The notes under the pieces are model-generated. The model saw only the letters and a program-made list of their open reading frames with translations. It was not told the DNA's origin and made no database searches. Positions 1-64,000 of a DNA stretch of 64,000 nt are shown here, one piece after another (within the stretch, counting starts at the first letter, position 1; every line of letters starts with the position of its first letter). The DNA is from Paucisalibacillus globulus (GTDB lineage: Bacteria; Bacillota; Bacilli; Bacillales; Amphibacillaceae), in assembly GCF_900184735.1 (NCBI RefSeq), contig NZ_LT855386.1:456988-520987 (forward strand). Reading direction: 5' to 3'. A program made the translations under genes and the position numbers.

Positions 1-1647
1 AATCAATGGCATTAATGCTAAGCTACCGATTAACATAATGATCGCTATAGCAGATGTAATAATCTTATGGTTTAAAGTCCAGCGTAAAATTCCTTTATAC
101 CAATTAGCTAATTTACCAGCTTCTTTATGTTTGATTTCCTGTTTCTCACTATATAGTTTCTTTTTAAATAAGAAATGTGAGAGTGCTGGAACGATTGTAA
201 TCGCAACTAACAATGAACCACCTAATGCAAATGTCATGGTTAGAGCAAACGGTAAGAATAATTCACCGACCATTCCACCTACAAAGATTAGTGGAGCGAA
301 GACAGCCACTGTCACTAATGTAGAAGAAGCGATTGGCTTAAACATTTCAAGAGTAGCTTCACGAACTAAAGCTCTACCATTTAACTTTTCTTCACGTAAA
401 TGTAATCGTCTATAAATATTTTCAACTACTACAATGGAGTCATCGATAACTCGCCCTATCGCCACGGTTATCGCACCTAGAGTCATAATGTTAAGTGTAA
501 TATCCATCCAATTTAATAACATTAACGCAATAAATATGGAAACCGGAATAGATATTACAGAAATAATTGTTGATTTAAAGTCACGCAAGAATAGTAGAAT
601 GATGAGTACTGCAATCAATCCACCAAAAACAGCTTTTTCTACCATGGTCGCAACTGATTCCTCGATTGGTTGTCCTTGGTCAAGGGAAATATCAACAACT
701 AGCCCTTCAATATTTGCTTCTTCTTCCTTCATTAAATCTTTTACTTCATTTACTACGTCAACCGTATTCGCTTCTTGTCCTTTAACAACTTGAATTGCAA
801 TTGCATTCTCCCCATTAGTACGAGAAACCGATTGAACCTTACCAATAGTCTCAACAGAAGCAATCTCATTTAGTTTCACAAACGGAAGTGGTTGAGTCTC
901 AGAAGGAGTAACTGGAATTAGCATGTCTTTTAAATCATTCTCTGACATGAATTTCCCATCAATTGCAACAGCTTGCTCTCCCTCTTCAAATTCGTATAGT
1001 CCTAAAGATATTGCCATGTCGCTTGCTTGAATCATTTGTTTAACATCATCTTCAGTTATACCGAGTTCTGTTAATCTCTCTTCATCATATCGTAATTCAA
1101 TCTCTTCAATATGCTGACCGGTAATTGTTGCAGAAGCTACCCCATCTAATTTTTCAAGATTTGGAACGATAATCTCTTCAACTGTTGATGTTAATTCTAC
1201 AATATCCTCTGTCTCACTACTTATACTAAGAGCAACAACTGGCATCATGTCCATACTTATAGACGTAATAGTTGGTGCCTCCACACTATCAGGAAGTGTC
1301 ACATTATCAAGAGCAGAGTCAAGAGCTCTTTTTGCCTCGTCCATATCAATACCATAATCGTACTCAACTTGAATACTAGCCATATTGGCATATGAATTGG
1401 AATAAACTGCTTTAACATCTTCCAAATTCTCGACTGCTTTTTCTATTGGAATAGAAACCTCTTCCATAACCCTTTCAGGAGTTGCACCAGGATACACACC
1501 TGTTACCATTAAATATGGAATAGAGATATCCGGAATCATTTCTGTTTTCATACGAGAACCAGAATATATACCGGACACAATAATGATAATTGTTAACAGC
1601 CATACTGCTAGCTTGTTTTTAACTACAAAATTAACAAAACCTTTCAC
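1..1647 (-). CDS. swrC: RND efflux pump, SwrC/AcrB family (3' end outside window)
   Basis: The first 549 codons of an inner-membrane RND (AcrB/SwrC-type) proton-driven exporter are visible; the gene runs off the left edge. A first membrane segment follows the N-terminal MKGFVNFVVKNK stretch, then comes a large extracytoplasmic porter region (to about residue 330), then the membrane block with the family motif GRVIDDSIVVVENIYRRL around residues 400-415. Translation starts at a GTG: an ATG two bases upstream is followed at once by a stop, and AGGTG lies about 5 bases before the GTG. It is divergent from a TetR gene, the same arrangement as yerP(swrC)-yerO in Bacillus subtilis, where SwrC exports surfactin and confers drug resistance. 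The substrate here is unknown. Family assignment is firm; orthology to SwrC is inferred from the neighbour. Confidence 0.9.
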   Translation of the reverse strand, partial: MKGFVNFVVKNKLAVWLLTIIIIVSGIYSGSRMKTEMIPDISIPYLMVTGVYPGATPERVMEEVSIPIEKAVENLEDVKAVYSNSYANMASIQVEYDYGIDMDEAKRALDSALDNVTLPDSVEAPTITSISMDMMPVVALSISSETEDIVELTSTVEEIIVPNLEKLDGVASATITGQHIEEIELRYDEERLTELGITEDDVKQMIQASDMAISLGLYEFEEGEQAVAIDGKFMSENDLKDMLIPVTPSETQPLPFVKLNEIASVETIGKVQSVSRTNGENAIAIQVVKGQEANTVDVVNEVKDLMKEEEANIEGLVVDISLDQGQPIEESVATMVEKAVFGGLIAVLIILLFLRDFKSTIISVISIPVSIFIALMLLNWMDITLNIMTLGAITVAIGRVIDDSIVVVENIYRRLHLREEKLNGRALVREATLEMFKPIASSTLVTVAVFAPLIFVGGMVGELFLPFALTMTFALGGSLLVAITIVPALSHFLFKKKLYSEKQEIKHKEAGKLANWYKGILRWTLNHKIITSAIAIIMLIGSLALMPLI

Positions 1648-1665
1648 ATTTACACCTACCCTAAT

Positions 1666-1719
1666 TTGACATTACAAACTCATTTCTCTATACTAATGAC
1701 TAATCGGTCATTTTGTCAA
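1666..1719. promoter_or_regulatory. Divergent promoters with shared TetR-type operator
   Basis: On the plus strand TTGACA (1666-1671), 17 bp, TATACT (1689-1694) forms a near-consensus sigma-A promoter for the TetR gene. On the minus strand TTGACA (1719-1714), 18 bp, TAGTAT (1695-1690) forms a promoter for the RND pump. A palindrome with perfect 6-bp arms, AATGAC-N6-GTCATT (1695-1712), sits exactly in the pump promoter spacer and over the start point of the TetR promoter. One bound dimer could therefore block both transcripts. The sequence elements are seen; the repressor binding is inferred. Confidence 0.75.
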
Positions 1720-1752
1720 CTGATTAGAAGAATTATTAGGAGAAACTTTACA

Positions 1753-2586
1753 ATGAGTAAAAAGAAATTAATCATGGATAAATCTCTTGAATTATTTGCT
1801 AACCAAGGATTTGAAGCTACTTCTGTTCAACAAATAACAGACTATTGCGGAATTTCAAAGGGAGCTTTTTATTTATCATTTAAATCAAAGGACGAACTTA
1901 TTATTGCGCTAATCGATCACTTTATGCAGCAGTTAGCAGCGGACATTGACTCTGCGGTCACAAGCTCAAATTCAGATGATATTTTGTATTACTTTTACCA
2001 TACTAGCTTTCAATCATTCCAAAATCATGCCAATTTTGTAAAAATACTCCTGAATGAACAAACGCATACTTTTAATGATGCGTTACTAAACAAAATGCGC
2101 TATTACGATCGTAAAACAGATCAAACCATCCTGACTATGATTGAAAAAGTCTATGGTGAAGCAATAAACAATATTAAATTCGATTTGATTCTATCTATAA
2201 AAGGATTAATCAATGGTTATTCCGGTTATTTACTCTTCAATCGCATGGAATTTGATGTAGATCTGATATCTAGATCATTAGTTGAAAAAACGGATATACT
2301 TGCAAAGAATATTACCATGCCTTTTATTACGGAAGACAATGGAAAAATGTTTCAACAATTTCAAGAAGAAGAAGTTTCAGAGGACAATCTCCTGCAGTTA
2401 ATTAATACAACAATCGATGAACTGGAGGATTCAATTGCAAAAGAGTCCCTACTATTACTAAAGGAACAAATTCGAACCCCGACATATCAACAAGCTATTG
2501 TTAAAGGATTAATTGAAAATATTAAAAACCTCTCACAATACAAATGGTTAACACATCTGCTAACTAAATACTTTAACATTAACTAA
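1753..2586 (+). CDS. TetR/AcrR family regulator, YerO-like
   Basis: A 277-residue DNA-binding repressor. Residues 1-50 hold the TetR helix-turn-helix (MDKSLELFANQGFEATSVQQ, then ITDYCGISKGAFYLSFKSKDEL). The long C-terminal part is the ligand/dimer domain and is larger than the usual ~200-residue TetR proteins, like YerO of B. subtilis. The start chosen is the ATG preceded by TTAGGAGAAA; the reading frame is open further upstream to 1666, but that stretch contains the promoter. It is divergent from the RND pump and very likely represses both the pump and itself through the palindrome at 1695-1712. Confidence 0.88.
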   Translation: MSKKKLIMDKSLELFANQGFEATSVQQITDYCGISKGAFYLSFKSKDELIIALIDHFMQQLAADIDSAVTSSNSDDILYYFYHTSFQSFQNHANFVKILLNEQTHTFNDALLNKMRYYDRKTDQTILTMIEKVYGEAINNIKFDLILSIKGLINGYSGYLLFNRMEFDVDLISRSLVEKTDILAKNITMPFITEDNGKMFQQFQEEEVSEDNLLQLINTTIDELEDSIAKESLLLLKEQIRTPTYQQAIVKGLIENIKNLSQYKWLTHLLTKYFNIN

Positions 2587-2591
2587 TTAAG

Positions 2592-2621
2592 ACACTTCAA
2601 TATTGATTGAAGTGTTTTTTT
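2592..2621 (+). terminator. Rho-independent terminator after TetR gene
   Basis: A perfect 9-bp stem ACACTTCAA/TTGAAGTGT with a 6-base loop is followed directly by a run of T, a few bases after the TetR stop codon. Confidence 0.85.
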
Positions 2622-2745
2622 ACTACTCATGTTAATTCCGCCTCTAGACGGAGTAAAAACCCGCCTTAAGATTAATATCACTTAACTTCAATATGCTGTA
2701 TAATAAATTCAGATAAGTTAAATAAGTATTATTAGGGGGGATTTT

Positions 2746-4140
2746 ATGTTAAATAAGGCACTCATAGAAGATGTCCTTAATGCAGCATTAACTACTGGTG
2801 GCGATTTTTCAGAAGTCTTTGTAGAAGATCGATTTACGAATCGAATGAGTCTGCAAAGTAGTAAATTAGAAAAAAGTCTATCGGGGAGAGATTTTGGAGT
2901 CGGGATTCGTGTGTTCAAAGGGCTAAATAGTGTTTATGCCTATACGAATGACTTTTCAAAAGAAGGCCTATTACAGGCGGCAAACGCAGCATCACAAGCA
3001 ATTCAAAGTACACCAGGAGAACATAACATTGTATTACCATTAGTGAAACAGACCGTTAATACGATACACCCTATCCACCTCATGCCTAACAGTGTGGAAA
3101 AAACACGTAAACTACAAGTCTTACGTAAAGCAGATCAAATCGTAAGAGACTATCACTCATCTATTTCACAAGCTATTATAGGGCTGTTAGAAGAAGAGCA
3201 GCATGTACTTATTGCCAACTCTGAAGGTACATACGTTGAAGATACCCGCGTCAGGAGTCGTCTTGTCGTAAATGCAATCGCATCCAATGAACATGATATG
3301 CAAACTGGATTCTACGGACCTGGGAGATATCAGGGATTTGAATTTATAGAAGAGTTAGATCTTGAACATTATGCTAAAGAAGCTTCTCGTATCGCAGTCA
3401 CTATGTTACATGCTGATCCAGCTCCAAGTGGTAAATTCCCTGTGGTGATCGACAATGAATTTGGTGGCGTTATCTTTCATGAAGCATGTGGACACGGTTT
3501 AGAAGCTGCTGCTGTAGCTAAAAATAATTCAGTATTTGCTAACAAGGTAGGGGAAAAAGTCGCATCAGATTTAGTAACGTATATTGATGACGGGACCATT
3601 ACAAACGAATGGGGATCTATTAATATTGACGACGAGGGTGAGAAAGCCCGTAAAAACGTACTAATAGAGAATGGTATTTTGAAAGGTTATCTAATTGATA
3701 AATTTAATGCACGTAGAATGAATGCTGAATCAACCGGATCTGGAAGAAGAGAATCTTATAAATTTGCTCCTACATCAAGAATGACGAATACGTATATTGC
3801 ACCTGGTGAATCAACACCTGAAGAGATTATCGCCAATACTGAGTTTGGAATCTATGCGAAATATATGGGCGGTGGTTCTGTTAATCCAGCTACTGGGGAT
3901 TATAACTTTGCTGTTAATGAAGCTTATCTTGTAAAAGACGGAAAGATTGATAAACCAATACGAGGTGCTACTTTAATCGGAAACGGAGCTAAAACCATAC
4001 AGAAAGTAGATATGGTAGGAAATAATCTTGGTCATGGTGCAGGTATGTGTGGTGCTTCTAGTGGAAGTATTCCAGTCAATGTAGGGCAACCGATGTTACG
4101 TGTTAGTGAAATTACCGTTGGCGGAAAGGAGGCAAACTAA
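2746..4140 (+). CDS. tldD: TldD-like metalloprotease subunit
   Basis: A 464-residue member of the TldD/PmbA (modulator of DNA gyrase) family. The zinc-binding motif HEACGHGLEA (HExxxH type) lies around residues 245-254, in the canonical position after a DNEFGGVIF strand, and the GRRESYKFAPTSRMTNTYI block is present. TldD forms a heterodimer with TldE that degrades or matures small unfolded peptides in the cytoplasm. GGGGGG precedes the ATG. The partner gene starts on the base after the stop codon, so the two are translationally linked. No bacteriocin precursor or toxin-antitoxin gene is seen next to them. Confidence 0.93.
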   Translation: MLNKALIEDVLNAALTTGGDFSEVFVEDRFTNRMSLQSSKLEKSLSGRDFGVGIRVFKGLNSVYAYTNDFSKEGLLQAANAASQAIQSTPGEHNIVLPLVKQTVNTIHPIHLMPNSVEKTRKLQVLRKADQIVRDYHSSISQAIIGLLEEEQHVLIANSEGTYVEDTRVRSRLVVNAIASNEHDMQTGFYGPGRYQGFEFIEELDLEHYAKEASRIAVTMLHADPAPSGKFPVVIDNEFGGVIFHEACGHGLEAAAVAKNNSVFANKVGEKVASDLVTYIDDGTITNEWGSINIDDEGEKARKNVLIENGILKGYLIDKFNARRMNAESTGSGRRESYKFAPTSRMTNTYIAPGESTPEEIIANTEFGIYAKYMGGGSVNPATGDYNFAVNEAYLVKDGKIDKPIRGATLIGNGAKTIQKVDMVGNNLGHGAGMCGASSGSIPVNVGQPMLRVSEITVGGKEAN

Positions 4141-5493
4141 ATGGAATTACTTACATTTCGTGATCAACTCTTTGCAGAAGGTGAAAAATTAGGTTTCACA
4201 GATCTAGAACTCTATTATGAAAAGCAATCAGGATTTGGTTGTCAAATCTATAAAGGAGAAATAGACGATTATCGTTCTTCAACCGTTAATGGAGTATCGG
4301 TTCGAGGTCTCTATAATGGTAAAATGGGCTATGCTTATACCGAAAAGCTAGATGAGGATTCTGTTTCGTTCCTCTTAGATAATATCAAGGAGAATTCAAG
4401 CTTAATTGAAGATGATCCTCAAGACTTATTTGAAGGAAATACAAACTATGAAAAAATAGATTTCTACTCTACTAGACTTTCAGAAATATCTATCGAAGAA
4501 AAAATTGATTTTCTTAAAAAAGTGGAGAAAAAAATCTATGATTATGATAAGAGAGTTGTACAAACTGATTATGCTGCTATTCAAGATCAATTAGTAGAAA
4601 AAGCTTTATTTAATAATAAAGGCCTTGCATTACAAGATCGTAATAACTTTTTATTTGTAGTATTCTCAGTAGTAGTAAAAGAAAACGATGAGATTAAGTC
4701 TGATTTTTACTTTAAATTAACAAAAGACTTACATTCATTAAACCCAGAAGATATTGCCAAGGAAGCAGTAGAAAAGAGTTTGAGCCATTTAGGCGGAAAA
4801 TCATATTCAAATAAAACGTATCCGGTTATATTGAATAACTTTGCTGCTTCGAGTTTGTTGGCTACCTTCTCACCTTCTTTTTCGGCTAAGTCAGTTCAAG
4901 ATAATCAATCTCGACTTAAAGGAAAGATAGATCACAAGATAGCCTCTAGTGTAGTAACTCTGGTTGATAATCCGCATTTACCTGATGGAATACGTAGTGG
5001 TACTTTTGATTCTGAGGGTGTCCCAACTAAACAATTAACCATTGTAGAGGATGGGGTTTTAAAGACGTATTTTCACAATTTAAAAACCGCTAATAAAGAC
5101 GGGGTGGAACCAACCGGTCACGGACATAAATCATCCTACAAAGACTCAGTTGGTGTTAGTCCATCTAACTTTTATGTTGAACCAGGTAACAAGTCATACG
5201 AGGAATTATATGCCGGACTCGAAGAAGGAATTATCATTACAAGCTTAGCAGGACTTCATTCTGGAGCAAATCCAATTTCTGGTGACTTCTCTCTAGCAGC
5301 AGATGGGTTCTATGTCAAAGATGGCAAAATTGTTAGTCCAACAAACCAAATGACTATAGCTGGTAATTTCTTTGAATTAATGCAGGATATTGTAGATGTT
5401 GGTTCCGACCTAATTTTTTCTCCTATGGATTCTTATGGATACATTGGTTCCCCTTCATTAACAATAAAGGGATTAGCTGTTACAGTTGATTAA
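4141..5493 (+). CDS. TldE/PmbA-like protease partner
   Basis: A 450-residue TldD/PmbA-family protein. It lacks the HExxxH motif: the equivalent stretch (NKTYPVILNNFAASSLLATF, about residues 224-243) has no zinc ligands, as expected for TldE, the non-catalytic half of the heterodimer. GGAAAGGAGG in the end of tldD is its ribosome site. It ends in a strong terminator, so tldD-tldE form a two-gene operon. The family is clear; the substrate is unknown. Confidence 0.9.
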   Translation: MELLTFRDQLFAEGEKLGFTDLELYYEKQSGFGCQIYKGEIDDYRSSTVNGVSVRGLYNGKMGYAYTEKLDEDSVSFLLDNIKENSSLIEDDPQDLFEGNTNYEKIDFYSTRLSEISIEEKIDFLKKVEKKIYDYDKRVVQTDYAAIQDQLVEKALFNNKGLALQDRNNFLFVVFSVVVKENDEIKSDFYFKLTKDLHSLNPEDIAKEAVEKSLSHLGGKSYSNKTYPVILNNFAASSLLATFSPSFSAKSVQDNQSRLKGKIDHKIASSVVTLVDNPHLPDGIRSGTFDSEGVPTKQLTIVEDGVLKTYFHNLKTANKDGVEPTGHGHKSSYKDSVGVSPSNFYVEPGNKSYEELYAGLEEGIIITSLAGLHSGANPISGDFSLAADGFYVKDGKIVSPTNQMTIAGNFFELMQDIVDVGSDLIFSPMDSYGYIGSPSLTIKGLAVTVD

Positions 5494-5495
5494 AG

Positions 5496-5522
5496 AAAAG
5501 GTAGCCTAACCGGCTACCTTTT
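5496..5522. terminator. Bidirectional terminator between tldE-like and DUF2087 genes
   Basis: An 11-bp perfect stem, AAAAGGTAGCC/GGCTACCTTTT with a 5-base loop, followed by a T-rich stretch on the plus strand. Flanking A-rich sequence would also serve minus-strand transcripts that end here. Confidence 0.8.
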
Positions 5523-5805
5523 ACTTTTTCACTCGATATTCCATCCCATCCTTACTTCTATCAAGAAACTTATAATCAATTAAATACCTTCTAATCGTTG
5601 CAAAATCAAAATAAAAATCTTTGAGTAATTCATTTACCTCTTTTTCTGTGTATACCTTTTCTGAATTAAAACTATCTATTATATATTCTAAGATTATATA
5701 CTTTCTTTTCTCTTTGCTTGGAAATGTATTTAGTTTCCCTTCACTAAGGTAAGATTTTATGACTTTTTCTCTTTCATTATCAGTGATATCAAACTTTATT
5801 GTCAT
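5521..5805 (-). CDS. DUF2087 domain protein
   Basis: A 94-residue protein matching the small DUF2087 fold: FPSKEKRKYIILEYIIDSF followed by YTEKEVNELLKDFYFDFATIRRYLIDYKFL, a winged-helix-like pattern seen alone or attached to ArsR-type regulators. A GGGGGAGAAGG site lies right before the ATG. It starts 24 bases upstream-to-downstream in the same direction as the next gene (DUF4181) and is probably co-transcribed with it. A role in transcription regulation is plausible but not shown. Confidence 0.75.
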   Translation of the reverse strand: MTIKFDITDNEREKVIKSYLSEGKLNTFPSKEKRKYIILEYIIDSFNSEKVYTEKEVNELLKDFYFDFATIRRYLIDYKFLDRSKDGMEYRVKK

Positions 5806-5829
5806 CCTTCTCCCCCACTTTATTAATAT

Positions 5830-6579
5830 TTAAGGCAGTACCCATGCAAATTCATCTTTTTCAAGCAGCTGATATAATTTGTTACTTCCCACAACTTTAA
5901 AAGAATCAACATCCCCGTAGTCAATTATTATAGCTTTCTCATAAACTGTTAGTTTAAAATCCGTATCTCCCTCTAATATCAAATCATAATAACTATCTTT
6001 ATTCTTAATATCAACATCGCTAACACGAAGCTTTTCCGGCGATAATTCAGATAATAATTTAGAAATAATTCCATTATCTTCTAGGACAACTTCGCGCTTC
6101 TTTTCCATAATATCAAGGACATCTCTGGCATTTTCATTCCAAGAATAATTCACGATTTCGACTTGATCGATTGAATCAGGACTGAGTGTTTCTATTTCCT
6201 TCACAACCATTTTATACGGTTCCAAAGATTGATGTACAAAGAATATAGATCCAACAAATAGCACTAATGCACTACAAGTTAATACTAGTGTTAGTAGGTA
6301 TTCTTTCTCTTCCCTTTCATGTTTATATTCCATGTAAGTTCGATAGCCAAATAGTATAACTAGATATCCCAAAAACAAGTACAATTCTGCTGATGTATAG
6401 TTCATATAAACCAAAATTATTATAATAACAAATCCCAAAAACAAAGTTCGTTCAACCCACTTATGGGCTTTACTATAATACCTAAGAGGAGCAAAGTCCT
6501 GTTGAATATTATACTTTTTCTTTAATATTGCACTAACGATAAACATAATTACCAGAACAACAATAGTAAAAATTAACAT
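5830..6579 (-). CDS. DUF4181-like membrane protein
   Basis: A 249-residue protein. Residues 1-20 are a membrane segment, then comes KKYNIQQDFAPLRYYSKAHKWVERTLF and three more hydrophobic stretches up to about residue 125; this matches small Bacillus DUF4181 proteins. The remaining half is soluble and acidic, rich in E, D and K, and is longer than the basic DUF4181 domain. The start chosen is the ATG with GGAGG 6 bases upstream; an upstream in-frame extension to 6645 has no ribosome site. Function unknown. Confidence 0.65.
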   Translation of the reverse strand: MLIFTIVVLVIMFIVSAILKKKYNIQQDFAPLRYYSKAHKWVERTLFLGFVIIIILVYMNYTSAELYLFLGYLVILFGYRTYMEYKHEREEKEYLLTLVLTCSALVLFVGSIFFVHQSLEPYKMVVKEIETLSPDSIDQVEIVNYSWNENARDVLDIMEKKREVVLEDNGIISKLLSELSPEKLRVSDVDIKNKDSYYDLILEGDTDFKLTVYEKAIIIDYGDVDSFKVVGSNKLYQLLEKDEFAWVLP

Positions 6580-6756
6580 CTCATACCTCCAATACTTTCT
6601 GAATCTTATTAATAGTTTATCACAAAGGATTAAGTATGGCTTCAAGTAAGATAAATGGTACTATAAATACAAACGGCTGTAATTACAAAGTTTGTTACTA
6701 TTGATTAGAAACTGCGCGGCTAATAATTTTTATTTGGGAGCACCTAACCCCGCTAC

Positions 6757-6862
6757 GGAAATACACTCCGCTTTCCGCGGGCGGCTGGTGAGCCTCCTCG
6801 CGCTATCGCACTGCGGGGTCTCACCGATGCCTATCCTCCCGCAGGAGTCTCCGTGTATTTCC
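6757..6862. repeat. GC-rich palindromic repeat element, copy A
   Basis: About 106 bp, far richer in G+C than its surroundings. The ends GGAAATACAC (6757-6766) and GTGTATTTCC (6853-6862) are exact inverted repeats, and the interior (CCGCGGGC, GCCTCCTCG, CTGCGGGGTC, CCCGCAGGAG) can fold into a long imperfect hairpin. It is homologous to the reverse complement of copy B. Similar elements are scattered between genes in several Bacillaceae genomes. Confidence 0.7.
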
Positions 6863-6948
6863 CTCGCTAGTAAGAGTTCATATATTAGCACTATTTCTAA
6901 AGGTCATAATTTAACAAATAACTATAATTAGAAGACTCGACTAGCGTA

Positions 6949-7058
6949 GGCAGAATACGTAGACTCCTACGGGAATAGCACGTGTCCGAAGACCCCGCAG
7001 AGGCGATCTTTCCTCGAGGAGGCTGAGGCCGTGCCCGTGGAAAGCGGAGTATTCTGCC
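6949..7058. repeat. GC-rich palindromic repeat element, copy B (inverted)
   Basis: About 110 bp with exact inverted ends GGCAGAATAC (6949-6958) and GTATTCTGCC (7049-7058). Its reverse complement shares with copy A, in order, ACTCCGCTTTCC, AGCCTCCTCG, CTGCGGGGTCT and AGGAGTCT, so the two are copies of one element in opposite orientation. Confidence 0.7.
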
Positions 7059-7197
7059 GGAGCGGTAGCATAAATTCTCACCAGTTCTAATAAAGTTTAC
7101 CGTGCAGTTTCTATCTACTATTTGTTAAAAGTAACTAACCGAATAACAACAATCTTTATTAAACAGTCAAACAAACAGATGTGAAAAAGGATGATGT

Positions 7198-8079
7198 ATG
7201 ATGACAATTACTGAAGGATTTGTTCAAGTAACTGGAGGGAAAGTATGGTATCAACGTCATGATAAAAATACGAATAATGCACCAGTCATTGTGCTACATG
7301 GCGGACCAGGCTCATCACATTGGTCACTACAAGGATTGAAGGAATTAGCGGAAGTTACACCGGTTATTCTATATGATCAATTAGGATGTGGAAATTCAGA
7401 TCGCCCAAACGATACGACTCTTTGGAATATTGACCGCTTTGTGGAAGAAGTAAGACAATTAAAAGATGGGCTTGGACTAAATGAATTCCACCTTTTAGGT
7501 CATTCATGGGGTACAACACTTGCGGCAGCTTATTATCTTAAATATCCAGAAGGTGTTCAAAGCATCATTTTCTCTAGCCCATGTTTAAGTGCTCCTAGAT
7601 GGGCTGAAGATCAAAAGAGAAATCTAAAGAAACTTCCGATAGAAATTCAACAAACTATTGAAGAGTGTGAAAAAAAGGGGAATACAGATTCTGACGCATA
7701 CAAAGAAGCAACAAAAATCTTTAACAACCATTTTGTATGTCGACTATCAGAATTAAAAAGACCTCCCTTTCTAAAAGAAGGATCAAAATATAAAAACTCT
7801 GAAGTATATAATATTATGTGGGGTGCATCAGAGTTTGATGTAGCAGGTAACTTAAAGAACTTCGATTGCACACAGGAACTACATGAGATAGAAGTGCCAA
7901 CTCTATATACTTGTGGTAGATATGACGAAGCTACACCGGAGTCTACAGAGTATTTTAGTAGTTTAACACCTAATAGCAAGTTTCATATTTTTGAGAAGAG
8001 TGCTCACATGCCATATATTGAAGAAACGGATGAATTCATGAAGATCATGAAATATTTCCTATCATCTAATGCTTTATAA
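7198..8079 (+). CDS. pip: Proline iminopeptidase family alpha/beta hydrolase
   Basis: A 293-residue cytoplasmic peptidase of the S33 family, which removes N-terminal proline from small peptides. The oxyanion motif HGGPGSSHW is at residues 33-42, the nucleophile elbow GHSWGT near residue 100, the catalytic Asp in CGRYDEATP near residue 240 and the catalytic His in KSAHMPYIE near residue 267. The start is the first of two adjacent ATGs behind AAGGATG. Some members of this subfamily act on other substrates, so specificity is inferred. Confidence 0.85.
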   Translation: MMTITEGFVQVTGGKVWYQRHDKNTNNAPVIVLHGGPGSSHWSLQGLKELAEVTPVILYDQLGCGNSDRPNDTTLWNIDRFVEEVRQLKDGLGLNEFHLLGHSWGTTLAAAYYLKYPEGVQSIIFSSPCLSAPRWAEDQKRNLKKLPIEIQQTIEECEKKGNTDSDAYKEATKIFNNHFVCRLSELKRPPFLKEGSKYKNSEVYNIMWGASEFDVAGNLKNFDCTQELHEIEVPTLYTCGRYDEATPESTEYFSSLTPNSKFHIFEKSAHMPYIEETDEFMKIMKYFLSSNAL

Positions 8080-8104
8080 GTATTAGAAGAATATCTAAAG
8101 ACAT

Positions 8105-8133
8105 GGTGGAACTAGTATAAGATTAGTTCCACC
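8105..8133. terminator. Hairpin after iminopeptidase gene
   Basis: Perfect 10-bp stem GGTGGAACTA/TAGTTCCACC with a 9-base loop just after the pip stop codon. The following sequence is only moderately T-rich, so strength is uncertain; it may serve both converging genes. Confidence 0.55.
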
Positions 8134-8199
8134 TCATTTAGATATTCAACGACTTCTTAACTTACTCGATTATAAATTAGCTAATTAAATTTTATTATA

Positions 8200-9060
8200 T
8201 TATTTTGCCAAGTATGTGATTAATCCTGGCAACCAGTCTTGAAGATTTGTAAATTGAAACCCATGATTTTCTGCTCTCTTGTTATTTAATGTCCAAGTTT
8301 CTGTAATAGCATAAGGAGATTCTAACTGTTCAGAGGTAACCGCCAACTCATGCCCTGTCTTATCGGATATCAATTTAACCAACTCTCCCATTGTAATGAA
8401 TCCATTTGCACATACATTAATAGGACCAGTAATATCAATGTCTGCAACCCAAGTTAAAAACTCCCCTGCTTCTTTTTGATGCACAAAACACATTTCAGCT
8501 TCAAGATTTGGGAAATAAACCTGCTTACCTTCTTTTGCACTATTTACATAATGTAGTAATCTTTCGGTGTAATCATGTTCACCAAGTACAATGGGGATGC
8601 GCATTGCCACTACTGGTACGGTTGTCTTTTGGAAAAAGTATGCTTCCGCTTGTCTTTTTCCCTCTTGATAAGATACTTCCTGTCGGTCTACCATTTTTAG
8701 CTCATATGAATATGAATCAAATACTTCCTCATCCATATTTACTCCGTAATCATAGACTGATAATGTTGAAGTGAAAACGTAGCGTTTCATTTTCCCTACT
8801 AAAGCTTGTGCGATTATTTCTGCATCGTTGGATGAAAAACATAACTGGTCAAACACTACATCCCATTCCTTGTCTTTAACGGCATTTTCTACAGATGCTT
8901 TGTCAAATCTATCAACCTTTAGTCGTTCCACTTTGTCTCCGAATGGATCACCACTGTTTTGCCTAGTAGCAACCGTTACCTTTATCCCTTTTTCTAATAA
9001 TGCCTCTACCAGATTCACACCAAAAAACCTCGTACCACCAAATACTAATGCTGTTTTCAT
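8200..9060 (-). CDS. NAD-dependent epimerase/dehydratase-like protein (extended SDR)
   Basis: A 286-residue Rossmann-fold protein. The N-terminal nucleotide motif is ALVFGGTRFFGVNLV (GGxxFxG type), residues 4-18. The YxxxK-type active site region is YQEGKRQAEAYFF around residues 131-143. The C-terminal half includes GPINVCANGFITMGELVKLIS, typical of atypical epimerase-like SDRs related to RNA-binding CSP41-like proteins. The ribosome site is GGGGGAGAG. It stands alone between two terminators, so no pathway is indicated. Confidence 0.78.
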   Translation of the reverse strand: MKTALVFGGTRFFGVNLVEALLEKGIKVTVATRQNSGDPFGDKVERLKVDRFDKASVENAVKDKEWDVVFDQLCFSSNDAEIIAQALVGKMKRYVFTSTLSVYDYGVNMDEEVFDSYSYELKMVDRQEVSYQEGKRQAEAYFFQKTTVPVVAMRIPIVLGEHDYTERLLHYVNSAKEGKQVYFPNLEAEMCFVHQKEAGEFLTWVADIDITGPINVCANGFITMGELVKLISDKTGHELAVTSEQLESPYAITETWTLNNKRAENHGFQFTNLQDWLPGLITYLAK

Positions 9061-9183
9061 TTAGAATCTCTCCCCCTTTATTTTTATATTTTATCATGGA
9101 CAAATAATAAAATAACTAACTATTTGGCATCGATAATAATCCCATAGCACGAAACGAACGGTTATCTAATAGATAAAAAAGAA

Positions 9184-9207
9184 AAACTCCTTATTATTCA
9201 GGAGTTT
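9184..9207 (-). terminator. Terminator of the 52-residue gene
   Basis: An 8-bp stem AAACTCCT/AGGAGTTT with an 8-base loop; on the minus strand it is followed by TTTTTCTTTTTT. It overlaps the stop codon of the small gene. Confidence 0.75.
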
Positions 9208-9364
9208 AACTTATCTTTTTACTTTTAAATCCTTGAACAGAAAGTTGCTGTTTAAAGGTTTCAAGCTTCTTTCTACTCTTCCCATTTACATTACTAGCAT
9301 AAGCATATTCTCTTAATTCCTTCATCTTTTCTTCCACTAACAATCTATTTATATCATAATACAT
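9206..9364 (-). CDS. Small hypothetical protein (52 aa)
   Basis: The protein MYYDINRLLVEEKMKELREYA... is a short, basic, largely helical polypeptide that ends in FKSKKIS. A strong GGGAGG site lies 8 bases before this ATG; the frame is open further upstream but without a ribosome site. Own terminator at its end. Not recognised as a named family. Confidence 0.6.
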   Translation of the reverse strand: MYYDINRLLVEEKMKELREYAYASNVNGKSRKKLETFKQQLSVQGFKSKKIS

Positions 9365-9450
9365 GTTATTTCCTCCCTTGGTTTTCTTACTATTATCATA
9401 CTCACTTTGAACACCCATAACCTCGGGACCGCGACTGATTTTTTCACACA

Positions 9451-9480
9451 AAAAATCCCTACTATTACTGTAGGGATTTT
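9451..9480 (-). terminator. Terminator of the MarR-MFS operon
   Basis: A perfect stem (AAAAATCCCTAC pairing with GTAGGGATTTT, loop TATTACT) followed on the minus strand by TTTTTTG. It lies about 30 bases after the MFS stop codon. Confidence 0.85.
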
Positions 9481-9508
9481 CAGACTTAAGACTGAAACCA
9501 AGTTTTAA

Positions 9509-10720
9509 TTACATGTTTTCTACTGTTATTTGTTGTTCTACATTTCTTTTTCTTCCTTGAAACGATTGTTGTATGTTAAACAACACTAGAACAATAATAA
9601 GTAATACAGCACATGAAATATACAACACTTGGAAATTAAACATCGCAACAATCATTCCAAGTACATAAGATCCTGTCGCAATACCAATGTCCCAGAAGAT
9701 ATAAAAAGTAGCTGTTGCATGACCACTTCTTCCTGGTCCACCTGCTTGGATACACATAGTTTGAAAGCTTGGAAGTAGAGATCCACTTCCTAAACCAATT
9801 ACACCAGCCGCAACTAAGAACATCCAAGGAGAAGTAGAAAATCCTAACATTACTAAACCAATACTAAAGATTATTAAACAGGGAAGGATTACATATTTCG
9901 GTCCTTTTACATCAAATAATTGACCAAGTGATGGGCGAGCTAATATCATCACTACCGCAAACACAACAAAGAAATAACTTGCAACACTTGCTAAATTGTT
10001 TGCTTCCGCAAATACACTAACATAAGATAAGATACTAGAATATGAAATTCCAACAAATAAGCTAATAAAGGCAATTGGTAAAGCCTTCACTTCGATCAAG
10101 TTATTAATGGTAAACTTCTTCTTTGTTTCTTTTGGTGCTGGGAAAACAACTTTTGGTACCTTCACTTGAATCGCACACACGACACTGATTAATATAATGA
10201 AACTAATAAGAATAAATAATGATTTAAATGAAATAAATTGAATTAGAGTTAACCCTAAAAATGGACCTACTACCATTGCTATATTAGTCGCCATTGCAAA
10301 ATACCCTAAGCCTGCACCTTTTCGTTCATTTGGGACAACATCAGCCGCAATTGCACTAACAACTGTTGTTAGTACACCAAAAGATAGTCCATGAAGGAAT
10401 CTAAGTATCATTAATCCCATAAAACTATCAACCATAAAATAAAAAAACATGGTACCTGTAAACAAGCCCGTGCTCCACATTAATGTTCTTTTTTTACCCA
10501 CTTTTTCAATCAGACCACCTGATATTGGTCTCATGATAATGGCAGCAATTAGCATAACCGTTACCACTAATCCGCCTTCTGCTTCTGTACCACCTAATTC
10601 TTTCAATACATATATAGGTAGCGTTGTAAGTAATGTATAAAAGCCGATAAATATAATAAATTGAACCAATGAAATATTAATGAAATCCTTAGTCCAAATC
10701 TTACCTTTTTGATGAGTCAT
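9509..10720 (-). CDS. MFS drug-type transporter
   Basis: A 403-residue, 12-helix major facilitator. The motif between helices 2 and 3 is RPISGGLIEKVGKKRTL (about residues 64-80), and a second copy-like motif ARPSLGQLFDVKGPKY lies near residue 265, as in the two-fold family symmetry. A hydrophilic loop with KVPKVVFPAPKETKKKF divides the halves. It is the second gene of an operon with a MarR regulator 15 bases upstream, the usual layout for regulated efflux. The substrate cannot be read from sequence. Confidence 0.85.
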   Translation of the reverse strand: MTHQKGKIWTKDFINISLVQFIIFIGFYTLLTTLPIYVLKELGGTEAEGGLVVTVMLIAAIIMRPISGGLIEKVGKKRTLMWSTGLFTGTMFFYFMVDSFMGLMILRFLHGLSFGVLTTVVSAIAADVVPNERKGAGLGYFAMATNIAMVVGPFLGLTLIQFISFKSLFILISFIILISVVCAIQVKVPKVVFPAPKETKKKFTINNLIEVKALPIAFISLFVGISYSSILSYVSVFAEANNLASVASYFFVVFAVVMILARPSLGQLFDVKGPKYVILPCLIIFSIGLVMLGFSTSPWMFLVAAGVIGLGSGSLLPSFQTMCIQAGGPGRSGHATATFYIFWDIGIATGSYVLGMIVAMFNFQVLYISCAVLLIIVLVLFNIQQSFQGRKRNVEQQITVENM

Positions 10721-10735
10721 GCTGTTATTTCTCCT

Positions 10736-11137
10736 CTATTCTATTTTTAAAAGCATCTCAAATAATGCTTCTTTTTCCTTTTCTGATAAGTTAATGAGTA
10801 TTTCTTCATCATGAATAGAAACTGTATTCTCAATCTCCTTATATTTTTCTTTTGCCTCTTTCGTTAATTCAATGTAACGTTCACGACGGTCTTGACCTTC
10901 TACTCTGCTAACCCAGCCATTCTCTTCCATTCGTTTTACTGTTCTTGTTATGGTTGGAGCATTGACATGAAAATAATTCATAATCTCTTTTTGTGTCTTT
11001 GTACCATTTTTATATAGATAGTACATAATGGAGCATTGCGAATTATATAAACCATGTTCTTGTAATCTTTCATTTAACTTTTTGTTTATATACCGAACAC
11101 GTTGATTTAATAAATGTAGCAAATCCTGATTAAGCAT
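10736..11137 (-). CDS. MarR family transcriptional regulator
   Basis: A 133-residue winged-helix regulator. The recognition region KTQKEIMNYFHVNAPTITRTVKRMEENGWVSRVEGQDRRERYIELT (residues ~50-95) is typical, including the wing motif DRRERYIELT. The ATG chosen has GGAGG 5 bases upstream; a TTG four codons earlier overlaps that site and is unlikely. It precedes an MFS pump and has a clear palindromic operator overlapping its leader, so it probably represses the operon. Confidence 0.88.
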   Translation of the reverse strand: MLNQDLLHLLNQRVRYINKKLNERLQEHGLYNSQCSIMYYLYKNGTKTQKEIMNYFHVNAPTITRTVKRMEENGWVSRVEGQDRRERYIELTKEAKEKYKEIENTVSIHDEEILINLSEKEKEALFEMLLKIE

Positions 11138-11149
11138 GTTAACCTCCAA

Positions 11150-11213
11150 ATAGTTACCTAGGTAAGTATTTTACAATATTACCTATATTACACGTTTCCC
11201 TTCCTCTTGTAAA
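11150..11213 (-). promoter_or_regulatory. MarR-operon promoter and palindromic operator
   Basis: On the minus strand TTTACA (11213-11208), 17 bp, TAATAT (11190-11185) is a plausible sigma-A promoter. Downstream, 11154-11165 is a perfect 12-bp palindrome TTACCTAGGTAA, extended to 20 bp (11150-11169) with a single mismatched pair. A related half-site, ATTACCTA, lies in 11178-11184 next to the -10. A 20-bp palindrome just upstream of a MarR gene is the expected operator. Confidence 0.7.
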
Positions 11214-11375
11214 GTAGTTCTGGTGTAATGAAAGTTTATTTCTAATAGTATTACAGGGTAGTCTTTTGTATTTCAACAAAACTAGTCCTTTTTCTCAACA
11301 CAATGTGACAACCTTTATATGTAATATCTGATATTATGGTGAAAATAATGAATAATTAGAGTTGGGAGAGGCGAC

Positions 11376-12206
11376 ATGGAGAGAATTTTTGGACCATTTA
11401 GAATAGATACGGACTTTTCTGATAGACAACAATCGATTATTGCTGAACAACAGAAGGATGACATATGTTTTTATCGTTTTATCGGTGGAAATCCAAGCGA
11501 GACACAAGAGCTACCCAAACAACTCCAATCACTAAGGGAAAGAAAACCCCTTCTAATTGGCGTCTTTCGATTTCCATTTCGATTTGAAGGTAAAAGAAGA
11601 CAAATGACAGCTAGAGAGCAGTATTTTATAATGAAAGAATTCTGTGATGCGGTCATTTTCTTTGACAGTGAAGGACTGATGGAAACTATTGATCCATCAA
11701 CACCAATCCATGAAGCAAGAGAAGTATTTGATACAATTGAAGAACTAACAATAAAAGCGCTAAGGGAAATGATTGACGAAACCGGTAAAGTAAATATAGA
11801 TTATCAAGATGTTAAGGCATTTATTTATCAGAATAGATGTCCTTTATTCTTACATACTATTGAAGGAAGAAATTTTGATGAACCGTTAAAACATTTAATT
11901 CAAACACCATATTTACCAACTGACTTTACCGAGGCTGAACAACTTATCCTAAATATTGGATACACACGAGATGTAGACATGGAAACATTTAGACAAATCA
12001 ACTTACGACTAAATGATTTATTCGATAAAGCAGAGTTATTTAAGATAGGTTCTTATTTTATGGACGAGCCTGGACAGCGGTTCAAAATCACAATGCTTGT
12101 AAATGGGCTGAGTGATCCGGTTAAAATGCCTGAAGAAGAAAAGAATAAGCCTTCTTCAAGTAAATATAGAAATTTTATTCGGAAATGGTTGGTAGAAAAT
12201 CGTTAG
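11376..12206 (+). CDS. FtsZ-like protein lacking the GTP-binding domain
   Basis: A 276-residue protein that aligns by eye with the second half of FtsZ. Residues 58-78 (LLIGVFRFPFRFEGKRRQMT) match FtsZ LTVGVVTRPFTFEGRKRQLQ; 86-112 match the helix with MKE...D...TP..EA; G137-K147 (GKVNIDYQDVK) match the T7 loop GLINLDFADVK and keep N140, D142 and D145, the NxDxxD residues that complete GTP hydrolysis in the neighbouring subunit; 170-245 match the C-terminal domain. The FtsZ G-loop GGGTGTG is replaced by GGNPSET (37-43), and the first ~90 residues of the nucleotide domain are missing, so it should not bind GTP. An acidic linker leads to a basic C-terminal peptide (KYRNFIRKWLVENR) reminiscent of the FtsZ tail. 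Monocistronic, GGGAG site. Function unknown. Confidence 0.75.
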   Translation: MERIFGPFRIDTDFSDRQQSIIAEQQKDDICFYRFIGGNPSETQELPKQLQSLRERKPLLIGVFRFPFRFEGKRRQMTAREQYFIMKEFCDAVIFFDSEGLMETIDPSTPIHEAREVFDTIEELTIKALREMIDETGKVNIDYQDVKAFIYQNRCPLFLHTIEGRNFDEPLKHLIQTPYLPTDFTEAEQLILNIGYTRDVDMETFRQINLRLNDLFDKAELFKIGSYFMDEPGQRFKITMLVNGLSDPVKMPEEEKNKPSSSKYRNFIRKWLVENR

Positions 12207-12319
12207 AATACCTAAAAAATTCGTTACGTATTGTTAGATTTATTTTAGTTGAACCCTAAATCCTTATACATTTTTTGTATATAACCGTTCAAACTAATGT
12301 TCAAGGAGGGATTCTCAAA

Positions 12320-12406
12320 ATGAAAGATAAAAAGAAAAAACATAAAAGCAAAAAGGAACTTAACGAGATGAAAGGTAAGGTAAGATACCCTAAAAACAGA
12401 CAATAA
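12320..12406 (+). CDS. Small lysine-rich peptide (28 aa)
   Basis: A short reading frame behind AAGGAGGG at good spacing encodes MKDKKKKHKSKKELNEMKGK... ending in RYPKNRQ, and it is followed by a strong terminator. The combination of ribosome site, position and terminator supports translation. The very basic composition resembles small nucleic-acid-associated peptides of Bacillaceae. Function unknown. Confidence 0.5.
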   Translation: MKDKKKKHKSKKELNEMKGKVRYPKNRQ

Positions 12407-12411
12407 TACGG

Positions 12412-12445
12412 ATGGACAGTTCCCTTAAGAGGACTGTCCATTTTA
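12412..12445 (+). terminator. Terminator after the 28-residue gene
   Basis: A 9-bp stem ATGGACAGT/ACTGTCCAT with an inner loop, followed by TTTTATTG. Confidence 0.75.
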
Positions 12446-12551
12446 TTGTAACCCCTTTCAATTTACAGAATAAATTTTCTTTTTAGTGTTCGTTCAATGT
12501 TATAGTAGAATAGCATTAATTTATTCATTCAAAAGGAAAGAAGGGGAAATT

Positions 12552-13712
12552 ATGAAAAATATAAAGTTTGGTTTGTTAACAAGAATTATTGTCGCAATTG
12601 TACTAGGTATTATTATAGGATCCATTTCTAACGAATGGTTTATACAGCTTTTTGCAACCTTTAATGGTATTTTTGGTAATTTCCTAAGTTTTATTATTCC
12701 TTTTATCATTATCGGTTTTATCACACCCGGAATTGGTACTCTCGGTAAAGGAGCAGGTAAGCTATTAGGTTTGAGTGCGTTCTTGGCATATGGCTCTACA
12801 TTAGTAGGTGGTTTAATCGCATATATAGTAGCAAAATCTCTTTACCCTACACTGTTAAACGGACAATCATTAACAAATTTTGCTGATCCTACCGAAGGAT
12901 TAAGTGAGCCTTTCCTCACTATTTCAATGGTCCCACCTATGGAAGTTGTATCAGCATTAATCCTTTCCTTTGTAGTCGGCATTGGTCTTGCTGCCATAAA
13001 AGGAGACAAGCTCTTAAATGTCTTTTTAGATTTTAGGGGAATCGTGGAATTAGTTATAGAAAAGGTTATTATTCCACTTCTTCCTTTCCATATCTTCGGA
13101 ATCTTTGCTAACATGACACATACTGGTCAGGTAGCAACCATTCTAAGTGTCTTTTCAAAAGTAATGGTTATGATTATTATTCTTCATATTGTATATCTAA
13201 TCTTACAATATTCTGTTGCAGGTTCGATTAGTAAACAAAACCCAATTGGTATGTTAAAGACAATGTCACCAGCATACTTTACTGCTTTGGGAACCCAATC
13301 ATCTGCAGCAACTATTCCTGTAACCCTTACACATGCAAAGAAATTAAAAATGAAAGATAGTATTGCCGATTTTACTATTCCATTATTTGCGAATATCCAT
13401 CTATCTGGAAGTACGATAACATTGGTTAGTTGCTCATTAGCAGTTATGTTTTTACATGGTGAATCTGCTACGATAGGAACATACCTACCTTTTATTTTCA
13501 TGTTAGGAATTACCATGGTTGCAGCACCTGGTGTACCAGGAGGGGCTGTAATGGCAGCTATAGGTTTACTAGAGAGTATGCTGGGATTTAGTCCAGCTAT
13601 GGTATCTCTAATGATTGCGTTGTATCTAGCACAAGATAGTCTCGGAACTGCTTGTAATGTTACTGGTGATGGTGCCATTACATCCATTGTCAATACAGTT
13701 TATAAAAGATAA
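12552..13712 (+). CDS. Dicarboxylate/amino acid:cation symporter (DAACS, GltP family)
   Basis: A 386-residue sodium or proton symporter of the SDF family in the cytoplasmic membrane. Eight hydrophobic helices and the two re-entrant loops can be traced; the signatures TALGTQSSAATIPVT (about residues 236-250) and, later, AAPGVPGGAVMAA and QDSLGTACNVTGDGAI carry the substrate and Na+ site residues. The ATG with GGGGAAAT upstream was chosen over an upstream in-frame extension. It ends in a terminator and is probably monocistronic. Whether it carries glutamate/aspartate, C4-dicarboxylates or serine/threonine is not decidable here. Confidence 0.9.
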   Translation: MKNIKFGLLTRIIVAIVLGIIIGSISNEWFIQLFATFNGIFGNFLSFIIPFIIIGFITPGIGTLGKGAGKLLGLSAFLAYGSTLVGGLIAYIVAKSLYPTLLNGQSLTNFADPTEGLSEPFLTISMVPPMEVVSALILSFVVGIGLAAIKGDKLLNVFLDFRGIVELVIEKVIIPLLPFHIFGIFANMTHTGQVATILSVFSKVMVMIIILHIVYLILQYSVAGSISKQNPIGMLKTMSPAYFTALGTQSSAATIPVTLTHAKKLKMKDSIADFTIPLFANIHLSGSTITLVSCSLAVMFLHGESATIGTYLPFIFMLGITMVAAPGVPGGAVMAAIGLLESMLGFSPAMVSLMIALYLAQDSLGTACNVTGDGAITSIVNTVYKR

Positions 13713-13741
13713 CAATAGAACTAAAATGGTGAAATTTCTAC

Positions 13742-13798
13742 AAAAAGTGGCATTCCTCTCCAAAAAGCGGGGCTTTAGAGGGGACTGCCACTTTTTTC
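13742..13798 (+). terminator. Long terminator after the symporter gene
   Basis: AAAAAGTGGCA (13742-13752) pairs with TGCCACTTTTTT (13787-13798), with an inner CCTCTCC/GGAGAGG-like pairing (CCTCTCC to GAGGGG). A T-run closes the stem. Confidence 0.8.
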
Positions 13799-13849
13799 TG
13801 TGATATAATTTTCGTATAAAAATCTAATCCCCTATAAAGGAGATGTGAC

Positions 13850-14449
13850 ATGGCCCAACAGGTTAGCGAATTTTTTGAAGACTTTGGATATATAGGGATG
13901 TTCATTCATTCTTTTATTGATGCAATTATTTTCCCTATTCCTGCATTTTTCACTCAAGTTTCTCTCAGTATGTTAGATCCTCAATCAGGTATTTGGCTAG
14001 CAACTGTAGGTTATATTGCCTGCTTATTGGGTACACCTGTTGGTTATGTAATTGGAAAAAAACTTGGCGAACCAGTATTAAATAAGTTTCTAAAACCAAA
14101 GTGGGTTGAAAAAGCAACCGAATCCTTTACTAGAAATGGAGAAGCAGCAATTCTAATCGGTGCATTTACACCAATCCCTTTTAAAGTTTTCACTATTCTT
14201 TCTGGATGTTTTCATTATTCTATCTGGAAATTAATTGGATATGCAGCAATCGGACGAGCTGTTAAATTTTATGTGGTTGGGGTAGCTTTTTATTTATTCG
14301 GGCAAGCGTCCGAGGAGTTTGTCACAGAATATCTTACATATTTCATGGCTGCAATTGCGGTTATACTTATTGGCTTATTTTATTTCAAAAAGAAGCTTGA
14401 TAAAAAGAAAAAGCAACAACCAGAAAGCCAAGAAAATTTCGTTGGATAA
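13850..14449 (+). CDS. VTT-domain (DedA/YqaA-like) membrane protein
   Basis: A 199-residue membrane protein with about five hydrophobic segments. The VTT-domain core is seen as GTPVGYVIGKKLGEPVLNKF (residues ~63-82), then a conserved turn GAFTPIPFKVFTILSGCFHYSIWKLIGYAAIGRAVKFYVVG (~103-145) with the arginine typical of DedA/SNARE-associated proteins. The C-terminus is a lysine-rich tail. AAAGGAG ribosome site. Family members act in lipid flipping or membrane homeostasis; the role here is not shown. Confidence 0.78.
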   Translation: MAQQVSEFFEDFGYIGMFIHSFIDAIIFPIPAFFTQVSLSMLDPQSGIWLATVGYIACLLGTPVGYVIGKKLGEPVLNKFLKPKWVEKATESFTRNGEAAILIGAFTPIPFKVFTILSGCFHYSIWKLIGYAAIGRAVKFYVVGVAFYLFGQASEEFVTEYLTYFMAAIAVILIGLFYFKKKLDKKKKQQPESQENFVG

Positions 14450-14481
14450 GAAGGCAGAATCTCTATTTCTTGCCTTCTTAT
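14446..14481. terminator. Bidirectional terminator between VTT and glxK genes
   Basis: An 11-bp perfect stem ATAAGAAGGCA/TGCCTTCTTAT overlapping the VTT stop codon, followed by TTTATTT; both genes converge on it. Confidence 0.8.
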
Positions 14482-14494
14482 TTTATTTGAATTA

Positions 14495-15640
14495 TTACTT
14501 ATCCTTAACTGATTTGATTAAGCTAAATATCTGACTGGTTACAAATTGTAAATTTGAATACGTGGTTGCAGTATCCATCGCCTCTTCAATAGACATGGGT
14601 TGATTCACAATTGAAAAACAAGCAGTTAGCCCATTATCCTTAATTGGATGGTCTTCTTGCTTGATTGCACCTACAATTGCAATGACTGGAATATTTAAGG
14701 ATGAAGCTATCTGTGCAATACCACTAGGAGCTTTTCCCATGGATGTCTGGCTGTCTAGCATTCCCTCTCCCGTTATAACCATATCTACTCCTTGTATCTT
14801 TTTTTCCAAATCAATTACATTCAACATCAAGTCTATACCAGACTGTAATTTTCCGTTTAAGAAACCAGAAAAAGCAGCACCGAGTCCTCCTGCCGCTCCA
14901 GCACCTTCTATATTATGTATATCTACTTTCAAATCACGGGACACAATGGAAGCATAATGACGCAAACCAGCATCTAATTGTTTGACCATCTCCGGAGTAG
15001 CACCTTTTTGGGGACCATAAATATATGCAGCACCATCATTTCCATAGAGCGGGTTCCTTACATCACATGCCACATGAAAGGTACATTCCCTTAAGAGTGG
15101 ATGAACATTTTCGGAATCAATTTGTTCAATTGATGCGAGCACTCGACCGCCAAATGATACCTCTTTCCCATGATGATCTAGAAATCGAAAACCAAGTGCT
15201 TGAAGCATTCCAACACCAGCATCATTAGTTGAACTTCCCCCTAGACCAATAATAAATTCCCGATATCCATTCTCCATTGCATCGATAATTAGTTCACCAA
15301 CGCCGTATGTCGTGGTGACCATAGGATTTAATTCACCTTGAGATAATAACGGAAGTCCACATGCCGCAGCAACCTCAATAAAGGCAGTGTTACCATCTTT
15401 AGAAGTTCCATATGAAGCTTTAACCTTATCTCCTAGTGGTCCAATTACTTCCTTCTCTAGGATTCGGCCTCCAGTAGCATGGACAAGTGCCTCTACCGTA
15501 CCTTCACCACCATCCGCCAGTGGGGTGATGAGTATATTTGCATTTGGATAAGCGTCTCTTATCCCGTAGGCAATAGCTTCACTACCATGAACAGATGATA
15601 TGCTACCTTTAAATGAGTCGATGGCAATTAGTACTTTCAT
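14495..15640 (-). CDS. glxK: Glycerate kinase
   Basis: A 381-residue member of the GlxK/GarK type glycerate kinases, which phosphorylate D-glycerate to phosphoglycerate with ATP. Diagnostic stretches are MKVLIAIDSFKGSISS at the N-terminus, PLADGGEGT (residues ~40-48), GLGGSSTNDAGVGMLQALG (~132-150) and DMVITGEGMLDSQTSMGKAP (~284-303). It is flanked by a terminator and not linked to other glyoxylate genes in the window. The length is standard for the family. Confidence 0.93.
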   Translation of the reverse strand: MKVLIAIDSFKGSISSVHGSEAIAYGIRDAYPNANILITPLADGGEGTVEALVHATGGRILEKEVIGPLGDKVKASYGTSKDGNTAFIEVAAACGLPLLSQGELNPMVTTTYGVGELIIDAMENGYREFIIGLGGSSTNDAGVGMLQALGFRFLDHHGKEVSFGGRVLASIEQIDSENVHPLLRECTFHVACDVRNPLYGNDGAAYIYGPQKGATPEMVKQLDAGLRHYASIVSRDLKVDIHNIEGAGAAGGLGAAFSGFLNGKLQSGIDLMLNVIDLEKKIQGVDMVITGEGMLDSQTSMGKAPSGIAQIASSLNIPVIAIVGAIKQEDHPIKDNGLTACFSIVNQPMSIEEAMDTATTYSNLQFVTSQIFSLIKSVKDK

Positions 15641-15740
15641 TAAACAGCACTCCTAATTATTTTAGGTACAAAGTATTTTCCTTTATTCCATAATATTACA
15701 TTAGGAACGATGTAAAAAGTATAAATTGACTTATTTCCCA

Positions 15741-15971
15741 TTAATATTCCTTATGTACTTGTCTTGAGTGAATGGAATAATATAATACATCTGCCTCTTT
15801 ATCCCATTCAACTGAGACTTGTATTTCTGCTCCTTTACTATTTCTCACTACAAAACTAGGGTGACCATGTTCTCCTGCATTTTTTAAACCCTCTTCAAAT
15901 AAATTTGTCACATCCTCACCTAATAACTCATTTAATTGATGAATGGTTTGTTCGTGGTTAAGATGATTCAA
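15741..15971 (-). CDS. Small acidic hypothetical protein (76 aa)
   Basis: Starts at TTG behind AAGGAG with 8 bases spacing (MNHLNHEQTIHQLNELLGED...); the frame is open a further 24 codons upstream but that stretch overlaps a hairpin. It has a helical N-terminal part and a C-terminal beta-rich part with EIQVSVEWDKEADVLYYSI. Not recognised. It lies just downstream of the small sporulation operon's hairpin, so sporulation timing is possible. Confidence 0.55.
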   Translation of the reverse strand: MNHLNHEQTIHQLNELLGEDVTNLFEEGLKNAGEHGHPSFVVRNSKGAEIQVSVEWDKEADVLYYSIHSRQVHKEY

Positions 15972-16027
15972 TTGATTATCTCCTTCCATTATGTAATAAG
16001 TAATCTTATTAAATCCTACTATATTAA

Positions 16028-16054
16028 TTGGGACTAGTTTCACACTAGTCCCAA
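16028..16054 (-). terminator. Hairpin after the small sporulation operon
   Basis: An 11-bp perfect stem TTGGGACTAGT/ACTAGTCCCAA with a 5-base loop, just after the stop of the 40-residue gene on the minus strand. The sequence downstream (TTAATATAG) is only modestly T-rich. Confidence 0.6.
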
Positions 16055-16059
16055 ATCGC

Positions 16060-16182
16060 TTACTTCTCTTCTTTTAATTCTTCTTCTGCAAGTTGTTCAA
16101 ACGATTTTACTTTTCCATGTGGATTATTAGCGTTTTTACGAGCTCTCTTTTGCCTTTCCTTTTCTCTATTTGAGCGGGTCAT
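16060..16182 (-). CDS. Small charged protein (40 aa)
   Basis: MTRSNREKERQKRARKNAN... ending in EELKEEK: a basic first half and an acidic C-terminus. AAGGAG lies 9 bases before the ATG. It begins only 24 bases after the stop of the spore-protein-like gene and has the hairpin at 16028-16054 behind it, so both are probably one transcript. Not a family I can name with confidence. Confidence 0.6.
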   Translation of the reverse strand: MTRSNREKERQKRARKNANNPHGKVKSFEQLAEEELKEEK

Positions 16183-16206
16183 AGTTGTTTATCTCCTTTA
16201 TCTCAG

Positions 16207-16368
16207 CTATCTCTGATTATTAGCTCTGGCTTTCTTTGCTTTTTCTTTATGTGCTTGGTTTGCTTTTGCACTGCCAAATTCCTTTGAAAACTCTGTATCC
16301 TGTTTAGCAGAATCAAAACCTTTTTTATTCTTTTGATCTGGGTCATTTTTCTTGTTTCTTTTTGCCAT
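16207..16368 (-). CDS. Small spore-protein-like gene (gamma-type SASP-like, 53 aa)
   Basis: MAKRNKKNDPDQKNKKGFDS... is small, basic and rich in K, N, Q and A. Residues 23-31 (QDTEFSKEF) resemble the TEF-S-E cleavage site of the germination protease GPR in gamma-type small acid-soluble spore proteins. GGAGGG is 6 bases before the ATG. Upstream is a good sigma-G/sigma-F type promoter (16390-16418). Together these suggest a forespore product that serves as amino-acid store. The assignment rests on composition, the short motif and the promoter, not on strong homology. Confidence 0.55.
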   Translation of the reverse strand: MAKRNKKNDPDQKNKKGFDSAKQDTEFSKEFGSAKANQAHKEKAKKARANNQR

Positions 16369-16389
16369 AGCTTTCCCTCCTTTTTTCTT

Positions 16390-16418
16390 TAGTATGGAAT
16401 AGGAGTTGTTAACTATGC
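16390..16418 (-). promoter_or_regulatory. Sigma-G/F-type forespore promoter
   Basis: On the minus strand GCATA (16418-16414), 17 bp, CATACTA (16396-16390) matches the forespore consensus GHATR / CATNHTA. It is 22 bases ahead of the start codon of the spore-protein-like gene. Confidence 0.55.
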
Positions 16419-16430
16419 TAATTTTCGAAG

Positions 16431-16457
16431 TAAAAAAAGGCGATAAAATCATCGCCT
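16431..16457 (-). terminator. Terminator of the zorAB-like operon
   Basis: GGCGAT/ATCGCC stem with a 6-base loop, followed on the minus strand by TTTTTTT; 12 bases after the stop of the MotB-like gene. Confidence 0.8.
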
Positions 16458-16468
16458 CTTAAAACCTA

Positions 16469-17155
16469 TTACTCCCCTAATATCTCTCGTGTCTTATTTA
16501 GTATTTCTTCATCCTTTAACCTGAATTTAAACTCTACACGACGCGAAGCATCTGCACTATATTCCCCATTTTCACCAGTACGAAAGTCAGTATAAGATTT
16601 GCTATTGACTGTTAATTTCTCCTCTAAATGTTCTTGGATATTTTTATATGGAAAGTCATCCCCTAGAATGTAGGAAGCAACACTGTATGCACGATTCTGA
16701 GCCAACTCTAGATTATATAAGTACCCACCACTCCTATCTGTATGCCCTTCTATGATAATTTCGGCTACATATTCTTCATAGCCACTCGCAAGAAGTACAT
16801 CTAAATATTTAGGGACAAATTCATCTAAGAAATGATAGGATTCAGGCTTTAAATTGGCCTGGTCAAACTCGAATAATATGTCTGTTTCAAATATGATTGC
16901 CCCTGTTTTTTCATCAACAGTAATTCCAGTTCCACTGAATTCTTCTTTTAGGTCATTAACAAGCTGAACACGAACTCCCATAATTTGATCAATCGTTCGC
17001 TTCATCTCTTCAATTTGAAATGACTTAATCACCATCATTACAATGAAGATCAAGATGAAGCATAGTAATATTACAGTTAACACATCCGTAAAGGATGGCC
17101 AAAAATGTCCCTCATCGCTTTCTCTTTTAAATAGTCTCTGATATTTAGTATCCAT
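16469..17155 (-). CDS. ZorB-like MotB/OmpA-family motor protein
   Basis: A 228-residue protein with a short cytoplasmic start, one membrane helix (residues ~25-45) and a periplasm-side OmpA/MotB peptidoglycan-binding domain (~85-215: ILFEFDQANLKPES, IIIEGHTDRSGGYLYNLELAQNRAYSVASYIL, ASRRVEFKFRL). The helix begins FWPSFTDVLTV; D24 is in the place of the proton- or sodium-binding Asp of MotB and ZorB. The start codon lies inside the end of the upstream MotA-like gene (11-bp overlap). MotB/ZorB subunits anchor the stator to the cell wall. The FWPSFTDVLT form is closer to ZorB than to flagellar MotB. Confidence 0.8.
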   Translation of the reverse strand: MDTKYQRLFKRESDEGHFWPSFTDVLTVILLCFILIFIVMMVIKSFQIEEMKRTIDQIMGVRVQLVNDLKEEFSGTGITVDEKTGAIIFETDILFEFDQANLKPESYHFLDEFVPKYLDVLLASGYEEYVAEIIIEGHTDRSGGYLYNLELAQNRAYSVASYILGDDFPYKNIQEHLEEKLTVNSKSYTDFRTGENGEYSADASRRVEFKFRLKDEEILNKTREILGE

Positions 17156-18974
17156 TTTGGTTCATCCCTATTCCATTTTGCCTTGATGGCCCTTGGGTAC
17201 TAACAACACTCAACTGTCTAATAAGTGCTTGCATCTCTCTCCCCAATTCTTGAAGCATTCTCTGAGTATATTGTGCATTACTTTGTTGAATCTGTTCGTT
17301 TATTCTACGAATTTCCATGAATTCACGTTTTAAATTTTCATTCGTTTGATCCATTGAACTGGAGATACTTCGAACTACTTGGTCTATTCTGTTTCCAAAT
17401 GAACCTTCTAAGCTCGTGACATAATTGGACAAGGTATCCTTTAAGATTCCTACACTTGCTTCTATTTGATTTTCCCTGTGATTAAAGCCCTGGTTCATCT
17501 GTGATATTTTAGAATCAAGTTCTTGCATTAATTGGCTATTTTTGATGCTAACTTGCTCAAATGTTTTGGTTACATCTCGTAGCTGTCTTTCAAATTGCAT
17601 AGATTCGGTGGTATGTTCTTTTATGTGGTTACTAAATGTTCGATTAAAATGTTTTAATTCCTCAAAACGGTCTGATAGTAGATGTTTATATTCGTTTTGG
17701 GTTTGATTAATAATTTGTAATGCTTCTGGAAGATCCGATATAGTTTCCCCTAGACGGTCAAAATCTCTGGATAATTCACCTAGATAATTGGTAATTCCGC
17801 CCATTTTGGATGATAAATCACTACCAAATATATTTTTTAGTTCATTATTATTGTTCTCCATCCTTTTTACTAATTGATTACATTGATTCATAATTTGGCT
17901 GAAAGAATCTGAAATACTCTTTTGACCTTGAAGAATCGAGGACGTGAAGGTCTTGAGTTCTGAAACAGAACCCTCGAATCGGTCCAAGGTTTTCTTTTGT
18001 GTCTCGGATACTTCTTTTACCTTCTCATATGTTCCTTCCACCGTTTGAACCATTCGTTCATTCTTATCATCCACATTCTTAAAATAAGTGAACAAAGAAT
18101 CAAAGTTATCATTTAATCGTGACGTGCCCTCTCCAAATCCATTTGTTATCTCTTTCATATCTTGAAATAAGATTTGAAACTCTTTTACATTTTGGGTAAG
18201 TCCCTCATTGAATTGAGCTAAGTCTTTGGCAGATTGCTGAAGTCCAGTCGTATATTCCTGGAAACCTTCAAATGCCTTCTCAATGCTCCCTAAGGACCGT
18301 TGGTTTGTTTCTTGAAGATTCAAGATTGATTCATTAATTGTTTCTGAAACATGAATTAATCTACTTAAGTTATGCTCTTCGTTTCCTTCTAAATTGGACT
18401 CTACTTTTAACATGATATCTGTAAGCATTTGTTCTGTATTTAGTGTCTTTAATAAAATGGTCATAATTAAAGATGACCCCATACCCACAATACTTGTATA
18501 AAATGCGACATCAATACCAGTTAGTACCGCTGCGATATTCTCAATTAGTTGATCTCCTGTAGAATTAATACTTCCTAATGAGATGGTTAATCCAATAAAA
18601 GTACCCAAAACCCCTATTAAAATAAAAACAGATACGGTCATTTGGATCATTTTAATTAAGTTTATAACGGGGATTCCGAATAGACGCCAACTTGAGAATC
18701 TCTCTTGAACAAAAGTTTCAATTGCAACAGGGTCATCCTGTTGCTTCTTTTCATATTGATCTTTAAATGAACTTAGCGGTTCAATATCCAACCTATCTGT
18801 ATCATGTACGTAATTCCTTACCTTCTTCAACTTGGTATACAACGCGAGATGAGCAAATATAGTGATCACAAACCCCAAAAAGAGCACCATAAAAATAAAC
18901 TCTATCAACGGACTAGCTAAAACAGCCTCCGCCTTTTCCTCCGATGTAAAAATCTCCAAAATAAACTGCACCAC
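17145..18974 (-). CDS. ZorA-like MotA/TolQ/ExbB proton channel with long coiled-coil tail
   Basis: About 609 residues. One membrane helix near the N-terminus (LIEFIFMVLFLGFVITIFAHLAL), a cytoplasmic segment, then two helices with the MotA/TolQ signature (VLGTFIGLTISLGSI, about residues 115-135, and LTGIDVAFYTSIVGMGSSLIMTILL, ~155-180). The remaining ~400 residues are a helical, Q/N/E-rich cytoplasmic tail, far longer than in flagellar MotA and as in ZorA. The start is uncertain: the GTG at 18974 has GGGAG at 8 bases and is preferred over the TTG at 18989. A possible promoter TTGGTT-N17-TACTAT is just upstream. It is translationally coupled to the ZorB-like gene. No ZorC, ZorD or ZorE gene is near. 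Confidence 0.78.
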   Translation of the reverse strand: MVQFILEIFTSEEKAEAVLASPLIEFIFMVLFLGFVITIFAHLALYTKLKKVRNYVHDTDRLDIEPLSSFKDQYEKKQQDDPVAIETFVQERFSSWRLFGIPVINLIKMIQMTVSVFILIGVLGTFIGLTISLGSINSTGDQLIENIAAVLTGIDVAFYTSIVGMGSSLIMTILLKTLNTEQMLTDIMLKVESNLEGNEEHNLSRLIHVSETINESILNLQETNQRSLGSIEKAFEGFQEYTTGLQQSAKDLAQFNEGLTQNVKEFQILFQDMKEITNGFGEGTSRLNDNFDSLFTYFKNVDDKNERMVQTVEGTYEKVKEVSETQKKTLDRFEGSVSELKTFTSSILQGQKSISDSFSQIMNQCNQLVKRMENNNNELKNIFGSDLSSKMGGITNYLGELSRDFDRLGETISDLPEALQIINQTQNEYKHLLSDRFEELKHFNRTFSNHIKEHTTESMQFERQLRDVTKTFEQVSIKNSQLMQELDSKISQMNQGFNHRENQIEASVGILKDTLSNYVTSLEGSFGNRIDQVVRSISSSMDQTNENLKREFMEIRRINEQIQQSNAQYTQRMLQELGREMQALIRQLSVVSTQGPSRQNGIGMNQNGY

Positions 18975-19044
18975 AACCACCGCTCCCAACTATAAAGATT
19001 CCATAGTACATCCTATTCAAGAAACAACCAAAACATGCTTATAA

Positions 19045-19087
19045 GGTGCCTGTCACTCCCCGAACTTTGTAATATACTGTCGAATGA
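19045..19087. repeat. Dispersed repeat GGTGCCTGTCACT, copy 1
   Basis: A 43-bp element starting GGTGCCTGTCACT and ending TGTCGAATGA. It matches the element at 54248-54290 at 36 of 43 positions in the same orientation. It lies between the ZorA-like gene and the phosphoesterase gene. Confidence 0.65.
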
Positions 19088-19131
19088 GTCGGAAAAATTA
19101 CCACAAAAAAAGCCACTATGAATAGTAGCCT

Positions 19132-19620
19132 TTAAGAAAAAAATATAATTTCTGACTTTATAACATCTGTTAAATGAAGAATTCCATATGAGTAATACGG
19201 TAACATTCTTTTATCCATAGGAGATCCAGGATTAATGAGCAGCGTCTTTTTAACATACCTTACCAGAGGGATATGGGAATGCCCGAAAACAATAATATCT
19301 ACGGATTCCTCCTGAAACGCTTCTAACACGCGTTTTTCCGTAGTCTTTTTTTCACCATGCCCATGAAAGACGCCTATTTTAAATCCATTTATTACAAACA
19401 TTTCCTTCTCAGGAAAGTATTCTTTAATCTCTTCTGAATCCACATTTCCGTAGACTCCCTTTACCTCAGCAAACTTTGAAAGAGTATGGTAAACATTCAT
19501 AGAACTCCAATCTCCAGCATGAATGATCAAATCTGCTGTCTTGCATTCCTTTAATAGTTGACCTGGTAGTACCCTTCCCTTCTTTGGTATATGGGTATCT
19601 GAGGTTAATACAATTTTCAT
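19132..19620 (-). CDS. YfcE/MJ0936-family metallophosphoesterase
   Basis: A 162-residue calcineurin-like phosphodiesterase. The metal-ligand motifs appear in order: SDTHIP (7-12), GDWS (36-39, Asp-ligand form of GD), GNVD (58-61, the GNxD variant), GHGE (86-89) and GHSHIP (117-122). Such enzymes need Mn2+ or Ni2+ and hydrolyse phosphodiesters in vitro. The start overlaps the stop of the alaX-like gene by 4 bases (ATGA), so the two are co-translated; a functional link with tRNA proofreading is not known. Confidence 0.85.
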   Translation of the reverse strand: MKIVLTSDTHIPKKGRVLPGQLLKECKTADLIIHAGDWSSMNVYHTLSKFAEVKGVYGNVDSEEIKEYFPEKEMFVINGFKIGVFHGHGEKKTTEKRVLEAFQEESVDIIVFGHSHIPLVRYVKKTLLINPGSPMDKRMLPYYSYGILHLTDVIKSEIIFFS

Positions 19621-20813
19621 AGTGAATCAACTAACCTATTTATCAATTCATCTGGAGACATAAGTTTCTGCCCACCGCCCTGTGCAACTACATCACTTCC
19701 TCCACCTTTTCCATTAATACATGGTAATACCTGCTTGATCAATTGATTCATACTAACTGAAACATTTTTTCCACGACCACATACCAATTGCAATTTTTCA
19801 TCTGATTCATTTACCAATAAAACAATCATCATATCTGACTTTGTTGTTATATTTTTGGCTAACTGCTGTAGCTCTGTGATTGGTCGATTTTCAAATACTT
19901 CTTTTATTAGCTGGTACTTTTCTATCTCCTTAGCTTTTACAGTAAGAGATTCAGCCTCATATTCAATAAGCTGTTGTTTTAGGGAAGCAATTGTTTTTTC
20001 TGCTTCTTTAAAATCCTCTAGAATTCGCTTTGTAGCTCCCACCACCTCTTCTTGAGGAGAGCTTAACAATACAGAAAGATTTTGTATCACTTTATGTTTT
20101 TGGTGCAGTTGAGTACGAACCCTTCTACCACAGACAAAATATACACGCACATGACTTTTTTGCTTCTCCCAATGTAGTATTTCGATAGAACCTACTTGTC
20201 CTGTTGCTTTTGGATGAGTGCCACCACAGCCGTTATAATCAAAGTCTGGAATAATGACCAGACGGATATTTTCTGAAACGGATACTTCTTTTCGCAGCTT
20301 ATAATTAGATAACTCTTCTCGATTAACCCATCTCGTTTCAATAGGGCGGTTCTCAATGATAATAATATTCGCTACCTTCTCCACTTCATATGCTACTTCT
20401 TCTGTAAGATTATCTACAGCGATATCTATTGAACATAGTTCTTTTCCCAAATGAAAACTAACTGTTTTATAACCATATTCTTCTTCAAAAGCAGCAGACA
20501 GAATATGTTGACCGGCGTGTTGTTGCATATGGTCCATCCGTCTTTCCCAATGGATTATACCTATGCACTCTGAACCGACTTCCATAGATTCCGAAATATA
20601 ATGCCTAATCTCCCCATCAATCTCTTCTACATCCATAACTTCTACTTCATTTAACGTCCCGGTATCATGAGGTTGACCGCCACCAGTAGGATAGAAGGCT
20701 GTTTGATCCAAGACAACATAGAACCTTCCTTTTTCATCTTTTTCGGATTTACGAATATGTGCTGTAAATCGCCCCAGATATTGGTCTTGATAATATAACT
20801 TTTCCGTTACCAT
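19617..20813 (-). CDS. Alanyl-tRNA editing protein AlaX-L (with DHHA1 domain)
   Basis: A 398-residue stand-alone editing enzyme that removes mischarged serine or glycine from tRNA-Ala. The N-terminal part matches the tRNA-editing domain; zinc ligands are in HMQQHAGQHIL (HxxxH, about residues 96-106) and NGCGGTHPKATGQVG (CxxxH, ~192-206). The C-terminal ~130 residues are DHHA1-like and end in NGKGGGSDVVAQGGG. Length marks the AlaX-L class. The ATG with AGAAGG 7 bases upstream was chosen over a GTG two codons earlier. Confidence 0.88.
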   Translation of the reverse strand: MVTEKLYYQDQYLGRFTAHIRKSEKDEKGRFYVVLDQTAFYPTGGGQPHDTGTLNEVEVMDVEEIDGEIRHYISESMEVGSECIGIIHWERRMDHMQQHAGQHILSAAFEEEYGYKTVSFHLGKELCSIDIAVDNLTEEVAYEVEKVANIIIIENRPIETRWVNREELSNYKLRKEVSVSENIRLVIIPDFDYNGCGGTHPKATGQVGSIEILHWEKQKSHVRVYFVCGRRVRTQLHQKHKVIQNLSVLLSSPQEEVVGATKRILEDFKEAEKTIASLKQQLIEYEAESLTVKAKEIEKYQLIKEVFENRPITELQQLAKNITTKSDMMIVLLVNESDEKLQLVCGRGKNVSVSMNQLIKQVLPCINGKGGGSDVVAQGGGQKLMSPDELINRLVDSL

Positions 20814-20925
20814 ATACACACCTTCTAATTAAACTTTTTTGATTTCTATTATAAATATACATTCCAGTCATCACGAATAAAAGTTTCGACACTTCCTGTT
20901 TCGATTAATCTGATTACATGAAAAA

Positions 20926-20953
20926 AGTAACCCTATTGAAGCTCGGTTACTTA
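20926..20953 (-). terminator. Terminator of the mscS gene
   Basis: AAGTAACC/GGTTACTT stem; on the minus strand it is followed by TTTTTTC. It lies about 15 bases past the mscS stop codon. Confidence 0.75.
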
Positions 20954-20967
20954 TTTCAAAACTAATA

Positions 20968-21798
20968 TTAAACATTCTTACTTATATTCACTTGATGAGG
21001 GTACGGAATATCAATACCATTCTGTTGTAGAGCCTCTTTAATTGCTTGCCTTAAATTACGCTCTACAGCCCATTGTTCGCCATTTTTTGTTTTTCCAATT
21101 ACACGAAGTACAATTTCAGATGTCCCAAAGGCTTGTACTCCAATTACGTTTGGACCTTCTACAATATTCTCATCCTCAGTAGCAATTTGTTCACATACTT
21201 GCTGTAAGATTTGAGTAGCTGTATCAATATCCGTGTCATAGGAAATTCCAATATCAACAAGTGCTCGCATATTTCCCCGGGAATGATTGCTTACATTAGT
21301 GATTTCACGGTTCGGAACAAAATGTAGTGTCCCATCAAAGCCCCTTAATTTTGTAGTACGTAATCCGACTTCTTCAACCACACCATCTTTACCAGCAACT
21401 GTAACATAGTCACCAACATCAATCTGCTGTTCTAATAGTATAAAAAATCCTGTAACAACATCACTTACTAAACCCTGGGCACCAAACCCTATGGCGAGAC
21501 CAACAATCCCTGCACCAGCTAATAATGTTGTAATGTCAAAGTGAAAAATAGAAAATACAAACCCAACAAAAATAAACAACAAGAAATAAGCTAAAATATT
21601 TTTAGCTATAGATTCAAGGGTTTTTGCCCTTCCAGTCGACATCTCATTTTTCTTCCGATTAAAAATTCTTTCAATAGCCCTGTTTCCTATTGACTTAACA
21701 ATAAAATAGACAATAACAATTGCTATTAATTTTAAGGCGATAATTCCTATCTCCATTAGTAATTCTGCCCAATCAATTCTTTCTAACCAATCTACCAT
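20968..21798 (-). CDS. mscS: Small-conductance mechanosensitive channel (MscS/YkuT-like)
   Basis: A 276-residue channel. Three membrane helices are visible; the pore-lining helix TM3 is LLAGAGIVGLAIGFGAQGLVSDVVTGFFILLEQQ (about residues 90-123) with the Gly/Ala packing pattern, followed by the beta domain IDVGDYVTVAGKDGVVEEVGLRTTKLRGFDG and NREITNVSNHSRG. It opens under membrane tension to release solutes during osmotic down-shock. Monocistronic, with its own terminator. Confidence 0.9.
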   Translation of the reverse strand: MVDWLERIDWAELLMEIGIIALKLIAIVIVYFIVKSIGNRAIERIFNRKKNEMSTGRAKTLESIAKNILAYFLLFIFVGFVFSIFHFDITTLLAGAGIVGLAIGFGAQGLVSDVVTGFFILLEQQIDVGDYVTVAGKDGVVEEVGLRTTKLRGFDGTLHFVPNREITNVSNHSRGNMRALVDIGISYDTDIDTATQILQQVCEQIATEDENIVEGPNVIGVQAFGTSEIVLRVIGKTKNGEQWAVERNLRQAIKEALQQNGIDIPYPHQVNISKNV

Positions 21799-21915
21799 CT
21801 AAGCACCTCTAATACTAGAATCTAGTAGTCTAAATTTAATTGTAAGTAGCTACTATTATAAGCATTACCCAAAATCTATTAATCTAAAACAAATCTTTTG
21901 TCAGAAAAAGTCATG

Positions 21916-21954
21916 ATCCAGGCACTCTTTAGTAAAGTGCCGGGATGCCTGGAT
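21916..21954 (-). terminator. Terminator of the 54-residue tyrosine-rich gene
   Basis: ATCCAGGCA/TGCCTGGAT outer stem with inner CACT..AGTG pairing, directly after the small gene's stop codon. Confidence 0.7.
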
Positions 21955-21958
21955 ATTA

Positions 21959-22123
21959 TTAGATTTTTGGATAGTATTGTTGATACGTTGGATTTGTGTA
22001 ATATGGCGGTCTTTGCCCAATCTTGGGTAGCTTAAACTTGTGATTCCCATAAGTGACCGTTACCTTTTTATCAGATTGATTGATTAATAACAGCTTTATT
22101 TCAGGATTGTAATAATAGTCCAT
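21959..22123 (-). CDS. Small tyrosine-rich protein (54 aa)
   Basis: MDYYYNPEIKLLLINQSDKK... ending in PPYYTNPTYQQYYPKI: 10 tyrosines, with Y/Q/P repeats at the C-terminus. A perfect AAAGGAGG site precedes the ATG and a terminator follows the stop. Y/Q/P-rich small proteins are common among spore coat or cell-surface proteins of Bacillaceae; that role is a guess. Not a named family to me. Confidence 0.65.
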   Translation of the reverse strand: MDYYYNPEIKLLLINQSDKKVTVTYGNHKFKLPKIGQRPPYYTNPTYQQYYPKI

Positions 22124-22267
22124 TTGATTAACCTCCTTTAATTCCCTGTCATAGTGTATTCTTTTCTCCTAGTAAATGGGACTGTTAATATGATTAGTTA
22201 ACTAGGCACAAGATCTCTCTAAAACGAATAAAGTATCATTGTAATGAGGAGAGGAGGATTATTATTC

Positions 22268-23185
22268 ATGTCTAAAGGTAATCCCAACCCACATGAGTAT
22301 CCGATGTATCCAAACTATGGAAAGATAACTAAATATCAAGAGGTCCCTATCACGGTCCCAGAGCAGAGGCAATATCGACAACCAGGTGTTGAAGGCAAAA
22401 TGGTTCCAAGACCAATTATTGAAAATCCAAATTATCAGGGTACTGGAAAATTAAAAGATAAAGTAACATTAATATCTGGTGGTGATAGTGGTATAGGCGC
22501 AGCAGTAGCTATTGCATTTGCCAAGGAAGGTGCAGATGTTGCTATCGCATATTTAGATGAACATGATGATGCAAATCGAACCAAGACTAGAATTGAAGAA
22601 ATTGGTAGGCGATGTTTACTATTACCTGGAGATCTTCGTGAAAAGAAACAATGTGTAGATATTGTTAAGAAGACTATGGAAACCTACGGGGATATACACA
22701 TACTCTGTAATCATGTTGGGATTCAGTTCCAACAGAAAGACTTACTAGATATTACAGATGAACAATTTGATGATACATTTAAAGTTAATGTATATTCTCA
22801 TTTTTATACAACACGGGAAGCACTAAAATACATGAAACAAGGAAGTTCCATTATCAACACGACCTCTGTTGTTACTTTTGCTGGAAATGATCAATTAATT
22901 GATTATACAGCAACAAAAGGAGCAAATGTAGGATTCACAAGAGCACTTGCAAGAAATTTAGCTGGAAGAGGGATACGTGTAAATGCAGTAGCGCCGGGTA
23001 GAATCTGGACACCTTTAATCCCAGCCAGTTTTTCGGCTGATCAGGTCACACAAGTGGATAATCTAATGGATCGCCAAGGCCAACCATTTGAATTGGCACC
23101 TACTTTTGTTTATCTAGCTTCTGATGATTCACGATTTGTTACTGGGCAGGTTTTACATGTTAATGGAGGGGAGGTATTTGGTTAA
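22268..23185 (+). CDS. Short-chain dehydrogenase (general-stress SDR, YhdF/YhxC-like)
   Basis: A 305-residue SDR with an N-terminal ~50-residue leader ([21 protein letters not shown]...), typical of the YhdF/YhxC type. The cofactor loop is [13 protein letters not shown] (about residues 67-79), the NNAG-like motif is CNHVGIQ and the active site is S...YTATKGA (~217-223); the C-terminal WTPLIPASF follows NAVAPG. The ATG with GGAGG about 10 bases upstream is used. It is probably an NAD(P)-dependent oxidoreductase of unknown substrate, often stress-induced in relatives. Confidence 0.88.
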
Positions 23186-23211
23186 CCGGTGCCCAAACTA
23201 CACCGGTTAAC
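23181..23211. terminator. Bidirectional hairpin between SDR and STM3941-like genes
   Basis: An 11-bp perfect stem GTTAACCGGTG/CACCGGTTAAC overlapping the SDR stop codon; both genes converge here. Confidence 0.7.
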
Positions 23212-23220
23212 TTCACACTT

Positions 23221-23745
23221 TTATTCAGCTATCTCAGTTTGCTTCCAGTAATTATTAATAGTTTCCACTAAATCATCCATCGAGCAATCAAGAATTTTAA
23301 CTGGGATATTCACTTGGGTATCTAATAACCCTTTATTCATTTGATTTAACATTTTCTTAAATGAGCTAGACCTGTCAACTATTAAATCAGGGTCAACAGT
23401 GTATATGCCCAAAAATGTCTGCCCACTAAAGCTTACAAAATCAATATTAGCAATCTCATCCCATCTTACAAGCCCTGCTCCAATATAGGTTGATTGATCT
23501 GTAATTCCTTCCTGATTAACAATAAGGGCGGGTTTACGTCTAAACGTATTTATTACATAATACACGAAACATAAGCCGAAAAAAGTAAATCCTAAAGCTC
23601 CTATAATTATAAGTCCTAAGCTATCATTACCACTATCCGTTAATCCACCCATCAATAGAAGTCCACTTACGGCAACAAATATGAAACAAAGAATTCCATA
23701 TAAAATCTGCTTTCCCCTCTTAGCATAAATAACGATTTCATTCAT
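23221..23745 (-). CDS. STM3941-like membrane protein
   Basis: A 174-residue protein with two N-terminal membrane helices (residues ~15-60) and a C-terminal soluble domain with PALIVNQEGITDQSTYIGAGLVRWDEIANIDFVSF, the PH-like pattern of the STM3941/YdcA-type family. The second ATG is used because AAAGGAG is then 7 bases away. Function unknown. Confidence 0.65.
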   Translation of the reverse strand: MNEIVIYAKRGKQILYGILCFIFVAVSGLLLMGGLTDSGNDSLGLIIIGALGFTFFGLCFVYYVINTFRRKPALIVNQEGITDQSTYIGAGLVRWDEIANIDFVSFSGQTFLGIYTVDPDLIVDRSSSFKKMLNQMNKGLLDTQVNIPVKILDCSMDDLVETINNYWKQTEIAE

Positions 23746-23878
23746 ATACATTCTCCTTTCCCATCATTAAGTATATCCTTAGCACTATAGCGAACAAGGG
23801 TAAAAAGTCCTTTTGTAATTCAGGACTAAAGTTTGAAATTGTTACAATTAAAGAAAGTGACCAAAACAGAATTCTTAG

Positions 23879-24325
23879 CTAACCTAACAAAAATTCATTA
23901 AGTATTCTACGATGACTTCCTACCATTTTTTCTGGCAGTTCACTTGGGTTAAAAAATTCAAACGTAATAGATTCTGATTCATCAATAATCAAATCACCTG
24001 TATATTCATCCGTTTGATAAGCAACCGTCACAACATAAAACTGATCACCATTTTCAGCCACAACCATATCCTTTCCAGAATGGACATTAATTAACTGTAG
24101 CCTACCTAAGGATAGTCCTGTTTCCTCATATACTTCTCTTCTTGCTACATCTTCTGTTGACTCCCCGAGCTCCATGAGTCCACCTGGAATTCCCCAAACA
24201 CCATTAGGATATTTTCTCTGCTGCAAGAGAATCCTACCTTTATTATCTGTAATGACAACAACGGCACCTACAAATATAAGTGGTCTATGACCAACTAACT
24301 CTCTTAAATCTTCTATGTACCCCAT
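23879..24325 (-). CDS. Nudix hydrolase 1
   Basis: A 148-residue pyrophosphohydrolase. The Nudix box GLMELGESTEDVARREVYEETGL (about residues 50-72) has all catalytic Glu residues; GVWGIPGG precedes it. The gene follows a second Nudix gene by 11 bases in the same direction, so the two are one operon. Substrates (nucleoside diphosphates linked to X) cannot be predicted. Confidence 0.9.
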   Translation of the reverse strand: MGYIEDLRELVGHRPLIFVGAVVVITDNKGRILLQQRKYPNGVWGIPGGLMELGESTEDVARREVYEETGLSLGRLQLINVHSGKDMVVAENGDQFYVVTVAYQTDEYTGDLIIDESESITFEFFNPSELPEKMVGSHRRILNEFLLG

Positions 24326-24336
24326 GACACTTCCCC

Positions 24337-24771
24337 CTATTTTTCTATTGCCTTCCTAACTGCCCAAACCTGATGTTTATAGAAAAAAAGCCTTTCCATA
24401 TCATCTATATGAACCCATTCCATCATGTGGTCCTCTTCAGTTGGATTTTGTACCTTTTCCCCAAGTTCTATTAAATAGAAATATCCATCACTTAAAATAT
24501 ACTCACCTTTACTTGAGGTAAAGTAATCCTTTGCTGTACCAATGTATGAACCAACGGTAACAGAATAACCTGTCTCTTCCAGTAACTCACGCCTGATACA
24601 GGATTCATCACTTTCATTTCCTTCCACTCCGCCCCCAGGTAGAAAATGAATTCCTCTTCCGTTATGAACAGTTAGCACTCTATCATTTGTAGAGTTTAAG
24701 GCTATAGCATATACACCTTTTCTTAATAGGTATACATGCTCTTTAACTGGTTGTCCAAATGTGGGCTTCAT
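24337..24771 (-). CDS. Nudix hydrolase 2
   Basis: A 144-residue Nudix protein with box GGVEGNESDESCIRRELLEETGY (about residues 47-69) after IHFLPGG. It is only distantly similar to its neighbour, so this is not a recent tandem duplication. The ATG with GGGGAG 9 bases upstream is used; a TTG three codons earlier overlaps that region. First gene of the two-gene unit. Confidence 0.88.
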   Translation of the reverse strand: MKPTFGQPVKEHVYLLRKGVYAIALNSTNDRVLTVHNGRGIHFLPGGGVEGNESDESCIRRELLEETGYSVTVGSYIGTAKDYFTSSKGEYILSDGYFYLIELGEKVQNPTEEDHMMEWVHIDDMERLFFYKHQVWAVRKAIEK

Positions 24772-24820
24772 ATTAACCAACTCCCCTGTATATTTAACTT
24801 AATTATAAGCTAAATACAAA

Positions 24821-24847
24821 AAGAAACGCCAAAATTTGACGTTTCTT
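24821..24847 (-). terminator. Terminator of the PepSY gene
   Basis: AAGAAACG/CGTTTCTT stem with a small loop, followed on the minus strand by TTTTTGT. Confidence 0.65.
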
Positions 24848-24869
24848 CCCTAATTTTACATTTTATTGT

Positions 24870-25076
24870 TCACTTCTTCATATTTAGTACTTCACCAGTC
24901 ATTGCATTAACATCTACTTCTGCTTTACCATTGCATGTTATTAACTCTAGCTCATATACATAAAGTCCATCATTTTTATCAAGTTCCATTTCTATTACTA
25001 TTCCCTCAATTACACTCTCCGCTATGTCAATTGCTTGAAGTTCAGAGATTATTTTTTCTGCTACAGCATTTTCCAT
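24870..25076 (-). CDS. PepSY-domain protein, probably shortened
   Basis: A 68-residue protein consisting of one PepSY domain: ISELQAIDIAESVIEGIVIEMELDKNDGLYVYELELITCNGKAEVDVNAMTGEVL. The start has an excellent GGAGG 8 bases upstream. It lacks the signal peptide and first PepSY repeat usual for exported YpeB/YpmB-like proteins, and the sequence immediately upstream in the same frame encodes the end of another PepSY repeat without a start codon, so this looks like the surviving 3' part of a longer gene. Whether it still works is unknown. Confidence 0.55.
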   Translation of the reverse strand: MENAVAEKIISELQAIDIAESVIEGIVIEMELDKNDGLYVYELELITCNGKAEVDVNAMTGEVLNMKK

Positions 25077-25244
25077 CTCTGTTTCCTCCACATCATCTTT
25101 ACTAAATTTATCTTTTATGGATAATACCTTACCTTTATTTGCATCTAAGTGGATTTCATATTCTAATCGGTTAATTTCTACATAAAATATGTTTTTGCCT
25201 ATGCCATTACTATAAACATTCTTTCTAATAAAACAATAATAACT
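25077..25244 (-). pseudogene. Upstream remnant of a PepSY repeat
   Basis: In frame with the PepSY gene, 56 codons read ...FYVEINRLEYEIHLDANKGK then VLSIKDKFSKDD, the typical end of a PepSY domain, but the stretch begins after a TGA and has no start codon with a ribosome site. This indicates a truncation or decay of the original 5' half. Confidence 0.45.
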
Positions 25245-25282
25245 TCATTAGAATTTGATTAGAAAAAAACCTAAAAATAAAT

Positions 25283-25310
25283 ATCCCTCACTACTTTTAT
25301 AGTGAGGGAT
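25283..25310 (-). terminator. Terminator of the ypzI-like gene
   Basis: An 11-bp perfect stem ATCCCTCACTA/TAGTGAGGGAT, followed on the minus strand by ATTTATTTTT. Confidence 0.8.
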
Positions 25311-25320
25311 ACATTTTCTA

Positions 25321-25461
25321 TTACTTTTTACCATCATTTAGTTCCATAGCTTCTTCTGGACTGGACATGATTGTTGAATTTTTATATTTCAATCCAACGT
25401 CACGGTCTGACTCAACTCGTCTACTTTGTTTTAACTTTTTTTCCTGACGATCTTTACCCAT
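25321..25461 (-). CDS. YpzI-like small protein (46 aa)
   Basis: MGKDRQEKKLKQSRRVESDR followed by DVGLKYKNSTIMSSPEEAMEL matches the small YpzI family of Bacillaceae (MGKDRQEKKL...VESDRD...Y.G.....PE.A). A perfect AGGAGGTG site lies upstream and a terminator downstream. Function unknown. Confidence 0.7.
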   Translation of the reverse strand: MGKDRQEKKLKQSRRVESDRDVGLKYKNSTIMSSPEEAMELNDGKK

Positions 25462-25589
25462 CTAAGCACCTCCTACTAGTAAGATGCTTTGTTTAGGATG
25501 AATTATTCTCTTAACATATCCAAATGCAAATCATATTTATGATCTAAAAGATTATCTAGTAAATGACAAATCAATAACTGTGGCCAAGC

Positions 25590-26348
25590 TTACATTCCCA
25601 AATAATTCAAGATTGCATCACGCAAAAATTCGGTACCACCATCAACTTCTTTGTCATAATAAGCCTTAAATCGTTCGTCCGCTACATACATTTCAGCAAG
25701 ACCTGCATGTGCTTCTTTCGAATAACTGGTCCACGAATACATAAGCCATTCTTTGTGCTTTTCGGCAAGCTGCTTTGCTTCGGGCGAGGTTGGATCTCCG
25801 GTAGCATATGCTTTTTCTAATAGCTCAAAAACTTCTTCCCCCAGTTTGGTCATGGCAGCATACTCTTCTTGAGACATCCCTCTTAATTTTGCATTACTTG
25901 CATCAACGGTATCGTCACCGTATTTTTCACGTATTTCTTTCCCATATTGCTTTTCGTTATCTTCAATTAGTTTTTCCTTAAATCCCTCAAATTTTTCATT
26001 ATCTTGCATTGGTACTCCTCCTTCAATACTGGCAATCGTCTTTTCTACTGTTGCCATAATTTTGTCAAGACGGGCTCTTTTTTCCTTGAGCTTGTCAAAG
26101 TGACCTCTTAATGCTTCACGACGTTCAAAACCTGGTTGGTTAATGATTTCCATGATATCTTCTAGACTGACATCCAACTCTCTATAGAATAAGATTTGCT
26201 GAAGTTGGTCTACTTCCTTTTGCCCATAAATTCGATAACCTGACGAATTAATTCGAGCCGGCTTTAATAATCCGATTTGGTCGTAATACCGGAGCGTGCG
26301 GCCGCTTACTCCAGACATACGGGCTAATTTCTGCACGGTATATTCCAT
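25590..26348 (-). CDS. mta: MerR family regulator, Mta/TipA type
   Basis: A 252-residue transcription activator. Residues 1-70 are the MerR helix-turn-helix (YTVQKLARMSGVSGRTLRYYDQIGLLKPARINSSGYRIY), then a long dimer helix (~76-110), then a TipAS antibiotic-binding domain (from ~125) with the W/Y-rich HKEWLMYSWTSYSKEAHAGLAEMYVADERF segment. Length and domains match Mta of B. subtilis, which activates multidrug transporter genes. A promoter with a 19-bp spacer and dyad (26372-26402) precedes it, which points to autoactivation. It lies just downstream of an MFS pump but behind a terminator. Confidence 0.88.
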   Translation of the reverse strand: MEYTVQKLARMSGVSGRTLRYYDQIGLLKPARINSSGYRIYGQKEVDQLQQILFYRELDVSLEDIMEIINQPGFERREALRGHFDKLKEKRARLDKIMATVEKTIASIEGGVPMQDNEKFEGFKEKLIEDNEKQYGKEIREKYGDDTVDASNAKLRGMSQEEYAAMTKLGEEVFELLEKAYATGDPTSPEAKQLAEKHKEWLMYSWTSYSKEAHAGLAEMYVADERFKAYYDKEVDGGTEFLRDAILNYLGM

Positions 26349-26371
26349 CGTTCACCCTCCTGACAATATTA

Positions 26372-26402
26372 ATCATAAACCTTTACGCAACGTAAAGGTC
26401 AA
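26372..26402 (-). promoter_or_regulatory. MerR-type promoter with 19-bp spacer and dyad
   Basis: Minus strand TTGACC (26402-26397), a 19-bp spacer, TATGAT (26377-26372). A perfect dyad CCTTTACG-N3-CGTAAAGG (26380-26398) fills the spacer. The over-long spacer with central dyad is the hallmark of promoters that MerR proteins activate by DNA untwisting. Confidence 0.85.
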
Positions 26403-26426
26403 GAAGAAATTATAAAAATAATGAAA

Positions 26427-26452
26427 AAGGTGCACCATCTATGGTGCACCTT
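26427..26452 (-). terminator. Terminator of the MFS gene
   Basis: A 12-bp perfect stem AAGGTGCACCAT/ATGGTGCACCTT that overlaps the MFS stop codon; minus-strand continuation is TTTTCATTATTTTT. Confidence 0.8.
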
Positions 26453-27698
26453 ATGATTCCTCCACTAGTTTGGGTTTACCTGCATTTACTAATACCTTAC
26501 TGCCAATCAAAAAGAAGCCAGCTATAAACATAAGTACTCCAGAACCGATTAGTAACCATTCAATAGCTAAAACATCAGCAATCGGACCAAAAATCAGCAT
26601 ACCTAATGGCATCATGGATGTAGATATCATACCCACAACGCCAAAGACTCTACCTAGATACTCTGGTTCTACTTTTTCTTGAAGTAAGGTTGTTGCTGGT
26701 GTACTGAATATCGGCATGGTAACACCTGTTATGGCCATGAGCACTAAATAAATAGTAAAGCTAGGGATTATTCCTAATCCCAATGTTAGTATCGCAAATA
26801 AGAAACTACCTAAAGCCATAGTATGAATCTTATTCTTATACCCGCCCCAAGATGCAATAACAACGCCACCTATCATCATTCCAATGGAAAAGGCAACCTC
26901 AATTGCGGTTAATCGCCAGACATCATCACCAAAACTACGCGTTACTTGTAACGGAGTTAAGAAGGACGGAACCGCCGCAAGGATGAAGAATAGAGCAAAG
27001 AAAAGGAAGAATTTCTTTAAGAATTCATGATTATTAATATAAATAAATCCTTTCTTTAAGTCTGCGAAGTAACTAACCTGTTCACTCTCAGTTGCCTTCT
27101 TATGTGCTGGTATATGAAGCATAGTTAAAAATATAGTGATTGCTATAGCAGCTGTTATGACATCAATGAAAAAGATAATTTCAATAGATGCTAGACCCAG
27201 CAAAGCCCCGCTTGCCATTGGCGCTAAAAGCATAACTAAAGCTTGAATACTCCCATTTGCGCCATTCACCTTAGTAAGCTTATCCTCCGGGACAAATTGT
27301 GGCAAAATTGCTCCAACTGCTGGAGTTTGTATTCCTGTACCTAAGGCTCTTACTGCAGCAATTAAAAACATCAGCCACAGTGATTCATAGCCCATCATAA
27401 AAAAGATGGCTAAAATTAATGTTACAAAAGCTATAGATGCATCTGAAATAATTATTAGCTTCTTGCGATCATAACGATCTGCCCACACACCTGCAAATGG
27501 CGAAAGGATAAAAGTAGGAATAAATCCACACAAAATATAGATCGTCATCATTATTCCAGACTGTGTATTTAATACTACATACCACATAATCGCATATTGA
27601 ACTAAAGATGATCCAAATAGCGAAATAGATTGACTTCCAAGAAAAAGAATACTGTTTCTTTTCCATTGCTGCATGATTGACTCACTCGTATTTCCCAT
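26451..27698 (-). CDS. MFS transporter (MFS_3, macrolide/siderophore efflux type)
   Basis: A 415-residue, 12-helix facilitator. The signature AGVWADRYDRKKLIII (about residues 68-83) and the later GVTMPIFSTPATTLLQEKVEPEYLGRVFGV are typical of the MFS_3 group (MefA, EntS-like). The ATG at 27698 is chosen as the first residue of a normal cytoplasmic N-terminus; its ribosome site (AGGGCG) is weak, and a further 22 codons are open upstream. It lies upstream of mta and may be one of its targets, but no dyad promoter was seen before it. Confidence 0.83.
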   Translation of the reverse strand: MGNTSESIMQQWKRNSILFLGSQSISLFGSSLVQYAIMWYVVLNTQSGIMMTIYILCGFIPTFILSPFAGVWADRYDRKKLIIISDASIAFVTLILAIFFMMGYESLWLMFLIAAVRALGTGIQTPAVGAILPQFVPEDKLTKVNGANGSIQALVMLLAPMASGALLGLASIEIIFFIDVITAAIAITIFLTMLHIPAHKKATESEQVSYFADLKKGFIYINNHEFLKKFFLFFALFFILAAVPSFLTPLQVTRSFGDDVWRLTAIEVAFSIGMMIGGVVIASWGGYKNKIHTMALGSFLFAILTLGLGIIPSFTIYLVLMAITGVTMPIFSTPATTLLQEKVEPEYLGRVFGVVGMISTSMMPLGMLIFGPIADVLAIEWLLIGSGVLMFIAGFFLIGSKVLVNAGKPKLVEES

Positions 27699-27822
27699 TA
27701 TGTCACGCCCTATTATATTTTCTCCTATTAATTTATACACTAAAATTAATTTAAACACAATCACTTCGGATATTTTGTAAGTTTGTTCTCAATCTTCCAC
27801 AAATCGTTCCTTAAATGAGAAA

Positions 27823-27850
27823 GAATCGCATTGGTGGTTCAATGCGATTC
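27823..27850 (-). terminator. Terminator of the tad/kinase locus
   Basis: An 11-bp perfect stem GAATCGCATTG/CAATGCGATTC with a 6-base loop, 24 bases past the last gene's stop; minus-strand continuation TTTCTCATTT is a weak T tract. Confidence 0.65.
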
Positions 27851-27873
27851 AGGTACTAAACTATAATAATTAT

Positions 27874-29268
27874 TTATTTGGCCAATTCTTCTAGTTGCTT
27901 ATTTAGCTCATCTAGTCTCTCTTCCTTCTCATCAGATTCCATAGTTTCATCCGATTCTATCATTTCAATGAGCTTTTCTAGACTACTCACTTGAATGGAT
28001 AAGTCTTCTAATTCTTCCCCTAAGATTAAAGCTAATTCAAACTCATTAAGCTCCAAGTAGCTACTTGCTGCTAACCATTTAGCCCTTTCACTATCTTTAA
28101 TTTGTTCATATAGTCCAATAACACCTTGATAGTCTTTATTTAACCACGCTTGCTCAATAGTAACGTTAGGATCGTCTGTCTGAAAACTTAATAACATATT
28201 ATGAGCATCAACATTATTCAATGCTACTAATTTAGCAATAACCGCTTTATAGTGTTCCTTATCAAGATCTATTGCTTTCACTAATGAATCAGGGTTATCA
28301 GATTCCAGATATAAACTTGTCAATAACTCTTCTCCTTCTTCTGAAAGAGTCTTCATTGATTCAAGAAGTGATATGGCTTCCTCTGTTTCTCCGATAAACG
28401 ACAATCTATAGGCTTCATTCAATTTTGTAGATTTAGATAACAGATCGTTAAGTTCTTCTTTTTCTTCATTTAATTCGTTTTCTTTTTCCGAGAAGGAAGA
28501 CTCCTTTTCATTAAATGCTTCTGTAAGAGGAATTATTTGTGTTACATATAAGAAAAGTAAGCCAAATAGAAAACCTAATAACACACCGGACAACAAGGAT
28601 ACATGTTTTCCTCTTTTTTTCACTTTTTCTTTTTTGGGCATTGGAACATTTGAATTACTACTATCCGTTTTTTCTTTATGTACTTCTATTTCACTATTTT
28701 GGATAATAAATTCGATTTCTTTTATGGTATGTGCATGATTAAGTTTTGTAATGAATGCCTCATCCCTTGTTTGAAGAGATTGATTTTCTGGTAGGTAAGG
28801 AGAATATCCAGTAAATAAATAAACAGCTAGTTCTTTCATTTCTTTTAAAAGTTGTTTCTCATTGAATTCGTTTGGGGGAAGAACATGTCTAATTCCGCGA
28901 TGTACTAATTTGAAATCTCCTTGTTCATTTACATATACATTCTTAGGATGTAATGTTGTTGTAAATTGAGTTCCTATCAGTTTATTAAGTTTTGACAAAT
29001 TCCTAATAACTTTAATCTTGAAGTCAGTAGGAGCATTGTCCAGTGTTTGTAAATTTTGAAACATATGATTTCGTTTAAAATATAGCTTAACTGATTTTTC
29101 ATCCACGATAGCATGTTGGCAAGGAAAGAAAAGTTCATCTGGTCTTTTTAATTCATCCAACTGCTCAGACACTTTTAACTTAGTTTGTTCACTTGGGATT
29201 TCGAAAACAACCATTTCTCCATTATCGTGAAACGTATTAAATTCTAGATTATATTCATCTGTCAACAT
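27874..29268 (-). CDS. EssB/YukC-like membrane pseudokinase
   Basis: A 464-residue protein. Residues 1-200 form a cytoplasmic pseudokinase-like domain: TTLHPKNVYVNEQGDFKLVHRGIRHVLPP (about 104-132) replaces the catalytic loop and lacks HRD and DFG. A basic linker (~210-222) and one membrane helix (VSLLSGVLLGFLFGLLFLYV) follow, then an outside helical domain with a coiled coil and TPR-like segments ending in acidic repeats. This is the layout of EssB/YukC, a type VII secretion scaffold. No other type VII component (EssC, WXG100, YukD) is in the window; the gene is last in the tad locus, 20 bases after the kinase gene. Probably a receptor or scaffold for the machine. Confidence 0.72.
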   Translation of the reverse strand: MLTDEYNLEFNTFHDNGEMVVFEIPSEQTKLKVSEQLDELKRPDELFFPCQHAIVDEKSVKLYFKRNHMFQNLQTLDNAPTDFKIKVIRNLSKLNKLIGTQFTTTLHPKNVYVNEQGDFKLVHRGIRHVLPPNEFNEKQLLKEMKELAVYLFTGYSPYLPENQSLQTRDEAFITKLNHAHTIKEIEFIIQNSEIEVHKEKTDSSNSNVPMPKKEKVKKRGKHVSLLSGVLLGFLFGLLFLYVTQIIPLTEAFNEKESSFSEKENELNEEKEELNDLLSKSTKLNEAYRLSFIGETEEAISLLESMKTLSEEGEELLTSLYLESDNPDSLVKAIDLDKEHYKAVIAKLVALNNVDAHNMLLSFQTDDPNVTIEQAWLNKDYQGVIGLYEQIKDSERAKWLAASSYLELNEFELALILGEELEDLSIQVSSLEKLIEMIESDETMESDEKEERLDELNKQLEELAK

Positions 29269-29288
29269 ATAGCCCCCTTTGCCCCTAT

Positions 29289-30179
29289 TTAGATCATTAG
29301 TAAGGAAATAGCAAATAAAATCACAATAAATAGTGCTGTAATCCCTATGGATATAAGTAGTCTGGGCTTTCGTTTAGCCATTTCATCGTTAGCTCTAAAT
29401 AATAGCTTTTTTGCTTCCTCAGCATGTTGAATACGTTTATCTGGCTCTAATTCTACTAATTGATTAATGCACTTTTCTAGACTAGAAGGAAGTCTTTTTA
29501 CGAATTGGGAGATTGGCTTTTGTACGACATAGACATATTTCCCTCCAGATAACATGTAATATAGTAAAGAACCGAGAGAAAATAAATCTGTTCGTTCGTC
29601 TGTCTGTTTTTTTTCAAACTGTTCTGGTGCTGCAAAGCCCACTGTTCCAATCTTTACAGTGTCCTCCATTTTTCCACTTTGAAATTTCCTTGATATCCCA
29701 AAATCTATTAATCTGATATTACCGTCGTTACCAAGGATAATATTTCCTGGTTTAATATCACGATATATAATTGGTTCTGATCGATGATGGAGATAAGTTA
29801 ATATGTCACAAAGCTGTATTCCTATATGGATGACTTGATCGATAGAGATTTGGTAATCTTTTGACAACAAATAGTCTGATAAGACCGTACCCTCGGCGTA
29901 TTCCATGACAAGATAGATATAATCAGATGAAGAAAAGAAATCAATCATTTTCGGTATATTAGGATGATTTAATTGGCTTAGTATGATTGATTCATCAACT
30001 AACTTCGAAGCTAATTTGTGACCCTTTTTAACTACTTTAACAGCCCTAAGGCGACCTGTATCATAGATATCCTCAACAAGGTATACATCTGACATACCTC
30101 CAGAAGCAATATGTGTCAAAACCTTATACTTTTCTTCTAATATATCTTTCCTATTAATAATGATGCCGTGCTTACTCAT
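29289..30179 (-). CDS. Ser/Thr protein kinase (PknB/PrkC-like catalytic domain)
   Basis: A 296-residue kinase with the glycine loop HIASGGMSDVYLVE (about residues 21-34), VAIK-type lysine in AVKVVKKG, the catalytic loop IIYRDIKPGNIIL (HRD is YRD) near 138-150, IRLIDFGIS (DFG) near 158 and a C-terminal membrane helix (~275-296) that ends the protein. There is no PASTA domain, so it is not the cell-wall-sensing PrkC. The start is the ATG with GGGAG 7 bases upstream. It lies between a PP2C phosphatase gene and the EssB-like gene, which forms a signalling cassette. Confidence 0.88.
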   Translation of the reverse strand: MSKHGIIINRKDILEEKYKVLTHIASGGMSDVYLVEDIYDTGRLRAVKVVKKGHKLASKLVDESIILSQLNHPNIPKMIDFFSSSDYIYLVMEYAEGTVLSDYLLSKDYQISIDQVIHIGIQLCDILTYLHHRSEPIIYRDIKPGNIILGNDGNIRLIDFGISRKFQSGKMEDTVKIGTVGFAAPEQFEKKQTDERTDLFSLGSLLYYMLSGGKYVYVVQKPISQFVKRLPSSLEKCINQLVELEPDKRIQHAEEAKKLLFRANDEMAKRKPRLLISIGITALFIVILFAISLLMI

Positions 30180-30277
30180 CTTATTTCTCCCTGCTGATCG
30201 GTTGTCATTAAAATATATGGCATTCGCCAAGCCTCCTGATCAAATACCTTTGTTTCTACTAAATAGGTAGAACTTTA

Positions 30278-31198
30278 TTAAGCTTTCCTATCCATTAGTG
30301 AAAGCCACCAAGCTCTTTTATTCCTACTGCTATCTTGATATTGTAGGTCTCTCACAAGCATAAGTGTCACATTATCATGAGCATGAGAAAAGTTTGAAAA
30401 ATTTATTAGATAATCGCATACAGCTTGATAATTTCCATACTCTTTTTCTAAATTGAGAAGCATATTCTTAATCTCCTCATTCGAGAATAAAGAATAGAAA
30501 CCATCACTACATAATAAAAACAAATCGTCCGTGCGGTAACTACCTAGTGTTGAATAGGGTTGGATTTCTTCTCCAATCCCCAGACATTGTAAAAGAACAT
30601 TACGCTTTGGATGATTTCTTGCTTCTTCTCTAGTTAACCTTCCTTCTCTAACTTGCTTTTCTACCCATGAATGATCTTCCGTTAATTGATGAAGTTCGGG
30701 CTCTCTTTCTAGAATCTCTGTTTGTTCATGGAATGCATGTTGTGGTATCTGTTGAACAAACTCTTCAATCCTCTGACTTAAATCCTTCATTTGATAAACC
30801 CTACTATCCCCAACATGTACAATTCCATAATTCCCGTTATAAAGGACAAGTAATGAAAGTGTAGTTCCCATTTTTTTATCAATATTCTTCCCAGCTTGAA
30901 TAATAGCTTTATTAATATGTGAGAATAACTTTTGGACTTCCTTCACTATTTGAGTGGTGACGTTTCTTCTCTTTAAAACCTTATCTATACGTCTTTCCCA
31001 CCACTCCTCAATCGCACTAATAGCAAGACGGCTGGCGGTATCACCAACTTGATATCCACCCATGCCGTCTGCTACAACAAATAACGCTATCTCATTATCC
31101 TTATTATCCTTGCGAAATCTTATTAAATAGGAATCTTCATTTCTTGTTTTTCGGGTACCTTGGTGTGTCGCTATACCTGTATGCCAATTTATGCTCAT
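30278..31198 (-). CDS. PP2C-family Ser/Thr phosphatase
   Basis: A 306-residue PPM phosphatase. Metal-site motifs in order: RKTRNEDSYLI (about residues 17-27), VVADGMGGYQVGD (~41-53), GTTLSLLVLYNGNYGIVHVGDSRVYQ (~111-136), LLCSDGFYSLFS (~233-244) and AHDNVTLMLV near the end. It presumably reverses the kinase encoded next to it. Its start overlaps the FHA gene's stop by 4 bases. Confidence 0.9.
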   Translation of the reverse strand: MSINWHTGIATHQGTRKTRNEDSYLIRFRKDNKDNEIALFVVADGMGGYQVGDTASRLAISAIEEWWERRIDKVLKRRNVTTQIVKEVQKLFSHINKAIIQAGKNIDKKMGTTLSLLVLYNGNYGIVHVGDSRVYQMKDLSQRIEEFVQQIPQHAFHEQTEILEREPELHQLTEDHSWVEKQVREGRLTREEARNHPKRNVLLQCLGIGEEIQPYSTLGSYRTDDLFLLCSDGFYSLFSNEEIKNMLLNLEKEYGNYQAVCDYLINFSNFSHAHDNVTLMLVRDLQYQDSSRNKRAWWLSLMDRKA

Positions 31199-32814
31199 TC
31201 AGATGAACTCCATTTAAACGTATAATTTGCTTTACCCAATACAAATTCATCATTCTCATTTAACGCATATACTTTATAAGGTACCAATGTTTTTCCATTT
31301 AACTTTGTTCCATTTTTCGAACCTAAATCTTTTATCCCATAACTAGTAGAATCAACCCTGATAATCTCTGCATGGATTCTAGAAACACCAGTTGCCTCAT
31401 CAGTATAATGTACGGAATCTGCATTTCTACCAATTAGGAAATTCCGATTATTAATTACAATGGTTTTGACTTTTCCATCGTCTCCGGTTCGGTGTAGTAA
31501 TGCTAATACTTCATCTTTCTCTTGAAAATCAAGGTTAGATTCATCTTCTAATAACACGGTGTCATCTGAATCAATCGTTAATAAGGTCGTATCCATAGAA
31601 GTAGCTACACTTGGTTCAGGAGAATAAAAGTCTTGGAAACTAGATGATTCGACTCTATTTTGTTGTGTTGGCACTTGATTATATGTTCTTTCCAATGGTT
31701 GAGGTGGCGTTTGATTATATACAGTGGGCCTTCCAGCCATATTCGGTTGTTGCGGTAATGATTGTGATTGAGGTGTCTGTTGTCTTTGTATGTTTGTAGT
31801 TTTTCCTTCATCCACTTGTTCACCATCAACCGGTATTTCAATAGGAGTTACACCTGGTCGCCAAATTTTAGCGAATACAATCAATCCAACAATGATTAAA
31901 ACAGATAAACCACCACAAACACCCAGAATAACAGTACTTGGATTCGTGTCATATAATTTCCAAATAAGTGCTAATGCCAATGCTGCACCGGCAAACATAT
32001 ATACTTTTTGCCTAGAAGTCAGTGGTGGTAGTTTCTTTTTAATTTTGTTCTTTGATTTCTTATGACTTCCTGGCACAACATCATCGTAATTTGGCTCTAT
32101 GGTCTGTTTTCCAGGCTTTTTACCATAATTTTCTTTTAGACCCTGGATATTGCTTGCTGCTTGATCCATAGCCATTCCAGAATTAGGCGTGTTATAAGAA
32201 TCATGCGATTGGAATTGATTTACATTCGATCGCAATGAGATTAATTCTAGGAATAATTTCTTAAGCCCCGTAAGACTAAAGGAAGCATTTTTAATATAAT
32301 TTAAGATACTCTTAAACTCATTTCCTTGTAACCCTTCTACCTCACCCGCGATATCGGTTAATAATTGTTTCATTTCTTCAGCTAATGATGTTTTCTTCTT
32401 TACATCCTTAATCGGTAAATATACTAATGAAACGTCACTTGCATTTTCGCCCACATAGATTAAGTCTGAACGTAACACAAAGTTATCTTGATTAAGCATA
32501 TATGAACTACTGTCTTCTAACGCCTTGATAATGGATAAGAACAACTGATAATAATCATTCATATTAGTGCTATTATTTCTGAAAAAGGAGGTAACTTTAT
32601 TTTTAGAATTAATATTAAAATGTAGTCTAGTTGTTAAATCGATATTTTCAACAGTCATGGACAGTAGATGTGGAATCCGATTTGATTGCATCATTTTCAT
32701 TTGAACTGAGTTTAAGTTATTGACAGATAATTTCTGTCCATCCTTCTCTTTAAATACGATGGATTGACCATTTTGATGTACGTATTCGAAAGTTAAATTA
32801 TAGATAGTCCCCAT
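31195..32814 (-). CDS. FHA-domain protein with DUF6382-like N-terminal domain
   Basis: A 539-residue protein. The first ~195 residues resemble the pseudokinase-like DUF6382 domain; a basic linker leads to two membrane helices (about 275-315, KVYMFAGAALALALIW and TVILGVCGGLSVLIIVGLIVF); a Q/P-rich disordered stretch follows; residues ~445-539 are an FHA domain with FLIGRNADSVHYTDEATGVSRIHAEII and DLGSKNGTKLNG. FHA binds phospho-threonine, so it is a likely reader of the neighbouring kinase. Coupled to the PP2C gene. Confidence 0.82.
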   Translation of the reverse strand: MGTIYNLTFEYVHQNGQSIVFKEKDGQKLSVNNLNSVQMKMMQSNRIPHLLSMTVENIDLTTRLHFNINSKNKVTSFFRNNSTNMNDYYQLFLSIIKALEDSSSYMLNQDNFVLRSDLIYVGENASDVSLVYLPIKDVKKKTSLAEEMKQLLTDIAGEVEGLQGNEFKSILNYIKNASFSLTGLKKLFLELISLRSNVNQFQSHDSYNTPNSGMAMDQAASNIQGLKENYGKKPGKQTIEPNYDDVVPGSHKKSKNKIKKKLPPLTSRQKVYMFAGAALALALIWKLYDTNPSTVILGVCGGLSVLIIVGLIVFAKIWRPGVTPIEIPVDGEQVDEGKTTNIQRQQTPQSQSLPQQPNMAGRPTVYNQTPPQPLERTYNQVPTQQNRVESSSFQDFYSPEPSVATSMDTTLLTIDSDDTVLLEDESNLDFQEKDEVLALLHRTGDDGKVKTIVINNRNFLIGRNADSVHYTDEATGVSRIHAEIIRVDSTSYGIKDLGSKNGTKLNGKTLVPYKVYALNENDEFVLGKANYTFKWSSSE

Positions 32815-32856
32815 TATTTTATTTTCCTCCTATATTATGAAACTTGTAAGATATGG

Positions 32857-33384
32857 TTAGCTATACGCATAAAACATATAATAATAGGTGAGTATGACTG
32901 CGGGTATCACGGCATACATAAAGGGGAATCGTGTACTTTTAGTTGTTTTAAATTCCTCTAAACTACTAAGGTCCTTTGACAGTATGGAACCTACAAAAGC
33001 AAAAAAGGCACTTGTCATTTTCTGTAAAAAGGTTCTAGTGAATAGTAATATAACTATCCCAAGCAAACCAGCAACAATAATGGAATACATCATCATATAT
33101 AACGCGATCTGTACTCCTACTATCGCTCCAATGCCCGCAAACAACTTCACATCCCCTGCACCTATTGCCTTAAAGACATAAAGGACAAGGAAAATTGCCC
33201 CAGCAACCAGTAATCCCAAGAAGGAGAAGATTAACCCATCAATTCCCCCACTAACCATATGAAAAACAATCCCTACTAGCACTCCACCAGCAGTTAACCA
33301 ATTGGGAATCGTATGAAACCTGATATCATAAATGAGTGCAATAATTAAATAAACAAACAACAAATAATCTTGAACTTGGAGCAT
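32857..33384 (-). CDS. tadV: Prepilin peptidase (A24, TadV/CpaA)
   Basis: A 175-residue, mostly membrane-embedded aspartyl protease. Catalytic D20 is in IYDIRFHTIPN and D78 in GAGDVKLF (the GxGD motif); the ~170-residue length without the methylase domain is the TadV/CpaA type. It would cleave the Flp pilin and TadE-like pseudopilins of the same locus. Confidence 0.9.
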   Translation of the reverse strand: MLQVQDYLLFVYLIIALIYDIRFHTIPNWLTAGGVLVGIVFHMVSGGIDGLIFSFLGLLVAGAIFLVLYVFKAIGAGDVKLFAGIGAIVGVQIALYMMMYSIIVAGLLGIVILLFTRTFLQKMTSAFFAFVGSILSKDLSSLEEFKTTKSTRFPFMYAVIPAVILTYYYMFYAYS

Positions 33385-33423
33385 CTTTACCCTCCGATCT
33401 ACAAATGGATCTTAGTAAAAAAA

Positions 33424-34014
33424 CTACGATCCATTCCATACTCTTTCATAAGCAGTCTTTTTCAATACAATTTCCTTCTCCACAAACGGGATAGATAGAT
33501 CAAACCTATATTCAACATTAATCTCTAGAAAAGCACCGGTACCACCGACTAAACTCGGTATCTCTACATTTGTAACTTTCAAATTGGATTCATCGAAAAA
33601 ATCCCCCCCGCCGGTAGCCTGCCTAAACTTTTCTTGAATTGTAGGTTCAATAATCTCTTTCAGTCTACTCTCAAATAAACTTTCAATAGAACCTTGTACA
33701 TCAATGCCTAAAAAATTCAGTCCTTCTTTTACCCAATTGATAGCACCGGATATATCTACTTGATTCTCTTGTTCAATGGTCTGAATCTTGTTATTGATAA
33801 AATTTGTTGCACCATCTGTTGTAACCTTTACTGGATAAGCATAAGCTACAACAAGTTCTGTAGTTTCAGAAGCAGCCTTATATAATGCCATATCTGCAAC
33901 TGAGAGGCGTATAAACATCGTCAAAAATATAATAAAAAACAAGAAAAATGGCAGTATCATTGCCGCTTCTAACGTAATACTCCCATCCTCTTTCCTTAGA
34001 TGTTTTATGATCAT
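33424..34014 (-). CDS. TadE-like pseudopilin 2
   Basis: A 196-residue protein. RKEDGSITLEAAMILPFFLFFIIFLTMFIRLSV at residues ~7-40 is the TadE/G-type start: a Gly-Ser with the E of the class-III signal at +5, then a long membrane helix. The rest is an outside domain with VGGTGAFLEINVEYRFDLSIPFVEKEIVLKKTAYERVW. The start is set at the ATG of MIIKHLRK; the ribosome site AAAGAGG is very close and a GTG one codon upstream is also possible. Confidence 0.75.
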   Translation of the reverse strand: MIIKHLRKEDGSITLEAAMILPFFLFFIIFLTMFIRLSVADMALYKAASETTELVVAYAYPVKVTTDGATNFINNKIQTIEQENQVDISGAINWVKEGLNFLGIDVQGSIESLFESRLKEIIEPTIQEKFRQATGGGDFFDESNLKVTNVEIPSLVGGTGAFLEINVEYRFDLSIPFVEKEIVLKKTAYERVWNGS

Positions 34015-34080
34015 CACCTCTTTCTTATATAAGTAACGTTTGTTAATTATCAATGTCATGTTAATTTTGATTCTTAACCT

Positions 34081-34158
34081 TCACTCTGTTTCTAGTTCAT
34101 TTGCCTTAATTGTCCACATTACTTGGTTACTACTTCCCTCAATTACCTTTCCAGGTTT
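34081..34158 (-). pseudogene. Remnant of a second DUF4352 lipoprotein gene
   Basis: A 26-codon minus-strand stretch reads KPGKVIEGSSNQVMWTIKAN then ELETE-stop, nearly the same as the end of the lipoprotein at 34412-35059 (DPGNVAAGSSNQVIWTIKAD then EAQ-stop). Upstream the frame is broken by a TGA. It is the decayed 3' end of a former tandem copy of the lipoprotein gene. Confidence 0.75.
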
Positions 34159-34316
34159 TCAAAACAAGCTTAATCCAGGACGTACCACTAGTGGTATCTT
34201 AAACTCTTTAACTAGCCTCTCTTTATATGTAATAGAATGAAATCTATTTGTTCATTAAGTATTCATATGCACCCTATATGTTTGCTAAAAACCTACTTAT
34301 GTAGTTTTTTATGTTT

Positions 34317-34385
34317 AGTGTGACTGGGACTGAACTATATTTTATCTAAAAAGATAATAAATAAGTTTTTTATGTCCCAGCCACT
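34317..34385. repeat. Long hairpin ending in GTCCCAGCCACT
   Basis: AGTG.GaCTGGGAC at 34317-34330 pairs with GTCCCAGcCACT at 34374-34385, and the AT-rich interior has a second stem TTATCT/AGATAA. It lies in the 250-bp gap between the lipoprotein gene and the lipoprotein remnant. It could be a processing or attenuation hairpin of the tad transcript, or a dispersed repeat. Confidence 0.5.
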
Positions 34386-34411
34386 ATGAACTAGGGTAAT
34401 TCACCTAACCA

Positions 34412-35059
34412 TTATTGGGCTTCATCAGCTTTAATAGTCCAGATAACCTGGTTACTACTTCCAGCTGCTACGTTACCAGGATCCTTTCTAAAATAGTACT
34501 CTTCTGCATCATATACAAATGTAACAATCTGCCCAGACATTTCTTCTCCTGGCCCAATAGTTCCAGACATCTTTTCTAGACTATCGAAATGTTCTGAAGC
34601 ATCAGAAAATCCACTGCCATCCAGATAATCTGTTACTTCGAGTGAGTATAATAAATCTTCTACTTTTTGTTCTTCCTCACTAGTGTTTTTAACCGTAATG
34701 TCCAAACGGATAAATCTATCTAACTCAGAAGCTGCTCCATCAATAGTATCTTCTAATTTTGCTGAAACTAATGTAACCTCGTAAGTTCCTAGAGTTGTAT
34801 CGAAAGTTCCTGTATCACCGATTGTCAGATCGAGTTGGTCCCCTGCCTCGACATCAAACCCTTTATCTGATGTTTCTTCATCTTCTGTTGCTTCTGATTC
34901 ATCATCTTGATTAGAATCATTTTCAGTATCTTTATTCTCTAAATTTGATTCCTTAGGATCATTATTATTATCTACTTCATTCTTATCATCATCCCCACAA
35001 GCAGCTAAAATAATTGTCATTACAAACATCAACATCATAATCATCATTGTTTTCTTCAT
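34412..35059 (-). CDS. DUF4352-type lipoprotein
   Basis: A 215-residue exported lipoprotein. The signal peptide ends in the lipobox LAAC (Cys about residue 21). A long D/E/N-rich linker (~22-66) leads to a beta-sandwich of the DUF4352 type: LDLTIGDTGTFDTTLGTYEVTLVSAK, FIRLDITVKNTSEEEQKVEDLLYSLEVTD. It lies inside the tad operon, so a role at the cell surface near the pilus base is likely. A decayed copy of its 3' end lies just downstream. Confidence 0.82.
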   Translation of the reverse strand: MKKTMMIMMLMFVMTIILAACGDDDKNEVDNNNDPKESNLENKDTENDSNQDDESEATEDEETSDKGFDVEAGDQLDLTIGDTGTFDTTLGTYEVTLVSAKLEDTIDGAASELDRFIRLDITVKNTSEEEQKVEDLLYSLEVTDYLDGSGFSDASEHFDSLEKMSGTIGPGEEMSGQIVTFVYDAEEYYFRKDPGNVAAGSSNQVIWTIKADEAQ

Positions 35060-35087
35060 ATCTTTGCACCTCTATAATTGTAATTTG

Positions 35088-37295
35088 TTAATATGAATAA
35101 TTAACTTCTTTCTCTATAAAAAACTCATTGCCTTCTACCCTACCATTAATTACATTAGTAGTTTCAAGTATATCGATAACTTGCGGCAAGAACCATAATT
35201 TCACAGTTGATGTGGCTTTTGCAGATACATATGTGGGACTTTCTCTTAAGTCTTTACTAGTTTCTTTGTCTAATACAGCCATTAATCGCTCAAACTTTCC
35301 ACCTTCTAAGTGTACAAACATAAACAGCCTTAAATGATCCTTGTAATCCATCGTTGGTAATGATCTTCCAGGAAATAATTCAATAGCCCTTCCCCTTGTA
35401 ATATTTCCCATGTCAGTAGCCGTTCTAGTAAATGCATATCCCAAAGCATAAGCCCAAATAAACGGTCCAAACCCACGAGCTTCTGGCCTCATAAAGCCAG
35501 CAGCTAGATTAATAGCAAAGCGTACTGCAAATATTTCAGATAAAGCGGCAAAATAATTCGCCCCATATGATTCTAATCCATAAATGATGTACTCCACTTG
35601 ATTATTAGCATAGGTGTAAGCGGAACTCCCATTCACTGAGAAATCATGACTCTTAAAACGCAATAGAATGTATTCATTAACATACACTTCGTCCCTCGCT
35701 GTTAAAAGCAAATCACCTAAATTTCTAAATATAGCATCAACGAAATTCAATGCTTCATCTGCGGTATCATCACGATTCTCCATAGAAAATTCTCTATTAT
35801 TTGCTTCAATTGCTTCACCATATTCATTTGCTTTTCCACCAAGTTCTACTAATAATTGTGTATCAGATATCCCATCGGATACCGTATCAATTTGGTTTTG
35901 TATATCGTCTAACTGGTTTTTATTATCTTCCATACCTTCATCAGCTTTTTCCTCTTCTTCAGTAATCTTTTCCTCGTTGTCTTTATATTCTTTACGCCCA
36001 TCAGTTAAGATCGCCAATGCCTCTTCTATCTTACCAAGGCCCTGATTATGATATGTTTTGACATCCTCAACAGCCCCGAGAACATTTATATGATCTGTGT
36101 CAAAATCCGATTCTACATATGTTTTAAATAATTTTAACTTATTTAGTAGAGCATTAGATTCAACTCCATTGTTTGTTATTTTTCTTTGAGCCTGCTCCAC
36201 TTTTTCCTTTAAATTGGTAAACATCTCTTCTGGATATATATAATCATCCAAACTTCCCTCAGTATTCTCATCTACCGTACTTTCTCCTAAGTTTTCACTG
36301 ATGTTTTTAGCATCGTCATAGTCATTACCTGACTCATGATTATCAAGTGCATATTGCATATCTTCATTTATTCCCTCTGCACCGATAATGAGCTCTAGCG
36401 CTTCTTCTAATTTAGGAACAATAGTCTCGGTATCCCCTATAAGACTGTTTAATAGATTAAGTGAGTTTTGTCTAAATTGGGATGTCTTGTTTCTTAAATC
36501 TTCAATTTTCTCTTCTATTTCCTTACGTTGCTCTCGATCGAGATCACCATTCAGTTGTCCTTCTAGAGTTTCAATTTCTCTTAAATCTTCTTTATATTTA
36601 TTGTGGTACTGAAAAATATCATAAGTTACAGAAACATTAGGATAAGTGGAACTGCTAGATTCCGCTTCCACTTTACCCCTCATATTTTCTAATATCTCTT
36701 TAGATTCTTTCAGTAATTTTTCGACTTCATCTAACATTTCTTCCCGAGATTTTGCTTTTTCGTTTAACTCTTTAGCAATTTTTGCATAATCGGAAGCTTG
36801 CTCTACCTGCTCTGCCACAGATAAGAAATCTTTAATTATCGCTTCCCCAACCTCGACAGGTGCCTTATACTTCATTTCCTCCAATATCTGATACCTTAGA
36901 ATATCTTGATTAGCCAAACTTCTTTCTAAATGAATATCTAAAGAGATTTCCCCCTCAACCGGTTTAAGACTTAGGAAATCAAAATGATCTCCCTCACCGG
37001 TTGAGAGGTTTTTAGCAAATACCTCTTTAAATATTGCCTCTGCCTTACCCTGATCACCCTCAAAACCAAATAGTCCTTTATTTTGTAGGGATGTATTATA
37101 CGAAGACATCGTTGAGCGCAATGCTGCTTTTGAAGCTTCCTCAGTTTGTCGCTCTGCAATCATAATACGCGCGTAATCAATCAATACAGCATTAAATAAT
37201 AATAGGAGTAAGGCAATGATAATTAAGTAAATGGAAACTGCCCCATTTTCATTAATTATAAATTTGCTCCATAATTTCTTAAATATTCGTTTCAC
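35088..37295 (-). CDS. DUF5702/TadG-like large helical surface protein
   Basis: A 735-residue protein. ENGAVSIYLIIIALLLLLFNAVLIDYARIMIAERQTEEASKAALRS (about residues 16-60) is a TadG-like N-terminal membrane anchor. Most of the rest is predicted coiled-coil, rich in E, K, L and N (about residues 140-500), then a more compact C-terminal part with FGPFIWAYALGYAFTRTATDM and RGRAIELFPGRSLPTMDYKDHLRLFMF, as in DUF5702 proteins of Firmicute tad loci. Probably a minor pilin or outer scaffold. Confidence 0.78.
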   Translation of the reverse strand: MKRIFKKLWSKFIINENGAVSIYLIIIALLLLLFNAVLIDYARIMIAERQTEEASKAALRSTMSSYNTSLQNKGLFGFEGDQGKAEAIFKEVFAKNLSTGEGDHFDFLSLKPVEGEISLDIHLERSLANQDILRYQILEEMKYKAPVEVGEAIIKDFLSVAEQVEQASDYAKIAKELNEKAKSREEMLDEVEKLLKESKEILENMRGKVEAESSSSTYPNVSVTYDIFQYHNKYKEDLREIETLEGQLNGDLDREQRKEIEEKIEDLRNKTSQFRQNSLNLLNSLIGDTETIVPKLEEALELIIGAEGINEDMQYALDNHESGNDYDDAKNISENLGESTVDENTEGSLDDYIYPEEMFTNLKEKVEQAQRKITNNGVESNALLNKLKLFKTYVESDFDTDHINVLGAVEDVKTYHNQGLGKIEEALAILTDGRKEYKDNEEKITEEEEKADEGMEDNKNQLDDIQNQIDTVSDGISDTQLLVELGGKANEYGEAIEANNREFSMENRDDTADEALNFVDAIFRNLGDLLLTARDEVYVNEYILLRFKSHDFSVNGSSAYTYANNQVEYIIYGLESYGANYFAALSEIFAVRFAINLAAGFMRPEARGFGPFIWAYALGYAFTRTATDMGNITRGRAIELFPGRSLPTMDYKDHLRLFMFVHLEGGKFERLMAVLDKETSKDLRESPTYVSAKATSTVKLWFLPQVIDILETTNVINGRVEGNEFFIEKEVNYSY

Positions 37296-37323
37296 CTATA
37301 CCTCCCCCTGCCAATCCAAATAA

Positions 37324-37938
37324 TTAATTACCTGCATCATTCCTATTGAAAAAAGGAATATATTTAGATGCATATTCTTGAAACTTTCCAAAACCATAAA
37401 GGATAAAGTCAGTATTTCGAATAATTTCCGTTTGGTCTACAACTGGATGTCTTGCAGTTGCACCAACTTTATTTATCCCAAATATATCAGCAATTACATC
37501 AGGGAGAGCAAGGTCTTTATCTAGTGAAACAACGATTTCTTGGACAAATAATCCATTCTCAAAACTGACATTCCCGGCATATTCTCCAACTCGCTGTTTT
37601 TTCTTAGTGACAACACCATTGTCACTAAGATTTAAACCAAATTTATTAAAACCGTTGTTTGACGTAATCCTCCAATATAAACCATCCCCATTATTTATTA
37701 CATAATCCGACTGCCCTAATTCCCCAGTCTGAATATTCATCGTACTGCTTCCCCAAGTCTGTGCCATGCGGGAAGCAATTTGATTTGCTTTATATTGAAG
37801 AGTAACTTTTTCATAGATTACTAAACTAAAAAATACAAACAAAAGAACAATAATGAGAAGAATTGGAAAGATTATACTGGCTTCTAATGTGAAGCTACCT
37901 TCATTTTCTTTCCTAAATCTATCAATCATTTTTCTCAT
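37324..37938 (-). CDS. TadE-like pseudopilin 1
   Basis: A 204-residue protein. RKENEGSFTLEASIIFPILLIIVLLFVFFSLVIYEKV (residues ~8-45) is a TadE signal: Gly-Ser with Glu at +5, then the membrane helix. The outside domain follows. AAGGAAG site 6 bases before the ATG. It differs from the second TadE-like protein in the locus, so the two are distinct components. Confidence 0.78.
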   Translation of the reverse strand: MRKMIDRFRKENEGSFTLEASIIFPILLIIVLLFVFFSLVIYEKVTLQYKANQIASRMAQTWGSSTMNIQTGELGQSDYVINNGDGLYWRITSNNGFNKFGLNLSDNGVVTKKKQRVGEYAGNVSFENGLFVQEIVVSLDKDLALPDVIADIFGINKVGATARHPVVDQTEIIRNTDFILYGFGKFQEYASKYIPFFNRNDAGN

Positions 37939-37950
37939 TCTAATCTTCCT

Positions 37951-38145
37951 TTATTCTCCGCCTGGGTTAAAACTATCAATATTTGAATTACCAAAGTTTA
38001 GTAACTTAGTAATCCAATCCATAATTGTTTTTCTAAATAAAAGAGCAATGGCAACTATGACAGCGATGATTAATAAAATTTCCAACGTTTGTAACCCCTC
38101 TTCATCTTTCCAAAACTTTGACATAAAATTCTTTACTTTCTCCAT
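37951..38145 (-). CDS. flp: Flp-type IVb pilin
   Basis: A 64-residue protein with a basic N-terminus, prepilin cleavage site EEG-LQTLE (cleavage after Gly-17, Glu at +5) and one membrane helix (EILLIIAVIVAIALLF), then a short hydrophilic tail. This is the Flp1-like major pilin or core subunit of a Tad pilus. It is placed between TadC and TadE-like genes as expected. Confidence 0.82.
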   Translation of the reverse strand: MEKVKNFMSKFWKDEEGLQTLEILLIIAVIVAIALLFRKTIMDWITKLLNFGNSNIDSFNPGGE

Positions 38146-38197
38146 CTTTTTTCCTCCTAAAAGTTAAGTAATTTATTAAATTTATAGATAACCTGAA

Positions 38198-39061
38198 TTA
38201 CATAATTGTAATTGCAGGATAACCAACGATAATCATGACAGCAATAAAAATCAGCACAAGTGGGAATACCAATTTGGATGATGCCTCTTCTCCTTTTGTT
38301 TTGGAGATATTCTTTCTTTTTTCCCATAATTCACGTGAGATTTCTCGCAATGCTAGAATTAAATCATTTCCACCTTTTCGGTAGTTTAATAGAATAGTTG
38401 TGGTAAACATGGATATTTCCTGAATTCCACACTTTTTGTTTAGATCATTTAATACTTGATGAAATGGTTCATTACTAACCATCTTGTTCACCGCTTCTGT
38501 TAATTCCATAATAAGTGGGGAATTTGGATCAGTGGCGGTTGTTACACATCGTAATAGAGCTTGTTGCACAGTTTCCCCAGCATTAATCAGTAGAATTAAC
38601 TTATTCACCACTTCTGGTAACTCCATTAGAATCTTGTCTTTTCGCTCTTTTTCCTGACTTGCAAGTTTTTTCACCATGGCATATGGAAGAGCTAAGGTGA
38701 AGAACAATCCTGTCACAAAAATAGTCGAGTCACCGTCAGCTAATGCCGAAAATAACAATGAACCGATTAAACATAACAATACTATAGATATTAATTGCGC
38801 GAAGTACATACGTGTATGTTGTAAAGCAGTTCTATTTCCGTATAAACTAATCATTTTCTGTTGAATCTTAGCAATTTGACTATAAAAGCGTTCCATTATT
38901 TTAAATTTATCTAGTATGTACAAGGATATTGGTGCGAGAAACAATAATGGATATACACCTTTAAATTGCTCAATGACCATTTCATAACGCTTTCCAACCA
39001 CAATAAATAAAATAATAAGAATGATTAATAGAACGATAGCCGGAATAAGAAAGTAAATCAT
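38198..39061 (-). CDS. tadC: TadC-like inner-membrane platform protein
   Basis: A 287-residue T2SSF-domain protein: the GspF-like motif is seen in NKLILLINAGETVQQALLRCV and FTTTILLNYRKGGNDLILALREISRELWEKRK (about residues 155-255), with membrane helices at the start, near residue 95 and at the C-terminus. It pairs with TadB, encoded 7 bases upstream. Confidence 0.85.
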   Translation of the reverse strand: MIYFLIPAIVLLIILIILFIVVGKRYEMVIEQFKGVYPLLFLAPISLYILDKFKIMERFYSQIAKIQQKMISLYGNRTALQHTRMYFAQLISIVLLCLIGSLLFSALADGDSTIFVTGLFFTLALPYAMVKKLASQEKERKDKILMELPEVVNKLILLINAGETVQQALLRCVTTATDPNSPLIMELTEAVNKMVSNEPFHQVLNDLNKKCGIQEISMFTTTILLNYRKGGNDLILALREISRELWEKRKNISKTKGEEASSKLVFPLVLIFIAVMIIVGYPAITIM

Positions 39062-39068
39062 TGCTTGA

Positions 39069-40025
39069 TCACACCTTAATGTTCATAATTTTTTGGCTTA
39101 GCCAATAAGCAAATATCAATATGATTAAACAAACTGTCATGATGATAGGTCCGTTCGTAGACCATTTGTACATCGGTGCTAGGTAATCACCCGCACTGTA
39201 TTTTAAGAGTAAAATCATACCTAAAGGTGCAACACTAAGGATTCTCGACTCAAAACGTTTCTGAGCTATCATTACGGCTACTTCTTGTTGGATATCAATT
39301 TTTTCACTAATGATATCAGATGTTCTTCGAATAACCTCGACTAGGTTACCACCGGTTCTTTTACACGTAATAAAAACATTAGCAAAATTAATAATGTCTT
39401 CAATATCAGAACGTAAACTAAAGTCTCGTATGGCATTTTCAACGGTTTCTCCATTTTCTATTCGACGGTTAATGATTTCAAACTCACGGATGATATACGT
39501 ATTAGGGTCTGGATAAAGCAAATATAAATCTGCAACAACTTCTTTTAAACTATTCTCTATGGATCTACCAGCTGCTAAAGAGGTTGACAAAGACCCGATT
39601 GCTTCTTTAAATTGTACCTTTAACTTTTCCTTACGCTGCTCTAATAGTGTTTTCTTTTGAATCTTTGGGTAGAACAGTCCCAAACTAGCAATAACAAAGG
39701 CCACAATATAACTCTCGTAAAATAAATAGCCAATGGCGAAGAATACCCCACCTGATACAATGGCATAAAAAACATATTCTTTTATGGATAATCGATACAC
39801 CGAGTAATCAACAAGATGGGTCTCTATTTCTCGATTTGATTTCTCATTTATCTTATCCAAGAAATGTTGCTTTTTTAGTAATTCGAGCTCTGTATCAGGT
39901 TTAAGATTCTTAATTGCTTCTGGTTCCTGCTTCTGTAACTTCTCTTTCTTTTTTCGATTAGCAACAACAAAAATATATGTAACGATGAGACCAAATAATA
40001 TGATTAAAATAACTATATCAGTCAT
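39069..40025 (-). CDS. tadB: TadB-like inner-membrane platform protein
   Basis: A 318-residue T2SSF-family protein: GSLSTSLAAGRSIENSLKEVV and FANVFITCKRTGGNLVEVIRRTSDIISEKI carry the GspF signature; helices at about residues 2-20, 100-125, 265-285 and 295-315. The start overlaps the stop of the ATPase gene by 4 bases. Confidence 0.87.
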   Translation of the reverse strand: MTDIVILIILFGLIVTYIFVVANRKKKEKLQKQEPEAIKNLKPDTELELLKKQHFLDKINEKSNREIETHLVDYSVYRLSIKEYVFYAIVSGGVFFAIGYLFYESYIVAFVIASLGLFYPKIQKKTLLEQRKEKLKVQFKEAIGSLSTSLAAGRSIENSLKEVVADLYLLYPDPNTYIIREFEIINRRIENGETVENAIRDFSLRSDIEDIINFANVFITCKRTGGNLVEVIRRTSDIISEKIDIQQEVAVMIAQKRFESRILSVAPLGMILLLKYSAGDYLAPMYKWSTNGPIIMTVCLIILIFAYWLSQKIMNIKV

Positions 40026-41272
40026 TTCATCCCCGCCTCTTCCACTTTTCCTACTGTAATACCAGCTAATTGTGCTTTTGACTTATTCCGCATCTGATTA
40101 CCGGTAGACACTAATTTACCGATTATTTTTCCATTTTCCGTTTCGCCTTCCTCCACGAATTCATACAATGGATTCAGTTCAACATCCCCATCTACAACAT
40201 CTAACACTTCACTAATTGCAACTACCTTCCTTGTGTTATCACGTAAGCGCATTAAATGAATCATGATTTCTACTGCAGAACTAATTTGTTTACGAATAAC
40301 TCCCACTGGTAGCTCTGCACCGTTAAGTACCATTGTTTCTAACCGACTTAACATATCCTTCGTCGAGTTAGCGTGACCGGTTGATAAAGAGCCGTCATGT
40401 CCAGTGTTCATTGCCTGTAGCATATCTAATGCCTCAGCTCCACGAACCTCACCGACAATAATCCGGTCCGGTCTCATCCGTAAAGATGCTTTAATTAGAT
40501 CACGGATGGTGATTTCACCTTTCCCCTCGGTGTTCGCATTTCTAGTTTCTAGACTCACCAAGTTAGGAACATTCTTAATTTGTAACTCTGCAGAGTCCTC
40601 AATGGTGATAATACGTTCATGTGTAGGAATGAAATTAGACAGGACATTCAGGAAAGTTGTTTTCCCAGAACCTGTACCTCCACTAATAAAAATATTGTAT
40701 TTAGATACTACTAGCTTGTGTAAAAAGTCAGCTGCTTCTTGTGAAATTGATTGAAAGGCTATTAAATCATCAATTGTCAGAGGATGTTCCGGGAACTTAC
40801 GAATTGTCATAACCGGCCCTTTTAGTGCAATTGGTGGTAGTACGACGTTTACACGGGAACCATCACTTAATCTAGCATCAACAATCGGTGAAGACTCATT
40901 GACAACACGGTTAACTCTAGAAACAATTGCCTGAATGATATCCTCTAGTTTTTGTTCACTTTCAAACTTAATATCTACCTGTGAGATTCTTCCATCCCGC
41001 TCAATAAATACTTCTTTATGATTATTAACCATGATCTCCGTAATTGATTTATCATCAATTAACGGTTGTAGAACATCATAGCCGCGAAATGCATTAAAAA
41101 TCCGTTCTACAAGATACTTAATATCATTAGATTTCAACTTTTCTTCTTTCGCTAAATCAAAAACAGCAGCTTCTACATATTCAATTAACTCTTCATTAGA
41201 AATAGAGTGCATTAAATCCAGTGTTTCCCGTAATTGTTTAATTAAGGTTTTGACAATTTTGTCATAATCCAC
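40022..41272 (-). CDS. tadA: Tad secretion ATPase (TadA/CpaF)
   Basis: A 416-residue hexameric secretion ATPase of the VirB11/GspE class. Walker A is ISGGTGSGKTTFLN (about residues 195-208); the Asp box follows in ERIITIEDSAEL; Walker B is RPDRIIVGEVRGAEALDMLQAMNTGHDGSLSTGHANS (~267-303) with the His box. The N-terminal region matches CpaF. It drives assembly of the Tad pilus. Confidence 0.93.
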   Translation of the reverse strand: MDYDKIVKTLIKQLRETLDLMHSISNEELIEYVEAAVFDLAKEEKLKSNDIKYLVERIFNAFRGYDVLQPLIDDKSITEIMVNNHKEVFIERDGRISQVDIKFESEQKLEDIIQAIVSRVNRVVNESSPIVDARLSDGSRVNVVLPPIALKGPVMTIRKFPEHPLTIDDLIAFQSISQEAADFLHKLVVSKYNIFISGGTGSGKTTFLNVLSNFIPTHERIITIEDSAELQIKNVPNLVSLETRNANTEGKGEITIRDLIKASLRMRPDRIIVGEVRGAEALDMLQAMNTGHDGSLSTGHANSTKDMLSRLETMVLNGAELPVGVIRKQISSAVEIMIHLMRLRDNTRKVVAISEVLDVVDGDVELNPLYEFVEEGETENGKIIGKLVSTGNQMRNKSKAQLAGITVGKVEEAGMK

Positions 41273-42392
41273 TATGCGGCACTCCTTCCTGCTCTGGCAT
41301 AATCAATTTTCTAATAATCATTTGAACTTCTCGATTGAAATCATCGTTTCCTAATAACTCTGATTTGGATTGAAATTGGATCCAATTTTGAATAAATGGT
41401 AAGTAGCCTTCAACGGACAGTTCCGCCTCATTATAATCACCGATTAAGTTGCCATTAAACTTATTAACAATAATAGACATCTTATCCTTTACCGCATTTT
41501 CTTTTCCAAATATTCTTACCTCTTCATCTAGGAAAGCTTTTGTTTTCAACAGTCCAAGATGGTCATTGCTTACCACCCATAACACTAGGTCTGATTCTCT
41601 CATTGCTGTAATATTTCTCTCATGTATGGAACTATCTAAATCCATAATAATGTAGTCATATGAACCAATTTCCAAAAGACCATTTATGATTCTTTCAATT
41701 TCTGCATTGGTTAATTCCAGCATTTCCTGGGCATTAATTTCAATATCGAAGAAATCAACCATTGCTTGTGTATCATACTTTTTTAACTTTTCAATTTTAG
41801 ATAGCAGTTGATTACTAGCTGTCTTAGCATAGTAGAAAATTTGTAGGGAAGAATCGTCCTGATCGTCAGTCAAAAATAACTTGGTTGTATTAAATGTTTC
41901 TAAGTTTAGATAGAAGACTTTTGCGTCATTTAGTGCTATTTGCTTTGCTAAGTTTACTGCCACAGTAGTTTTTCCAGTTCCACCTACAGGGGAATAGACA
42001 GAGATAATCTTTGTTTGACTATTTCTCATCAATAATTTCCCTGCATCCTCGTTAGTCTCATAATATAAACCTAAAATATCCCCAACAAGTTGGTCTAATC
42101 GTTGGTAGCGATATATTGAAGGTAGAGATTGATTATTAGTTGCCAATGTATCATCTTCTAATAATATAATGAGCATTTCATTTAACCTCGGAATATCCCT
42201 TTGATACATATCAGAGCTAATTAATAAGATATCAACCATATCCCCTTGTTCAATGTAAGAATTTAATGTATCCAAACTAGAAAAGTACGAGACGATAAAT
42301 TGACTGCTTGATTTAGAATTTCGAATGAATGCTGCCAGTGATTCTAAATAATCTCTGTTACCATCTGCGATTACAATGCGAATCTTCTTCAA
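41262..42392 (-). CDS. tadZ: TadZ/CpaE-like ATPase with receiver-like N-terminus
   Basis: A 376-residue protein. Residues 1-120 are a receiver-like domain (IVIADGNRDYLESLAAFI, LLISSDMYQRDIP), and from ~135 a MinD/ParA-type deviant Walker A, VYSPVGGTGKTTVAVNLAKQ, with DSS and NKFNG elements. TadZ localises the Tad machine in the cell. TTG start with GGTGGTG upstream; first gene of the locus. It overlaps the ATPase gene by 11 bases. Confidence 0.87.
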   Translation of the reverse strand: MKKIRIVIADGNRDYLESLAAFIRNSKSSSQFIVSYFSSLDTLNSYIEQGDMVDILLISSDMYQRDIPRLNEMLIILLEDDTLATNNQSLPSIYRYQRLDQLVGDILGLYYETNEDAGKLLMRNSQTKIISVYSPVGGTGKTTVAVNLAKQIALNDAKVFYLNLETFNTTKLFLTDDQDDSSLQIFYYAKTASNQLLSKIEKLKKYDTQAMVDFFDIEINAQEMLELTNAEIERIINGLLEIGSYDYIIMDLDSSIHERNITAMRESDLVLWVVSNDHLGLLKTKAFLDEEVRIFGKENAVKDKMSIIVNKFNGNLIGDYNEAELSVEGYLPFIQNWIQFQSKSELLGNDDFNREVQMIIRKLIMPEQEGVPHSGL

Positions 42393-42744
42393 TGTATAAC
42401 ACCACCGTAATATTGTAATTAACTTTTAATCTTCCATAAATTTTACTAAACTTCGAAGCAAAATAAATAGGAATACCCAAAAACAGTAATAAGTACCTAT
42501 TTCCGCCGTGTAAATACCCTTAATTAGAGATATCCGAAATGATTTAAGCTACATAACCGAACAATGCTATATGTTATTAAAATAAAGTTCGGAATATGCT
42601 CTCTAACATTGAAAGAAAAATGTCGAATAATGATACCAATTTCATTCTGGAATATTTTAGCATAATTTCAACAATTATCACTTTTACGCACACAGTATAT
42701 TATTCCTAGTCCTTTAGTACCGAAAACCACCTTCATTAACACAG

Positions 42745-42773
42745 ATGTAATCTAAATGTAATCTAAATGTAAT
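42745..42773. promoter_or_regulatory. Three 11-bp-phased direct repeats ATGTAAT
   Basis: ATGTAAT occurs at 42745-42751, 42756-42762 and 42767-42773, an exact 11-bp period (unit ATGTAATCTAA). One helical turn spacing of direct repeats is typical of OmpR/PhoB-type response regulator sites. They lie between the divergent tad operon (42392) and the zinc-ribbon gene (42906); the rest of this ~510-bp gap is AT-rich and holds no gene. Confidence 0.5.
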
Positions 42774-42905
42774 ATTAAACCGCCAAAATTTTACTTTTTT
42801 CTATGACAAATAATCAAATATTAGTTAAAAAGTTACATTTGATTTTCTGGTATCTATGTTAAGATTATTAGTACGAGTATTTTGATAATTAGAGGTGAAG
42901 GTCAA

Positions 42906-44309
42906 TTGAAGTGTAATCATTGTAAGCACAAACTAGCATCTAAAGACATAAAGTTTTGTCCAGAATGCGGTAATGAAATTGAAATAAAATCTAGTAAAAA
43001 AAGACCAAGAAAGATTATTTGGAGCATTTCTATCAGTCTTTTAGTTATAGTTTCCCTGGTCACTTTATACGTTATAGGCAATAAGAAATTTGATCCAACA
43101 CTTAAACTAGATGCTTTTGAAACAGCGATAACAAGTGGAGATCAAACAACTCTGTCAGAGATATTAATACCATTTGAGGATTCCTTTGAAATAAATGAGA
43201 AAAATGTAACAAAGTTAATTGAATTTTATCAAGATAATCCAGAAGCACTCCAATCAACCTTACAGAAATTAAAAAAAGAATTGGATGGTCAACTAGCCGA
43301 CTCTAGCAATTTTGCAACGATTCAGTTTAAAAAGGATGGTAAGAATTGGTTAGTATTTGACGATTATAAATTAGTTGTTATTCCCGCTTTTATTGAGGTA
43401 GTAACACCGGATAATGGGATTGATATTTTGATTGATGGTGAAAAGGTAGATACAACAGGTGAAGGTGGGTTTCACAAAAAGACATATGGACCTTATATGC
43501 CGGGGACTTATGATGTAAAAGCATTATTTGATATTAATTATGCTTCTACAGAAGAAACCCAAGAAACAACATTATTTAATATGGACACAAATACTACTAA
43601 ACATGAGCTAGACCTTAGTGTGGGAACGATCCGTATTGTTTCTACATTCGAAGAGGATGCCACATTATTCATAAATGATAACAAAACGGATATTATCATC
43701 AACAAAGGAAATCAAGTAGTTGGTCCCTTTCCCCTTGACCAAAATCTTGAAATTCATTTAGAAAAAGAAATGCCATGGGAAACCGTTATAAGTAAGTCAG
43801 TAACCATATCGGAGGCAGAGCCTGAATATAGCATTCAAAAGGTTCTTACTGTTTCAGAAAAAGAAGTAGATAAAATTATCACCATTGTTAATGATGTTTT
43901 TACTACACATACGGAAGCAATTACCCAACATGATGCATCCATATTAGAGAACAATATTACTGACAACTTTAAAGAAAAATTAGAAGAACGAATTACGAAA
44001 GTTGAAAAGGATGTTCCAGACTATGAAGGTAAATTGTTAAAAGCACAATATCGAGTTAATTGGATTGAGGATCCTGTTTACAAGGAAGAGCTCGGTGCCT
44101 ATGAATTCGATATTGATGTCATGTTTACCTATTATGAGCCAAAAGGTAGCTTAGGCAGACTGTTCGAAGGAGATAATGAACACGAATATGAACGAGGCTT
44201 GAATGTCGTATTAGTATATAATGAAGAGAAAAAAGACTGGTTCGTTGACCGTTATACGATGGAGCATTTCTTTGTTTATGATGAAGACCCTGTATATGAA
44301 TTTGATTAA
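42906..44309 (+). CDS. Zinc-ribbon membrane protein, TcaA/YvbJ-like
   Basis: A 467-residue protein. TTG start with GAGGTGAAGGT upstream. Residues 1-25 are a zinc ribbon (CNHCKHKL...FCPECGNE), then a basic segment and one membrane helix (about 38-60), then a long extracytoplasmic part with tandem domains (TPDNGIDILIDGEKVDTTGEGG... twice with variation) and a C-terminal NTF2-like domain. This is the TcaA/YvbJ layout; TcaA affects teicoplanin susceptibility in staphylococci. It is divergent from the tad locus, so shared regulation is possible. Confidence 0.75.
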   Translation: MKCNHCKHKLASKDIKFCPECGNEIEIKSSKKRPRKIIWSISISLLVIVSLVTLYVIGNKKFDPTLKLDAFETAITSGDQTTLSEILIPFEDSFEINEKNVTKLIEFYQDNPEALQSTLQKLKKELDGQLADSSNFATIQFKKDGKNWLVFDDYKLVVIPAFIEVVTPDNGIDILIDGEKVDTTGEGGFHKKTYGPYMPGTYDVKALFDINYASTEETQETTLFNMDTNTTKHELDLSVGTIRIVSTFEEDATLFINDNKTDIIINKGNQVVGPFPLDQNLEIHLEKEMPWETVISKSVTISEAEPEYSIQKVLTVSEKEVDKIITIVNDVFTTHTEAITQHDASILENNITDNFKEKLEERITKVEKDVPDYEGKLLKAQYRVNWIEDPVYKEELGAYEFDIDVMFTYYEPKGSLGRLFEGDNEHEYERGLNVVLVYNEEKKDWFVDRYTMEHFFVYDEDPVYEFD

Positions 44310-44317
44310 ATAGCAAG

Positions 44318-44354
44318 GTGCTATGATGTTGATATCAACACCATAGCACTTTTT
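44318..44354. terminator. Bidirectional terminator after zinc-ribbon gene
   Basis: A near-perfect 15-bp stem GTGCTATGATGTTGA/TCAACACCATAGCAC followed by TTTTTCC; also ends the converging RHH gene. Confidence 0.85.
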
Positions 44355-44355
44355 C

Positions 44356-44739
44356 CTATTTTAAACCTTTTAATGCTTTCCGTACTTCACCTGTTGCTCT
44401 TAAAACACCTAACACTTTTAGAGTTTTAACAGAATTTCTTATTAATTCTGCATCCACATTATCATCAAATACTAGCATTCCAACCACTTTAATATCCAAC
44501 ATTCGCCCTGATTCCATTACTTTCTCAAGATCTCTCCGAGAATAATACGTTACCCCTATAGTAAATGTTTTATCCAATATAATTCTATCTAAAATCGTAG
44601 CATGTTCTGACAATTGATTACGTATAGCATTTTTAATAAAATCTGTACGATTGGAATAAAACCCCTGCTCCACCATTAAGTCTATTTTCCCTAAATCCAC
44701 CACATTTAAATTCACTGTAACTTTTTCTGTATCCGCCAT
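44356..44739 (-). CDS. Ribbon-helix-helix (CopG-like) protein
   Basis: A 127-residue protein. EKVTVNLNVVDLGKIDLMVEQGFYSNRTDFIKNAIRNQLSE (about residues 4-44) is an RHH DNA-binding pattern with the strand, two helices and an intervening turn. The C-terminal ~75 residues (VTYYSRRDLEKVMESGRMLDIKVVGMLVFDDNVD) are not NikR-like and are of unknown function. The ATG preceded by GGAGTGG is used. No toxin partner is adjacent, so a simple transcription regulator is likely. Confidence 0.72.
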   Translation of the reverse strand: MADTEKVTVNLNVVDLGKIDLMVEQGFYSNRTDFIKNAIRNQLSEHATILDRIILDKTFTIGVTYYSRRDLEKVMESGRMLDIKVVGMLVFDDNVDAELIRNSVKTLKVLGVLRATGEVRKALKGLK

Positions 44740-44820
44740 ATAATTCCACTCCAATTCTTTACTACATTATAACATAACTCCACACACCATCCAAGTGGAT
44801 GGTAAATAAAAAAACAAAAA

Positions 44821-44853
44821 AAGACAAAACCTCTTTCTAAACAGGTTTTGTCT
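44821..44853 (-). terminator. Terminator of the DinB gene
   Basis: An 11-bp stem AGACAAAACCT/AGGTTTTGTCT, followed on the minus strand by TTTTTTTG. Confidence 0.85.
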
Positions 44854-44866
44854 CTTATTTTTTTAA

Positions 44867-45340
44867 TTACATTTGGTCCTCAAGAGTTGGTCCCATCACT
44901 CCAGGGACCTTGAGTCCTGCTTGTCTTAAGAGGACAGTCATTTGGCCACGGTGATGTGTTTGATGATCGATCATAGATCGCAACAATGACCCTCTAGGTA
45001 CTTTCCCAGCAAAGCTATCTATTGCTTCTACAAATTGCTCGTCCGTCAGTTTTTCGACTTCTTGCTGCAGTTGTTCTGAAGCCCTGCTATACGCAGCTAC
45101 AATCTCATTTGCATGAGAAGGCACATCGTTTGGTTGCCCTGCAGCATCGACTTTCAGACCAACTTGACCACCAAAAAACGATAGAGAATTTGCTAAATGC
45201 CAGCCTAGCCAACCAAGTGTATTATGTTCTTTAACAATTGCTTGCTCTAACTTGTCATCTGTTAATGCTTCAAGAACTTTAAGGGTACCCTGTGAAGCAT
45301 GTTTCCACTCCTGTAGAAAATCTTCTTTCATTCGATACAT
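44867..45340 (-). CDS. DinB-family protein
   Basis: A 157-residue four-helix protein with the metal-binding His pattern of the DinB/YfiT superfamily: NTLGWLGWHLANSL (His about 46), and RSMIDHQTHHRGQMTVLLRQAG (His ~128-132) as the C-terminal pair. Members are thiol-dependent metalloenzymes or damage-inducible proteins of unknown reaction. The ATG with AAAGGAG 8 bases upstream is used. Confidence 0.85.
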   Translation of the reverse strand: MYRMKEDFLQEWKHASQGTLKVLEALTDDKLEQAIVKEHNTLGWLGWHLANSLSFFGGQVGLKVDAAGQPNDVPSHANEIVAAYSRASEQLQQEVEKLTDEQFVEAIDSFAGKVPRGSLLRSMIDHQTHHRGQMTVLLRQAGLKVPGVMGPTLEDQM

Positions 45341-45449
45341 ATGTAATACTCCTTTCACCTTTTATCATAATCATTTTATCCAATTTTACTATTAATTGCA
45401 CTGGACATGCATATATATAACTAACTAGAAGTATGAAAGGAGGATTTAT

Positions 45450-45764
45450 ATGAAAACGAAGCTAGCCATGCTCGGGGCATTGTTAGTTCTAGGACTGACC
45501 GCCCTATTAGACACACCATCAGATACCAACACAGCTTCCATGTACTATGGACTTGGGAATGAGGAATCGGTTGATGCAGATGCACAGTATGTACAACGTG
45601 CGACATCATACTCTTATGAATTTTTATTAGATGTAATGAAGGAAGTCAATGAAAATATTGTAGAGACCTACAGAGAATACCAAATCCATAAAGATGATGA
45701 AGGAAATATTATCTCTAGAATACCAACTTCTAATTACCAATACCTAAGATACGAAAAAGAATAA
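45450..45764 (+). CDS. Small secreted protein (104 aa)
   Basis: MKTKLAMLGALLVLGLTALLDTPS... has a signal-peptide-like start, then an acidic, Tyr-rich mature part (TSYSYEFLLDVMKEVNENIVETYREYQIHKDDEG). AAAGGAGG lies ideally upstream and a terminator follows. Not a family I recognise. Confidence 0.7.
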   Translation: MKTKLAMLGALLVLGLTALLDTPSDTNTASMYYGLGNEESVDADAQYVQRATSYSYEFLLDVMKEVNENIVETYREYQIHKDDEGNIISRIPTSNYQYLRYEKE

Positions 45765-45783
45765 TCTATTAATAAAGTATAAG

Positions 45784-45827
45784 AAAAAAATAACGCATGA
45801 AATGTAGGTAATTTCATCGTTATTTTT
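45784..45827. terminator. Bidirectional terminator between the secreted protein and DegV genes
   Basis: AAAAATAACG/CGTTATTTTT with an inner ATGAAAT/ATTTCAT stem; T tracts on both sides serve converging genes. Confidence 0.8.
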
Positions 45828-45854
45828 CCTTTTATAGCAATAATATTCTTATCT

Positions 45855-46703
45855 TTATATACTCCAAAATACCGCAATGGCTCCTTCACCAGCATGAACT
45901 GCTAAGGAGGAACTTATTTCACCAATTACAATTTCAAGGTCTGGCACTTCCGATTGGATTAAATCTTTTAAAGCATTCGCCTTCTCTGGTGCATTGGCAT
46001 TAGCAATGGCAATTTTCTTAACAGAATGTTCCTTACAGGATGTTTTTATTAATTCTACTATTCTACGTGTTGACTTCTTCTCGGATCGGATTCGTTCTAC
46101 TAACCCTAGTTCACCATTATTACCAATGGATAAAATTGGTTTGATTTGTAAAAGGTTCCCAATCACAAATGAAGCTCCGGACATTCTTCCTCCTTTAAAT
46201 AACTGCTCCAATGTATCTAGCAGTATTAAGTTCTTTTGTCCGGTTACTTTCTCACGTAATATCTTCGCAATCTCATGACTGTCCAGTCCATCTTCAGCTA
46301 ATTCTAATCCTTTCTCTAATAAACTAGTTATTGCAAAAGAAAGGGAATGTGAATCAATAATCTCTACATCAATATCAACTTGCTCAACAGCCGCTTTTGA
46401 ACTAGAAATAGTACCACTTAATTTCGATGAAACATGTATTGCAATGACTTGTTCGTAGTCTTCTTTTAAATTCTCATATATTTCTACAAACCTGCCAACA
46501 TTTGGCTGTGAGGTCTTAGGTACTTCCTTTTTCGTACGAATCATTTCATATAGCTCATCACTAGTTAAATCAATTGTATCTTCATATTCCTTACCTTCTG
46601 AAATAATTACAATAGGGGCAACATAAACGTCCGGATGTGCTTTTAGGTAATCCGTTAAATATGCTGTACTATCTGTTACAAAAGCAATCTTCTTGTTAGC
46701 CAT
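45855..46703 (-). CDS. DegV-family fatty-acid-binding protein
   Basis: A 282-residue DegV protein. Motifs: FVTDSTAYLTDYL near the N-terminus, TSQPNVGRFVEIYENL (about 63-78), SSKLSGTISSSKAA (~92-105) and LDTLEQLFKGGRMSGASFVIGNLLQIKPIL (~163-192). DegV/FakB proteins bind a fatty acid and present it to FakA kinase. No fakA is next to it. Confidence 0.9.
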   Translation of the reverse strand: MANKKIAFVTDSTAYLTDYLKAHPDVYVAPIVIISEGKEYEDTIDLTSDELYEMIRTKKEVPKTSQPNVGRFVEIYENLKEDYEQVIAIHVSSKLSGTISSSKAAVEQVDIDVEIIDSHSLSFAITSLLEKGLELAEDGLDSHEIAKILREKVTGQKNLILLDTLEQLFKGGRMSGASFVIGNLLQIKPILSIGNNGELGLVERIRSEKKSTRRIVELIKTSCKEHSVKKIAIANANAPEKANALKDLIQSEVPDLEIVIGEISSSLAVHAGEGAIAVFWSI

Positions 46704-46977
46704 TTTAGGCTCACCTCTCTATTTCATCTCTTTATAGAATAATTATACAATTAATCATTAATTATACCAAGTATTAATAACTGGTAATAATTATTTGAAT
46801 AATAATATTATTTATTTTGATGAGCGAAAGCATAAGGAATGGATAGCTCGTGATGTGACTTGGTTCTTCGTATAAATACACTAATAATTATGAAATCAAA
46901 TTTCCCCCTATCTCTTTTCCAGGAGGAAAAGTATAATAAGATAGAATGTACCATAGAAGGAAAAGGTGTTATATATC

Positions 46978-48534
46978 ATGAGTTTATTAACTGTAAAAAG
47001 TTTAAGTCACGGGTTTGGTGACCGAGCAATATTTGAAAACGTATCTTTCCGTTTATTACAAGGAGAACATATAGGATTAATCGGTGCGAACGGTGAGGGT
47101 AAGTCAACTTTCATGAATATCATAATCGGTAATTTAGAACCGGATGCCGGGAACGTTACATGGGCAAAACATGTACGTGTTGGTTATTTAGATCAACATG
47201 CTGCCTTAAAACAAGGATTGTCTATTCGCGATGTATTACGTACAGCCTTTCAATATTTATATGATATGGAAGAAGAAATGAATCAGCTCTTTGCCAAAAT
47301 GGGAGAAGTAGATCCTGATGAATTGGAAAAGTTACTGGAAGAAACAGGACGAATGCAGGATGCCTTAACTAATAATGATTTCTATACTATTGATGCTAAG
47401 GTTGAAGAAGTTGCTAACGGACTAGGTTTAAATGATTTTGGTCTTGACCGAGATGTGCATGATTTGAGTGGAGGGCAGCGTACCAAGGTTCTTTTAGCCA
47501 AGCTACTATTGGAAAAACCTGAAATCCTGCTTCTGGATGAGCCAACTAACTATTTAGATGTAGAACATATAGAATGGTTAAAAGGGTATTTACAGAAGTA
47601 TGATCATGCATTTATATTAGTCTCACACGACATTCCCTTCCTGAATAGTGTCGTCAATTTAATTTATCATGTAGAAAATCAGGAATTAACAAGATATCCT
47701 GGTGACTATGATGAATTTTTGAGATTGCATGAGCTTAAAAAACAACAGCAAGTAGCTGCATTTAAGAAACAACAGAAAGAAATTGCAAATTTAAAAGACT
47801 TTGTAGCTCGAAATAAGGCAAATGCTGCAACTGCAAGAATGGCCCAATCACGTCAGAAGAAATTGGATAAAATGGACGTAATTGAATTAGATGCAGAAAA
47901 GCCAAAGCCAGAATTTCATTTCAAACAAGCTCGTACCCCAGGAAAATTCTTATTTGAAACGAATGATCTTGTCATTGGATATGAGGAGCCTTTATCTCGC
48001 CCATTAAATTTAACAATGGAACGGGGTCAGAAGATTGCCTTATATGGTGCAAATGGAATTGGTAAAACAACCTTGTTAAGAAGTATCCTAGGTGAGATTC
48101 CCCCTATTTCTGGTTCAGTACAACTCGGAGAACATCTGCACATTGGTTATTTTGAACAGGAAATTAAAACCGAAACGAATAATACTTGTATCGAAGAAGT
48201 TTGGGATGAGTTCCCCCATTTTACACAGTATGAGGTTCGGGCAGCTCTTGCAAAATGTGGACTGACAACGAAACATATTGAAAGTAAAGTGCAAGTATTA
48301 AGTGGTGGCGAAAAAGCCAAGGTACGCTTATGTAAATTAATTAACAATGAGTCTAATCTACTTGTACTAGACGAACCGACAAACCATTTAGATCAGGACG
48401 CTAAAGACGAGTTAAAACGTGCATTGAAAGAATACAAAGGTAGTGTTCTTCTAATTTCCCATGAACCAGAATTTTATGATGGTGTTGTAACAGATATTTG
48501 GAATTGCGAAGATTGGACGACTAAAATGTTTTAA
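46978..48534 (+). CDS. ABC-F family ATPase (YkpA/YbiT-like)
   Basis: A 518-residue soluble protein with two ABC domains and no membrane part. Walker A motifs are GANGEGKST (about 37) and GANGIGKTT (~357); signatures LSGGQRTKVLLAKLLLEKPEILLLDEPTNYLD (~163-194) and LSGGEKAKVRLCKLINNESNLLVLDEPTNHLD (~440-471); the linker between them is charged and helical (KKQQQVAAFKKQQKEIANLK). The ATG matching the YkpA start (MSLLTVK.LSHGFGDRAIF) is used; a GTG four codons upstream is possible. ABC-F proteins work on the ribosome; this subgroup is not a dedicated antibiotic-resistance type. Confidence 0.9.
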   Translation: MSLLTVKSLSHGFGDRAIFENVSFRLLQGEHIGLIGANGEGKSTFMNIIIGNLEPDAGNVTWAKHVRVGYLDQHAALKQGLSIRDVLRTAFQYLYDMEEEMNQLFAKMGEVDPDELEKLLEETGRMQDALTNNDFYTIDAKVEEVANGLGLNDFGLDRDVHDLSGGQRTKVLLAKLLLEKPEILLLDEPTNYLDVEHIEWLKGYLQKYDHAFILVSHDIPFLNSVVNLIYHVENQELTRYPGDYDEFLRLHELKKQQQVAAFKKQQKEIANLKDFVARNKANAATARMAQSRQKKLDKMDVIELDAEKPKPEFHFKQARTPGKFLFETNDLVIGYEEPLSRPLNLTMERGQKIALYGANGIGKTTLLRSILGEIPPISGSVQLGEHLHIGYFEQEIKTETNNTCIEEVWDEFPHFTQYEVRAALAKCGLTTKHIESKVQVLSGGEKAKVRLCKLINNESNLLVLDEPTNHLDQDAKDELKRALKEYKGSVLLISHEPEFYDGVVTDIWNCEDWTTKMF

Positions 48535-48540
48535 AATAAA

Positions 48541-48570
48541 AAGAATGTCATGATATTGACATTCTTTTTT
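48541..48570. terminator. Bidirectional terminator after ABC-F gene
   Basis: Perfect 10-bp stem AAGAATGTCA/TGACATTCTT with T tracts on both sides; the next gene converges on it. Confidence 0.85.
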
Positions 48571-48571
48571 A

Positions 48572-48877
48572 TTATGGGTTCCACTGATAAATCTCTAAAT
48601 CTATTTGATCATGAATCCCAACTTCCACACCTTCTGCTTCAAGTTGTAGTATTTGCTCTTGATACGTTGCTTCATCTTTAATAACTACTTGTCCTTTTGC
48701 ATTAATTACTCGGTGCCATGGTAGGTGGTGTTTATTGCTCATTGAATGAAGAATTCGAACTACCTGTCGAGCTGCCCTTGGACTTCCAGCGAGTCCTGCA
48801 ATCTGTCCATATGTCATCACCTTACCTTCAGGGATGCTTTTAATAATGTGTACTACCTTTTCTGTGAATGGTGTCAA
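48572..48877 (-). CDS. Alkyltransferase-like protein (ATL)
   Basis: A 101-residue protein of the O6-methylguanine-DNA methyltransferase fold: GKVMTYGQIAGLAGSPRAARQVVRILHSM and then LPWHRVINAKG. The active-site PCHRV of real transferases is PWHRV here, so there is no acceptor Cys. ATL proteins bind alkylated guanine and flag it for nucleotide excision repair. Length is standard. Confidence 0.9.
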   Translation of the reverse strand: MTPFTEKVVHIIKSIPEGKVMTYGQIAGLAGSPRAARQVVRILHSMSNKHHLPWHRVINAKGQVVIKDEATYQEQILQLEAEGVEVGIHDQIDLEIYQWNP

Positions 48878-48924
48878 AGTACACTCCTCCAGTTTATTAC
48901 CTATCCTAAATAGATTCTCGACTT

Positions 48925-49539
48925 TTAAGATTTGGTTGGCCTAGCCCATACCAAGACGAAGATACCTGACCAAAACCTGTCAATTCTTTCAATCTTAAGA
49001 TTAGATTTTTCTACGAGCTTCACGATATTTCGATTACAATGACATCCAGAAATTCTATTATATAATGGATTGATTCCTTTCATTGCCATTGATAATAATG
49101 GATTTGTGCTCAGTCCATGTTCCATTAATAAGATAGTTCCACCTTTTTTGCACCAGGAATTGAATTTATTTAATGTATCTACCGGATCTGGATAACTACA
49201 TAGTGTTAATGTAGAGACAATGCTGTCATACGAATTCACTTCTAGCCGAATAGTCGATATATCATGATTAATAAAATCAGCATTAACATTGTACTTCAGC
49301 GCTGTCTCTTGAGCACTTTCTATCATCTTTGTACTAAAATCCACTCCAGTAATTTCTGTCACTTTGTCTTTATCATAGTATGGAAAGTTCGCGCCTACAC
49401 CAACGCCAACCTCCATCACCTTCCCATATGCATCCTTAATAATCTGTCTTCTCCAGTTATTCAGAGTTGAATTATTAAGGTTGTTTTCGTATATACTAAC
49501 TTGCTTATCATACTTGTTGATGAGCTTCTTTTTATCCAT
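48925..49539 (-). CDS. SAM-dependent methyltransferase (class I)
   Basis: A 204-residue methyltransferase. Motif I is VMEVGVGVGANFPYYD (about residues 42-57), then VTEITGVDFSTKMIESAQ, and YDSIVSTLTLCSYPDPVDTLNKF. It resembles PmtA/UbiE-type small-molecule or lipid methyltransferases. An ATG with GGAGG 10 bases upstream is used; the first in-frame ATG is 11 codons earlier. Substrate not predictable. Confidence 0.8.
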   Translation of the reverse strand: MDKKKLINKYDKQVSIYENNLNNSTLNNWRRQIIKDAYGKVMEVGVGVGANFPYYDKDKVTEITGVDFSTKMIESAQETALKYNVNADFINHDISTIRLEVNSYDSIVSTLTLCSYPDPVDTLNKFNSWCKKGGTILLMEHGLSTNPLLSMAMKGINPLYNRISGCHCNRNIVKLVEKSNLKIERIDRFWSGIFVLVWARPTKS

Positions 49540-49641
49540 AAATAAGAATCCTCCATGTTTAGGATCGTACATTTGGAAGGAATAACGAAAATCTTATTAC
49601 CTATTTTTACTATATAATTACTTATTACTATTCATGTTATC

Positions 49642-50811
49642 TTATTCTTCTTCTACTCTCCAATTATCCCAATTCCAAAATCCAACTTCGTCTACATCAA
49701 GATGACTAACCCAACTTTCACTTTGTAATTGGAGTATTTCTTTCGTTGGGCCAGTAATAACAACACCATAATGTTGAATACCATTAGTCTTCAAATAATC
49801 TACACGTTTAGCCAATCTAATATCACCAAAAACTAGTTTATCAGCTTTTCCTTCATGTTCACTTAGAAAAAGAAGCGTCTTTAAGAACTGAGTGTGTAAC
49901 ATATCTGTATCCCCCTCTTCATAAGTAGGTGAAGAATAACCTTCTGAGACAACTTTACTACCGAGAAACCCTTTTTCCTCTTCTCGGGAATCTAGTCTCA
50001 TATCATCATCATGCCAGATTGGGATGTCAGGAAATCCAATTGGTTCCGTTATTACCCCTTCATACCATCTATCATTCTCTTCTAATCCAGTGTCTACAGC
50101 AAACCAAAGGATATCCATGTTTTTCCTGTAAAATTTCTGAAATACTTCCTCTGTGTTCATTAACTTTGAAAAAGATAGATAGGCAGAAGCAACCGTTCCT
50201 TCGGGTAATTGCTCTAATTGATCCCAATCTGATATGCCACTAACATCTTTACCCGGATAAATAAACGCTGGCTGTTCCTGTGAAATTCTTCCAAAATACT
50301 CTTCTTCAGGAAATGCCATTAAGGAGAATAAAAAATTCACTTTCATTTCCCCTACTTTTACTGTCTCATCCCCAATTCTTTTTTCTAAGTCCCTACTAGC
50401 CTCCATTCCAAAGAATGGTTTGACATTCGTACTAGTACCTCCATAAGCAGCATAAGGATTAGTAACTGTCATGGTATAATCAATCACATCTCCGAATACT
50501 TCCGCTCTATCAGGCTTCCCCCATGCAAAATAAATCATGGTTAATACAGAGGTTACAATAGTAACCAAAATGATAAAACAAATCACGGTGAAGGTCGTTG
50601 AAATCCTTGCCTTCCATTTGCTGAGTGTAAGAATCTTTCTTTGTTTAGTATCACTTAATAATGGCACTTTTGTGCCGTCCACCTCTTTTTCTTCGAGATA
50701 TTCCTGATATTTTTCTAGTCTCTCTAATTCTTTTTCCATTTCTTCCATTTCCGTTTCTGATAGGTTTCCTTTTTCATAGGCTTCTAGTCTTTTTTTAAAG
50801 TCATCCTTCAT
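49642..50811 (-). CDS. Anti-sigma factor of the SigM system (YhdL-like)
   Basis: A 389-residue protein: cytoplasmic anti-sigma N-terminus (FKKRLEAYEKGNLSETEMEEMEKELERLEKYQEYL, residues ~4-38), one membrane helix (about 75-100, TFTVICFIILVTIVTSVLTMIYF) and a large extracytoplasmic domain that ends VVITGPTKEILQLQ...VGFWNWDNW, which matches YhdL of B. subtilis. It holds SigM inactive until envelope stress. It overlaps the sigma gene. No YhdK partner is visible downstream. The ATG at 50811 has GGAGG 10 bases upstream. Confidence 0.85.
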   Translation of the reverse strand: MKDDFKKRLEAYEKGNLSETEMEEMEKELERLEKYQEYLEEKEVDGTKVPLLSDTKQRKILTLSKWKARISTTFTVICFIILVTIVTSVLTMIYFAWGKPDRAEVFGDVIDYTMTVTNPYAAYGGTSTNVKPFFGMEASRDLEKRIGDETVKVGEMKVNFLFSLMAFPEEEYFGRISQEQPAFIYPGKDVSGISDWDQLEQLPEGTVASAYLSFSKLMNTEEVFQKFYRKNMDILWFAVDTGLEENDRWYEGVITEPIGFPDIPIWHDDDMRLDSREEEKGFLGSKVVSEGYSSPTYEEGDTDMLHTQFLKTLLFLSEHEGKADKLVFGDIRLAKRVDYLKTNGIQHYGVVITGPTKEILQLQSESWVSHLDVDEVGFWNWDNWRVEEE

Positions 50812-51301
50812 CCGCTTCATTCCTCCTTCTTCTAATTGCTTGCCTACCACGAAATAATAATACTTTAAAATGTGATTGCTTAACCTTCAAGACCTCTGCA
50901 GCCTCTTGTTGAGATAACTGATGGAAATCATGTAGTAAAACAGCAAGTTTATGCTTTTCTGGAAGTGATTCTAATAAACTAATAATCTTCTTGACTTCCT
51001 CTTTAACAATTATGTCCTCTTCCATACCAGTCTTACGTTCTATAAGGGATACAAAATAACTGTCATCCTTAATTATCGTTTTTTTATGCTTTCTGTAATA
51101 ATCAATAAATACATGATGTGCTATCGTAAATAACCAAGTTTTAACATGTTCACCTTTATAATTCTCAATATATAGATGCGCCCTGACAAAGGTCTCTTGG
51201 ACAAGGTCCTCTGCAGTATGATGATTACGACTTAAGGAAAAGAGAAAACGATACACATCTTGAAAATATGTAGAATAAACGTAATTAATATCTTTCTTCA
51301 T
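50801..51301 (-). CDS. sigM: ECF sigma factor, SigM-type
   Basis: A 166-residue ECF sigma. Region 2 is FQDVYRFLFSLSRNHHTAEDLVQETFVRAHLYIENYKGEHVKTWLFTIAHHVFIDYYRKHKK (residues ~11-72), region 4 is LESLPEKHKLAVLLHDFHQLSQQEAAEVLKVKQSHFKVLLFRGRQAIR. It closely matches SigM, which responds to cell-wall, salt and acid stress, and is coupled to its anti-sigma gene (11-bp overlap). The ATG with GGGGAGGAG upstream is used. A clear SigM autopromoter (TGAAAC/CGTC) was not found. Confidence 0.87.
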   Translation of the reverse strand: MKKDINYVYSTYFQDVYRFLFSLSRNHHTAEDLVQETFVRAHLYIENYKGEHVKTWLFTIAHHVFIDYYRKHKKTIIKDDSYFVSLIERKTGMEEDIIVKEEVKKIISLLESLPEKHKLAVLLHDFHQLSQQEAAEVLKVKQSHFKVLLFRGRQAIRRRRNEADEG

Positions 51302-51412
51302 TTTCTCCTCCCCTTTACCTATTAAACGAATATGACTTGATTTGGTAACAACTTTCCCAACTTTTTTCAATTTGTATCCATTATACGTTACACAACCTAG
51401 ATGGAGGAGAAA

Positions 51413-51445
51413 TAAAAAAAAGAGTTAAGAGATTTCTCTCTTAAC
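51413..51445 (-). terminator. Terminator of the hemolysin III gene
   Basis: A 9-bp stem GTTAAGAGA/TCTCTTAAC, followed on the minus strand by TCTTTTTTTTA. Confidence 0.8.
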
Positions 51446-51467
51446 CCCGGAGTAGTGTAATGAATTT

Positions 51468-52112
51468 CTAAACTAAATATAGGAGAACACAAAAGAAATG
51501 ACAGATAGTCCCTGCAAGAACAAATAAATGCCAGACCATATGATGATATTTAAATCCTCGCCAAACATAAAATATTGTTCCAAACGTATAGCAAAGACCA
51601 CCAACCGCTAGCAATACAATTCCACCAAACTCAATATTCTCAACAATTTTATTCCATCCTAAAACAACTAACCAACCCATTAATAGATAAATTAATGTAG
51701 AGGTAAATAGGAACTTTTTCACGTAATACGCTTTAAACACTATCCCAGCAACCGCCAAGCCCCAGACAACTCCAAACATTGACCATCCAAGGGCACCTTT
51801 TATGACGAGTAAGGTGAATGGCGTATAAGTACCAGCAATAAACAAGTAGATGGAAGAATGGTCGAATATTTCAAATAAATCTTTTGCCTTTCCAGGTGGA
51901 AATGCATGTACAAGTGTTGAAGAAGAATAAAGGATAACCATCGTTGCTCCAAAAATTGTAAAACTAACTACATGTACAGCCGTACCATTAAATGCCGCAA
52001 AAACGATTAATAGTACTAAACCTGCAATACTCAAGAGTACCCCAATTCCATGTGTTACTGCATTTGCAATTTCCTCACCTTTAGAGAAAGTATGTGTTTC
52101 TGCCAATACCAA
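51468..52112 (-). CDS. Hemolysin III/PAQR-family membrane protein (TrhA-like)
   Basis: A 214-residue, seven-helix membrane protein. Family motifs: EEIANAVTHGIG near the N-terminus, SSTLVHAFPPGKAKDLFEIFDHSSIYLFIAGTYTP (about residues 64-98) with the conserved Ser, Asp and His, and the C-terminal HMVWHLFVLAGTICHFF His pair. Eukaryotic relatives are adiponectin receptors. TTG start; the ribosome site AGGGATG is close to it, and the TTG two codons later is an alternative. Confidence 0.87.
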   Translation of the reverse strand: MVLAETHTFSKGEEIANAVTHGIGVLLSIAGLVLLIVFAAFNGTAVHVVSFTIFGATMVILYSSSTLVHAFPPGKAKDLFEIFDHSSIYLFIAGTYTPFTLLVIKGALGWSMFGVVWGLAVAGIVFKAYYVKKFLFTSTLIYLLMGWLVVLGWNKIVENIEFGGIVLLAVGGLCYTFGTIFYVWRGFKYHHMVWHLFVLAGTICHFFCVLLYLV

Positions 52113-52240
52113 TCATCCCTAACTTTTTTCTTTTTAGTCTTTAATACCATTAACTATAGCAAAAATCATGACAACAAAGCAAAATAACGACTACCCATTT
52201 GATTTAGAGTTTATACACATAATGACCAGCTATCGTCTTG

Positions 52241-53920
52241 TTACATTTGTTCTGGTGCTTGAATACCTAACAAGCGTAGACCTTCTTTCAGCACTACCTT
52301 TACGGAACACACTAAAGATAGACGACTAAATAGTTGATCCTCCTCTAATATTTTAACTGTTGCATAATACTTATTAAATGACTTAGATATATCTAACAAA
52401 AATTTAGCAATTTGAGATGGGTCATAATCATTCATTGCTTTGTCTATTACTTCTGGAAAAGATAATAACAATTTAATAATTGGCCAAGCCTCTTTGTCAT
52501 GTATTCTGAGTTGTTGTACTTTCTCATATTGATAGTTTCCTTTTTTTAGTAATGATGCAGCACGTGCATGAGTATACTGCACATATGGACCTGTCTCCCC
52601 TTCGAAACGAAGCATATCTTCTAGCGAAAATTCAATATCATTGAGACGATAATTTTTCAAGTCATGAAAGATTATTGCTCCAACCCCTACCTGATTTGCC
52701 ACTACTTCCTTATTTTCTAAATTTGGATTTTTCTCTTCTATATTTTTCAAAGCTAGGCTGATTGCCTCTTTAATTACCTCTTCCAGTAATACAACTTTCC
52801 CTTTACGTGTGGACATTTTCTTGCCATCCTTCAGGATCATTCCAAATGGGATATGTGCCATGCCTTCTTGCCATTCATATCCCATCTTTTTTAAGACAGC
52901 AAAAATCTGTTTGAAATGGAGTGTTTGTTCATTACCAACGACATAAAGAGACTTGGTAAAGCGATATTGTTCCTGACGATAAATTGCAGCAGCTAAATCT
53001 CTTGTTGCATAAAGTGTTGTACCATCACTTTTTCTAATTAAACACGGTGGTAATTCTTCTACCTCCACAACATGGGCACCATCCGATTTCAATAATAATC
53101 CCTTCTCATGCAGTTCTTGGACTACAGGAGCCATCCTATTATTGTAGAATGCCTCCCCATTAAAGGAATCGAATTTAATACCTAATTGTTGATAAATATT
53201 CATGAATTCTTTTAGTGACTCTTCGCGAAACCATTTCCACAACTGTAATGCTTGTTCATCCCCCTCTTCTAACTCTTTGAAAGCTGCACGCCCCAGATCA
53301 TTTAGAGTTGGATTTTTTTCCGCTTCCTTATGAAACTTCACATATAAAGCTAGTAATTCTTTTATTGGACTTTTTCTAACGTCATCTTCGTCTCCCCATT
53401 TGTTGTATGCCACAATCAGCTTACCAAATTGTGTTCCCCAATCACCGAGATGGTTAATACGGACAACCTGATACCCCTGTTTCTCTGCAATTAAGGCCAA
53501 GGAATTTCCGATTACTGTTGATCGTAAGTGTCCCATAGAAAATGGCTTTGCGATATTTGGCGAAGATAAATCAATGGTCATAACCTTATCTGTTACCGGT
53601 AATGAGCTATACTGTTCTTTTTCTTTTAATATTTTATGAATGGTTAGTGTAGATATCGCTTCTTTATTTAGAAAAGTGTTCACATAACCCCCAACCGGCT
53701 CTACCTTTTCGGCGATATGTAAAGTAAGCTTTGAAGCAATGTCTTCCGCAATGCTATTGGGTGACTGACGATAATACTTAGCTAATCCAAAACAAGGAAA
53801 TGCTAAGTCACCTAATGTATCATGCTTAGGCTTCTCGATCAGCATCATGATTTCTTCTTGTGTTAATATATCCCCTATTACTTGTATTAATGATTTTGCA
53901 AATTCTAGTTTATACTGCAA
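52241..53920 (-). CDS. argS: Arginyl-tRNA synthetase
   Basis: A 559-residue class I synthetase. An N-terminal Add1 domain, the HIGH-like motif SSPNIAKPFSMGHLRST (about residues 122-138), KMSTRKG (KMSKS-like, ~375) and the C-terminal DALR domain (GPYVQYTHARAASLLKKGNY) are all present. IDLSSPNIAKPFSMGHLRS is the type shared with eukaryotes and part of the Firmicutes, unlike ArgS of B. subtilis, so this may be a second ArgS. A T-box leader with an Arg specifier (53966-54225) and a sigma-A promoter precede it. TTG start behind GGAGG. Confidence 0.93.
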   Translation of the reverse strand: MQYKLEFAKSLIQVIGDILTQEEIMMLIEKPKHDTLGDLAFPCFGLAKYYRQSPNSIAEDIASKLTLHIAEKVEPVGGYVNTFLNKEAISTLTIHKILKEKEQYSSLPVTDKVMTIDLSSPNIAKPFSMGHLRSTVIGNSLALIAEKQGYQVVRINHLGDWGTQFGKLIVAYNKWGDEDDVRKSPIKELLALYVKFHKEAEKNPTLNDLGRAAFKELEEGDEQALQLWKWFREESLKEFMNIYQQLGIKFDSFNGEAFYNNRMAPVVQELHEKGLLLKSDGAHVVEVEELPPCLIRKSDGTTLYATRDLAAAIYRQEQYRFTKSLYVVGNEQTLHFKQIFAVLKKMGYEWQEGMAHIPFGMILKDGKKMSTRKGKVVLLEEVIKEAISLALKNIEEKNPNLENKEVVANQVGVGAIIFHDLKNYRLNDIEFSLEDMLRFEGETGPYVQYTHARAASLLKKGNYQYEKVQQLRIHDKEAWPIIKLLLSFPEVIDKAMNDYDPSQIAKFLLDISKSFNKYYATVKILEEDQLFSRLSLVCSVKVVLKEGLRLLGIQAPEQM

Positions 53921-53965
53921 TCCTTTTCCCTCCAAATCAAATCATAAGGGGACTACCCCTAAATA

Positions 53966-54225
53966 ATAAAAAAACTCTCACCCCTTCCAAACGAAAGAGG
54001 CGAGAGTTTGTATGTTATCCCGCGGTACCACTCCAATTATTTTTAACCATAGTTAAAAATCACTCAAAATTATTAACGAGGGTTCGCCCCGACTTTCCCT
54101 ACTACCATTTCAAGAAAGCATCTCCGAAGTCCGGTTCATCGTTCAAATAAGCACCAGGCTCTCACCATCCCCAGCTCGCTAAGCCACCCAAACAACTACT
54201 CTCTTCATCACCGATTTTAAAGTTT
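53966..54225 (-). promoter_or_regulatory. T-box riboswitch (arginine) upstream of argS
   Basis: The minus-strand leader has the parts of a T-box in order: stem I with AGTA and the AGCGAGCTGGGGATGGTGAG/GAGCC distal features, a specifier region TTGAACGATGAACC (54146-54133) with the Arg codon CGA (54141-54139), the antiterminator bulge sequence GGAGTGGTACCGCGGG (54034-54019) and a terminator AAACTCTC/GAGAGTTT followed by T7 (53972-54009). Uncharged tRNA-Arg would favour read-through into argS. Confidence 0.9.
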
Positions 54226-54230
54226 TCTCC

Positions 54231-54259
54231 ATTATAGCAAAAGTTTCGGTGCCTGTCAC
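54231..54259 (-). promoter_or_regulatory. argS promoter
   Basis: Minus strand GTGACA (54259-54254), 17 bp, TATAAT (54236-54231). The -10 is perfect and the -35 is one off consensus. The -35 lies inside the dispersed GGTGCCTGTCACT repeat. Confidence 0.7.
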
Positions 54260-54290
54260 TAGCCGAATTTTGTGATATTTTGTCGAATTA
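54248..54290. repeat. Dispersed repeat GGTGCCTGTCACT, copy 2
   Basis: 43 bp matching the element at 19045-19087 at 36 of 43 positions, including GGTGCCTGTCACT and TGTCGAAT. It lies between argS and the AAA ATPase gene. Confidence 0.65.
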
Positions 54291-54361
54291 TAAATTTTAT
54301 ATCTAACCTTAATAATCTGGTATAATCATCTTAATTAATCTACCACAGAAAGGATCTGTCT

Positions 54362-55627
54362 ATGAGGAACCAAAAGACTCTGATTCAATATACAAATGAA
54401 GCAAGTAAAGAATTAAAATCATACTATGGTTATGCTTATCCACTTAACAAAATTTTAGAACTTTTAAATGATAATTATGGACCAGAATTTAAGCTTTATA
54501 ATATGGAGAGAGATCGACTATCCGATTGTCGTGATGTATTAGAAGATATCCTTACATATCATCCAGATGAAATTGAATTAGTTACCCGTGTATTTGATTC
54601 AATCGGTGCATCAAACGTACAAGCATTAAAAGAAGGAAATTACAACGTAAAACCTTCGACTTTTAATAATCTTTTTTACTTTCATAAGTATGAAGTTGCA
54701 GTAGTTAGCATTCCAATATACAGCTATGGACATCCTTTTCCAGAGAACTTTATACTTGGAAAAAGCGATGAACAGATTGCTGAATTTCTAACTTTTTATG
54801 ACGAGATAGAGCGTAAGTCCATGCTTAAAGGTATAACTGTTTTCACTGATACGGATGAAGGACTAGTAAGATCGAAGGAAAACATAACCCAACAAATCAA
54901 CCGGGAAGACGTTCTATTAGAAGATAGACTAAAAACAGAAATCTTTCGTTCCATTGATGAATTTTTCTTAAATAGTGGTTCTTTCTTTAAGACATACAAC
55001 ATCCCATATAAACGAGGAATCTTACTTTACGGAAGTCCCGGAAATGGAAAAACGACACTGGTTAAATCTATTGCCGGAAGTGTCTCAGCCCCCATTGTCT
55101 ATTGGCAAATTACTGAATTCACTTCTAGCTATTCCATTAATGATGTTTTTTCCAAAGTATTAAGATTATCTCCAATGGTACTAGTAATCGAGGATATTGA
55201 TTCTATGCCCGAGCATTGTCGTTCTGTATTTCTAAATACTCTTGATGGTGCGACTACTCAGGAAGGTATATTCTTAATTGGAACAACTAATTATCCAGAA
55301 AAAATTGACCCTGCTCTAATCAATCGTGCTGGTCGATTTGACCGTGCATATGAAATAAAACAACCGAACGAGCAACTTAGGAAGAAATATTTAGCAGAAA
55401 AAGGTACTAATCAATTTCTTGATGATTCCGAGTTAGATGAGTTGGTTAGAATAACGAATGGCTTATCAATTGCCCAATTAAATGAAGTATATATGTCCAT
55501 AGCACTTGAATGGCATTATGAAAAACAAGTTGATATCAAAAAAGTAATTCATGATTTACAAACCAATCAGAAAAAAGTCCGTAAGCAAGACTGGATAACA
55601 GATCCAGTAGGCGGAATTGGATTCTAA
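54362..55627 (+). CDS. BCS1-like AAA ATPase
   Basis: A 421-residue ATPase. The N-terminal ~210 residues are a specific domain without a recognised fold; then comes the AAA core with Walker A GSPGNGKTT (about residues 225-233), Walker B VLVIEDID (~278-285), sensor GTTNYPEKIDPALINRAGRFDRA (arginine fingers ~322-333) and a C-terminal lid helix. It resembles the BCS1-like AAA proteins. No partner gene lies next to it. AAAGGATC ribosome site. Confidence 0.85.
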   Translation: MRNQKTLIQYTNEASKELKSYYGYAYPLNKILELLNDNYGPEFKLYNMERDRLSDCRDVLEDILTYHPDEIELVTRVFDSIGASNVQALKEGNYNVKPSTFNNLFYFHKYEVAVVSIPIYSYGHPFPENFILGKSDEQIAEFLTFYDEIERKSMLKGITVFTDTDEGLVRSKENITQQINREDVLLEDRLKTEIFRSIDEFFLNSGSFFKTYNIPYKRGILLYGSPGNGKTTLVKSIAGSVSAPIVYWQITEFTSSYSINDVFSKVLRLSPMVLVIEDIDSMPEHCRSVFLNTLDGATTQEGIFLIGTTNYPEKIDPALINRAGRFDRAYEIKQPNEQLRKKYLAEKGTNQFLDDSELDELVRITNGLSIAQLNEVYMSIALEWHYEKQVDIKKVIHDLQTNQKKVRKQDWITDPVGGIGF

Positions 55628-55634
55628 CATGTAA

Positions 55635-55675
55635 AAAGGAACCTCCTCAATTTCATGGAGAGGTTCCTTTTCCAT
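55635..55675 (+). terminator. Terminator after AAA gene
   Basis: AAAGGAACCTC/GAGGTTCCTTT stem with a loop, followed by TTCC; a few bases after the stop codon. Confidence 0.75.
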
Positions 55676-55743
55676 AATTCTTGTAGAACTTTTCAACCTT
55701 TTTCAGTATAATAAAAAGCACCTAACAAGAAGGAGTGATAAAA

Positions 55744-56049
55744 ATGAGCAAATCCAAAGCTCAGAAAAAACGGGAAAAATTAGTTCGGGAAGGAAGACTT
55801 AATCCTGAAATTAATCGAAGCCCATATGCAAAGTTAGATTTAAGTACAAGAAGAACGAAAACAAAAAAAGACTATCTATACCGCATGAAACACAAGAACC
55901 GTCATCCAAAACAAGAGGAAAACGGTTCTTTTTATTTTACCAAAAAACATTTTGTAATTAACTTGAAATCGATATTAACCAGACTTGCCATTTATAAAAT
56001 GATATGTAGAAGAATTAAAAAGAATAAAGCCATCCCAGTATACAGATGA
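55744..56049 (+). CDS. Small basic protein, possibly extended by loss of its stop codon
   Basis: Starts behind AAGGAG. Residues 1-63 (MSKSKAQKKREKLVREGRLN..., LSTRRTKTKKDYLYRMKHKNRHPKQEENGSFYF) look like a conserved small basic protein that would naturally end near NGSFYF. Exactly there the DNA forms an intrinsic terminator (55894-55937), but no stop codon follows and the frame runs on for 38 more codons into the 3' end of the opposite-strand cytochrome-like gene. The tail is therefore suspect. Function unknown. Confidence 0.55.
   Translation: MSKSKAQKKREKLVREGRLNPEINRSPYAKLDLSTRRTKTKKDYLYRMKHKNRHPKQEENGSFYFTKKHFVINLKSILTRLAIYKMICRRIKKNKAIPVYR
55894..55937 (+). terminator. Intrinsic terminator inside the small basic gene's reading frame
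   Basis: AAGAACCGT/ACGGTTCTT stem followed by TTTTTATTTT, overlapping the codons for KNR...NGSFYF. Confidence 0.65.
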
Positions 56050-56468
56050 ATATAACGCAGTTTAATAGTTGGTTTATAGAGCCTTAACCAACCAGTAACA
56101 ACTTGAAAAGATAGTACTAATAATGCCAGAACACCAACTAGCATCTTGCTATGACTAAGAATAAGTCCATAATGATTAACCACTAGTAAACCATGAACCA
56201 AAATCGCTAATAATGCAATATTGCCTGTCCAACGGTGTATGGTCACCACCCGCTTAGAAAACCTCGCTAATCTCACTTTTGTCCTTCGGTTAGGAACATT
56301 TCTAATCGTTTCAAACACTGCATTTCTCGTCCAATTATATAGAAATAATAAAGCTCCGGTTACACCGAACCATATATGTAAAGGTAAATTGGGGAATGAA
56401 AAATAATTAGTGACATTCCAAAGTAAAATAACTAATAAGATAAAATTAAAAAGAAACCATTTACTCAT
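55992..56468 (-). CDS. Cytochrome b561-like/ferric-reductase-like membrane protein
   Basis: A 158-residue protein with about five membrane helices. Histidines in the membrane (VVTIHRWTGNIALLAILVHGLLVVNHYG, about residues 71-98, and LRYIHLYTGMALFFLILLHIIL at the C-terminus) are placed as in haem-ligating cytochrome b561-like domains. The ATG with AAAGGAG 7 bases upstream is used. It sits beside the nitrate-respiration genes, but a link is unproved. Its 3' end overlaps the tail of the opposite small gene by 58 bp. Confidence 0.68.
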   Translation of the reverse strand: MSKWFLFNFILLVILLWNVTNYFSFPNLPLHIWFGVTGALLFLYNWTRNAVFETIRNVPNRRTKVRLARFSKRVVTIHRWTGNIALLAILVHGLLVVNHYGLILSHSKMLVGVLALLVLSFQVVTGWLRLYKPTIKLRYIHLYTGMALFFLILLHIIL

Positions 56469-56557
56469 GAAATTTCTCCTTTTTCTCATACTATAACTAA
56501 AGATAACATCTACGAATATTAAATACATCACACTTATAAGAGGGGCATGTTTATTTC

Positions 56558-58051
56558 ATGAATAAAGCTGGAATGCAATTAACGCTTCAAACCTCCAGTC
56601 TTGTCATTGGCTTTATGGTTTGGGTTCTAATCTCTTCATTAATGACCTATATTCAACAAGACATTTCGTTAACTACCGGACAAGCATCTATCGTGACTGC
56701 TATTCCAGTTATACTTGGTTCATTACTTAGAATTCCAATTGGCTTTTACACAGACCAACTTGGTGCACGATGGATATTTTTTATTAGCTTTATCATCTTA
56801 TTGTTTCCTGTTTTCTATATTAGCATAGCAGATTCTTTTGCCGATCTAGTAATAGGGGGACTTCTACTAGGTATAGGTGGGGCAGTATTTTCCGTAGGTG
56901 TAACTTCCCTTCCAAAATATTATCCTAAAGAAAAACATGGCTTTATTAACGGGGTGTATGGAGTAGGTAATATCGGTACAGCAATTACGACCTTTGGCGC
57001 TCCTATAATTGCTGAGGCGACAAGTTGGCAAACTGCTGTACGGGTTTTCTTAATACTTCTACTACTATTTGCAGCTTTAGTTTTTATATTTGGAGATCGA
57101 AAAGAAAAACGATCAAAGAAATCCTTAATCGAACAAGTTAAAGGGGTCTATAAAAATCCAACTTTATGGTTCTTAAGCTTATTTTATTTTATAACATTTG
57201 GTTCATTTGTTGCATTTACCATGTTTTTACCATCATTCCTTGTAGATAACTTTGGCTTAGAACCTGTAGATGCTGGTATCCGTACAGCAATTTTCATTGC
57301 CATCACTACATTATTACGGCCAATTGGTGGTCTACTAGCAGATAAATATAATGCTTTTGTCATTTTACTATTCGTCTTTCTAGGGGTATCTTTTTCGGGG
57401 GTCTTACTCTCATTTTCTCCAGGCATTAAATGGTACACAGTCGGTTCTTTATGTGTTGCCATAACAGTTGGGATTGGAAATGGAACCATATTCAAATTAG
57501 TTCCACTATATTTTTCTCAGCAGGCTGGAATTGTCAATGGTATTGTTTCTGCAATGGGTGGTTTAGGTGGATTTTTTCCTCCGTTATTATTAACAGCAGT
57601 AAGCAATATTACAGGTCATCATGCCATTGCTTTCATGCTCCTATCTGAGTTTGCTTTGGTTAGCTTTGTAATTGTAATATTTATGTACTATCGTGATAGG
57701 ATGAATGTGGAACGTAACATTATCGAAGGAACTGCAGAGGGAATTATGGTAACAAATAAGTCAGGTATTATTCAAAATGTTAACCCAGCATTCACAAGAA
57801 TTACAGGGTATTCATTGGAAGAAGCGAAGGGCAATACTCCACGGCTTCTTCAATCTGGGAAACATGGAAAAGAATTCTATGATGAACTATGGAAATCTGT
57901 AAAAGAAAACGGATATTGGGAAGGTAAGATCTGGAATAAACGAAAGAATGGCGAACTATATCAAGAACTTCTCTCCATCAGCCCCATTAAAAATAATGTT
58001 GGAGATACGGTGTATTATGTTGGGATATTTAATGATATATCAGATAGTTGA
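56558..58051 (+). CDS. narK: NarK-type nitrate/nitrite transporter with C-terminal PAS domain
   Basis: A 497-residue fusion. Residues 1-385 are a 12-helix major facilitator of the NarK/NasA group: RIPIGFYTDQLGARWIFF (about 60-77), LPKYYPKEKHGFINGVYGVGNIGTAI (~117-142, Gly-rich nitrate signature) and a second one FKLVPLYFSQQAGIVNGIVSAMGGLGGFFPP (~311-341). Residues ~390-497 are a PAS domain: RNIIEGTAEGIMVTNKSGIIQNVNPAFTRITGYSLEEAKGNTPRLLQSG...YWEGKIWNKRKNGELYQELLSISPI. The gene sits next to narGHJI. Normal NarK lacks the PAS. Confidence 0.88.
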   Translation: MNKAGMQLTLQTSSLVIGFMVWVLISSLMTYIQQDISLTTGQASIVTAIPVILGSLLRIPIGFYTDQLGARWIFFISFIILLFPVFYISIADSFADLVIGGLLLGIGGAVFSVGVTSLPKYYPKEKHGFINGVYGVGNIGTAITTFGAPIIAEATSWQTAVRVFLILLLLFAALVFIFGDRKEKRSKKSLIEQVKGVYKNPTLWFLSLFYFITFGSFVAFTMFLPSFLVDNFGLEPVDAGIRTAIFIAITTLLRPIGGLLADKYNAFVILLFVFLGVSFSGVLLSFSPGIKWYTVGSLCVAITVGIGNGTIFKLVPLYFSQQAGIVNGIVSAMGGLGGFFPPLLLTAVSNITGHHAIAFMLLSEFALVSFVIVIFMYYRDRMNVERNIIEGTAEGIMVTNKSGIIQNVNPAFTRITGYSLEEAKGNTPRLLQSGKHGKEFYDELWKSVKENGYWEGKIWNKRKNGELYQELLSISPIKNNVGDTVYYVGIFNDISDS

Positions 58052-58058
58052 TTAAGAA

Positions 58059-58100
58059 CAGAACCCCCCCTGAGTTTAGGAGACTCTGGGGTTTTGTTTT
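58059..58100 (+). terminator. Terminator after narK-PAS gene
   Basis: AACCCC..GGGGTT stem with inner GAGT/ACTC pairing, followed by TTGTTTTG, just after the stop codon. Confidence 0.7.
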
Positions 58101-58226
58101 GTTATATGTTATGTTCCTGTGTGTTTTGGTCTTGAAGACTTGATCCTCTAACCTTATTTCTGTTACTTGTGATCTTGGTGCAATACTAGGGTCACTTGCA
58201 TTTGGAGCTTACAACTGATTCACATT

Positions 58227-58435
58227 ACCTTGGTACCGAATTACCGGAGCTTGTGACCAATTTCCGTTACCTTGGTACCTAACGTCCTGAGCTTGTGACC
58301 GAATTAAATACCTTGGCACCTAATATCCTAAACTTCTAACCAATTCACCCTTCCTTCGCCCCAGACATCCATACATTGTGACCAAGTTACAAAACCATGT
58401 ACCATCTCACACAGAACTTGCACCCTCCACCCAAA
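58227..58435. repeat. Degenerate ~41-bp tandem repeat array
   Basis: Units start at 58227, 58269, 58310, 58351 and 58393 and are about 41-42 bp long. The clearest pair read ACCTTGGTACC(G/T)AA..., ...GAGCTTGTGACC(A/G)AATT. Later units are more worn (ACCTTGGCACCTAAT, CTTCTAACCAATTC; then TTGTGACCAAGTT). A partial unit may precede 58227. The array fills most of the gap between narK and narI and holds no gene. Confidence 0.6.
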
Positions 58436-58441
58436 TCAAAA

Positions 58442-58475
58442 AAATAACCTAAGAGCAGCCACTCCTAGGTTATTT
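58442..58475 (-). terminator. Terminator of the narGHJI operon
   Basis: A 9-bp stem AAATAACCT/AGGTTATTT with inner GAG/CTC pairing, followed on the minus strand by TTTTTTGATTT; just after the narI stop codon. Confidence 0.85.
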
Positions 58476-58481
58476 CCCAGC

Positions 58482-59177
58482 TCATAATTCCTGTCTACGA
58501 TAATTGTTTCTAGAACGGTATTGTTGTGGGGGTCTTGCTGGATATCGAATCGGTAAGCTAAAAATATGGACTAGCTTTGTAAATGGAATCGCTGCAAAAA
58601 ATGCAAAAGCTGATGCTACATGTACTTTAAACAATAATGGAACCCCAACCATTAGATCATATTGTGGTTGTAAAGCAAACAGGCTTCTGAACCAAGGACC
58701 AATTGTTTCCCGATATTCATATTCAACAACAGTCGTGTTAAAAATTAACGTCATATATGTACCTGTTCCTGCTACAAAAAGTAACATGAGTACAGATGCA
58801 AAGTCTGCAAATGTTGCTTTAATACGAACTGGATCAATGGTTGATTTCCGAATTAATAAAATGATTAATCCTGCAACAACCATTAAGCCAGCCAATCCCC
58901 CTCCCCATATTGCACCAAAATGGTAAAGGTGATCAGATATGCCTAATGCCAGATAAAAATCATGTGGTATAACCATTCCCATGACATGACCAATAAATGC
59001 AAAGATAATTCCCCAGTGGAATAATGGCGAACCTATTTTCAGCCATTTTTTTTCAAAGATCTCTGTCGATGGTGCTGCCCAGGTTAGTTGTCTGAAAGCA
59101 AATCGATATAACAATCCTAGGATCATAATGGTCAACATAATATACGGGAATATGACCCACCAAAAAATGTGAACCAT
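58482..59177 (-). CDS. narI: Respiratory nitrate reductase gamma subunit (cytochrome b)
   Basis: A 231-residue membrane protein with five helices that carry haem-b ligating histidines (GSPLFHWGIIFAFIGHVMGM, SDHLYHFGAIWGGG, LFKVHVASAFAFFAAIPFTKLVHIFSLP). It takes electrons from menaquinol and passes them to NarH. Last gene of narGHJI. Confidence 0.93.
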   Translation of the reverse strand: MVHIFWWVIFPYIMLTIMILGLLYRFAFRQLTWAAPSTEIFEKKWLKIGSPLFHWGIIFAFIGHVMGMVIPHDFYLALGISDHLYHFGAIWGGGLAGLMVVAGLIILLIRKSTIDPVRIKATFADFASVLMLLFVAGTGTYMTLIFNTTVVEYEYRETIGPWFRSLFALQPQYDLMVGVPLLFKVHVASAFAFFAAIPFTKLVHIFSLPIRYPARPPQQYRSRNNYRRQEL

Positions 59178-59213
59178 CGCTATCCCTCCTTTTATTAAAT
59201 TGGATGCCTTATT

Positions 59214-59816
59214 CTATTGATACATGATTGGATAAGGCAATTCTTCTAAGTCTGCTTCTTCTCGGTTGTTTTCCAATTGTTCAATTTCTTCCCTGGAAGG
59301 GTTAGGAAAAACACGATTCATTAGTATCCTGATAATTTTTGCATAAGGAGTTTCTTCCTCCAGATTTTTGCGAATCCGCTCTAATGCTATCGCCATTCTA
59401 TATTCTAACCGTTCCTTTTCCTTTATTTCTGGTGCAATTGAAAGGAACTCTAGAAGCATTGGAATGTAATCCACCAGTTCTTCGTCCACACGCTCAAAGC
59501 CAGCCTGATTAATTATCTTCTGAAGTTTGATTAGTGCTGCTCCCCTTTTGTTACTGTCACCCAGTTCATGAGCTGTAAGATACATCCCTGTTTTGGCTTT
59601 TAAGTCAAATGTAGCAACATACATTTCTTGTATTTCTTTTATTTCTTTATCTTTAAATGAAGAATAAACTTCATTAAATTCTTTTTTAACCTCATCTGAC
59701 TCAAATGCTTCCTCTGCTAAAGATATTAGTTCTTTCATTTCTTCCATGAATAGATTAGAAGGATATCCTAGCAATCGAGATGCAATTACTAGGATGCCTT
59801 GCTTGTCATTACTCAT
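59214..59816 (-). CDS. narJ: Nitrate reductase assembly chaperone NarJ
   Basis: A 200-residue cytoplasmic chaperone of the TorD/NarJ family: ILVIASRLLGYPSNLFMEEMKEL at the start, and YVATFDLKAKTGMYLTAHELGDSNKRGAALIKL (about residues 66-98), the classic motif. It helps to insert the molybdenum cofactor into NarG. The start overlaps the narH stop codon by 4 bases. Confidence 0.93.
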   Translation of the reverse strand: MSNDKQGILVIASRLLGYPSNLFMEEMKELISLAEEAFESDEVKKEFNEVYSSFKDKEIKEIQEMYVATFDLKAKTGMYLTAHELGDSNKRGAALIKLQKIINQAGFERVDEELVDYIPMLLEFLSIAPEIKEKERLEYRMAIALERIRKNLEEETPYAKIIRILMNRVFPNPSREEIEQLENNREEADLEELPYPIMYQ

Positions 59817-61321
59817 AAATTTTCTCTCACCTTCATATATCCAAAAGTAGGATTGACACCTTCTCGTGGAGCTAGCTCCTCAAGACTACAGGTACCTTGT
59901 TTCTCATATAAGTTATCATCCATTTCTCTTCGACCAGTTGGGATGACAAATCGCTCATTATATTTCGCAATTCCAAGTAGGCGTGCCATATCCTCTATTT
60001 CTTCTGGATTCGTATCTGCTTGTTTCACTAATTCACTCTGCTTAAATTCATCCACCCCACCAACAGTCTTACCTCTCATATAGACACGCATTGCTGTTAG
60101 TTTTAGAAGCACCTTACGAATTACACTAGTATCACCTGCTGATAAGATGGAGGCAAGATATTCCATTGGAATTCGCATTTGATCCACTGCTGGTATATAT
60201 CCATCCGTGTTTAGTTCATCTTCATTCGTTATGTGGTTCATAATCGGGCTTAGTGGAGGTACATACCAAACCATTGGCATGGTACGATATTCCGGATGAA
60301 GTGGTAATGCTATCTTCCATTTCATAGCCATTTTATAAACAGGCGACTCTTTAGCCGCTTCAATCCATGAATCGTTAATTCCATGCTCACGAGCTTTCTC
60401 TTGAATATCTGGGTCAAAGGGATCTAAGAAACATCCTAATTGAGCCTCATATAAATCCTGTGGATCCTCCACAGAAGCTGCTTCTTTTACTTTGTCGGCA
60501 TCGTAGAGAACAACTCCAATATAGCGAATCCTTCCAACACATGTTTCTGAGCAAATCGTTGGTAGTCCTGCTTCTGTACGTGGATAACAGAAATTACATT
60601 TCTCTGCTTTATGTGTTTTCCAATTATAATAAACCTTATGATAGGGACAACCGTTCTGACAAAATCTCCAACCACGACAAGCATCGTGATCAACTAATAC
60701 AATTCCATCCTCGTCACGCTTGTACAAAGCTCCTGCAGGGCAGGAAGCTACACATGAAGGATTTAAGCAATGTTCACAAATTCTTGGCAAGTACATCATA
60801 AACGTTTTTTCATATTCCATCTGGATATGCTCCCCAAGCTGTTCTACGTTAGGATCCATTGGAACAATTTCACTACCACCTGCCAAATCATCATCCCAGT
60901 TAGAACCCCACTCTGGTTTATCCATATATTCGCCAGTAATTTGTGATTTTGGCCTAGCAACAGGAAGATTTTTCCGTTTCGGACTATGAATTAAATTGTC
61001 GTAATCATATGTCCATGGCTCATAGAATTCGTCTAACTTAGCCATATTTGGGTTATAAAAAATATTGGCTAGCTTGGTAATTGGACCACCTGCACGAAGT
61101 TTCAATTGTCCGTTCTGTAACTTCCAACCACCCTTATAACGGTCTGTATCTTCCCATCTTCTAGGGTAACCTGGGCCAGGTCTTGTTTCGACATTATTAA
61201 ACCACATATATTCTGCACCAGGACGGTTTGTCCAAGTATTTTTACAAGTAACAGAGCAGGTATGGCACCCAATACATTTGTCAAGATGCATGACCATTGC
61301 CACTTGCGCCTTAATTCTCAA
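59813..61321 (-). CDS. narH: Respiratory nitrate reductase beta subunit (Fe-S)
   Basis: A 502-residue iron-sulfur protein with four cysteine clusters: CIGCHTCSVTC (residues ~15-25), CEHCLNPSCVASCPAGA (~180-196), CRGWRFCQNGCPYHK (~216-230, with Trp in place of a Cys as in NarH) and CNFCYPRTEAGLPTICSETC. It passes electrons from NarI to NarG. TTG start with GGAGG 9 bases upstream; it overlaps narG by 11 bases. Confidence 0.93.
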   Translation of the reverse strand: MRIKAQVAMVMHLDKCIGCHTCSVTCKNTWTNRPGAEYMWFNNVETRPGPGYPRRWEDTDRYKGGWKLQNGQLKLRAGGPITKLANIFYNPNMAKLDEFYEPWTYDYDNLIHSPKRKNLPVARPKSQITGEYMDKPEWGSNWDDDLAGGSEIVPMDPNVEQLGEHIQMEYEKTFMMYLPRICEHCLNPSCVASCPAGALYKRDEDGIVLVDHDACRGWRFCQNGCPYHKVYYNWKTHKAEKCNFCYPRTEAGLPTICSETCVGRIRYIGVVLYDADKVKEAASVEDPQDLYEAQLGCFLDPFDPDIQEKAREHGINDSWIEAAKESPVYKMAMKWKIALPLHPEYRTMPMVWYVPPLSPIMNHITNEDELNTDGYIPAVDQMRIPMEYLASILSAGDTSVIRKVLLKLTAMRVYMRGKTVGGVDEFKQSELVKQADTNPEEIEDMARLLGIAKYNERFVIPTGRREMDDNLYEKQGTCSLEELAPREGVNPTFGYMKVRENL

Positions 61322-64000
61322 GCCAATCAACCTCCTTCAGTCCTCTGATGATTGCAATCGTGTCTCGTTGATGTCCGGTCGGTCCATAATAGTTAAATCC
61401 ATAACTTAACTGTGAGTAACCACCAATCATATGGGTTGGTTTTAAGGTAATTCTTGTTACACTATTATGTGTTCCACCACGTTTATTACTAACGGTCGTT
61501 CCTGGGACCCCCATTGTTCTGTCCTGTGCATGGTACATATAGGCCATTCCCTTTGGAATACGATAGGTGAGAACTACCCTTGCCGCCACTGCACCGTTCC
61601 GATTATATACTTCAATCCAATCATTATCCTTCAGACCAATTGATTTCCCATCATCTTCGTTCATCCAAACAACTTGCCAGCCTCTAAATAAGGTAGACAT
61701 TTGTGTTGTCTCGGTGAACATGGTATGGATTCCCCATTTTTGGTGTGGTGTTAAATATCTAACCGTAATAGATTCTGTTGTCTCTTTTACAGTATTTTCA
61801 TTCTTCATAAATGGACCCTTAGTAAGTGGTGGGAGATATAATGGTAGCCCCTCACCAAAATCAAGGATCATCTCATGATCTAAGTAGAAGCTTTGTCTTC
61901 CCGTTAACGTACGCCACGGGATGTTATACTCCTTATTCACGGTAAAAGGAGAATAACGTCTATTATCTTTTTCCATACCACTCCAGACAGGTGTTGATAT
62001 CGATGTTCTGGGTTGAATGGTTAAGGCATCTAACGTAAAATCCTCTTCTTCACGAGCTTCTGCAATCTCCGTTAATTTCTTACCAGTTTTTGCTTCTAGC
62101 GATTTCCAACCTTCAACTGCCCGCTTACCATTTGTTGCACCAGACATGAGAAGAATTGCATTGATTGCCTTTTTATCTGTAAGCAAGTCTGGATTACCTT
62201 TTCCAATTCCCTCACGCTTACTAACACCAAGCCTATCCTTCAATTCTTCATACACTTTTTCTCCAGGTATCTTTACTCCTTTACCACCATAGCCATTTTT
62301 AAGATTTGGTCCAATAGTCGTCATCTTTTGATAGACATTTGGATAGTCTCGTTTCACAACAGCAAGGTTAGGCATTGTTTTTCCTGGAATGGCCTCTACT
62401 TCACCATTACGCCAATCCTTTATTTGACCATATTCTTGAGCAATTTCATCAACTGAATCGTGACCTAATGGACGCATCATGATTTCTTCTTGTTCAGGGA
62501 GATGTGTCTCAGCAAGTTCTGAGAATACTTTTGCGATTTCTCGGAAAGAGTCCCAGTCACTTTTAGCTTTCCATGGTGGTGATATGGCAGCATTAAATGG
62601 ATGAACAAATGGGTGCATATCCGTACTACTAATATCAAATTTTTCATACCAAGTTGCTGCTGGAAGCACGATATCCGAGAAAAGTCCTGAACTAGTCATA
62701 CGGAAATCAATACTAACAAATAGGTCTGTCTTTCCTTCCGGAGGTTTTCCGTCTACTTTTACATGTTCGGGTTGCCAGGAATGGGCAGGCTCTGAGAGGA
62801 CAGCATTATCCGCACCTATTAAATGCTTCGCAAAATATTCATGTCCTTTCCCACTATCACCTAAAAGATTTGAGCGCCAATTGAAGAATAGTCTTGGAAA
62901 ATTTTGTGGATCATCTGGATTTTCAATAGCCCATTCTATTTCTCCATTCTTGATCCGCTCTACTACATCATTAACTATTTCTTGTGGCGTAGTTGCTCCC
63001 CGTTCTTTGCTCTCTTTCACAAGATCGATTGAATTCTGAGTGAACTGTGGAAAAGATGGTAACCAGCCCAGTCGAGCCGCTAAAGCGTTTACATCAGCGG
63101 GATGCATGTGGTTATATTTTCCACTCCAAGTTGTGTTTTCCTTGTTGATTTCATCCTCATAACGAAACTGATCCGTTGCAAAGTAAAAGAATGACGTACC
63201 ATTTTGTAAACGTGCCGCAGATCCCCAATCACCAGCAAATGCAACCTGTTGCCACCCTTCAACTGGGCGGACCTTTTCTTGACCAACATAATGAGCCCAA
63301 CCACCACCATTAACACCTTGGGAACCGGTTAATAGGATTAAGTTTAGGATAGAGCGATATATTTGATCACTATGATACCAGTGGTTAGTACCTCCACCCA
63401 TTGCAATCATTGATTTTCCTTTAGTTCGAGCTGCGTTATCGGCAAACTCCTTAGCAACCATAATGACATGATTTCTGTTAACACCTGTGATACTCTCCTG
63501 CCAACTAGGTGTATATGGTTTCGGATCGTTGTAGTCAACTGGATAGTCACCCGTAAGACCCCTATCAACCCCAACATGGGCCATCATTAGATCAAAAACG
63601 GTTGTAACTGTTAAATCATTCCCGTTTTTGTCCTTCATATTTTTTACTGGGACACCTCGTGTTACCGTTCCACCTTCTTTTTCCGCAAAATATGGAAAGG
63701 TGACTTGAGCTACTGCATCAGAGGTTTCTAAAAAGCTTAGTCTTGGTTTTATCTGACTTCCGTCTTCCTTCTCTAGATCTAGATTCCACTTACTTCCACC
63801 GTCCCATCTAAAACCCTGACTTCCATTCGGTGTTTCAATTTGATTGGTAACCTCGTTCCATACGACTGTTTTCCATTCACCAAGATTTTCTTCATCATGA
63901 AAGTCGGAACTACGTAAGAAACGACCTGTCCGTGTTTCACCATTATGATTTTTTAACATTACTAAAAAGGGTAGATCTGTGTACTGTTTTACATAATCCA
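61311..64000 (-). CDS. narG: Respiratory nitrate reductase alpha subunit (5' end outside window)
   Basis: The C-terminal ~895 residues of the molybdopterin catalytic subunit; the reading frame continues past the window edge (codons before MLKNHNGETRT read YVKQYTDLPFLV), so the first third, including the Fe-S Cys/His motif, is missing. Visible parts include MIAMGGGTNHWYHSDQIYRSILNLILLTGSQGVNGGGWAHYVGQEKVRP and the C-terminal molybdopterin-binding domain NDWIEVYNRNGAVAARVV...YMYHAQDRTMGVPG. It is transcribed with narHJI; no promoter is in the window. Confidence 0.95.
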   Translation of the reverse strand, partial: DYVKQYTDLPFLVMLKNHNGETRTGRFLRSSDFHDEENLGEWKTVVWNEVTNQIETPNGSQGFRWDGGSKWNLDLEKEDGSQIKPRLSFLETSDAVAQVTFPYFAEKEGGTVTRGVPVKNMKDKNGNDLTVTTVFDLMMAHVGVDRGLTGDYPVDYNDPKPYTPSWQESITGVNRNHVIMVAKEFADNAARTKGKSMIAMGGGTNHWYHSDQIYRSILNLILLTGSQGVNGGGWAHYVGQEKVRPVEGWQQVAFAGDWGSAARLQNGTSFFYFATDQFRYEDEINKENTTWSGKYNHMHPADVNALAARLGWLPSFPQFTQNSIDLVKESKERGATTPQEIVNDVVERIKNGEIEWAIENPDDPQNFPRLFFNWRSNLLGDSGKGHEYFAKHLIGADNAVLSEPAHSWQPEHVKVDGKPPEGKTDLFVSIDFRMTSSGLFSDIVLPAATWYEKFDISSTDMHPFVHPFNAAISPPWKAKSDWDSFREIAKVFSELAETHLPEQEEIMMRPLGHDSVDEIAQEYGQIKDWRNGEVEAIPGKTMPNLAVVKRDYPNVYQKMTTIGPNLKNGYGGKGVKIPGEKVYEELKDRLGVSKREGIGKGNPDLLTDKKAINAILLMSGATNGKRAVEGWKSLEAKTGKKLTEIAEAREEEDFTLDALTIQPRTSISTPVWSGMEKDNRRYSPFTVNKEYNIPWRTLTGRQSFYLDHEMILDFGEGLPLYLPPLTKGPFMKNENTVKETTESITVRYLTPHQKWGIHTMFTETTQMSTLFRGWQVVWMNEDDGKSIGLKDNDWIEVYNRNGAVAARVVLTYRIPKGMAYMYHAQDRTMGVPGTTVSNKRGGTHNSVTRITLKPTHMIGGYSQLSYGFNYYGPTGHQRDTIAIIRGLKEVDWLEN

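Follow-up and report, generated by a model that had tools for sequence, protein, structure and literature searches.

A halved FtsZ paralogue with a sirA-like promoter block as a probable regulator of FtsZ at the onset of sporulation

A review lists as an open question how cells entering sporulation block medial division and favour the polar septum (PMC6126333). On the structural side, within the FtsZ filament, H10 of the top subunit contacts H6-H7 of the bottom one, S9 contacts T5, H8 contacts T3 and T7 contacts H1/H2, and, in the model presented there, the end that exposes T7 grows while the nucleotide-bearing end shrinks (PMC8936486). In S. aureus FtsZ (SaFtsZ), the substitutions N208L, D210N, D213N and R143Q suppress assembly, and D210 together with D213 holds the precatalytic water (PMC8936486). 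On the regulatory side, SirA of B. subtilis is ‘produced under Spo0A~P regulation’ (PMC4285326). The 0A core recognized in that organism is TGTCGAA, in which G2, C4 and G5 are contacted; many true Spo0A targets are near-consensus, and a C4A change weakened binding about 10-fold at the promoter tested (PMC3485338).

Here, we set beside these systems a gene from a window of 64,000 nucleotides, namely the whole stretch of Paucisalibacillus globulus DNA that was analysed (positions 456,988 to 520,987 of contig NZ_LT855386.1). It is an open reading frame with an ATG start that codes for a protein of 276 residues, which we term half-FtsZ. The features of the gene and of the region preceding it are collected in Table 1.

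Table 1. Features of half-ftsZ and its promoter region, in window coordinates.
Feature	Position	Strand	Basis
Upstream box TTCAACAAAACTAGT	11272..11286	.	Reverse complement contains TGTTGAA, which differs from the 0A core TGTCGAA at one position
Second box-like half site CAACA, 10 bp before TGACA	11296..11300	.	Sequence
TGACA (-35-like)	11306..11310	+	Composite scan
TATTAT (-10-like), 21 nt after TGACA	11332..11337	+	Spacing
RBS-like GGGAGAGG, upstream of the half-FtsZ start	11364..11371		
half-FtsZ gene (276 aa, predicted pseudo-GTPase)	11376..12206	+	ORF, TIGR00065, PDB FtsZ, Foldseek
Degraded T4 loop G38-N39-P40-S41-E42-T43-Q44, replacing GGGTGTG	11487..11507	+	Column map
Retained T5 loop and R75 (P67...R75; FtsZ P135...R143)	11574..11600	+	Lowest mean column entropy
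T7 synergy loop N140-I141-D142-x-x-D145	11793..11810	+	Alignment conservation
H10 helix 202-216, family-specific	11979..12023	+	Entropy, invariants
Basic C-terminal tail 249-276 with amphipathic helix	12120..12203	+	Charge, hydrophobic moment

Half-FtsZ is a true homologue of FtsZ, far beyond chance. The TIGR00065 ftsZ profile matches residues 53-257 (E 9.9e-21), and the best PDB match found with phmmer is S. aureus FtsZ (E 2.3e-17), residues 96-319 of which align with residues 25-247 of half-FtsZ; the alignment along the second half of FtsZ, which the initial annotation had drawn by eye, is thus borne out by both searches. The TIGR00065 score of 74.4 bits lies below the equivalog cut-off of 295.2, the Pfam models Tubulin (20.2 bits, cut-off 33) and FtsZ_C (15.8 bits, cut-off 27) stay below their thresholds, and identity to 21 FtsZ rows is 20-26%. 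We obtained two AlphaFold2 models, one from 18 family rows only (model 1; pLDDT 60.8, pTM 0.59) and one from 35 family and 21 FtsZ rows (model 2; pLDDT 82.8, pTM 0.79). For both, the best 50 PDB matches listed by Foldseek are all FtsZ entries, with best E-values of 4.4e-12 for the model without FtsZ rows and 5.1e-18 for the one with them, which is the outcome in favour of FtsZ that a profile or Foldseek search had been proposed to reveal; the former is the more independent test of the fold, with modest confidence, and Foldseek uses sequence too. The predicted structure contains the FtsZ-type fold of the activation domain, and the TIGR00065, phmmer and Foldseek matches together place half-FtsZ in the FtsZ/tubulin superfamily by homology over the core fold.

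The most conspicuous departure from FtsZ lies in the nucleotide pocket. An earlier claim that the first ~90 residues are gone and the G-loop replaced stands with a refinement: FtsZ residues 1 to about 91 are absent, with about 23 variable residues in their place, and T1, T2, T3, H1 and H2 have no counterpart. The T4 loop of FtsZ (GGGTGTG, residues 106-112) aligns with G38-Q44 (GNPSETQ), where the first of the five glycines alone is kept (35/35 members) and, of the threonines, the second (T43) in 32/35; G37 and G38 are both invariant in all 35. Among the FtsZ residues that we take to be guanine contacts, N166 is replaced by S or G, F183 mostly by N, H, Q or R, and the position of D187 is mixed, with D in 10 of the 35. 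The companion claim, that GTP binding is lost, agrees with this degradation but has to be set against the retention of T5: P67, F68, F70, E71 and G72 are kept, along with R75, the equivalent of FtsZ R143. E71 (FtsZ E139) is found in 35/35 members and R75 in 34/35, and the mean column entropy of T5 (0.28) is the lowest of the elements compared in the family, with element borders drawn from the predicted model and from FtsZ anatomy. These patterns support the view that half-FtsZ has probably lost its own GTP site, though the pocket is incompletely erased, T5 and R75 having stayed.

The opposite, bottom face tells a different story. N140, D142 and D145, which the initial annotation had singled out as kept residues of the T7 loop, align with N208, D210 and D213 of the FtsZ of the same genome, whose numbering coincides with that of S. 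aureus FtsZ at these three positions and at R143. All three are invariant in 35/35 half-FtsZ members and in 21/21 of the aligned FtsZ rows; hence, the NxDxxD signature, whose conservation across the family had been put forward as a check, does not vary in its Asp residues. The joint alignment of 35 half-FtsZ and 21 FtsZ sequences has 12 invariant columns only, the three T7 residues included. Of the 53 columns invariant in FtsZ, 30 are lost in half-FtsZ (kept in at most 3/35) and 12 are kept in 35/35, and the presence of all three T7 residues in the kept set has a hypergeometric p of 0.009 in a test that ignores relatedness. Over the whole loop, the mean entropy is 0.79 in half-FtsZ versus 0.40 in FtsZ, with only N, I, D and D fixed. 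Plain folding fails to explain this conservation because D210N SaFtsZ still folds, as seen in PDB entry 7oja, which is among the Foldseek matches listed.

Next to T5 in degree of constraint is H10, a helix of the bottom face, with a mean entropy of 0.53 in half-FtsZ (the second lowest element) versus 1.48 in FtsZ; its invariants are M202, R211, D214 and F216, with K218 just beyond the helix. The start of H8, a bottom-face element of FtsZ (G233-E234-N235-R236), is replaced and one residue shorter, so the interface is no plain copy of that of FtsZ. The H6-H7 region (97-110) shows no special conservation (entropy 1.37). In all, 35 columns are invariant across the 35 members, and the family-specific invariant residues include R65, Q82, Y83, E122, Y179, K218, K223, D247 and P248. 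The C-terminal peptide of FtsZ is absent, and a mostly basic tail of variable sequence (entropy 2.27) is found instead. In the window protein it has a net charge of +4 and a best 12-residue hydrophobic moment of 0.66 (a value given without control tails); across the family, the net charge is +3 to +9 in 34/35 members and -1 in one, and the best moment ranges from 0.47 to 0.83 over the 35, again without a control. Residue 270 is K in 32/35 and R in 3/35, and W271 is present in 29/35.

Half-FtsZ occurs beside a normal ftsZ in 11/11 genomes of the genus and is found in 18/159 genomes of the family, which bears on the question, raised beforehand, of how many genomes carry it besides their ordinary ftsZ. 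Further afield, it is present in 19/397 genomes of the order sample, three of which belong to that family too, in 3/398 of the class sample (the P. globulus genome included) and, in the phylum sample of 249 genomes, in that genome only. Carriers with names are Paucisalibacillus globulus, Paucisalibacillus sp. EB02 and Bacillus litorisediminis; the protein is no speciality of Bacillus, the carriers being spread over eight families. With the half-FtsZ profile, the two other class-sample members score 1.3e-101 or better, and the best non-own match in the phylum sample (E 2.1e-24) is a full-length FtsZ in a 392-residue frame; the profile search of the 249 phylum genomes revealed no intermediates between half- and full-length FtsZ.

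Phylogenetically, the 35 proteins form one clade with 100/100 support on a long stem, with 4.1 and 4.6 changes per column on the two sides of a midpoint root, placed for display only, between the half-FtsZ and FtsZ clades. The gene is one open frame in 35/36 members. In the remaining genome (G156; locus L069, 5267-6119) it is split into two ORFs by a broken frame or a sequencing error, and this copy was omitted from the protein counts, giving n = 35; its promoter block is matched without mismatch. The dN/dS ratio is 0.044/0.622 (~0.07) for the window gene versus L053 and 0.090/0.962 (~0.09) for L053 versus L054, the only two pairs with dS below 1, all others being above 1 or saturated. Half-FtsZ is therefore no relic: it is a conserved single clade under purifying selection.

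Neighbour clustering yielded no firm operon partner, as even the most frequent neighbours are found again in at most 8 of the 36 loci. A small membrane-protein family, presumably DUF421/YetF-like, lies near half-ftsZ in 8/36 loci from three families and is directly adjacent in three of these loci, perhaps by chance synteny. Just downstream of half-ftsZ in the window (12320-12406) is a lysine-rich ORF of 28 residues with an RBS-like AAGGAGG, for which no Pfam match was found. Plasmid and phage origins were considered and rejected: the plasmid matches listed (20 of 90) and the 20 phage matches are at most 28% identical to half-FtsZ and canonical-FtsZ-like. PADLOC gave no match for the protein and PHROGs a single one at E 0.13; the viral fold library gave five at E <= 0.001, which are phage FtsZ/tubulins where named. 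Six phage records (Enterococcus/Listeria) hold ftsZ-like sequence and may be host contigs.

The promoter region offers a pointer to when half-FtsZ may be made. A composite TTCNACAAAASTAGT-N19/20-TGACA-N21-TATAAT, scored at no more than 5 mismatches of 25, precedes half-ftsZ in 32/36 members, with exactly 21 nt between TGACA and TATAAT in all 32; among 337 other genes of the same loci, it was matched once, with different spacing. Four members lack it (L072, L074, L081 and L086). Such a long TGACA-TATAAT spacer resembles that of the Spo0A-activated spoIIG promoter. In the P. globulus genome (3.92 Mb), ACAAAACTAGT-N19-TGACA has two perfect matches, which are the promoters of half-ftsZ and of sirA; there are none at one mismatch, and 61 at three or fewer compared with 44 in the reversed control. 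Patterns for LexA, SigB, SigH, SigF, ECF and other generic promoters gave no consistent match at half-ftsZ. The sirA gene was recognized by the SirA model PF10747 (E 3.7e-28) and adjoins transketolase-like and CcdA-like genes, as named from sequence. What had been a guess at a role during sporulation thereby gains promoter evidence, in the form of a block common to half-ftsZ and sirA.

Across the 11 genomes of the genus, there are 18 exact TTCNACAAAACTAGT sites, nine upstream of half-ftsZ, eight upstream of sirA (genes assigned by their resemblance to the copy that PF10747 recognized) and one upstream of a 33-residue ORF. If one mismatch is allowed, the 11 genomes hold 90 sites for the box, compared with 27 for the reversed control. 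Because one-mismatch sites precede other genes, the two-gene picture is limited to the strict pattern: of the six such sites in the P. globulus genome, one precedes the 33-residue ORF and the rest other or no clear genes. This lysine-rich ORF (MKDKQKNKQKE...NGPNRPST type; L178 3001-3100, L163, L168 and L177) has a TTCGACAAAACTAG(A/T) box, with a second ACAAAACTAGT about 25 bp beyond it in three of the four loci; it has no Pfam match and is possibly another member of the half-ftsZ/sirA regulon. SirA is also encoded in 26 of the 28 further carrier genomes. The two without it (G551 and G557) are class-sample genomes from outside the order, one of which (locus L087) retains the promoter composite while the other (L086) is without it. 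The sirA promoters of the other carriers match the composite at up to 5 mismatches in 17/26 cases, with spacers of 19-21 before TATAAT, and do not in 9/26 (control, 1/331). Since these 17 promoters keep CGACAAAA in 15 cases and ACTAGT in only 3, the 0A-like part is the common element.

This directs attention to Spo0A. Read on the reverse strand, the box is ACTAGTTTTGTCGAA at the sirA promoters of the genus and mostly ACTAGTTTTGT(T/A)GAA at half-ftsZ, which accordingly has mostly T or A at the C4 position of the 0A core (one mismatch, TGTTGAA, in the window). A perfect TTTGTCGAA stands in the block before sirA in 8/8 genus genomes shown. Further, CTCGACATAACTAGT is present in the spoIIGA promoters of 3/3 genomes looked at, separated from TGACA by some 30 nt instead of 19, where we take spoIIGA to be the gene placed after ftsZ and before the sigma-factor genes; in these three promoter regions ACTAGT occurs twice, once within CTCGACATAACTAGT. 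The ACTAGT palindrome falls outside the published 0A core and may be either a lineage-specific extension of the 0A box or the site of a second factor. The co-occurrence of spo0A with half-ftsZ is uninformative, since spo0A is found in all 18 family carriers and also in 137/141 non-carriers, half-ftsZ being absent from most of the spo0A-bearing genomes of the family. On the strength of the shared promoter elements, we consider Spo0A the likely binder of the half-ftsZ box.

As T7 is conserved and the protein's own pocket is mostly gone, a partner that bears a pocket is needed, and the only other PF00091 match in the genome is ftsZ (5.6e-55). We infer from these patterns that the partner is FtsZ; Spo0A as the binder and the sign of the effect are inferences as well. 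The reading that we place at an even chance is that half-FtsZ is a truncated, pocket-less FtsZ paralogue that would be induced by Spo0A~P as sporulation begins and would end or trap FtsZ through T7 and H10. More specifically, the protein would be incapable of building a normal protofilament alone; its conserved bottom face (N140, D142 and D145 of T7, with H10) would meet the GTP-bearing top face of FtsZ, capping filaments at the nucleotide-bearing end or sequestering GTP-bound monomers, and its T7 Asp pair could supply what the terminal active site lacks and trigger GTP hydrolysis there. Overall, Z-filaments would be shortened or dissolved as medial division gives way to the thin polar septum, which would help to end the former or to thin the polar ring, while the regulon mate SirA would halt DNA replication. 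The initial annotation had proposed that docking caps filament growth; this is probably wrong, as the nucleotide face is the slow end according to the account in PMC8936486, and because the T7-exposing end is the one that grows, docking on the nucleotide face implies a slow-end cap or a GTP-monomer trap. The ends are not named consistently, in that MciZ is said in a review to cap the ‘minus’ end (PMC6126333) and yet binds the T7 side. An end cap or a monomer trap appears the most likely action on the Z-ring, and half-FtsZ is probably a regulator of FtsZ at sporulation onset that was itself derived from FtsZ.

Certain observations sit uneasily with this proposal and feed its rivals. The conservation of T5 and R75 on the top face would be superfluous for a pure bottom-face cap. 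It is what one would expect of a two-sided poison subunit that enters FtsZ filaments by both its bottom face and its T5/R75 top face and breaks them at weak joints: T5 has the lowest entropy of the elements compared, with E71 and R75 nearly or fully invariant, and T5 contacts S9 of the neighbour in FtsZ (PMC8936486). Yet most of the top face (T1-T3, H1 and H2) is missing and the H6-H7 region shows no special conservation, making such a subunit improbable. A further alternative retains the cap's geometry and reverses its sign, with half-FtsZ as a nucleator or anchor that is no inhibitor, offering its T7/H10 bottom face to the first GTP-FtsZ, holding the slow end at the membrane by its tail and promoting polar rings. 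Gamma-tubulin at microtubule minus ends is a loose parallel. The replacement of the FtsZ C-terminal peptide by a mostly basic, amphipathic tail (judged without a control) with conserved K/R270 and W271 speaks for an anchor, as does the nucleotide end being the slow end and so a natural site for one (PMC8936486). The tail sequence is variable, however, and the retained T7 Asp residues could let the first interface hydrolyse GTP, which would suit a terminator better; we regard the nucleator as unlikely.

It could also be that FtsZ is no longer the target, and that the half-fold was recruited for another early sporulation protein with T7 in a new use, as the long stem between the clades and the many family-specific invariant residues would allow; but the three catalytic and interface residues of T7 are retained exactly in 35/35 members, which is difficult to account for unless some partner bears GTP, and we hold this alternative to be quite unlikely. 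The regulator might likewise be other than Spo0A, in which case the timing would be other than sporulation onset. Here, the departures of the half-ftsZ box from the 0A core at C4 (mostly TGT(T/A)GAA), the location of ACTAGT outside that core, whereby it could belong to another regulator, and the differing box distance at spoIIGA weigh against our preferred assignment, as does the lack of the composite in 4/36 half-ftsZ and 9/26 sirA promoters. The same block, however, precedes sirA with the perfect 0A-like element throughout the genus genomes shown, and it is this element, rather than ACTAGT, that persists in the sirA promoters of other carriers; a different regulator is accordingly rather unlikely. 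Finally, a decaying, functionless ftsZ duplicate might be suspected from the truncation relative to FtsZ and the broken frame in G156, but it is contradicted by the open frames in 35/36 members, the fully supported clade, the low dN/dS ratios and the 35 invariant columns, and its probability is next to nil.

Returning to the proposed Spo0A-dependent control of FtsZ, a broader formulation may be ventured, at slightly less than even chance: the halved FtsZ would be a dedicated, Spo0A-induced sporulation regulator that combines a T7/H10 GTPase trigger with an end cap or a membrane-bound anchor, such that one regulon would simultaneously stop DnaA through SirA and re-set the Z-ring. It would have evolved by the halving of FtsZ itself in some members of one order of spore-formers along with scattered relatives in the class. 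If true, half-FtsZ, with its promoter of the Spo0A type, would stand as a direct candidate explanation of the medial-to-polar switch in the carriers. Since the parts that it retains should make it bind the nucleotide-bearing end, it would also serve as a naturally occurring, end-specific probe of the polarity of FtsZ filaments. With it one could ask, in a natural setting, whether the two T7 Asp residues alone, provided in trans, fire the FtsZ GTPase. Isolated FtsZ domains may have a dominant-negative effect; within the open PMC literature, we found no report of an isolated FtsZ half blocking division. The earlier remark that no described protein of this make-up was known in Bacillus agrees with our finding no description of half-FtsZ in that literature, a scope outside which most subscription papers and preprints fall. 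Surveys based on the N-terminal tubulin domain would tend to miss such proteins, as PF00091 scores half-FtsZ below its cut-off, and the available text of a superfamily survey that searched with this model names no half-FtsZ group (PMC9871819).

Compared with known systems, half-FtsZ shares with canonical FtsZ (TIGR00065; the S. aureus and B. subtilis structures) the fold from S3/S4 through the whole activation domain, T5 and the N-x-D-x-x-D of T7, but is without the T1-T3, H1, H2, intact T4 and C-terminal peptide of the latter, and its H10 is newly conserved. TubZ, CetZ and the artubulins are likewise paralogues within the tubulin/FtsZ superfamily and, unlike what is predicted for half-FtsZ, are active GTPases. 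FtsZl1 and FtsZl2 resemble it as additional families of the FtsZ superfamily that exist beside a normal FtsZ (PMC2875224). FtsZl1, however, is described as keeping the GTP core while neither T6-H7 nor a C-terminal domain like that of FtsZ can be recognised, half-FtsZ being the opposite truncation, and FtsZl2 as keeping every conserved motif of the GTP domain, with T1, T4, T6 and T7 all present, plus a C-terminal region of about 300 residues (PMC2875224), as against a missing T1, a degraded T4 and a total of 276 residues in half-FtsZ. The nearest in role, though not in kind, is MciZ of B. subtilis, which provides dedicated sporulation-time control of FtsZ by filament capping; it is a 4 kDa, sigma-E-dependent protein (PMC6126333) that binds the bottom face of FtsZ (PMC8936486). 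MciZ is above the Pfam cut-off in 2/159 family genomes, neither of them a carrier, with a 37-position model that can miss divergent copies, and its near absence from the whole family permits no conclusion on mutual exclusion with half-FtsZ. In contrast to MciZ, half-FtsZ is a 276-residue FtsZ paralogue with a Spo0A-like promoter and is predicted to bind the top face. SirA acts on DnaA and has a fold unrelated to that of half-FtsZ. What links SirA (PF10747), a cell-cycle brake of sporulation (PMC4285326), to half-FtsZ is the promoter block common to their genes.
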